Virus record (IMG/VR): IMGVR_UViG_3300032213_000182 | Location: 1 to 23,217 of that record | Length of the DNA stretch: 23,217 nucleotides | Direction: 5' to 3' (one strand) | From: a virus | Shown here: positions 1 to 23,217 of the stretch, in pieces | How positions within the stretch are numbered: the first letter of the stretch is position 1 | Layout: every line of letters starts with the position of its first letter | Made by a program: the position numbers and the translations under genes | The notes under the pieces: generated by a model | What the model saw: only the letters and a program-made list of their open reading frames with translations | Databases searched by the model: none | What the model was told of the DNA's origin: nothing

Positions 1-1
1 C

Positions 2-133
2 AGAGGCCATTTAAGGCGGTTAAAAACGGGCAAAACTTGTTGGGTTAAAGCACACAAAGTTGGAGACGTAACCAAAGGCACTGTGTTTCACGACTATGTT
101 ATTAACGACATCCGAGCAAGGGGACAAGCATGA
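2..133 (+). CDS. Partial phage hypothetical protein (C-terminal 43 aa)
   Basis: The reading frame is open from the window edge to a TGA at 131-133, and the start lies outside the window. The visible 43 residues begin RGHLRRLKTGK and continue with a WVKAHKVGD segment and a TKGTVFHDY segment. This His/Arg/Lys-rich pattern resembles a short conserved phage protein of unknown function. The stop overlaps the next start as ATGA (130-133), so it is probably translationally coupled to the primase-like gene and belongs to the replication operon. No function can be assigned. Confidence rests on the open frame, the coupling and the family-like motif. Confidence 0.6.
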   Translation, partial: RGHLRRLKTGKTCWVKAHKVGDVTKGTVFHDYVINDIRARGQA

Positions 134-561
134 GCGCAGTTGAGAACTTCATCAACAGGCTCGACAAGGTGAAGGGTCGCAATGGGTCTTGGACGGCGTG
201 CTGTCCTGCCCACGAAGACAAGTCACCATCGCTGTCTGTGCGCGAAGGAGAAGACGGTCGCGTGCTGGTGCATTGCTTTGGTGGCTGTTCAGTTGACCAG
301 ATTGTGGGCGCGGTTGGGATGGACATGAATGACCTGTTCCCACCCAAGCGTGAATGGTCACAGCAGACCACAACCGTTAAGGCTATGAAGCCAAGGTTCT
401 ACGCCAGCGACCTGATGCGAATTGTTTCGTTTGAGGCGTTGGTGGTGATGATTGCGGCGAGCGACTTGTCTAAGGGCAAAAAGTTGAACGACCGTGACAT
501 GGAGCGAATGAAATTGTCTTGTGAGCGAATTCAAGAAGTAGCGAGGTATTGCGATGTCTAA
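130..561 (+). CDS. CHC2-type zinc-finger, DNA primase-like protein
   Basis: This 143-aa protein has a primase-type zinc-binding domain near its N-terminus: a CPAHEDKSPSLS segment (Cys25, His28) followed by VHCFGGCS (Cys49, Cys53). That CPxHxDxxPSL...HCFxGC pattern is typical of DnaG and T7 gp4 zinc domains, which recognise template sequence. The rest (about 75-143) is helical, and no TOPRIM or RNA polymerase catalytic domain is visible. It could therefore be a stand-alone zinc module that helps a host or separately encoded primase. The gene overlaps the helicase by 8 nt, consistent with a primase/helicase pair. The zinc domain is clear; primase activity is doubtful. Confidence 0.85.
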   Translation: MSAVENFINRLDKVKGRNGSWTACCPAHEDKSPSLSVREGEDGRVLVHCFGGCSVDQIVGAVGMDMNDLFPPKREWSQQTTTVKAMKPRFYASDLMRIVSFEALVVMIAASDLSKGKKLNDRDMERMKLSCERIQEVARYCDV

Positions 562-1558
562 TGTTTCGATGATTGAACAGCGTGCAAAAGAGTTGGATGA
601 AGAGCGGCGCATCCGCATCATCAAGTCCGAAGAGGTTGATTTTGAAAAGTATCTGCACAGCACCGACCTGACGCAGAAGGTTCGCGATGCGCAGGCGATG
701 CTGGAAGAGGTGCGTGAAGAGTTTTTGAACCCACAGCAAGAGGTTGCCCAGTCAATGCCTTGGAACAAAACCAAGGAAGGTTTTGCCTTTCGCGCTGGTG
801 AAGTGACTTTGTACGCTGGCGGTAACGGTGGCGGCAAGTCGATGATTACAGGGCAGATTGCGCTGAACCTCATCAAGCAAAAGCAGAAGGTGATGATTGC
901 ATCCTTCGAGATGAAACCCAAGCGCACCTTGACCCGTATGCTTCGCCAGTTCGCTGGTGAGAACATCTACCTGCCGCGCTACGTCAGCACACAGCGATAC
1001 ATGAACGACATCATCGACCGCCTGCAATTGTTTTGCTACGACCACCTGTGGCTGTACGACCAGCAAGGTACGGTGACCGCCCAGCAGGTGATTGCAGTGT
1101 CACGTTACAGCGCGATGGAGTTGGGTGTTCAGCACATCTTCATTGACAGCCTGATGAAGTGCGTGGCTGGCGAGGATGACTACAACGCTCAGAAGGCATT
1201 CGTTGATGAGTTGACTGCGCTGGCGCGTGACCACAACGTCCACATTCATTTGATTCACCACATCCGCAAGTTGGCAAGCGAAGAGGTGCAACCCAACAAG
1301 AACGACATCAAAGGCTCTGGCGCAATCAGCGACCAAGTTGACAACGTGTTGATGGTGTGGCGCAACAAGAAAAAAGAACACCAGTCACAGAACGGAACCG
1401 CTGACCACTTGACACCAGACGCTATGCTGATGTGCGAGAAGCAACGCAACGGCGAAGCAGAGGATTGGTATTCGCTTTGGTATCACAAAGACTCTCAGCA
1501 GTTCATCGAATCGCACGATTCATTTCCGATGGCGTTTGATGAGAAGGGGCGCTTTTGA
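554..1558 (+). CDS. DnaB/T7 gp4-like replicative DNA helicase
   Basis: This 334-aa RecA-fold ATPase of the DnaB/Twinkle/gp4 helicase family is expected to form a ring and unwind the phage replication fork. The Walker A motif GGNGGGKS is at about 89-96 and Walker B HIFIDS at about 194-199. A sensor-like HLIHHIRK follows at about 232-239, then the DnaB-type segment DIKGSGAISDQVDNVLMV at about 251-268. EKQRNGE at about 295-301 fits the arginine-finger region. The first 75 residues are charged and helical. There is no primase domain, and the zinc-finger partner is the preceding gene. The stop overlaps the TTG start of the next gene. Confidence 0.92.
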   Translation: MSNVSMIEQRAKELDEERRIRIIKSEEVDFEKYLHSTDLTQKVRDAQAMLEEVREEFLNPQQEVAQSMPWNKTKEGFAFRAGEVTLYAGGNGGGKSMITGQIALNLIKQKQKVMIASFEMKPKRTLTRMLRQFAGENIYLPRYVSTQRYMNDIIDRLQLFCYDHLWLYDQQGTVTAQQVIAVSRYSAMELGVQHIFIDSLMKCVAGEDDYNAQKAFVDELTALARDHNVHIHLIHHIRKLASEEVQPNKNDIKGSGAISDQVDNVLMVWRNKKKEHQSQNGTADHLTPDAMLMCEKQRNGEAEDWYSLWYHKDSQQFIESHDSFPMAFDEKGRF

Positions 1559-1776
1559 GAGAACGAGACAAGGTTTGGGTAGAGGGCGAAGGTGATGATG
1601 AGCATCGTCACCGTTGCTTAGTTCGATGGGTTATACAAACACGGTTGAAAGACCGAGATAAGGCAATGAAATGGTTATACGAGTGGCAGAAGAAACACGA
1701 AGGCTCAGTGCTTCAACGCGACGTCTTAGAGCAGTGGTCAAAGGGAAATCGGGGATTATCAGGAGACTGGCGATGA
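1555..1776 (+). CDS. Small hypothetical protein with TTG start
   Basis: This 73-aa charged protein is unrecognised; it has an EHRHRCLVRWVIQTR segment and a KWLYEWQKKH segment. The start is TTG at 1555-1557, overlapping the helicase stop as TTGA. A purine-rich GAGAAGGGG at 1541-1549 sits about 5 nt upstream. No upstream ATG is available without a long overlap, and the start keeps the ATGA-like coupling seen across this operon. The stop overlaps the next small gene. No cysteine pairs, membrane segment or known motif is visible beyond the basic/aromatic composition. Confidence 0.6.
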   Translation: MRERDKVWVEGEGDDEHRHRCLVRWVIQTRLKDRDKAMKWLYEWQKKHEGSVLQRDVLEQWSKGNRGLSGDWR

Positions 1777-1874
1777 AGGGTATTTTTTACACCACGCTGT
1801 GGATTATTTTGGTTGTCAACCTTGTGTTGGCAAGCATCACGTTTTGGCGCTGGGTTTGGCAGGTGATGAAATGA
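1773..1874 (+). CDS. Tiny single-pass membrane protein (33 aa)
   Basis: The ATG at 1773 overlaps the previous stop as ATGA and is preceded by AGGAG at 1761-1765, seven nt away. The product has a short basic N-terminus and a hydrophobic stretch (about 5-25: YTTLWIILVVNLVLASITF), then a Trp-rich tail WRWVWQVMK. It probably spans the inner membrane once. An in-frame ATG at 1671 would extend it, but that would overlap the previous gene extensively and lacks the good ribosome site. The stop overlaps the rusA start. Function unknown; such genes may be membrane effectors or accessory peptides. Confidence 0.6.
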   Translation: MKGIFYTTLWIILVVNLVLASITFWRWVWQVMK

Positions 1875-2218
1875 TTGACATCACGTTGCCTTGGCCTCCC
1901 ACGGTCAACACCTACTGGCGGCAATATCAAGGGCGCGTCCTCATCAGTGCAAAGGGGCGCGAGTACCGCAAGGCGGTCGCTGACCAAGTGCTGATACAGC
2001 GTGCCGCCAAACACATCGACTACGCCATGCGTGTTGAGATTCAAGCGTTCCGACCAGACCGCCGTCGCCGTGACTTGGACAACCTGCTCAAGGCTATTCT
2101 TGACTCGCTCACTCACGCAGGCGTGATGAAGGACGATGCATTGATTGAGGACTTGCGCATTTATTGGGCTGATGAAGTTGGCGGCATGGTCAAAGTCAAA
2201 ATTGAGGGAATTTTATGA
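1871..2218 (+). CDS. rusA: RusA-family Holliday junction resolvase
   Basis: This 115-aa protein is close to the usual RusA length (about 120 aa). RusA enzymes are dimeric, metal-dependent nucleases that cut four-way DNA junctions, here probably resolving recombination and replication intermediates before packaging. The N-terminal LPWPPTVNTYWR and the RRRDLDNLLKAILDSL segment (about 65-80) are hallmark sequences. Asp68 and Asp70 plus Asp88/Asp89 in GVMKDDALIEDL match the catalytic acidic cluster, and Lys74 lies in the conserved helix. The start at 1871 (ATGA overlap) was chosen over an in-frame ATG at 1799, because MIDITLPWPP is the family N-terminus. Confidence 0.92.
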   Translation: MIDITLPWPPTVNTYWRQYQGRVLISAKGREYRKAVADQVLIQRAAKHIDYAMRVEIQAFRPDRRRRDLDNLLKAILDSLTHAGVMKDDALIEDLRIYWADEVGGMVKVKIEGIL

Positions 2219-2382
2219 AACAGGAACCACAACTGCTTGACATCTTTGCAATGCTTGCACTGATTGGCATTTTGGGTAAAGCAACAAAGTCAGCCAAGCC
2301 TGATGAGATTGCCTTTGCGGCGTATGAGCAAGCGCACGCAATGCTGGAGGAGCGCTCACATCACATTGAGGACAGCGAATGA
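2215..2382 (+). CDS. Small hypothetical phage protein (55 aa)
   Basis: The start ATG overlaps the rusA stop (ATGA) and the stop overlaps the next start (ATGA), which makes this a coupled gene. The sequence has a hydrophobic N-terminal helix (LLDIFAMLALIGILG, about 7-21) and a helical segment with AYEQAHAMLEERS at about 36-48. The latter resembles a motif I associate with short phage proteins of unknown role. It could be peripherally membrane-associated. No function is assigned. Confidence 0.6.
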   Translation: MKQEPQLLDIFAMLALIGILGKATKSAKPDEIAFAAYEQAHAMLEERSHHIEDSE

Positions 2383-2918
2383 CAAACCAAATGGATTTTT
2401 TTAGCGATGAACGTGACTTTCTTGCAGAGTTGCGTCGCAATTGGACAAAAGCGATTGAAGGCGATGGCGGACACTGCCCTTGCTGTGACAAGTGGGGCAA
2501 GATTAACAACTACAACCTGAACGAAACGATGGCGGCAACGCTCAAGTGGATGTCGGTTGCAGGAACTGACGGCGACGGGTACATCGACATGGGTGCGCGA
2601 GCGCCACGGTGGGCGGTGCGAGGCAAGAACTACGCGACGATGAAGTTCTGGGGCTTTGTGGAACCAGCACCAAAAGCAAAAGAAAAAAAGATGAGTGGCA
2701 TCGTGACAAAGACAAGTGGGTTGTGGCGCGTGACTGACAAGGGTCGCGCATTTATCAATGACGGGCTTACCGTGCCAGTCAAAGCGTTTGTGTATGACGA
2801 TAGGTTCTTTGGGTGGGGCGACAAGTTGACCACCTTTAAGCAGTGCTTTGGTCGCAAGTTCAATTACGAAGATGTGATGGCGACCAACTTTAATTGGTTC
2901 ACTATGAGGAGAGACTGA
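2379..2918 (+). CDS. Zinc-knuckle phage hypothetical protein
   Basis: This 179-aa protein has a CPCCDKWGKI motif (Cys33, Cys35, Cys36) in its N-terminal third. A central ATMKFWGFVEP segment (about 86-96) and a TSGLWRVTDKGRAFI segment (about 112-126) follow, which resemble the recognition part of a winged-helix fold. The overall layout matches a conserved phage family of unknown function. It may bind DNA or act as a small regulator in the replication operon, but that is inference. The start forms an ATGA overlap with the previous gene, and the stop shares TGATG with the next. Confidence 0.75.
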   Translation: MTNQMDFFSDERDFLAELRRNWTKAIEGDGGHCPCCDKWGKINNYNLNETMAATLKWMSVAGTDGDGYIDMGARAPRWAVRGKNYATMKFWGFVEPAPKAKEKKMSGIVTKTSGLWRVTDKGRAFINDGLTVPVKAFVYDDRFFGWGDKLTTFKQCFGRKFNYEDVMATNFNWFTMRRD

Positions 2919-3043
2919 TGGAAATGTTTTGGAACGTAGCAATGATATTTTTTGCACTGTCTGGCGCGATTGGCTGGCTGGCAGTGATTTTTTTGTCTTG
3001 GTATTACTGGATGTGTAGTCGTCCACCACAGGAGAAGTTATGA
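2918..3043 (+). CDS. Tiny single-pass membrane protein (41 aa)
   Basis: The ATG at 2918 shares bases with the previous stop (TGATG), with AGGAGAG at 2907-2913 upstream. The 41-aa product is mostly one hydrophobic segment (about 5-32, including AMIFFALSGAIGWLAVIFLS), followed by a short tail CSRPPQEKL. This predicts one membrane span with a small soluble tail. Its stop overlaps the next start as ATGA. It is not similar by eye to the tiny membrane proteins at 1773 and 3548 beyond hydrophobicity. Function unknown. Confidence 0.6.
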   Translation: MEMFWNVAMIFFALSGAIGWLAVIFLSWYYWMCSRPPQEKL

Positions 3044-3372
3044 GCGAAGAACGAGACCCACACAAGGCAGTTGATTACATCTTGAAGAACGCCGCGCTGT
3101 TTGCAAAAGCGAAGGCAGAGCGTACTTACATCGAACATTTTCGCAAGAGCCTGAAGGGCATCCTGATGAAGCGAAGCATGGAGAGCGCTATCGGTGCGCA
3201 GGAGCGCGAGGCATACGCTCACCCAGAGATGGTGCAGTTGCTTGAAGGCTTGAAAGCCGCAGTCGAGATTGAAGAGAAGTTGAAGTGGGACATCACAGCC
3301 GCTGAGTTGCGCGTGGAAATCTGGCGCACTGAGCAGGCAAATAACAGGGCGGAAGGCAAGGCAACCATATGA
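3040..3372 (+). CDS. Conserved phage hypothetical protein, helical
   Basis: This 110-aa protein is predicted to be mainly helical. It contains KAVDYILKNAALFAKAKAER near the N-terminus, QEREAYAHPE in the middle (about 54-63), and AAELRVEIWRTEQ near the C-terminus. This layout matches a conserved family of small phage proteins encoded near replication and recombination genes, with no assigned function that I know of. The start has a good ribosome site (GGAGAAG, 3031-3037) and an ATGA overlap. The stop overlaps the capsid-like small gene. Confidence 0.75.
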   Translation: MSEERDPHKAVDYILKNAALFAKAKAERTYIEHFRKSLKGILMKRSMESAIGAQEREAYAHPEMVQLLEGLKAAVEIEEKLKWDITAAELRVEIWRTEQANNRAEGKATI

Positions 3373-3551
3373 GCGAATTAACGCAGGAGAGCCTAGAGGC
3401 TATGCTCATAAAAATTCGCAAACACTTGGATGAAACTGGCGACAAAATCAGTTTGATACCAACTCAGTTGATTGTCCGACCGTCAGATTTAGAGGCGCTC
3501 GGACTTACTGTTGATGAGATTACAAAAATGATTAAGGAGCAAAGTGCATGA
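3369..3551 (+). CDS. 60-aa protein resembling a fragment of the major capsid protein
   Basis: The ATGA overlap and operon position support a real gene. Its residues 4-38 align without gaps to residues 167-201 of the major capsid protein at 19526-20440. I count 21 identical residues of 35, including SLE-ML-I-IR, G-KI-L-P and QLIV-P. In the capsid this segment lies in the HK97-like core before the P-loop-like QLIVAPGN. The copy lacks the rest of the capsid domain, so it cannot assemble as a shell protein by itself. It could be a recruited duplication that binds or modulates capsid subunits, or a relic. It is expressed in the early operon, away from the head genes. Confidence 0.75.
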   Translation: MSELTQESLEAMLIKIRKHLDETGDKISLIPTQLIVRPSDLEALGLTVDEITKMIKEQSA

Positions 3552-3625
3552 ACATCTTCCAGAGGGGTGTCATCTTTGGGCTGGTTTTGTTTGCTGTTAT
3601 TTTTTATTGCGTGGAGTTTTTATGA
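3548..3625 (+). CDS. Tiny membrane peptide (25 aa)
   Basis: The ATG at 3548 overlaps the previous stop as ATGA and has AAGGAG at 3534-3539, eight nt upstream. The peptide reads MNIFQRGVIFG followed by LVLFAVIFYCVEFL, which is one probable membrane-spanning helix. The stop overlaps the next start (ATGA at 3622). Overlaps at both ends and a good ribosome site argue for translation despite its size. Function unknown. Confidence 0.5.
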   Translation: MNIFQRGVIFGLVLFAVIFYCVEFL

Positions 3626-3852
3626 AGACCGAAGAGGATGAAGAGTTCGAGCGCATCGAGCGCGAACAAAAGGGGCGCGAAGCGGAGGGCTGGCGCAAGC
3701 GTCAAATCCTCACCTTGCGAACCAGTTTTGAGTCCTTCGACGAGTGGGAACACAGCCACCGCCCAGAGCAATATTTTGTCGAGCGCCGCGCATACCTTGC
3801 AGGCTTCGAGGCTGGTCGCCGTTACGAGCGCCTGAAGGAATCAAATGACTGA
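3622..3852 (+). CDS. Small charged hypothetical protein
   Basis: This 76-aa protein has a very acidic/basic N-terminus (KTEEDEEFERIEREQKGRE) and a C-terminal YLAGFEAGRRYERL motif (about 57-70) that recurs in small phage proteins. The start at 3622 uses GTGGAG (3611-3616) and an ATGA overlap. An in-frame ATG at 3544 was rejected because the added residues overlap the tiny membrane gene. It ends 8 nt inside the zinc-ribbon gene. Function unknown. Confidence 0.65.
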   Translation: MKTEEDEEFERIEREQKGREAEGWRKRQILTLRTSFESFDEWEHSHRPEQYFVERRAYLAGFEAGRRYERLKESND

Positions 3853-3991
3853 CAAGCCTAAGACCTGTCAGGTGTGCCGCCTGCGTCCAGCAGACAAGCA
3901 AGTGCGTACCAGCGATGGTCGAAAGATGTGGCGATGCCAGACCTGCCACGATTTAAAAAACCGAGTCGGATTTACTAAGGGAAAACAATGA
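3845..3991 (+). CDS. Small zinc-ribbon protein (48 aa)
   Basis: This 48-aa protein has two CxxC pairs, TCQVC (Cys8, Cys11) and RCQTCHD (Cys31, Cys34), separated by 19 residues. That is a likely single zinc-ribbon. AAGGAA at 3836-3841 is its ribosome site, and the stop overlaps the next start as ATGA. The basic composition suggests nucleic-acid or protein binding. Without other domains it may act as an adaptor or small regulator; the role is inferred only from the motif. Confidence 0.65.
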   Translation: MTDKPKTCQVCRLRPADKQVRTSDGRKMWRCQTCHDLKNRVGFTKGKQ

Positions 3992-4191
3992 AAAATTTTG
4001 TACAAGGTTTGATTGATGGGCTTGATAAAACCACTGAAGATGGTTTTGCTGAAGCCTTGTTGATTGCTATATCAAACTTAAAAGACCCGCAAGGATTGTT
4101 GTTGAACATTCGGCTTGGCGAGGACTACAGCCAGCACATCAACTTTGCGAGACAAATTGCGCGAATGATGTTGCACAAGGGTAACGAATGA
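3988..4191 (+). CDS. Small hypothetical protein
   Basis: This 67-aa mostly helical protein contains GFAEALLIAISNLKDPQGLLL in the middle and INFARQIARMMLHKG at the C-terminus. The ATGA overlaps on both sides place it firmly in the coupled operon. No motif or family is recognised. Codon use and A+T content look like the neighbours. Confidence 0.6.
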   Translation: MKNFVQGLIDGLDKTTEDGFAEALLIAISNLKDPQGLLLNIRLGEDYSQHINFARQIARMMLHKGNE

Positions 4192-4484
4192 CCACGCTTA
4201 AAGAAAAAAAGCACATGAGCGCCGTGGCTGAATTAGGCTGTGCCGTCTGCCGCAGGATGGGGTACGAGGGTACGCCTGCGGAACTGCATCATCCAAGGCG
4301 TTTGGCGGGGGGCTGGGGGCGTTCTAGCAACATGGCGGTCATACCGCTATGCCCAGAGCATCATCGCGGCTCTACGGGGCTTCACGGGCTTGGAACCAAG
4401 GGGTTTGAAAAGCACTACGGCTACGACGAGGCTGACCTGCTGAAGGACACCCTCACCCTGCTGGGCATTACGGTTTCCGCGTAG
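4188..4484 (+). CDS. HNH nuclease of the Ref/RecA-dependent nuclease type
   Basis: This 98-aa protein shows Cys18-x2-Cys21 (GCAVCRR), then AELHHPRR with His34-His35, and IPLCPEHHRGSTGLHGLG (Cys55, His58, His59, His66). The order matches the zinc-bound HNH fold of phage P1 Ref-type nucleases, which cut DNA bound to RecA filaments. A KGFEKHYG segment, also common in this family, follows. The role is probably recombination-linked cleavage or replication repair, in line with RusA upstream. It is the last gene before a terminator-like structure. The family call is strong; RecA dependence is inferred from family membership. Confidence 0.8.
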   Translation: MTTLKEKKHMSAVAELGCAVCRRMGYEGTPAELHHPRRLAGGWGRSSNMAVIPLCPEHHRGSTGLHGLGTKGFEKHYGYDEADLLKDTLTLLGITVSA

Positions 4485-4499
4485 GGCGGTTGCTTTTTT
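4477..4499 (+). terminator. Possible intrinsic terminator ending the early operon
   Basis: CCGC (4477-4480) pairs with GCGG (4486-4489) around a loop containing the HNH stop codon. Six T residues follow at 4494-4499 after a short TTGC. A second short hairpin (GTTGC/GCAAC, 4489-4504) has the T run in its loop and would compete. Stem length is only 4 bp, so termination may be partial. Placement between the last coupled gene and a promoter fits. Confidence 0.4.
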
Positions 4500-4543
4500 G
4501 CAACGTATTAGGGTTTTCCTTAGAAATATTTTTAAAAAAGTTG

Positions 4544-4571
4544 TTGACCGCGTTTAATTTGCCATTAAACT
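4544..4571 (+). promoter_or_regulatory. Sigma70-like promoter 1
   Basis: TTGACC (4544-4549) and TAAACT (4566-4571) are separated by 16 nt, and an A/T-rich UP-like tract (about 4521-4540) lies upstream. The corresponding elements in the second copy of the cassette are TTTACA and TATACT at the same spacing. Likely recognised by host RNA polymerase and driving 4626-7171. Confidence 0.65.
4552..4570 (+). promoter_or_regulatory. Inverted repeat overlapping the -10 (operator candidate 1)
   Basis: GTTTAA (4552-4557) and TTAAAC (4565-4570) form a perfect 6-bp inverted repeat with a 7-nt spacer, covering the promoter spacer and -10. The second copy keeps the first arm and spacing but has TTATAC as the other arm. 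A dimeric regulator could bind here. No repressor gene is visible in the window. Confidence 0.4.
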
Positions 4572-4625
4572 ACAAGCACTGACCAAGCAATACCTGCAAG
4601 GCAGTCACAGCGAAGGAAAAGCGAA

Positions 4626-4934
4626 ATGAAATCAAACGACATCCAACTCACCCAAGTTGACGTACTGGGTAACCTCTTGGCTCAAATCAAAGATTTGGAG
4701 TCACAGGCTGACGCCATCAAAGATGCCATCAAAGAAGCAGGCGCTGACGGCTTGCTGGCAGTTGACAACGAAGGCGTTCGCCACATCGAAGGCAACCTCT
4801 TCCGCGCAACTTACATCGAAACCAATCGCTCCACATTCGACAGCAAGAAGTTCATCGCTAAGTTCGGCGCTGACGTCTATGCCGAGTACACCAAGACTTC
4901 CGCTGTGTTCAGCGTTAAGGTCACCAGCCGTTAA
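4626..4934 (+). CDS. Conserved phage hypothetical protein, first gene of cassette 1
   Basis: This 102-aa protein has an N-terminal helical part (about 8-39, with GNLLAQIKDLESQADAIKDA, probably coiled-coil) and a C-terminal beta-like part containing EGNLFRATYIET (about 55-66) and AVFSVKVTSR. The layout resembles a conserved small phage protein of unknown role. It follows promoter 1 directly, so it should be strongly expressed. The leader supplies a GAAGGAAAAGCGAA site. A GC-rich hairpin follows the stop. Confidence 0.7.
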   Translation: MKSNDIQLTQVDVLGNLLAQIKDLESQADAIKDAIKEAGADGLLAVDNEGVRHIEGNLFRATYIETNRSTFDSKKFIAKFGADVYAEYTKTSAVFSVKVTSR

Positions 4935-4941
4935 ACCAACA

Positions 4942-4955
4942 GCCCCTTCGGGGGC
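4942..4955 (+). terminator. UUCG-capped intercistronic hairpin
   Basis: GCCCC (4942-4946) pairs with GGGGC (4951-4955) around a TTCG loop, a very stable tetraloop hairpin. No T run follows, so it may attenuate transcription partially or protect the upstream mRNA end rather than terminate. An equivalent hairpin sits at the same place in cassette 2. Confidence 0.45.
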
Positions 4956-4981
4956 ATAACCCAAACGAAAGCGAATCAATT

Positions 4982-5167
4982 ATGAAACACGCAGAAGTTC
5001 AATACATTAGCCTTGGCTACAAGTACGAGAAGGCGCAGTCACCTGCGGCTGGGCAAGCCGCCGCGCAGGCTATCAGAACGCTCATGGAGAGCGAAACGAT
5101 TGAAGACCGAGAGCAAGCCCGTTACCTCATTGAACGCGGTCGCAAAGAAGCAAGGGAGATGGTATGA
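4982..5167 (+). CDS. Small hypothetical protein
   Basis: This 61-aa helical protein is Ala/Glu/Arg-rich, with AAGQAAAQAIRTLMESET at about 22-39 and QARYLIERGRKEAREM at the C-terminus. The start lies downstream of ACGAAAGCGAA, which resembles the AGCGAA start regions of the leader repeats, and the stop overlaps the next gene as ATGA. No function recognised. Confidence 0.6.
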   Translation: MKHAEVQYISLGYKYEKAQSPAAGQAAAQAIRTLMESETIEDREQARYLIERGRKEAREMV

Positions 5168-5484
5168 GTACCGACCACATTGTCACCAGCACAAAGACTG
5201 GCAAATTCAAGTGCGAGTTCTGCGGAGCGGAGGAAGAGCCGCCCATCATGCCTGCACCCATCGACGTCATCATCGACGCAATGGATTTTTTTATGGACAA
5301 GCACAAAGATTGCAAACCACCACAAGCGGAGGCTGTTATGAGCGAATACATCAAGGGCTTTGACGCTGGCTATGCCTACGTCTTGAACGAGGTTGAGAAC
5401 TACATCAAGAGCGCCAACAGTCACGACGCGATGGTGCTGGTGCAGTTGCTCGCGCATCTCAAGATGGAAGGCAAACCTCAATGA
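5164..5484 (+). CDS. Hypothetical protein with zinc-binding N-terminus (possible fusion)
   Basis: This 106-aa protein has FKCEFCG (Cys17, Cys20) and MDKHKDCKPP (His47, Cys50), a likely CCHC zinc site separated by a PIMPAPIDVIIDAMDFF segment. A second part (about 59-106) begins MSEYIKGFDAGYAYVLNEVE and looks like an independent small phage protein. Internal ATG 5338 has GGAGG (5328-5332) five nt upstream, so the second part may also be made separately. ATGA overlaps occur at both ends. Function unknown; the zinc module is the best-supported feature. Confidence 0.7.
   Translation: MSTDHIVTSTKTGKFKCEFCGAEEEPPIMPAPIDVIIDAMDFFMDKHKDCKPPQAEAVMSEYIKGFDAGYAYVLNEVENYIKSANSHDAMVLVQLLAHLKMEGKPQ
5328..5340 (+). 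promoter_or_regulatory. Internal ribosome site and ATG inside 5164-5484
   Basis: GGAGG at 5328-5332 with ATG at 5338-5340 gives a well-spaced start for a 48-aa product in the same frame as the longer gene. It suggests either a fusion that has kept its old start, or an alternative short product. Confidence 0.4.
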
Positions 5485-6506
5485 GATTTGTTGAGTTGTT
5501 CGCAGGCATTGGTGGGTTCCGTCTGGGGTTAGAGCAGGCGGGTCACCAGTGCGTGTGGGCAAACGAAATATTAGAAAAACCAAGGAGGATTTATGCAAGA
5601 AACTTCGGGCATGAGCCAGACGCAAGAGACATTAGAACTGTTCAGCCTAACGACATCCCAGATGCAGAACTCCTCTGCGGCGGATTCCCGTGCGCGACTT
5701 TCAGCGTTGCTGGAAAGCGCTCTGGATTCTCGACAGAAGATACTCGCGGTACTCTCTTTTTTGAAATCTGTCGCGTTCTCAGAGACAAACGAATACCTTA
5801 TGTTTTCCTTGAAAATGTCAAAGGACTCCTCAACCACGATGGGGGAAGAACCTTTGCTGTCATCATCGCAAGTCTTGATGAATTGGGGTACGACGTTCAA
5901 TGGGAAGTTGTTAACAGCCAAAATTTCGGAGTCCCGCAAAACAGGGAGCGCGTATTCATTGTCGGACATCTTAGAGGACAACCCAGACCCCAAGTATTTC
6001 CTCTCGGAGTCTGCCTTTCAGAAGATGTTCACGAAACAACGCAAGGAGCGTCAAGCGAAGCAAGAGGAGGGGAACCCGAATCAAGCCGACCTATTCTGAT
6101 GCCCTTCGTCACAGGCAAGGTGATGCAATTCAAGGATGTGTTCCCAACGCTTGATGGTCATTACTGGAAGGGCATTCAAAACAATCAAGGGCGCGGTGCT
6201 GTGATGCAGGTGCGCCCAGTGCTAACGCCACACCGTGACACTAAGCGCCAGAACGGGCGTCGAGTCAAAGACCACAACGAGCCAGCGTTCACTCTCACGG
6301 CTCAAGACAGGCATGGAGTCATCGTAGGCGAACGCCTGCGCCGCCTGACACCACTGGAGTGCGAGCGCCTGCAAGGGTTACCCGACAACTTCACCAAATA
6401 TTACGACGACGGTTCATTGGTTAGCGACGCCGAGCGATACGAGCGTTGTGGTCGCACCGTCACTATCCCCGTCATCTACGAAATTGCAAAGAGGTTCCCA
6501 ACATGA
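5481..6506 (+). CDS. DNA cytosine-C5 methyltransferase
   Basis: This 341-aa enzyme of the Dcm/M.HhaI type should transfer a methyl group from SAM to cytosine C5, probably protecting phage DNA from restriction. Visible motifs: motif I ELFAGIGGF (5-13), catalytic PC in GGFPCATFSVAG (Cys71), ENV (111-113), motif VIII QNRERVFIVG (153-162), and a C-terminal GRTVTIPVIYEIAKRF motif X (324-339). The target-recognition region is about 165-285. All motifs are in one frame, so no frameshift is needed. The start overlaps the previous stop (ATGA). Residues 38-206 are overprinted by another ORF. No cognate restriction gene is visible. Confidence 0.93.
   Translation: MRFVELFAGIGGFRLGLEQAGHQCVWANEILEKPRRIYARNFGHEPDARDIRTVQPNDIPDAELLCGGFPCATFSVAGKRSGFSTEDTRGTLFFEICRVLRDKRIPYVFLENVKGLLNHDGGRTFAVIIASLDELGYDVQWEVVNSQNFGVPQNRERVFIVGHLRGQPRPQVFPLGVCLSEDVHETTQGASSEARGGEPESSRPILMPFVTGKVMQFKDVFPTLDGHYWKGIQNNQGRGAVMQVRPVLTPHRDTKRQNGRRVKDHNEPAFTLTAQDRHGVIVGERLRRLTPLECERLQGLPDNFTKYYDDGSLVSDAERYERCGRTVTIPVIYEIAKRFPT
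5582..5595 (+). promoter_or_regulatory. Strong Shine-Dalgarno inside the methyltransferase gene
   Basis: AAGGAGGA (5582-5589) with ATG at 5593-5595 is the best-matching ribosome site seen in the window. In the methyltransferase frame it is read as Pro-Arg-Arg-Ile, using tandem AGG AGG codons where most other Arg in that gene is CGN or AGA. It opens the +1 frame. Confidence 0.6.
5593..6099 (+). CDS. Overlapping +1-frame ORF within the cytosine methyltransferase gene
   Basis: This 168-aa frame lies fully inside the methyltransferase gene, starting at an ATG with a strong Shine-Dalgarno. The protein is Ser/Thr-rich with a hydrophilic N-terminus. Its C-terminal third holds GSAYSLSDILEDNPDPKYFL (about 118-137), then a basic KQRKERQAKQ tract and a terminal QADLF. 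I recall phage proteins with a SLSDILE...KYFLS core near Dcm-type genes, but cannot verify that they occur apart from such genes. Conservation of methyltransferase motif VIII could preserve this frame passively. QADLF resembles a bacterial sliding-clamp binding pentapeptide (QLxLF type). Start signal, length and family-like core favour expression; function unknown. Confidence 0.55.
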   Translation: MQETSGMSQTQETLELFSLTTSQMQNSSAADSRARLSALLESALDSRQKILAVLSFLKSVAFSETNEYLMFSLKMSKDSSTTMGEEPLLSSSQVLMNWGTTFNGKLLTAKISESRKTGSAYSLSDILEDNPDPKYFLSESAFQKMFTKQRKERQAKQEEGNPNQADLF

Positions 6507-7171
6507 AATCTTGGACTTTTGAATCAAAAGAAATTGCGGAGACATTTGACTCTCATGTGCGTGAGCAATTGCCGTGGTACGACATGGTCACTGATGCAGT
6601 TGTTTACATCGCAAGCAACTACATGACAAAAGGTTGCGTCATTACTGAGATTGGCGCATCAACAGGCAACATGACAAAGGCGCTGTTGCCAATATTTGTT
6701 GAGCGTGACGGGTGCAATTACCAAGCCATCGAGGTAAGTCCAATGATGTGCGATGTGTTCAACGCAAACATTCAACATCCGCTCGTTAGTTGCTGGGAGT
6801 CTGACATCCTTGAACTGGACATCAAGGGCGAAATTGATACATCTCATGTCACTATTTTGTTTTTGACTTTGATGTTCATTCCTGTCGAGGAGCGTGAGCG
6901 TTTGATGAAAAGGTTGCGCAAGAATTCGCATAAGGGAGGTTGCATCATTGTGGTTGATAAGGTGTTAGACCACGGCGGTTACTTTGCCACCGTCTTGAAG
7001 CGCCTTACCATGCATTTCAAATTAAAACAGGGGGCAAAACCAGAGGATGTGCTGTACAAAGAAATGAGCCTAGCGGGAGTGCAGATACCGATTGACCGAG
7101 CAATCTTAGGAAAGAACGCCAAGCAATTTTTTCGTATGGGTGAGTTTGCAGGGTGGGTAATTGAGACTTAG
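6503..7171 (+). CDS. Class I SAM-dependent methyltransferase
   Basis: This 222-aa protein has a Rossmann-type SAM-binding motif ITEIGASTGNM (about 47-57) followed by an acidic residue in YQAIEVSP (Glu77). The N-terminus SWTFESKEIAETFDSHVREQ looks like CmoA-like methyltransferases found in phages. A KGGCIIVVDKVLDHGGYF segment (about 144-161) probably belongs to the substrate-side core. The substrate is unknown: it could be nucleic acid, tRNA or a small molecule. The start at 6503 was preferred to 6446 because it overlaps the previous stop as ATGA and has GAGG at 6491-6494. It appears to be the last gene of cassette 1. Confidence 0.82.
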   Translation: MKSWTFESKEIAETFDSHVREQLPWYDMVTDAVVYIASNYMTKGCVITEIGASTGNMTKALLPIFVERDGCNYQAIEVSPMMCDVFNANIQHPLVSCWESDILELDIKGEIDTSHVTILFLTLMFIPVEERERLMKRLRKNSHKGGCIIVVDKVLDHGGYFATVLKRLTMHFKLKQGAKPEDVLYKEMSLAGVQIPIDRAILGKNAKQFFRMGEFAGWVIET

Positions 7172-7204
7172 GGAAAGTACCTAGAAAATAATTTGATAAA
7201 GTTG

Positions 7205-7232
7205 TTTACATCGTTTAAGTTGGTGTTATACT
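7205..7232 (+). promoter_or_regulatory. Sigma70-like promoter 2
   Basis: TTTACA (7205-7210) and TATACT (7227-7232) are separated by 16 nt, with an A/T-rich upstream tract. The -10 is closer to consensus than in copy 1. It probably drives genes from 7287 to 8486. Confidence 0.65.
7213..7231 (+). promoter_or_regulatory. Imperfect inverted repeat overlapping the -10 (operator candidate 2)
   Basis: GTTTAA (7213-7218) and TTATAC (7226-7231) keep the arms and 7-nt spacing of the perfect inverted repeat in copy 1, with one mismatch. Equivalent position suggests shared regulation. Confidence 0.35.
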
Positions 7233-7286
7233 AACATCACTGACACAGCAATACCGCATAGTCAGTTATAGCGAAAGAAAAGCGAA

Positions 7287-7556
7287 ATGAAAAAATCTAT
7301 CAAACTCAAAGACATCCGCGTAGGTCAACTGGTGGTCACCAGCGACAGCCCCGTTGCCCAAGTGCGCACCGTCGAAAGCGTTGAGGGTCTCATGGTCACA
7401 CTGACTTGGTACGAAGGCACAAACCAGTGCATTCAGGGTGTTGACTACTCTCTGCTGGCTGTGCCAACAGTTGCTCAAATCGAGTTCAGCATCAACAACT
7501 ACGGTCGTCTTGCTAACATGGAAGACGTCAAAGATGTGGCGTTGTTAATCGGCTAA
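7287..7556 (+). CDS. Conserved hypothetical protein, first gene of cassette 2
   Basis: This 89-aa protein is predicted to be mostly beta, with RVGQLVVTSDSPVAQVRTVE (about 11-30) and LMVTLTWYEG (about 35-44) suggesting a small beta-barrel. The start is supplied by the leader repeat. It is not obviously homologous to the first gene of cassette 1 despite the shared leader. A GNRA-type hairpin follows its stop. Function unknown. Confidence 0.65.
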   Translation: MKKSIKLKDIRVGQLVVTSDSPVAQVRTVESVEGLMVTLTWYEGTNQCIQGVDYSLLAVPTVAQIEFSINNYGRLANMEDVKDVALLIG

Positions 7557-7562
7557 ACCAAA

Positions 7563-7578
7563 GGGGGCGCAAGCCCCC
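7563..7578 (+). terminator. GCAA-capped intercistronic hairpin
   Basis: GGGGGC (7563-7568) pairs with GCCCCC (7573-7578) around a GCAA tetraloop. It is stable, has no T run and occupies the same position as the UUCG hairpin in cassette 1. It may act in attenuation or mRNA stability. Confidence 0.45.
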
Positions 7579-7602
7579 GCTCAAAAGCGAAAGGAAAGCG
7601 AA

Positions 7603-7851
7603 ATGGCATACATAGCAGAAATCGAATCCCGCGTTGCAGGTATCCCCTGCATCATTGGTGTCACGCACTTCGAGAGCGTGCGTGGCTCCTACTCGTACCA
7701 CGCCGCCAGCGACTGGGACTACCACGGCTACACCGAGGCTGAGTTCGAGGTGTGCGACCGCCGTGGACGCCCAGCCCCTTGGCTGGAGCGCAAACTGTCT
7801 GACAAGGACTCCAGCCGCATCGAGTCCGAGATTGCCGAATATTTCAACTAA
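7603..7851 (+). CDS. Conserved phage hypothetical protein
   Basis: This 82-aa protein has the segments VAGIPCIIGVTHFESVRGSY (about 11-30), YHGYTEAEFEVCDRRGRPAP (about 40-59) and a C-terminal acidic helix. It looks like a small widespread phage protein without a known function. The start follows GCGAAAGGAAAGCGAA, nearly the same as the start region of the leader repeats. No catalytic motif is evident. Confidence 0.75.
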   Translation: MAYIAEIESRVAGIPCIIGVTHFESVRGSYSYHAASDWDYHGYTEAEFEVCDRRGRPAPWLERKLSDKDSSRIESEIAEYFN

Positions 7852-7861
7852 GGAGAAAACC

Positions 7862-8125
7862 ATGTCCCACTTCGACACCATGAACACCATCGTCAACCAG
7901 TTCTTTGACAACCTGCCAAAGTCCTATGTTGCCTACTGCGACTACATCGCTCACACCATTGTGGGGAACCTGAAGGCGAATGACACCGAGCGCCTGCTTG
8001 CCAGCGTCAGCCGCCCACAGTACGACCTGACTGAGACTGGCGGCTTTGCCAGCACAAAGAAGACCATCATGGTCGAAGACCGCTTTGGTAAAAAGTACCG
8101 CGTGACTGTGGAGGAAGCAAAATGA
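7862..8125 (+). CDS. Small hypothetical protein
   Basis: This 87-aa protein is helical in its N-terminal half (HFDTMNTIVNQFFDNLPKSY) and has a likely beta C-terminus (KTIMVEDRFGKKYRVTVEEA). The start ATG at 7862 follows AGGAG at 7851-7855. A longer frame from 7634 was rejected because it overlaps the preceding gene entirely. The stop overlaps the next gene as ATGA. Function unknown. Confidence 0.65.
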   Translation: MSHFDTMNTIVNQFFDNLPKSYVAYCDYIAHTIVGNLKANDTERLLASVSRPQYDLTETGGFASTKKTIMVEDRFGKKYRVTVEEAK

Positions 8126-8313
8126 CCAACATGGGCGACCTGATGAATGACATGGAAGCCGAACTGCGCAGGCAGTTTCAGGCTATCACCCCAGAGCAAC
8201 GCGCAGAGGAAGAGCGCCAACGCCAGATTCAGCGGGACTGGGAGGCGGCACACACCGCGTTTGATACCGAGCCAGAGGACGGTGACGAGTCTGAGTGGGA
8301 GGAAGCCAAGTGA
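8122..8313 (+). CDS. Small acidic hypothetical protein
   Basis: This 63-aa, Glu/Arg-rich helical protein contains RRQFQAITPEQRAEEERQRQ at about 16-35, followed by an acidic tail EPEDGDESEWEEA. It is predicted to be soluble, possibly coiled-coil. ATGA and GTGA overlaps on either side support coupling. No function recognised. Confidence 0.6.
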   Translation: MTNMGDLMNDMEAELRRQFQAITPEQRAEEERQRQIQRDWEAAHTAFDTEPEDGDESEWEEAK

Positions 8314-8486
8314 GGTCTCTGACCTTCTGCGTGGTGGCTGTGGTGACCACCGTGGTGGTTGCCCATGCTTTGAGTTGGTATCAAACCTACAGGAGCATCC
8401 CGCCTGCGCCAACGTGCGAGACCATCCCTGTGGGTCAGCCAGAGTACAGGGAACTCGAAAAGGCTTGCAGGCGCATACGGGTGTAG
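8310..8486 (+). CDS. Small membrane or exported protein, GTG start
   Basis: The GTG at 8310 overlaps the previous stop as GTGA, with GGGAGG at 8297-8302 seven nt upstream. An in-frame ATG at 8295 would place the ribosome site inside the coding region. The 58-aa product has an N-terminal hydrophobic segment (SLTFCVVAVVTTVVVAHAL, about 3-21), then a polar tail with two Cys (PTCETIP, EKACRRIRV). It is likely a membrane-anchored or exported small protein. A lysis-type role is possible but unsupported. Confidence 0.6.
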   Translation: MRSLTFCVVAVVTTVVVAHALSWYQTYRSIPPAPTCETIPVGQPEYRELEKACRRIRV

Positions 8487-8487
8487 G

Positions 8488-8519
8488 TATACTTCGCTTC
8501 ATGTGAAAGCGACTGTATA
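8488..8519 (+). other. Hairpin just after the last cassette 2 gene
   Basis: TATAC (8488-8492) pairs with GTATA (8515-8519), and CGCTT (8495-8499) with AAGCG (8507-8511). It begins one base after the stop codon and may stabilise the mRNA end. A second hairpin (AACCG/CGGTT, 8540-8552) follows. No T run is present. Confidence 0.35.
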
Positions 8520-8583
8520 GCGAACAGATAGCGTTTCAAAACCGACTCGGTTACTCAAGGGGTTGTGTCCCTCTACCAACACA

Positions 8584-8608
8584 GGAGACCCGTCACGAGC
8601 GGGTCTTC
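8584..8608 (+). terminator. Probable terminator before the non-coding region
   Basis: GGAGACCCG (8584-8592) pairs with CGGGTCTTC (8600-8608), with one G-T wobble, around a 7-nt loop. TCATTT follows, a weak T-rich tail. It probably ends transcription of cassette 2. Confidence 0.5.
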
Positions 8609-8634
8609 TCATTTGTGCTGAAATGTGGTAAAAT
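8606..8634 (+). promoter_or_regulatory. Extended -10 promoter candidate upstream of the structured region
   Basis: TGGTAAAAT (8626-8634) matches an extended -10 (TGnTAnAAT style). A weak -35 TTCTCA lies 17 nt upstream at 8606-8611. Transcription would begin near 8641 and run into the hairpin-rich segment. Alternatively it is a late-gene promoter for the terminase operon. Confidence 0.4.
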
Positions 8635-8640
8635 CAAGGC

Positions 8641-8901
8641 TTCGGAGTTCTGTAATTATTCGTAGTGAAGTAGGACAAGCCCGTGCAATTCGGGACAAAG
8701 CATCCGAGGGAAGGTGACTCGGAGCCAACACGCATGGGGATTGACCTGCGGCCTTGCCTGAAACAACAGGACAAGCAGGCTCGGTGCATCGGACTTCTAA
8801 GCCGAAGCGCACTGGGGACAGTCTCCAGCCGTGTTGGATGTTAAGCCAGCATTCGAGGATGTCAACGCGCAGATTTTTCTGGCTTTCCACTGCGCCGCAG
8901 T
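8641..8901 (+). ncRNA. Candidate structured non-coding RNA
   Basis: No credible gene or tRNA is seen in this part of the 8487-8992 gap. It holds a run of short-range stems: CCCG/CGGG (8680-8694), TCCGAG/CTCGGA (8703-8723), CTTGCCTG with CAGG-A-CAAG (8753-8775), nested GTGC/GCAC and TCGG/CCGA (8784-8812), CTGGGGA/TCTCCAG (8812-8828), AAGCCAG/CTGGCTT (8843-8885) and ACTGC/GCAGT (8889-8901). It could be a stand-alone RNA, a long 5' leader of the terminase operon, or a packaging site. I do not recognise tmRNA, RNase P, a group I intron or GOLLD/ROOL RNA. Confidence 0.35.
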
Positions 8902-8992
8902 CGAAGACCGAATCGAGTCCAACAACCCATAGCGTCCCGAAAGCGAATCGTTTACACTGACGACATTCGTTCACTCATGGGGATTACGGGTT

Positions 8993-9580
8993 ATGCCAGA
9001 AACCATCAAGAAGGGGGCTAGGAAGCCCGCCAAGACGCCAAAGGCTACAAAGCAAGCCCAAGGTAGCACCACGCCCGCAAAGAAGCCTGTAGCCCCGCAA
9101 ATACCAAGACCTGCTCATAGACCAGTAGAGTACACAGAAGAGATAGCAGAAGAGGTATGTTGGAGACTCGCTCATGGTGAGTCACTTGTCTCAATCTGTA
9201 GTAGCGAACACCTCCCTCACTGCGCGACGATTTACCGATGGTTGATTCGCTTCCCCGTCTTCTGCGAGATGTACGCACGCGCTCGTGAAGACCAAGCCGA
9301 CACCAACGCCGATGAAATCCTTGCCATCGCTGACGAGAAGCCGCCTGAGTTCAAGGACGATAAGGGGCGCGTTTACCTTGACCAGACATTCATTCAGTGG
9401 CAGAAGAACCGCATTGATGCGCGTAAGTGGACAGCCGCCAAACTCAAGCCTCGTAAGTATGGTGACAGGTTCGCCGTCGAGGGCGTGGAGGGTGGAGCCG
9501 CCATCAAAACTGAGAACACCAGCGCCGACAAGTTCCTTGAGGTTATCAAGAACATGGAGATGACCAAACGTGCTGGCTGA
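8993..9580 (+). CDS. terS: Small terminase subunit, Sf6-like
   Basis: This 195-aa protein has a basic, low-complexity N-terminus (about 1-45, Lys/Ala/Pro rich) and then a helix-turn-helix DNA-binding part with CWRLAHGESLVSICSSEH (about 56-73) and TIYRWLIRFPVF. The C-terminal core has AREDQADTNADEILAIAD and NRIDARKWTAAKLKPRKYGD (about 137-156), typical of Sf6-type small terminases. It recognises the packaging site and recruits the large subunit. It overlaps the large subunit gene by 11 nt. The start has a GGGGATT site upstream; the long basic tail is unusual but plausible. Confidence 0.85.
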   Translation: MPETIKKGARKPAKTPKATKQAQGSTTPAKKPVAPQIPRPAHRPVEYTEEIAEEVCWRLAHGESLVSICSSEHLPHCATIYRWLIRFPVFCEMYARAREDQADTNADEILAIADEKPPEFKDDKGRVYLDQTFIQWQKNRIDARKWTAAKLKPRKYGDRFAVEGVEGGAAIKTENTSADKFLEVIKNMEMTKRAG

Positions 9581-10985
9581 GTTGCTCGAAGACCCAGAGG
9601 TGCAGGCGGAGTTCAACGCCAAGCCAGAGCATGACCGCATTGCGTACATCGCTCACGCCGAATGGATAGCCAGCGCACACAAGTACCAGATACCGCCCCC
9701 GCTTGAGCAGGATTGGACGGTCTGGGCGCTGATTGCAGGCAGGGGTGCAGGCAAGTCCCACGCAGGCAGTCAAGCCCTGTGGTGGTGGTGCTGGACACAC
9801 CCCAACTCCCGTGGGTTGGTGCTGGCTCCCACATCGAATGACATCAAATTCACCTGCTTTGAAGGAAAATCAGGACTGCTCGCAAACATTCCTTCCGAGT
9901 TGATAGCGAAGTACAACAAGCAAGACCACGAGATAACGCTGGTCAATGGCTCGTCCATCCGTGGCATCTCTGGCGACTCGTATGAGCGTCTGCGAGGCCC
10001 GCAGTTCCACTGGTGCTGGGCTGATGAGTTAGCCGCCTTCCAGTACCTCGGTGAGGGTGAGGCGTGGGACATGATGATGATGGGACTGCGTCTAGGTGAC
10101 CAGCCCCGCGTCATCGTGACGACGACACCGCGCCCCAAGGACTTGATACTCGACCTGATTGGGCGCGAGGGTGAGGATGTGGTCATCGACCGCGCCAGCA
10201 CCTATGAGAACGAAGCCAACCTCGCCTCGACCTTCCGCAACCAGTTGGAGCAGTACAAAGGCTCTAAACTGTACGAGCAGGAAGTGCTGGGCAAAATCAT
10301 CGACCTCGAAGATGGCAAGGTGGTCAACCGCTCCATGTTCAAGATGTTCCCGCATGACCGCCCGTTCCCCAAGTTCGAGTTCATCGTGCAGTCCTACGAC
10401 TCTGCCTACACGGACAAGACCTACAACGACCCGACCGCGATGACAACGTGGGGCGTGTTCAAGCCAATGGATGGGCCTATGTCCGTCCTACTCCTCGACT
10501 GCTGGGCAGAGCATCTGACCTTCCCCAAACTCAAGCCCAAGGTGCTAGACGAGTGGCGGGTGTCCTATGGCGAAGGCAAGGATGCCAAGCGCCCTGACCT
10601 CATCCTCATCGAGGCGAAGGCGTCAGGTCTGTCGCTAGTGCAGGAGTTGCAGGCGATGCACTTGCCTGTGCGTGCGTGGAACCCCGGTGGCGCTGACAAG
10701 ATGACCAGATTGCAGATTACCGCCTCCATCTTCGCTACTGGGCGCGTCTGGCTCCCTGAGTCGTCTGTCCACAAGGGTTATGTCAAGGACTGGGCGGAGG
10801 GCTTCCTGTCCCAGATATGCGCCTTCCCTGATGCCGCGCATGACGACTATGTGGACTCAGCCACACAAGCGATTCGGTTATTGAAGGACATGGGTTTCCT
10901 CGACATTAACCCAGAGCCTCGTTATGATGACGACGATGACTACGAATATTCCCGCCCGAAGCGGGTCAACCCTTACACGGCGTAA
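9570..10985 (+). CDS. terL: Large terminase subunit (packaging ATPase/nuclease)
   Basis: This 471-aa motor protein pumps DNA into the prohead and cuts it. The Walker A motif AGRGAGKS is at 56-63, Walker B FHWCWADE with Asp152-Glu153, and coupling motif TTTPRP at 184-189. The C-terminal RNase H-like nuclease has Asp277 (QSYDSAY), Glu348 (LILIEAKASG) and Asp425/426 (AHDDYVDS). Length and order are complete. The start is GTG at 9570 overlapping the small subunit, with GGAG at 9557-9560. The tail RYDDDDDYEYSRPKR is strongly acidic then basic. Confidence 0.95.
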   Translation: MLAELLEDPEVQAEFNAKPEHDRIAYIAHAEWIASAHKYQIPPPLEQDWTVWALIAGRGAGKSHAGSQALWWWCWTHPNSRGLVLAPTSNDIKFTCFEGKSGLLANIPSELIAKYNKQDHEITLVNGSSIRGISGDSYERLRGPQFHWCWADELAAFQYLGEGEAWDMMMMGLRLGDQPRVIVTTTPRPKDLILDLIGREGEDVVIDRASTYENEANLASTFRNQLEQYKGSKLYEQEVLGKIIDLEDGKVVNRSMFKMFPHDRPFPKFEFIVQSYDSAYTDKTYNDPTAMTTWGVFKPMDGPMSVLLLDCWAEHLTFPKLKPKVLDEWRVSYGEGKDAKRPDLILIEAKASGLSLVQELQAMHLPVRAWNPGGADKMTRLQITASIFATGRVWLPESSVHKGYVKDWAEGFLSQICAFPDAAHDDYVDSATQAIRLLKDMGFLDINPEPRYDDDDDYEYSRPKRVNPYTA

Positions 10986-10988
10986 AAC

Positions 10989-13900
10989 ATGGGCAAACTC
11001 AAAATACTCGGCGATGTTGTAGAGGGCGGTCTCAGCCTGATGCGCGGTGCATCCAAAGCGGATGAGGCGGCAAAGGAGTTGACTGCGGCAGAACGTGCGG
11101 CGGCAGGTCGCAAGGCGGCTGAACTCATCAAGTCCCAACCGCAGGTCAAGGCGTCCGAGGCTCTTGGACAACTCAAGGAGAAGGGCTTCAAGCGGACGAC
11201 CACCACGCAGGCTGACCGCACCCGTGTGGGTGGCGGCAACATCGGTGGCGCACCATTCCCAGCCATCAGCGAAGCCGACCCAGCGTACAAGGGCAAGGTG
11301 TGGGGCGTGATGGATGAAGGCACAGCCGCCCGCCTCAAGAACCTGACGACACCTGAGACCGCGTGGACGACCATGCTCGGTTCCGCCAACCAACTCAAAA
11401 CCAACCCCATCGTGTTTGACAAACTCAAGCGTGGGTTCATTGACTCTATGAAGCAGGGCAACCTGTCTGACGAACTGGCTGGCAAAATTAACCACAACCT
11501 TGAACTGACGTTTGGGGCTGGCGCTGACATCCGTGACCCCAAGATATGGCGACAGGCTGACACCTTTGAGAAGCGTGCGGCACTGGCTGATGTGATGATG
11601 GGACAGGGAACCGCGCCCAGTAAGGGTGGCGTTGCCATTGGTGGCGAGAAGAGCGGCAAAGGCGTCATCTTCAAGCCGACGGAAATCCTCAAGCGCGAGA
11701 CTGAGCCGTACCTACTCCACACAGAGCATGGCGGTGATGTCCCCACTTTTGCGGCTGGCCCGCGTTTGTTCAGGCTCGACAAGGAGTCGGTGTATGACCC
11801 GTCACTGCATCCGGGCTTTCCCACCCTCATCACGGGCGAAGACCTGAAGGTGAACATGATTCCGACACCGACCGAGGTGTACCTGCGCGACTGGCATACT
11901 AAGTTCAAGAAGGACAACCCAGAGCGCAAAGCGCCGGGCTACTATGACCTCGCGCTAGGCGTGAAGGGCGAAGGTCTGCCCAGCCAAGAGTTGACCGACG
12001 AGTACATCCGCCACCTGATTCGCGAAGGCTTCAAGAAGGGCGGAGCGGTCGAGGACTTCGACTCCAAGGTAGACAAGTTGATTGAGAAGCATCACTTCGA
12101 CTCCCACATCGACAGCAAGATTGAACAACACTTTGCCAAGGGCGGTATGCCCAAGTTGGAGCGCACCACATTGCGCATGGGCAAAGGCGGACTGCTAGGC
12201 AAGGGAGCCAAGGCTCTGGCTGAAGCAATGAAAGCGTCAGAAGCCCAAAAAGACTTACGCGTATATCACGGCAGTCCACATCGCATGGCTCCTGTTCCAG
12301 AAAACCCGTTAGGCAAATTTGACTCAAGCAAGATGGGGACGGGAGAGGGCGGAGCCACCTATGGCGTTGGGCATTATTTGGCTCAAGCCAAGCCAGTGGC
12401 AAAAACATACCAGCCACGGTCGCCGTTACATGAGGAGAAATTGCTTAAAGAGTATAAAAAAGCGGAAGCAAAGCAAGACTACGCAAAGATGGAAGTTCTA
12501 GAAGATGCAATGATGCATAGTTCGCCCAGTGAGATTGTTGCAAAGTTCTCCAACGTCGAGGACGGCTACACACCAGAACACGTTAAAGCGGCAAGTGAAT
12601 TTGCAAAGTGGTCTGAAAAGAACAAACCAGAAGTTGGCGGCTTGTATCATGTTGATTTGCCTAAAGAGCATATTGCCAACATGATTGATTATGACAAGCC
12701 AATCAATCAGCAATCTAACCAAGTGAAAGCGTTGCTTGAAAAGGCTGGCATCAATTCAGAGTCATCCGCAAACGCGGGGGAAATGATTTACGGTCAAGAG
12801 CGCCATTTAGCAAAACACGGCATCCCCGGCGTGAAGTATTACGATGAAGGAAGTAGGCATCTGACAGGATGGGAAGTTGGCAAGAGCGGCAACAACACAT
12901 GGATGCTGAAAAACCATCAATTGTCCCCAAATCAGTGGAAAGAGTTTCCAACCGAAGAGGAGGCAAGAGCCGCATACTCCGCCATCCCAGATACAGGAAC
13001 CCGTAATTTTGTAGTGTTCCCCGGTTTTGAGGACATAGCCAAAATAGTTGAAAGAGAAAAAAATGGCGGAGTTATCCTCAAGCACAAGACTCTACGCAAT
13101 CGAAGCGCAACCCAATCACAACCGAATGGGTTTAAAGATGGCGGAAAGCCAGAGGCTACCGTGCAGGCAACGCCCCGCAAGAAGGGCTATGGCACAGCGT
13201 CAGACGTACTCAAGGGGGTGCATGAGTTTGTGTCTAAGCCTTTTGGTTACGACAACCCACCCGCTGAGATGCTGTCGGACTTTATTGGCATCCCTGCCGC
13301 ATCCCGCGTGCTGGACAAGTTGAGTTACGGCGAGCCAATCACCAACTACGGCAAGGCGAACGTGCCTTTCATGCAGGACGACACCTTTGATGCATTCGGT
13401 CTAGGGCTAGGCGCACTGGGTTCCGCAAGCAAGTTGGCAAAGCCACTAGCCAAGGCGGCAAAGAAGTTGCCCAAGGACTTGCCTGTCGGTCTGAGCATCA
13501 AGGCGGTGGACGGCATCCCAACTGGTGCGCCCAAGTTGAAAGTCAAACCACCAAGCGACAACGTGGCAAATGTCCGCGACGCAAACTTCAAGTACCCCAA
13601 AACCATTGGCAACCAGACGTTGAAGATTGATGAGGTGTCTGGCGGCGTAAGGTCAACAGACCCCCATGAGCGTAAGCGGGTCAAGGAACTGGCAGAGCAG
13701 ATGTCCAGCCCAGACGGCTACATCAGCCGCATCATTGTTGACCACAACAACAACGTCATTGAAGGACAGCACAGGCTTGAGGCGTTGCGTCAACTTGGTG
13801 TTGAGGATGTGCCTGTTTACAAGATTGAAGACTTGGCTGACACCCTGCCCGTATCTAAAATGGAAGAGGCAATGCGGGCGTCTGGTGGCATTCACCCAGA

Positions 13901-14108
13901 CCACGTTAACCAACTGATGAAACACGCCCTTGACGACATCTCCCAAGACGGAATAGAAGGCGCTCGTCAGATGGACTATGGCAAGTTCCAAAAATACTAC
14001 GATGCCGCATTGAACGCCGCCAGTCCTGAAGTAGCAAAAGCCAAGGGCGGCTTTATCCTAAAACACCACACCTTGCGCAACCGCAGGGTTAACCAACGAG
14101 TGAGATAA
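10989..14108 (+). CDS. Large modular phage protein with ADP-ribosyltransferase-like and ParB-like domains
   Basis: This 1039-aa protein lies between the large terminase and the portal. Part 1 (1 to about 415) is unrecognised and ends in a KGGMPKLERTTLRM segment (384-397). Part 2 (about 422-690) opens with LRVYHGSPHR (His427) and GTGEGGATYGVGHYLA (Tyr463), like H-Y-class ADP-ribosyltransferases seen in phage polyvalent proteins; it ends GGVILKHKTLRNR (693-705). Part 3 has a sulfiredoxin/ParB-like motif IEGQHRLEALRQLGV (924-938) and ends GGFILKHHTLRNR (1020-1032). It may be a virion or ejected protein that modifies host targets, but no catalytic test is possible here. Part 2 is more A+T-rich than its flanks, suggesting insertion. 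Confidence 0.8.
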   Translation: MGKLKILGDVVEGGLSLMRGASKADEAAKELTAAERAAAGRKAAELIKSQPQVKASEALGQLKEKGFKRTTTTQADRTRVGGGNIGGAPFPAISEADPAYKGKVWGVMDEGTAARLKNLTTPETAWTTMLGSANQLKTNPIVFDKLKRGFIDSMKQGNLSDELAGKINHNLELTFGAGADIRDPKIWRQADTFEKRAALADVMMGQGTAPSKGGVAIGGEKSGKGVIFKPTEILKRETEPYLLHTEHGGDVPTFAAGPRLFRLDKESVYDPSLHPGFPTLITGEDLKVNMIPTPTEVYLRDWHTKFKKDNPERKAPGYYDLALGVKGEGLPSQELTDEYIRHLIREGFKKGGAVEDFDSKVDKLIEKHHFDSHIDSKIEQHFAKGGMPKLERTTLRMGKGGLLGKGAKALAEAMKASEAQKDLRVYHGSPHRMAPVPENPLGKFDSSKMGTGEGGATYGVGHYLAQAKPVAKTYQPRSPLHEEKLLKEYKKAEAKQDYAKMEVLEDAMMHSSPSEIVAKFSNVEDGYTPEHVKAASEFAKWSEKNKPEVGGLYHVDLPKEHIANMIDYDKPINQQSNQVKALLEKAGINSESSANAGEMIYGQERHLAKHGIPGVKYYDEGSRHLTGWEVGKSGNNTWMLKNHQLSPNQWKEFPTEEEARAAYSAIPDTGTRNFVVFPGFEDIAKIVEREKNGGVILKHKTLRNRSATQSQPNGFKDGGKPEATVQATPRKKGYGTASDVLKGVHEFVSKPFGYDNPPAEMLSDFIGIPAASRVLDKLSYGEPITNYGKANVPFMQDDTFDAFGLGLGALGSASKLAKPLAKAAKKLPKDLPVGLSIKAVDGIPTGAPKLKVKPPSDNVANVRDANFKYPKTIGNQTLKIDEVSGGVRSTDPHERKRVKELAEQMSSPDGYISRIIVDHNNNVIEGQHRLEALRQLGVEDVPVYKIEDLADTLPVSKMEEAMRASGGIHPDHVNQLMKHALDDISQDGIEGARQMDYGKFQKYYDAALNAASPEVAKAKGGFILKHHTLRNRRVNQRVR

Positions 14109-14110
14109 AC

Positions 14111-16624
14111 ATGGCAACACAAATGCCCAATGACCCAGAGTTCAACCGCTTCATTGACGGTCTCAAAATGAATGAGGACGGTAGCGCGGAGGTGGATTTG
14201 TTGCCCGGTGAGGAGCCAGAGGTCGAAGAACTCCCTGACGGTTCCGCTGTCGTGAACATGGGCGACTTCAAAGGGCCGATGGACGACGAGGACTTCTACG
14301 GCAACTTGGCTGAAGACGTCATTGACATCTACGACCTAGAGAAGATGGGGATGCGTTACCTCGACCTGATTGACAACGACCGCGAGGCGCGTTCTAAGCG
14401 GGACAAGCAGTACGAGGAAGGTTTGCGCAGGACGGGGATGGGGGATGACGCACCGGGCGGCGCTCAGTTCCTCGGAGCCTCCAAGGTTGTCCACCCCATG
14501 ATGGCTGAAGCCTGCGTGGACTTTGCCGCTCGCGCCATCAAGGAGATGTTCCCACCAGATGGGCCTGCCAAGACAAAGATTCTTGGCGAGGTGACGGACG
14601 AGAAGACTGAGGTTGCCGAGCGCAAGCGCGACTACATCAACTGGCAGTTGACTGAGCAGATTGAAGAGTTCCGCGACGAGCAGGAGCAGTTGCTCACGCA
14701 GTTGCCACTGGGTGGTTCGCAGTTCATGAAGTTGTGGTTTGACGAGAAGAAGAAGCGCCCCTGCGCTGAGTTTGTTGCGATTGACAACATCCTCCTGCCA
14801 TTTGCCGCCGCCAACTTCTACACCGCCCAGCGCGTGACAGAACAGCAAGACATCACTGAGTATGAGTTCCGCCAGCGCATTGACCGTGGCTTGTACCGCG
14901 ACATCGACTTCATTCGCGCTACCTCTGAGCCAGACCAAACCAAGGCTGAGAAGGCAAACGCCAAGATTGAAGGCAAGCAGTACGAAACCAACGAAGACGG
15001 TTTGCGCCGCATCTACCACATCTACACTTGGCTGGAGTTGGATGATGACCCTGTTACCAAGGGCGAGAGCGCTCCTTACGTCCTGATGATTGACGAGTTG
15101 GAGCATAAGGTCATCGGTTTGTATCGCAACTGGGAAGAGGGCGACGACACGATGACCAAGTTGGATTGGCTCATCGAGTTCAAATTCATCCCTTGGCGCG
15201 GCGCTTATGCCATCGGGCTACCTCACCTCATCGGAGGTCTCTCCGCCGCCACTACGGGCGCTTTGCGTGCCTTGATGGACACCGCTCATGTCAACAACTC
15301 GCTCACCATGCTGAAGTTGAAGGGCGCAAAGGTTTCAGGTCAGTCCGACCAAATTGAAATTACGCAGGTGACGGAGATTGAAGGCGGCATTGGTGTGGAC
15401 GACATCCGCAAGATTGCGATGCCCATGCCATTCAACCCACCCTCGCCAGTGCTGTTCCAGTTGCTAGGCTGGTTGACGGACGCCGCCAAAGGCGTGGTCA
15501 CCACGGCAGAAGAGAAGATTGCCGACGCCAAGAGCAATATGCCAGTGGGTACGACTCAAGCGCTCATCGAGCAAGGTGCTGTCGTGTTCTCCGCCATTCA
15601 CTCGCGCTTGCATGACAGCCAGCGCCGCGTGTTGCAGGTGCTTGGACGCATCAACCGCTGGTACTTGGATGACCAACGCCGTGGCGACATCGTGGCTGAC
15701 CTGCCTATTAAGCGCGAAGACTTCCGCCGCAACAGCGACGTAGTACCTGTCAGCGACCCGCACATCTTCTCTGAGACACAGCGTATCAGCCAGATGCAGT
15801 CGGTCATGCAGTTGTCTGCACAGTTCCCTGCCATCTTTGACCAGCGTGCTGTGGTGAGCCGTATGCTCAAGCAGTTGAAGGTTCCAAACGTCAACGAGTT
15901 GATGCCAAACACTGGCAAGCCTGCTGAGTTGAACGCCGCAGACGAGAACAGCGCAATGGCTTTGGGACGCCCAGCGTTCGCGTACCCACGCCAAGACCAA
16001 CTTGCGCACATCCAAGCGCACTTGAACTTTGCGATTGACCCCATGCTTGGCTCCAACAAGTTGATTGCGCCTAAATTCATACCGCAGGCGATGGAACACA
16101 TCAAGCAACACATGATGCTTTGGTACACCAACCAGATGCAGACCTACGTCACAGCAGGGACGGACATCAAGATTGGCAAGTACGAAGAGAGCAAACTTGC
16201 ATCAGAGATTGACAAGGCTATTGCGGTGGCGTCTGACCACGTTAAGTTGGACACCCAGCAGGTGTTCTCTGGCGTTGTGCAGGCGTTGGAGCAACTCGGT
16301 CAGGTCATGCAACAGTTCAAACCACCAGCACCGCCTATGGAAGGCGACGCGCAGGCTGTGTTGCAGGCTTCTATGGCAGAGACTCAGCGCCGTACAGCCG
16401 CAGACCAAGCGCGTTTGGCATTCGACCAACAGAAGTTTGCCGCCGAACAGGCAGACAAGGACAAGGAATTGCAAGTCAAGGTGGCTATGAACGCCGAAGA
16501 CAACCTCACAGAGGAGCGCATCAAAACAGCAGAGTTGACTTTAGACGAAGTCAAACTGCGTAAGGAGCAGGAAGAAACTGCAATCAAACTCAACCAAGCA
16601 ACTCAACGCAACTTAGGAGCATGA
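14111..16624 (+). CDS. Portal protein, P22-like
   Basis: This 837-aa protein forms the dodecameric ring through which DNA enters and leaves the head. The SKVVHPMMAEACVDFAARAI segment (about 124-143), the FPPDGPAKTKI stretch (about 147-157) and NILLPFAAANFYTAQRV (about 226-242) fit P22-type portals. An acidic N-terminal 60 residues precede the core. The C-terminal about 100 residues are a Gln/Ala/Glu-rich coiled coil (QAVLQASMAETQRRTAADQA onward), longer than a minimal portal and possibly a barrel-like extension. It sits after the packaging genes and before scaffold and capsid. Confidence 0.9.
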   Translation: MATQMPNDPEFNRFIDGLKMNEDGSAEVDLLPGEEPEVEELPDGSAVVNMGDFKGPMDDEDFYGNLAEDVIDIYDLEKMGMRYLDLIDNDREARSKRDKQYEEGLRRTGMGDDAPGGAQFLGASKVVHPMMAEACVDFAARAIKEMFPPDGPAKTKILGEVTDEKTEVAERKRDYINWQLTEQIEEFRDEQEQLLTQLPLGGSQFMKLWFDEKKKRPCAEFVAIDNILLPFAAANFYTAQRVTEQQDITEYEFRQRIDRGLYRDIDFIRATSEPDQTKAEKANAKIEGKQYETNEDGLRRIYHIYTWLELDDDPVTKGESAPYVLMIDELEHKVIGLYRNWEEGDDTMTKLDWLIEFKFIPWRGAYAIGLPHLIGGLSAATTGALRALMDTAHVNNSLTMLKLKGAKVSGQSDQIEITQVTEIEGGIGVDDIRKIAMPMPFNPPSPVLFQLLGWLTDAAKGVVTTAEEKIADAKSNMPVGTTQALIEQGAVVFSAIHSRLHDSQRRVLQVLGRINRWYLDDQRRGDIVADLPIKREDFRRNSDVVPVSDPHIFSETQRISQMQSVMQLSAQFPAIFDQRAVVSRMLKQLKVPNVNELMPNTGKPAELNAADENSAMALGRPAFAYPRQDQLAHIQAHLNFAIDPMLGSNKLIAPKFIPQAMEHIKQHMMLWYTNQMQTYVTAGTDIKIGKYEESKLASEIDKAIAVASDHVKLDTQQVFSGVVQALEQLGQVMQQFKPPAPPMEGDAQAVLQASMAETQRRTAADQARLAFDQQKFAAEQADKDKELQVKVAMNAEDNLTEERIKTAELTLDEVKLRKEQEETAIKLNQATQRNLGA

Positions 16625-16625
16625 A

Positions 16626-16805
16626 ATGGACAAAGAAGTTAAAGAACTGCAATCAGAACAAGTACGTCAGAAGACCCGCATGGCGGCTGGCGCTTGGCTT
16701 TGTGGCGAATCATTAAAAGAGGACTCAAAAGCGACCATGCCAGAGGCTAACAGCGACCACGGGAATTTCTCCCAAACCAAGGGCGTGGACAAGTCCAACG
16801 CATGA
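16626..16805 (+). CDS. Small hypothetical protein after portal
   Basis: This 59-aa gene starts at an ATG with AGGAG at 16615-16619, six nt upstream, just after the portal stop. The sequence has a charged helical start (DKEVKELQSEQVRQK), MAAGAWLCGES at about 19-29, then a polar tail SDHGNFSQTKGVDKSNA. Its stop overlaps the next gene as ATGA. No function recognised. Confidence 0.6.
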   Translation: MDKEVKELQSEQVRQKTRMAAGAWLCGESLKEDSKATMPEANSDHGNFSQTKGVDKSNA

Positions 16806-16987
16806 AGGTTCTATCCGACTTCATAAGCGCTGTAAAAGCGCGTCAGGCAGAGATTGCAAAGGGGTTGGCGCATGGAAATGCGTCTGACTTCAATGCATAC
16901 CAACGCTTGGTCGGAGAAAACCTCGGACTTGAACAGTCCCTTGAGATTCTTAACCACCTTTTGAAAGAAGATGAAGATGACAGATAG
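16802..16987 (+). CDS. Small hypothetical protein
   Basis: This 61-aa helical protein has VKARQAEIAKGLAHGNASDF (about 11-30) and YQRLVGENLGLEQSLEILNH (about 33-52). It resembles small phage proteins often seen after the portal in this type of head cluster. The stop overlaps the GroES-like gene by about 17 nt. Role unknown. Confidence 0.65.
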   Translation: MKVLSDFISAVKARQAEIAKGLAHGNASDFNAYQRLVGENLGLEQSLEILNHLLKEDEDDR

Positions 16988-17399
16988 CACGGTAGCGGGT
17001 AATGCCGCTGATTTAGAGGAAGCATTTCCTCTTGTAGACCCCGGTGCGATACCCCTTGGTGCGCGTGTACTTGTTCAGTTGCGCAAAGCCAAGAAACGAA
17101 TGACTCAATCTGGGATTATTTTGCCCGAAGAGACTCGCGACACCGAACGGGCGCAAAACCCCGTTGCCAAGGTGATTGCGTTTGGCCCATTAGCGTTCAA
17201 AAAACGCGACACGATGGAGCCTTGGGTCGAGGGTATTTGGTGCGAAGTGGGAGACTTCCTGCGCGTACCCAAATGGACTGGCGACCGCTGGCAAGTTCCG
17301 CACGGTGACGACGAAAACGTCGAATTCATGGTGCTGAATGACCACGAAGTGATTGCCAAAATTACAGGAAATCCACTTGAAGTGAGGGCATTCATATGA
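16971..17399 (+). CDS. GroES-like co-chaperonin
   Basis: This 142-aa protein has a GroES fold signature: GAIPLGARVLVQLRKAKKRM (about 25-44), SGIILPEE with a mobile-loop-like segment (about 47-54), NPVAKVIAFGPLAF, and a C-terminal FMVLNDHEVIAKI. Phage co-chaperonins such as T4 gp31 modify host GroEL to fold the capsid protein. Its position between portal and scaffold fits head assembly. Two in-frame ATGs are possible (16971 and 16977); the first gives one longer reading. The stop overlaps the scaffold start as ATGA. Confidence 0.85.
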   Translation: MKMTDSTVAGNAADLEEAFPLVDPGAIPLGARVLVQLRKAKKRMTQSGIILPEETRDTERAQNPVAKVIAFGPLAFKKRDTMEPWVEGIWCEVGDFLRVPKWTGDRWQVPHGDDENVEFMVLNDHEVIAKITGNPLEVRAFI

Positions 17400-18370
17400 G
17401 TACCGAACAAGAACAAGAAGTTATTGTCATTCAGGAAGAGAAAGACGGCTCGGCGACCATTGAGTTGCCTGATAGCATCCCATCTCCTGAACCACAACAC
17501 GATGATGATTCCGATGAAGCGGATGAACGCGCCCGACAGAAGGAAATGGTCGTCGGTGGAGCGGTAGATGCGGACGCAGAAGCCCTGCGCGAGCAAAAAC
17601 GCCTCAAGCGCCAGCGCCGCAAGGAGTATCACAAGCAGGTTTCCTCTGAAAAGGACGTCAAACTGACCCTTTTGGAGCGACAAAACCAACAATTGCTTGA
17701 GCGGTTGTCTGTTTTGGAGAAAAAGAGCCACGGTTCGGACATCGCACGCCTGAATAAGGCAATCGAAGACCAAAACACGCGCATTTTGTTCGCCAAACAG
17801 AAAATCCAAGAAGCAACAGCGACTGGTAATGGTGAATTGCTCACTTCCGCACAGGAAATGTGGTTTGAAGCCCGCCGCCAGTCAGAGGCTTTGGAGAATT
17901 TGAAGAAACGCTCGGTTGCACCACAGCGCCAGCGCACTATTCAGGCTCCAGACCCACAATTGCAACGCCATGCAAGTAACTGGATGTCAAATAACCCTTG
18001 GTATGACCCAAGTGGTCGTGACCCAGATAGTCGCCGTGCTTTAAACGAGGATGCAATCCTTGCTGAAGAGGGTTATGACCCCAAAACTGCCGAGTATTGG
18101 GAAGAACTTGACAGACGCTTGCAAAGAGTAGTACCTCACAGGTATACTGAAGATGCAGACGAGAGACCACGCTCTAGACCGCGAAATGCAGTGACGAGTT
18201 CAGGCCGCGAATTTGCATCAAATAATGGCAGAGGTAATTCTTTTACTCTCTCTCCTGACCAAGTCAGGGCTATGAAAGATGCAGGTATGTGGGATGACGC
18301 TGAGAAACGAGCCAAGATGATTCGACGCTACGCCTTAGAAGCCAAGCAAACTAACAGTTATAGGGGTTAA
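17396..18370 (+). CDS. Probable scaffolding protein
   Basis: This 324-aa protein has an acidic N-terminal region (Glu/Asp-rich, DDDSDEADE at about 36-44), a long central coiled coil (KQVSSEKDVKLTLLERQNQQ, about 81-100), and a basic Arg-rich C-terminal third. That layout, and its position just upstream of the capsid genes, match P22-type scaffolds, which template the prohead and then leave. There is no obvious protease site. Length is close to the about 300 aa of the P22 scaffold. Confidence 0.75.
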   Translation: MSTEQEQEVIVIQEEKDGSATIELPDSIPSPEPQHDDDSDEADERARQKEMVVGGAVDADAEALREQKRLKRQRRKEYHKQVSSEKDVKLTLLERQNQQLLERLSVLEKKSHGSDIARLNKAIEDQNTRILFAKQKIQEATATGNGELLTSAQEMWFEARRQSEALENLKKRSVAPQRQRTIQAPDPQLQRHASNWMSNNPWYDPSGRDPDSRRALNEDAILAEEGYDPKTAEYWEELDRRLQRVVPHRYTEDADERPRSRPRNAVTSSGREFASNNGRGNSFTLSPDQVRAMKDAGMWDDAEKRAKMIRRYALEAKQTNSYRG

Positions 18371-18372
18371 AA

Positions 18373-18912
18373 ATGGATTCTCGTTTAAAGAAAAATTTGA
18401 ATGCTGGAGACCGCGAAAATCGCGGCAGTCGCGACACGATTCGCGAGGCTCCAGAAGACAAAATGGCATCGTCGGATGAACGTCGCAAGATGTGGAAAGA
18501 CGAATGGGTACAAAGTGCGTTGCCCGCTGTTCCTGATATGAAGGGATGGCACGTTTGCTGGTTATCTACAACCAACAGTTACGACAGCATCGACAAGCGG
18601 ATTCGGTTAGGGTACGTTCCCGTGAAAGCGGATGAGATACCTGAAATGCGAAATAACCGCGTAAAGGCTGGAGAACATGAAGGTTATATCTCGTGTAATG
18701 AGATGCTTCTGTACAAAATCCCTATGGATATGTACCAAGAGGTAATGGCTCATTTTCACCATGATGCACCGCTTGATGAAGCGAACAAAATTCGACTTCA
18801 AGCAGAGCAAAATGTTGGACGAGATAGTCGAGGCAGAAGCCTCGGTCAGATTGAAGGCGAAGGGCTTAACGACATTGACAAACCGATTCCTGCTCCGCAT
18901 TTTGCTGGGTAG
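18373..18912 (+). CDS. Head-region hypothetical protein
   Basis: This 179-aa protein is hydrophilic at the N-terminus. It has a WVQSALPAVPDMKGWHVCWL segment (about 45-64), then STTNSYDSIDKRIRLGYVPV, and a helical C-terminal part. The motif looks conserved in phage head clusters between scaffold and capsid but has no known function to me. AGGGG at 18362-18366 serves as its ribosome site. A structural or assembly role is likely from position. Confidence 0.7.
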   Translation: MDSRLKKNLNAGDRENRGSRDTIREAPEDKMASSDERRKMWKDEWVQSALPAVPDMKGWHVCWLSTTNSYDSIDKRIRLGYVPVKADEIPEMRNNRVKAGEHEGYISCNEMLLYKIPMDMYQEVMAHFHHDAPLDEANKIRLQAEQNVGRDSRGRSLGQIEGEGLNDIDKPIPAPHFAG

Positions 18913-18941
18913 GGCTTTTAACGAAACAAAGGAGAAAGACT

Positions 18942-19514
18942 ATGTCTTCAACCAATGCTCCGTTTGGTATGCGCCCCTCGTTCCATCCTACGGGTTTGGA
19001 CAGAGCGGTTGCTTTGCCTAACGGTATTGCCTCTGGTTACAGTTCTGGCATTTTAAAAGGTCAGCCTGTAGCCCTCAACACTAGCGGCAACATCATCGCC
19101 GCTACTGCTGGTAGCGCCTACCAAGGTGCTTTCGCTGGTCAAGAATACACCGACCTCACTGGTCGTCGTATTGTGAGCAACCAATGGATTGCATCTACTG
19201 CATACCAAACTGGTTCTCAAGTGACTTACTACTACTCTGACCCTAATATCGTTTACGACATTCAGGCAGATGGCAGTCTGGCACAGACCTCTATCGGAGA
19301 CCAAGCAAACTTTACAAACATCACTGCTGGTTCAACAACCACAGGTTTGTCTCAATGCACAATCTCTACTTCGTTGGCAGGTTCTAGTGCAGTTGGTGAT
19401 ATGCGTATCATCGGCTTGACTCCTGCCGTTGACAACGCTTGGGGCGATGCTTACACAGTTGTGCAAGTACAAGTCTCTCGCAGTCAATACGTCGCAACCA
19501 TTAACGCCATCTAA
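18942..19514 (+). CDS. Probable capsid decoration/stabilisation protein
   Basis: This 190-aa protein starts NAPFGMRPSFHPTGLDRAV, a signature of proteins found just upstream of phage capsid genes. The middle has QGAFAGQEYTDLTGRRIVSN (about 61-80) and IQADGSLAQTSIGDQANFTN (about 107-126). The composition is Ser/Thr/Ala-rich and beta-like. An AAGGAG ribosome site lies upstream. Possible roles are a decoration or minor capsid protein; the exact role is inference from location and family pattern. Confidence 0.7.
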   Translation: MSSTNAPFGMRPSFHPTGLDRAVALPNGIASGYSSGILKGQPVALNTSGNIIAATAGSAYQGAFAGQEYTDLTGRRIVSNQWIASTAYQTGSQVTYYYSDPNIVYDIQADGSLAQTSIGDQANFTNITAGSTTTGLSQCTISTSLAGSSAVGDMRIIGLTPAVDNAWGDAYTVVQVQVSRSQYVATINAI

Positions 19515-19525
19515 GGAGTCCAATC

Positions 19526-20440
19526 ATGGCCGCACCAATGCGCAGTACGGACTTTAGAAGTATTGTTGAACCTATCCTCAACGAATGCTTCGATGGAGTC
19601 TATGACCAACGTACCGATGAATGGTCACGGGTTTTCCGTGAGCAAGAAGGTATTCCCCGTAACTACCACGAAGAACCAGTCCTTTATGGATTTGGAGCCG
19701 CGCCTCAACTGCCTGACGGAACTCCTGTTTCGTATCAGCAGGGTGGTGTTCTCTTCTTGCAACGCTATGTGTACAACGTGTATGGCCTCGCCTTCGCATT
19801 GACCAAAGTGTTGGTTGAAGATGGTGACCATATCCGCATCGGTCAGGTTTACGCTCGTCACTTGGCTCAGTCTTTGATTGAGACCAAAGAGACATTGAGC
19901 GCAAACGTGTTGAACCGTGCGTTCAACTCTTCGTACCCCGGCGGTGACGGTGTTGCTTTGAACAGCGCATCACACCCCATCGTGAATGGTACTTTCAGCA
20001 ACTTGCTGTCCACTGCGGCTAACTTGAGCCAGACATCTCTCGAACAGATGCTGATTCAAATCCGTCAGGCTGTGGACAACAACGGCAAGAAGATTCGCCT
20101 TGTGCCTCGTCAATTGATTGTGGCCCCCGGCAACGTCTTCCAAGCCGAAGTGTTGTTGAAGTCAGTTCTCCGCGCTGGTACAGGCAACAACGACGTCAAC
20201 CCCATCAAATCTATTGGTTTGCTGGACGAGGGCGCGGCTGTGTTGTCTCGTTTGACTTCATCTACCGCATGGTGGGTGCAGACTGATGCTCCAGAAGGCA
20301 TGAAGTTGCTGATGCGTCGCAAACTCGAAAAGACTATGGAAGGTGATTTCGAGACCGACTCTATGCGCTACAAGGCTACTGAGCGTTACCAAGTGGGCTT
20401 CACTGACCCACGCGCCGTGTACGGCACACCCGGCGTCTAA
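19526..20440 (+). CDS. Major capsid protein, Mu gpT-like HK97 fold
   Basis: This 304-aa protein has the order seen in gpT-type capsids: a charged N-terminal arm, a YNVYGLAFALTKVLVEDGD segment (about 83-101), then SLEQMLIQIRQ and KIRLVPRQLIVAPG (188-202), and a C-terminal WWVQTDAPEGMKLLMRRKLE (249-268). It forms the icosahedral shell. The 171-206 segment is partly duplicated in the early gene at 3369-3551. It is preceded by GGAG and followed by a strong terminator, consistent with high expression. Confidence 0.85.
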   Translation: MAAPMRSTDFRSIVEPILNECFDGVYDQRTDEWSRVFREQEGIPRNYHEEPVLYGFGAAPQLPDGTPVSYQQGGVLFLQRYVYNVYGLAFALTKVLVEDGDHIRIGQVYARHLAQSLIETKETLSANVLNRAFNSSYPGGDGVALNSASHPIVNGTFSNLLSTAANLSQTSLEQMLIQIRQAVDNNGKKIRLVPRQLIVAPGNVFQAEVLLKSVLRAGTGNNDVNPIKSIGLLDEGAAVLSRLTSSTAWWVQTDAPEGMKLLMRRKLEKTMEGDFETDSMRYKATERYQVGFTDPRAVYGTPGV

Positions 20441-20452
20441 CCCACGCCACAG

Positions 20453-20482
20453 GGGGTTGGGATAAAACCCAGCCCCTTTTTT
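20453..20482 (+). terminator. Strong intrinsic terminator after major capsid
   Basis: GGGGTTGGG (20453-20461) pairs with CCCAGCCCC (20468-20476), one wobble, loop ATAAAA, followed by six T (20477-20482). It is the clearest terminator in the window and may set capsid expression above downstream genes. Confidence 0.85.
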
Positions 20483-20522
20483 CGTTAACTGTATTTGTCA
20501 AACTTTTCAAGGAGCAGACAAA

Positions 20523-21770
20523 ATGCCTCAATATTCTGATGACCTATTTTTAGGCTCGGCCCAAACCTACATGGGTACGGGTCTGCGCAACTACTCCACC
20601 ACCGCAACTGGCGGCACTGGTGGTTCTTCCTCTACAACTCTGACAGTGACTGCTGTGGGCTTTGGCGCACCAATCGTTGTTGGTATGTTTGTCGACGGCA
20701 CTAGCGTGACCGATGGCACTTACATCACTGCCCTTGGCACTGGTACTGGTGGCGCTGGCACTTATACGCTAAACCAAGCAATCAACATTGCAAACGGTAC
20801 TGCGTTGACTTTGCATGACTTAGAGCCTTTCGACAATCCCGCTCCAATGAGCATTGGTGTTGGCCCATTGGGTCGCATTTATGTGTGGGATGTGGTTCCT
20901 CAAGCCGCCGTGGCAAACAACATTGCCGCTTCGCAAACTCCCGCCGCCGCTGGCGCATTGACGCTGACTGCTGGCACTTCTGTGAAGTCAGTCACCACAG
21001 CCGCTGGTGTTTCTGCTTTGTCTCTTGATATGCCTCGCGGCGTCAGCGTGACAACTGCAACTGCCGCTGTTGCTACTTTGTCAAGCGTGGCTGTGACTGG
21101 TACTGCTGGTCAGATTTCCTATACCTCTCAATCAGGTTTAGTAACTGGTCAGCGCGTGACTGTGACAGGTACATTGAGTGGTAGTGCAACCATCACTGGT
21201 TACAGCACCCCAACAACCTACATCTTGACCGCTGTAACAGCAACTACTGCAACCCTGACTACTACAGCAGGCGCGGCAGTTGTGACCACCGCAGGTACAA
21301 CAACTGGTTTGACTTTCACTTTGGGCGTGGCTCCTGTGACTGTTACCGTTTCTGGTTTTGACGTTTACGGTCAATCCATGAGCGAAGCAATCACTTCTAG
21401 CGCCGCTGTAAGCACTGCTGTGAACGGTTTGAAAGCCTTTTACCTTGTGACCTCTGTGAGCGTGAGTGGCGCTACTGGTACTGCTCTGACTGTTGGCACA
21501 ACCAACGTGTTGGGTATCCCAGTTCGCGTGGCTAACGTGGCTTATGTGGCAAGCGTGAAGTCCAACAACACATTGGCGCAAGACGCTGGTACGTTTGTGG
21601 CGGCTGACACTAATACCGCTACAACCACCACTGGTGACGTTCGCGGTACATACACCCCTGCTACTGCGTCGAACGGTATCGTTCGCACCGTGATGGGAAT
21701 CTTGTTGCCAGCCATCGCTGTCGGCCCTAACGCTACTCGCGTTGGCGCTCTCGGCGTAACTCAAGCCTAA
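20523..21770 (+). CDS. Thr/Ala/Val-rich beta protein with inserted modules (virion)
   Basis: This 415-aa protein is dominated by Thr, Ala, Val and Gly in repeating beta-strand-like stretches. The framework is the N-terminal PQYSDDLFLGSAQTYMGTGL, then MSIGVGPLGRIYVWDVVPQA (109-128), TVSGFDVYGQSMSEAI (275-290) and VNGLKAFYLVTSVSVSGATG (300-319). Two inserted modules are visible: about 28-98 (with DGTYITALGTGTGGAGTYTL) and about 188-268 (with ATITGYSTPTTYILTA). Such insertions look like add-on Ig- or adhesin-like domains on a virion protein. The gene sits just after the capsid terminator. Decoration or receptor binding is inference. Confidence 0.7.
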   Translation: MPQYSDDLFLGSAQTYMGTGLRNYSTTATGGTGGSSSTTLTVTAVGFGAPIVVGMFVDGTSVTDGTYITALGTGTGGAGTYTLNQAINIANGTALTLHDLEPFDNPAPMSIGVGPLGRIYVWDVVPQAAVANNIAASQTPAAAGALTLTAGTSVKSVTTAAGVSALSLDMPRGVSVTTATAAVATLSSVAVTGTAGQISYTSQSGLVTGQRVTVTGTLSGSATITGYSTPTTYILTAVTATTATLTTTAGAAVVTTAGTTTGLTFTLGVAPVTVTVSGFDVYGQSMSEAITSSAAVSTAVNGLKAFYLVTSVSVSGATGTALTVGTTNVLGIPVRVANVAYVASVKSNNTLAQDAGTFVAADTNTATTTTGDVRGTYTPATASNGIVRTVMGILLPAIAVGPNATRVGALGVTQA

Positions 21771-21781
21771 AGGAGAGTGAC

Positions 21782-22957
21782 ATGGGACAATTTAAACCAA
21801 TGGTCAAGATGGAGACCACTGAGCCTACAGTTGAGTTAAAACTCAAAAAAGGCGGTCATGTAAACATGAAAAAAGGCGGCAAAGCCGAGGCTGGTCACAA
21901 AAAGATGGCTGGCGGCGGTGGCGCGATGGCGGCATTGGCTGGTACGCCCGCTTTGATTGGTCGCCCTGCTGTTAACGCACCCGTGCAAAGCCCCGGTAAG
22001 CCTTCGATGGCGGCTCGTCGCAAGGCAATGATGGCAAAACCTGCCGTCACGCCTTCTGGCCCCTCTATGGCTCCTCCTCCGATGAAAAAAGGCGGTAAGG
22101 CTGAAGGCGGCAAGTCCGACATGGCGCAAGACAAAGCCATGATTAAGAAAGCCTTCAAGCAACACGATATGCAAGAGCATAAGGGTGACAAAGGCACTTC
22201 TTTGAAGTTGAAGAAGGGCGGCAAGATGGCTACTGGCGGCGTGACCAACGGTCAAGGCGGCTACAAAAAAGGCGGCAACGTCATGAAGTTTGCCAAGGGC
22301 GGCGTTGCTGGTGATGGCATCATCAACACCGAAGGTCAAGGCGGCGCATATCGCGACACCATGATGCATACAGCCAAGCCAGACCACTCCCCAGCCAAAA
22401 CTGGCGGCGTGAAGAACGGCAACGGCGGTGGCTACAAAACTGGTGGCGTTACCAAGTCCAACGCGGGTGGCTACAAAATGGGGGGCAAAACCTCAAAAAA
22501 AGCCTACGCGACGGGGGGAACTGTTAATTCAGGTCGCGCCGTCGCCATGCCGCAAGGCAATAAACCCGTCCCCTCATCTGTAAAAATCAGCCAATTGGCT
22601 GGCACTTACAAGAATGGCGGTCGCGCAACCCCTGCGGAAGCACGCTTGTTGAAAAACAACGCCGCAGAGAACGCCTCCGCCATGCGTGATGCCAAGATGG
22701 ACAGCAACCTGAAATATGGTTCTCCCAAGCGCATGAAAGAGGGAGGCACTACGGATATGTCCAAAGGTGCTTACGACAAAACTGGAAAGTACAACCGTGA
22801 ACTTGAGGAAGCAATGAATCCTCTGAGTATGGTGAAGGAACTTGCTGGTAAAGCAAGAGACTACTTCATGCCAAAAGGTTCCGAGAGTGTGACCAAGACC
22901 AAAGAGTCTGTAACTGTCACACCAGCAGGAAAGAAACGCGGCGGACGCGCTTGTTGA
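21782..22957 (+). CDS. KGG-repeat basic low-complexity protein
   Basis: This 391-aa protein is Lys/Gly/Ala-rich and probably disordered. It contains many KKGG/KGG motifs, with LKLKKGG occurring twice (in VELKLKKGGH and TSLKLKKGGK), plus FAKGGVAGD and a C-terminal KKRGGRAC. The same KGG style appears in the 1039-aa protein. The basic composition would bind DNA, RNA or acidic surfaces; it may be a virion-packaged or ejected protein. An AAGGAG ribosome site precedes it. Function is not known. Confidence 0.65.
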   Translation: MGQFKPMVKMETTEPTVELKLKKGGHVNMKKGGKAEAGHKKMAGGGGAMAALAGTPALIGRPAVNAPVQSPGKPSMAARRKAMMAKPAVTPSGPSMAPPPMKKGGKAEGGKSDMAQDKAMIKKAFKQHDMQEHKGDKGTSLKLKKGGKMATGGVTNGQGGYKKGGNVMKFAKGGVAGDGIINTEGQGGAYRDTMMHTAKPDHSPAKTGGVKNGNGGGYKTGGVTKSNAGGYKMGGKTSKKAYATGGTVNSGRAVAMPQGNKPVPSSVKISQLAGTYKNGGRATPAEARLLKNNAAENASAMRDAKMDSNLKYGSPKRMKEGGTTDMSKGAYDKTGKYNRELEEAMNPLSMVKELAGKARDYFMPKGSESVTKTKESVTVTPAGKKRGGRAC

Positions 22958-22963
22958 AAACGA

Positions 22964-22987
22964 GTGGGGGCTTCGGCTCCCACTTTT
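22964..22987 (+). terminator. Intrinsic terminator after the KGG gene
   Basis: GTGGGGGC (22964-22971) pairs with GCTCCCAC (22976-22983), one wobble, capped by TTCG, then TTTT (22984-22987). It separates the KGG gene from the following probable virion gene. Confidence 0.75.
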
Positions 22988-23001
22988 AATTGGAGAGAAA
23001 T

Positions 23002-23217
23002 ATGGCTGATGCAGTCGCAAGTCAAACGCTCATGGACGGTGAGCGCGTTGCAATTATGAAATTCACAAACACCAGTGATGGCACTGGCGAGACAAATGTT
23101 GTCAAAGTCAATCCTGCGTCGCTGAATCCGTCTGCGGCGGGTGGCGCTTGCGACCGTGTGACCATTACAAAAATCACTGGCCTGACCCATGGCATGGAAG
23201 TGCAAATGAAGTGGAAA
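23002..23217 (+). CDS. Partial probable virion protein (N-terminal 72 aa)
   Basis: The frame starts at ATG 23002 with GGAGAG upstream and is open to the window edge. Visible residues include VASQTLMDGERVAIMKFTN (5-23), ETNVVKVNPASLNP and VTITKITGLTHGMEVQMKWK. The Val/Thr-rich beta pattern and position after head genes suggest a head or connector protein, but the family is not certain. Confidence 0.6.
   Translation, partial: MADAVASQTLMDGERVAIMKFTNTSDGTGETNVVKVNPASLNPSAAGGACDRVTITKITGLTHGMEVQMKWK

Follow-up and report, generated by a model that had tools for sequence, protein, structure and literature searches.

The window, that is, the whole 23,217-nt stretch analysed here (positions 1 to 23,217 of IMG/VR record IMGVR_UViG_3300032213_000182), carries a small gene that encodes 60 amino acids and that is surrounded by genes for replication and recombination: a primase zinc ribbon, a DnaB-like helicase, RusA and a RecA-dependent nuclease. 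Judging from this neighbourhood, the gene would be expressed early. It is an ATG-to-TGA open reading frame sharing an ATGA overlap with each of its two neighbours (Table 1), and it lies ~16.6 kb from the segment of the major capsid protein (MCP) gene that it resembles; in these respects a preliminary description of the locus, which had placed the gene in the replication operon about 16.5 kb from the capsid gene, with start, stop and ATGA coupling preserved, was accurate. The reading frame listed downstream at 3544-3852 is probably two genes joined by ATGA, namely that of the 25-aa hydrophobic peptide and one starting at 3622 (3622-3852). Two further reading frames, adjacent and overlapping (5481-6506 and 6503-7171), read like DNA methyltransferases, the first of them Dcm-like; both assignments are putative.

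Table 1. Features of the small early gene, its neighbours and related loci (window coordinates unless a contig is named)
Feature	Position	Strand	Support
Upstream conserved early gene, 110 aa	3040..3372	+	Homology to sibling phages ends at its stop codon; variable slot thereafter
ATGA overlap of upstream gene's stop and small gene's start	3369..3372	+	
Small early gene, derived from an MCP segment, 60 aa, ATG to TGA	3369..3551	+	ORF call, capsid alignment, ~20 intact relatives
Capsid-derived part of small protein, residues 2-41: helix, D-x-x-G turn, strand	3372..3491	+	MCP alignments, hhalign; helix 6-23 from a low-confidence model
C-terminal part of small protein, residues 37-60, RPxDLExLGLTVDEVTKMIKE	3477..3548	+	Column conservation; past ~residue 41 without capsid match
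ATGA overlap of small gene's stop and start of downstream peptide gene	3548..3551	+	
Downstream gene, 25-aa hydrophobic peptide	3548..3625	+	In siblings without the small gene, the 110-aa gene is followed at once by a comparable gene
Putative scaffold C-terminus, residues 281-322 (of protein 17396-18370)	18236..18361	+	Homologous fragment in an early 99-aa gene of G015
MCP, 304 aa, Phage_capsid_4, HK97 fold	19526..20440	+	Pfam, model fold matches
MCP residues 165-204, homologous to the small protein; helix 169-180 and strand 194-199 as predicted, presumptive A-domain	20018..20137	+	
GGAGAAGAACACATGA sites	L005 1219, 1314, 1891, 2571; L018 10168, 10446; L010 2960; L016 9989; L056 5989; L058 4983		

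The identity of the MCP itself rests on Pfam families PF25209 (Phage_capsid_4) and PF10124 (Mu-like gpT) and on a fold search, which matched the predicted structure to shells of the HK97 fold (encapsulins, T5 and HK97); PDB sequence searches with the MCP, both single and profile-based, returned no match. Residues 4-38 of the small protein align without gaps to MCP residues 167-201 with 21 of 35 identities, which reproduces the count first given in the preliminary description. The BLOSUM62 local score is 102, as compared with a mean of 26.6 (SD 4.3) and a maximum of 57 among 2000 shuffles; tblastn within the record recovers the MCP segment (E 1.2e-9); and PF10124 gives a weak hit to the small protein whose register agrees with that of its MCP match. 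The profile search, which the preliminary description had named as a possible refutation, likewise indicates homology: hhalign aligns the small-protein family to 29 MCPs with a probability of 95.8% and E 6.7e-9, leaving the register unchanged. Moreover, a family profile of residues 2-36 finds solely MCPs among the listed proteins of at least 95 aa (from 3314), at E ~1e-11. Residues common to the small family and to both MCP clades are L4, S8, L9, E10, L13, I14, I16, D21, G24 and I27. A chance resemblance between helix-turn-strand motifs deserves consideration for a segment this short (~38 residues), but the shuffle test, the hhalign E-value and the exclusiveness of the N-terminal profile leave it hardly conceivable, and homology between the small protein and the MCP is established by sequence comparison. 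Over the aligned stretch the two genes are only 49% identical in DNA and 20% at third positions, so the copy is ancient.

The small protein thus behaves as a homologue of one segment of HK97-fold MCPs, with significant profile similarity and a consistent register, but not as a whole capsid protein: of the N-arm, E-loop, spine helix, P- and A-domains, its 60 residues represent only MCP residues 163-204. Compared with the MCP of its own phage group, it is homologous over ~38 residues in a shared register, but it keeps only the hairpin, is encoded early, is 60 aa long, and has a new C-terminus and an accessory distribution. In the MCP model the corresponding segment forms helix 169-180, a turn, strand 194-199 and then helix 201-212 (mean pLDDT 75-83). 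Because in the P22 capsid protein the A-domain consists of a sheet with two short helices at its flanks (PMC9965877), the segment would, by analogy, be the A-domain hairpin.

The AF2 model of the small protein is poor (pLDDT 68, pTM 0.31), consisting of helix 6-23 and two short helices, and a fold search with this poor model gave no significant match. Along the first helix a stripe formed by residues 11/15/18/22 differs from the MCPs, whereas the other faces are largely shared; the helix residues in common are mostly ones expected to be buried (L9, L13, I14 and I16), and the stripe faces outward. Beyond about residue 41 the C-terminal part has no match to the capsid, nor any elsewhere, in profile comparisons. 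The sole PDB sequence match of the small family, to a designed repeat protein (at the C-terminal LGLTVDE), is unrelated and is taken as a coincidence; derivation of this C-terminus from that of the scaffold found no support (E above 1).

Relatives were collected from IMG/VR, 17 by one query and 20 by alignment, with three plain MCP hits excluded; the carrier records are metagenomic and some are fragmentary. The genome collection added a single contig, which carries one further relative and was placed in the bin of a betaproteobacterial MAG, and in the isolated-phage collection only capsid genes match, with no stand-alone copy of the small gene. The ~20 relatives are all 60-69 aa long and have intact frames with start and stop. 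In all carriers whose record includes the upstream side the gene starts inside the end of the upstream gene, and in nearly all an ATGA or GTGA is shared between its stop and the following start (in L051 the stop is TAA). A codon model yields an omega of 0.226 for the family and NG86 a median pairwise dN/dS of 0.21; both halves of the gene are constrained (0.22 and 0.21), and the C-terminal part is the better conserved, with 9/21 invariant columns at residues 37-57 versus 5/35 at residues 2-36.

Because the ~20 relatives are intact, lie in coupled operons in every case and evolve under purifying selection (omega ~0.23), the view that the gene encodes a maintained protein rather than debris, which the preliminary description had advanced and for which it had proposed the dN/dS test, is supported. 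A neutral hitchhiking cassette or functionless gene debris might be imagined, inasmuch as gain and loss are frequent in the hypervariable slot that the gene occupies; it is nevertheless very improbable, since frame, start and stop are intact throughout the family and purifying selection, overall and in each half, contradicts it.

The distribution of the gene is patchy. None of 21 long records (37-58 kb) with MCPs at least 93% identical to that of the window contains it, the family profile finding the capsid gene alone there; the upstream 110-aa gene is present in 19 of these 21. A search of related phages, as originally suggested, found intact copies in some 20 contigs; the long records with near-identical capsids lack the gene. 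It is likewise absent from all 80 loci whose upstream gene is most similar to that of the window. At those loci similarity to the window generally ends at the upstream stop codon, and assorted other small genes come next, with the same 4-base overlap; the slot behind the 110-aa gene is therefore hypervariable. Among the genes that occupy it in siblings (L211-L290) are ones for small lipoprotein-like proteins (MKKIFIAVCAVSALAGCSS...) and for membrane peptides, as well as one of HNH type; a 4-base overlap is present in nearly all of them.

An occupied and an empty site can be compared directly. Between the carrier L371 (record G015) and its siblings L373 and L374, which have the flanks in common (96.5% for L373), the difference amounts to 179 nt, corresponding to the small gene without its overlap; the breakpoints coincide with a 7-bp repeat, TATGACT, at the two ATGA junctions. 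This comparison of contigs shows a clean gain or loss of a single gene. Hence the small gene is not, as a core capsid-assembly gene would be, present in all phages with that capsid (21/21 absent); it displays instead the variable presence, transfer between lineages and precise insertion of an accessory early cassette.

A 16-mer, GGAGAAGAACACATGA, which comprises a ribosome-binding site and a stop/start overlap, recurs at the junctions of unrelated small early genes, at most four times per contig, and could serve as a seam for cassette exchange. Cluster K mycobacteriophages reportedly possess modules of small genes with a short conserved start-associated sequence at their starts; the recurring sequence here is likewise located at the starts of small genes, but the phages and the sequence (GGAGAAGAACACATGA) are different.

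Evidence of transfer comes from comparing the window with the carrier G013. Their MCPs are ~40% identical and their portals 33% (0.39 at portal third positions), whereas their small proteins are 66% identical (0.63 at third positions), as would be expected from horizontal transfer of the small gene after the lineages split; the carrier G039 resembles G013 in this comparison. The small proteins of G013 and G039 score 88 and 91 against the window-type MCP versus 57 and 53 against the carrier's own capsid, although their identities to the two MCP clades lie closer together than these scores do. The tree of the shared segment with capsid proteins, which the preliminary description had called for, agrees: the small proteins group together and are joined by a long branch to the window-type MCPs, a result that, with ~40 residues, is indicative only. 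The carriers with a visible MCP are mostly of the window type (the window, G002, G006, G010 and G011).

One role that had been suggested--assembly timing or regulation of the carrier's own capsid--is disfavoured by the gene's distribution. Such a regulator or chaperone would suit the observations that, of all carriers, the window has the small protein closest to its own MCP (21/40) and that all carriers with a visible MCP belong to one broad capsid supergroup. Yet the gene is missing from every one of the long records with near-identical capsids, is gained or lost precisely, as a single cassette, between close siblings, and has spread to phages with ~40%-identical capsids of the other MCP clade, which the small proteins there do not follow; the regulator is therefore quite improbable. 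Interference with co-infecting phages, also suggested there, or a capsid-sensing context like that of Gol or CapRel, are candidate readings that fit the accessory pattern.

A second early fragment points to the assembly machinery. The window protein 17396-18370, which lies between a GroES-like gene and the capsid gene, is rich in charged residues and has no assigned PHROG function, is probably the scaffold. In G015 an early 99-aa gene (L057:4054-4353), ~1.6 kb from the small gene, matches residues 281-322 of this protein at 50% through its residues 34-75; it is found in four related contigs (L057, of record G015, and L372, L373 and L374). In a scan of 16,638 small ORFs against 79 virion-region proteins, the MCP-fragment family and this scaffold fragment were the clear dispersed cases once genes truncated by the end of a locus, or split where they stand, had been set aside. 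This suggests that capsid-assembly surfaces are recurrently captured, although the single scaffold case could be a coincidence. In P22 the C-terminal helix-turn-helix of the scaffold binds the inner procapsid near the five- and sixfold axes, and the tip of the A-domain moves during capsid maturation (PMC9965877). The GroES-like co-chaperonin gene (16971-17399; Cpn10, E 2.9e-8) is itself situated between the portal and capsid genes.

It is very probable that the small gene originated from an MCP segment and now has the status of an accessory cassette. By this account, a copy of a segment of a window-type HK97-fold MCP--the helix-turn-strand hairpin of the predicted A-domain--entered the early region and was fused to a new C-terminus, giving a stand-alone protein of ~60 aa that is kept by purifying selection and moves between phages as a one-gene cassette. 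What this protein does is proposed more tentatively. It may be an accessory capsid mimic, made ahead of the real capsid. Its hairpin and new C-terminus would attach to a third party able to recognise capsomer surfaces, which could be a capsid-sensing defence of the host, kept occupied but not switched on, or else the capsid intermediates of competing phages; it would not regulate its own capsid. Such a target is plausible because capsid-sensing defences exist (CapRel, Thoeris) and an early capsid-derived protein could occupy the sensor or poison rival capsomers.

Several observations weigh against such mimicry. The most family-specific part is the new, non-capsid-like C-terminus, and the function may therefore not involve capsid recognition; the outward stripe 11/15/18/22 differs from the MCPs, making surface mimicry weaker than expected; and the predicted model is of low confidence and without a fold match. 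The new C-terminus may instead bind an unrelated host target, a reading only slightly less likely than a sensor or rival capsomers. Here the capsid hairpin would have been raw material and its ancestry incidental, the invariant C-terminus (RPxDLxxLGLTV...K.IK) binding a host replication, transcription or metabolism factor. This similarly tentative possibility accords with the stronger conservation of the C-terminal part, with the many shared residues that look like fold-core positions, and with a setting of host-takeover and replication genes in which the other occupants of the slot are unrelated small genes. Against it, the MCP-shared helix faces have been kept at ~40% identity over a very long divergence, during which a free scaffold could have drifted further, and chance capture would not predict a second assembly fragment, the scaffold C-terminus, early in G015.

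Alternatively, the fragment might act on competitors, joining or blocking the capsomers of co-infecting phages as a dominant-negative assembly inhibitor, possibly together with the scaffold fragment. Both the accessory status of the cassette and the closeness of its sequence to window-type capsids, even where the carrier has a different capsid, are in keeping with this, as is the finding that the P22 A-domain tip and scaffold C-terminus (PMC9965877) are the kinds of parts seen here as early fragments. It is rather unlikely, however, as most carriers with a visible MCP have window-type capsids themselves and would risk poisoning their own assembly.

Returning to the capsid mimic, a possible, if doubtful, generalization is that pieces of assembly surfaces (the MCP A-domain hairpin and the scaffold C-terminus) have repeatedly been turned into early accessory genes, whose products would decoy capsid-sensing immunity or inhibit the assembly of rival capsids. 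The small early gene of some freshwater phages points to a piece of capsid put to use against the host or rival phages, at a time when capsid proteins are increasingly found to be targets sensed by bacterial immunity. The family is conserved, mobile and early and has a traceable capsid origin; it illustrates the reuse of a structural domain as an early accessory protein, and the natural near-isogenic pair with and without the gene offers a direct way to test whether parts of the capsid are exapted for use against rivals or host sensors.

No precedent for a phage-encoded capsid-derived decoy was found in the open-access literature, which does not cover all journals, but several known systems are comparable. 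In phage T4, the Gol segment of gp23 acts with Lit: a short capsid segment triggers a host exclusion system. A short capsid segment there has a role of its own, as the small protein may have; Gol, however, is internal to the capsid gene, whereas the small gene is a separate early gene. Thoeris ThsB1/B2 senses the staphylococcal major head protein in hexameric form, so that a host defence reads the capsid protein as a capsomer; the passages on this sensing mention no phage-encoded capsid mimic (PMC11312562). The contacts of CapRel include the P-domain and an A-domain loop of the MCP (PMC9712102), and its triggers SECphi27 MCP (Gp57) and Bas11 Gp54 bind overlapping sites of this one sensor (PMC9712102, PMC11578894). 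Gp54, a phage protein of 66 aa whose function is unknown, lacks sequence or structural similarity to the MCP (PMC11578894), whereas the protein described here is MCP-derived.

Follow-up and report, generated by a model that had tools for sequence, protein, structure and literature searches.

Does the long open frame inside the cytosine methyltransferase (MTase) gene of this virus encode a protein, and what would such a protein do beside the enzyme that surrounds it? The question is addressed here for the window, the whole 23,217-nt stretch of DNA analysed, and for the relatives of its MTase gene.

The nested frame and the surrounding gene

The window MTase is a C5-cytosine enzyme whose motifs I–VIII, variable region and motifs IX–X all lie in a single frame, with relatives that include enzymes of the M.HhaI/M.HaeIII type. 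The initial annotation had reported a 168-codon frame with an ATG at 5593 in the +1 frame of this gene, and it is located exactly there, with coding sequence at 5593–6096 and a stop at 6097–6099. Directly following the MTase gene and overlapping its end is a SAM-dependent-methyltransferase-like ORF at 6446–7171 (241 aa from a TTG). The features considered are:

5481..6506, + strand: C5-cytosine DNA methyltransferase, frame 0, 341 aa (PF00145, E 6.5e-79; phrog_116, E 1.4e-97)
5582..5588, + strand: Shine-Dalgarno (SD) sequence AAGGAGG of the nested gene, inside MTase codons 34–36 (sole AAGGAGG in the window; predicted duplex)
5593..6099, + strand: nested gene, phrog_16143 family, 168 aa (phrog_16143 match, codon-shuffle test, synonymous drop, dNN/dNS)
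5593..5946, + strand: N-terminal two thirds of the nested protein, residues 1–118 (alignments; dNN/dNS over MTase codons 39–150)
5934..5966, + strand: MTase motif VIII (PQNRERVFIVG), frame 0 (sequence; invariant alignment columns)
5947..6072, + strand: nested residues 119–160, SAYSLSDILEDNPDPKYFLS..., homologous to the linker between motif VIII and the target recognition domain (TRD) (nested-profile matches to frame-0 linkers)

The nested product matches phrog_16143 (E 1.7e-27, model positions 11–134 of 139), a profile matched by all 28 members of the nested-protein alignment. Searches of Pfam (including PF00145) and NCBIfam gave no match, and the protein lacks C5 MTase motifs I, IV, VI, VIII, IX and X despite its annotation as an MTase. 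No relative was found in the PDB by sequence. AlphaFold gives the nested protein no confident fold (mean pLDDT 54.8); its model of the window MTase is mostly confident over residues 1–176 and 287–341 and unreliable in the variable region. Both models were left out of all inference. Nested residues 1–118 overlap MTase codons 38–155, up to the start of motif VIII, and alignments show a conserved block in this part (WMNWGMTxNGxxLTAKISES). The DNA of motif VIII doubles as coding sequence for the start of the nested SLSD segment.

The internal start site

The initial annotation had drawn attention to a prominent SD sequence and to the unusual tandem AGG AGG codons that write it, and both observations hold. 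AAGGAGG occurs once in the window on either strand, 4 nt upstream of the nested start (ATTT-ATG), and its predicted duplex has an energy of −11.4 kcal/mol (shuffle P 0.01). The tandem codons encode Arg35–36 of the MTase; AGG accounts for 5 of the 34 Arg codons of this gene, two of them within the SD.

Among 28 representatives, the nested ATG lies at MTase codon 38 in 22, and where it is missing there, an ATG stands at codon 47–51 instead. The Tyr38 codon supplies the AT of the nested ATG; it is TAT in 27/28 genes, compared with 141/240 at other Tyr positions (p 2e-5, a value that overstates the evidence because the rows are related). In genes that have the ATG, predicted SD pairing tends to be stronger than after shuffling; genes that lack it show no such tendency (p 4e-4). 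Loss of the SD among close relatives had been named as evidence against a gene; the SD is kept where the codon-38 ATG is kept and absent where the ATG is absent.

Selection on the nested protein

Fifty-nine MTases were fetched from viral contigs and about 50 were examined, at 49–93% identity. A long stop-free +1 stretch lies at the same place in every relative with an intact frame-0 reading, and no stops interrupt the overlap. The expected length of such a stretch was obtained by shuffling synonymous codons within each gene, which preserves both the MTase protein and its codon usage. The 174-codon open stretch of the window gene has P 0.022 against its own shuffles. The +1 stretch exceeds this null in 28/28 representatives (<90% identity), each at P ≤ 0.022 and mostly < 0.01, and the +2 frame of the same representatives shows no excess in length.

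Synonymous sites in the MTase frame give a second line of evidence. Where relatives share an MTase amino acid, they also share its codon far more often within the overlap than in the rest of the gene, and this excess ends at the nested stop. Between nested start and stop, synonymous change in the enzyme's frame is about four-fold lower, the sharp, ORF-bounded drop over 5593–6099 that a true overlap would be expected to leave. Changes that are silent in the MTase and alter the nested protein (dSN) fall from 1.14 before the nested start to 0.31 inside and return to 1.41 after the stop. The ratio dNN/dNS, a measure of selection on the nested product that controls for the MTase, is 0.45 [0.37–0.56, bootstrap] inside the overlap versus 0.80 [0.65–1.00] downstream. 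It is 0.53 [0.40–0.72] upstream of motif VIII (MTase codons 39–150) and lowest at codons 131–150. These substitution counts are pairwise, from about 25 disjoint pairs rather than a full tree. Purifying selection thus acts along the whole nested protein, including the part upstream of motif VIII.

Similarity forced by methyltransferase motifs

Conserved motif DNA might force a similar +1 translation without any selection, a caution raised at the outset. It proved partly justified. Close relatives with shuffled codons still score about 30–106 bits against the nested profile, and conserved MTase motifs force much of the +1 similarity seen across phages. Forced similarity as a full explanation is, when quantified, insufficient. 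Most relatives outside the nested profile score 4–8 SD above the forced-similarity null, including Methanobacterium virus Drs3 (121 observed versus 65±11 bits under the null), Aquimarina L083 (102 versus 33±12), Caulobacter phage DMCA (50 versus 0±9), Mycobacterium phage Phoebus (55 versus 10±7) and phage P1 (29 versus −4±9). The P1-like loci L167, L170, L172 and L174 exceed the null by only about 2.5 SD, and the window gene, MM1 and 5093 score high by construction as members of the profile.

In a class-wide sample of bacterial MTases, 26 ordinary enzymes are at the null for both +1 length and score; loci with the nested frame stand out, all of them from genomes already found. C5 MTases in general therefore do not force such an ORF, and a subfamily does. 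With the open frame, the codon shuffles, the synonymous drop, dNN/dNS and the scores in excess of the null, the proposal of an overprinted gene is strongly supported, and the nested ORF is, with near certainty, a real gene under selection.

Distribution and existing annotation

A scan with the nested alignment found one branch of the family on at least 327 viral contigs, and in 88/89 classified loci it occupies +1 of a C5 MTase gene. A second, P1-like branch, initially probed with a motif and later defined by real sequences, occurs on at least 592 viral contigs; both counts are lower bounds from pattern-based sampling. All 80 classified loci of the P1-like branch are nested in +1, 79 of them with a complete frame-0 enzyme, and its members include phage P1 dmt and Vibrio, Caulobacter, Mycobacterium, Cronobacter, Pectobacterium and Ruminococcus phages. 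The nested gene is carried by phages, prophages and plasmids. Besides P1 dmt, the nested arrangement occurs in the pneumococcal phages MM1 and SpSL1 and in the archaeal virus Drs3. In SpSL1, a phage in which the m5C MTase is active (PMC6755750), the nested ORF spans 165 codons against a null mean of 62, and 0/500 shuffles are as long.

No stand-alone copy of the nested gene appeared among 169 classified loci, which answers in the negative the proposed check for homologues outside MTase genes. The core that the initial annotation associated with phage proteins does occur in other phages, in nearly every inspected locus as +1 sequence within their C5 MTase genes and not as a separate gene. A stand-alone phage family with this core was considered and rejected, the core lying in the +1 frame of an MTase in all inspected loci except L077, where it is inside the MTase itself.

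Some records annotate the nested ORF, e.g. MM1p15/ORF14 of Streptococcus phage MM1 and gp40 of Streptococcus phage P0091. DQ113772 names the MM1 pair alpha and beta subunits, the nested ORF being the "C5 methyltransferase beta subunit". No paper describing the nested gene was found in the open-access literature. As far as could be found, the arrangement has been annotated here and there and apparently not explained before.

Origin of the C-terminal core

Ordinary C5 MTases have, in frame 0, a linker that joins motif VIII to the TRD, and the SLSDILEDNPDPKYFLS core is its homologue. The last ~45 positions of the nested profile match the frame-0 stretch directly 3′ of motif VIII in such enzymes: FAIKDILEENVDSKYTLSNHLWNYL in L276 (E 7.7e-8), FRDILERSPDEKYTLSDHLW in L278, PLSEILEKRVDKKYFASEY in L279 and KYFLSTQYVQTL in L274. 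The segment was first spotted by eye, and the matches come from searching frame-0 MTases with the nested profile, a small target set standing behind the E-values. Forced similarity cannot explain this match because different frames are involved.

A recognisable frame-0 linker is found in 0/178 nested-bearing MTases versus 12/43 without a window-class nested gene (p 7e-10); the latter fraction also means that the linker is not universal. The linker is the only MTase segment absent from the main chain that the window-type second polypeptide carries. The last third of the nested ORF is thus probably an old MTase segment now read in +1, as its homology suggests, and not newly invented; de novo overprinting seems to account for the N-terminal two thirds alone.

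In L077 (2323–4119), the MTase carries a DILEDNPDPKYNLSQKACEGILRRAALRGKTLP segment in frame 0, an apparent reversal of the nested arrangement. The linker is in frame 0, the +1 frame is full of stops, and the gene is sister (support 1.0) to L171, which has the linker in +1. The tree is built from motifs I–VIII, about 170 aa, and its deep branches are too weak to tell a single origin followed by losses from multiple origins.

Loci with a split enzyme

In 155 classified loci the frame-0 MTase already has motifs I–X and may therefore be active alone. Within the window family, motifs IX–X fall in the +1 ORF only in L060, L061 and L080 (recurring as L267/L270); in the window they sit in frame 0. In these split loci the MTase chain stops after motif VIII and the +1 ORF comprises the nested part, the linker and motifs IX–X. 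They could be frameshift mutants or assembly errors, and L080 comes from a low-coverage MAG. In Aquimarina genomes (L090, L269/L273), an MTase with the nested gene has motifs IX–X in the third frame; these are possibly decayed prophage copies.

A split architecture with motifs IX–X in the +1 ORF is common in the phrog_1008 genes of mycobacteriophages and of Arthrobacter and Paenibacillus phages. Mycobacterium phage Stasia (gp76/gp75, L180), Arthrobacter phage Colucci (gp82/83, L182) and Paenibacillus phage Rani (gp50/51, L181) have split C5 MTases in which frame 0 encodes motifs I–VIII and the +1 ORF motifs IX–X, with an overlap that starts far upstream; each pair is annotated as two DNA methylases. 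Joining phrog_1008 to the window family through the N-terminal parts was tried and rejected; the score is not clearly above the forced null, and phrog_1008 is therefore treated as a parallel architecture. A C5 MTase from a Bacteroidia genome (L295) has a 148-codon +1 open frame well above the null. Its +1 frame has no similarity to the window nested family, and the tree places the MTase among the split enzymes of the phrog_1008 class.

Proposed mechanism

The nested tail is a piece of MTase normally found in the enzyme's own chain, so that the product is probably a hidden helper part of the enzyme. The reading that we favour, with a little better than an even chance, is that it acts in trans as a second polypeptide of the MTase, comparable to the M.EcoHK31I small subunit. 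The nested gene would be translated from its own internal start (SD 5582–5588, ATG 5593) on the MTase mRNA. Its product would most likely dock on the catalytic domain of the MTase and, through its C-terminal part, supply in trans the linker missing from the main chain, and so be needed for, or tune, the activity or specificity of the enzyme. Translation in vivo, MTase binding and an effect on methylation are steps that we infer. The nested protein had initially been suggested to interact with the MTase or with host restriction: linker homology and the mutual exclusivity of frame-0 and nested linkers favour the former partner, as far as sequences can indicate, and the latter gained no support. 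The subunit reading also draws on the constant tie of the nested gene to an MTase, on the L077/L171 pair and on the split loci, whereas the low-confidence fold of the nested protein and the full motif set of the frame-0 enzyme in most loci count against it.

The arrangement may have evolved in several steps. A deletion and frameshift just 3′ of motif VIII would have moved the linker to +1; internal initiation and overprinting would then have given the nested N-terminal region; and frame 0 would have been overprinted in turn (HLRGxPRPxVFPLG) and rejoined to a TRD. The full account, in which a very old gene, widespread in bacterial and archaeal phages and overlooked inside P1 dmt, arose when an enzyme segment switched frame, gained a start and an overprinted N-terminal domain and now serves as a trans subunit, is offered tentatively and has somewhat less than an even chance of being right.

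Alternative explanations

The nested gene might instead be overprinted with a function of its own, e.g. shielding methylated phage DNA from methyl-dependent host restriction, or modulating the host, and be nested in the MTase because both are used together. Such a function would fit the selection seen along the entire nested protein, even at residues that have no relation to MTases, the full set of motifs in the frame-0 MTase of most loci, and the phages, prophages and plasmids that carry it. The lack of any stand-alone copy among the classified loci speaks against it, as does a C-terminus made of the very MTase segment that the main chain lacks, and neither Pfam nor NCBIfam gives a match that points to another function; this reading is rather unlikely, though it deserves serious weight. 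Programmed ribosomal frameshifting near motif VIII, yielding an MTase variant with the canonical linker (and with the C-terminal half in the split loci and the phrog_1008 phages), draws on the split loci and on the mycobacteriophage and Paenibacillus cases, where the enzyme is carried on in +1 past motif VIII. MTases are also listed among genes known to frameshift (PMC10885494). The strong +1 constraint upstream of motif VIII, however, argues against simple frameshifting, the internal ATG and SD are conserved, and a window-class product would end without a TRD and motifs IX–X. Frameshifting is therefore improbable.

It is least probable of all, to the point of being barely credible, that there is no gene, with MTase motifs forcing an open and similar +1 frame, or an RNA- or DNA-level element constraining synonymous sites. 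The bits that shuffled close family members retain against the nested profile are what such an explanation can draw on. Against it, length and score exceed the null in class-1 relatives, the ordinary C5 MTases show no excess, and the constraint begins and ends with the ORF and is specific to changes that alter the +1 protein.

Significance

In prokaryotes and their viruses, long overlaps between genes on one strand are difficult to prove, and for that reason few gain acceptance. The nested gene has strong support from sequence alone and is common in both branches. It implies that the phage P1 gene and many prophage MTase genes also code for a second protein that has been overlooked, and past MTase expression work may have co-expressed it unknowingly or destroyed it by codon optimisation. 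The movement of an enzyme segment between reading frames also becomes testable here.

Comparison with known systems

The nested gene combines known kinds of arrangement, overlapping genes and two-polypeptide C5 MTases. The frame-0 enzyme of the window is of the same kind as the canonical C5 MTases (M.HhaI and M.HaeIII type); these have no nested gene, and their linker, where recognisable, is in frame 0. MM1p15/ORF14, P0091 gp40 and phrog_16143 are the same +1 ORF at the same place, homologous to the window protein. MM1p15 and P0091 gp40 are labelled "DNA methyltransferase", although the protein is without MTase motifs, and no statement on selection or mechanism was found for these three entries. 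In phrog_1008 (Rani gp51, "g50 Internal gene", and Stasia gp75), as in the window, the +1 ORF overlaps the end of the N-terminal half of a C5 MTase at motif VIII; unlike in the window, it runs on into motifs IX–X, and the enzyme itself is split.

M.AquI and M.EcoHK31I are natural C5 MTases of two polypeptides, and complementation between M.SssI fragments is best if the C-terminal one begins in the interval from motif VIII to the TRD (PMC3404938). The proposed window system would likewise share C5 MTase function between two polypeptides, with M.EcoHK31I and M.AquI as the precedents (PMC3404938) and the window system known from its sequence. The small subunit carries motif IX in M.EcoHK31I and the distal variable region with motifs IX–X in M.AquI. 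The M.EcoHK31I subunit genes also overlap in different frames. The window nested protein differs from both small subunits in consisting of the linker and a novel N-terminal region, while its frame-0 chain keeps motifs I–X.
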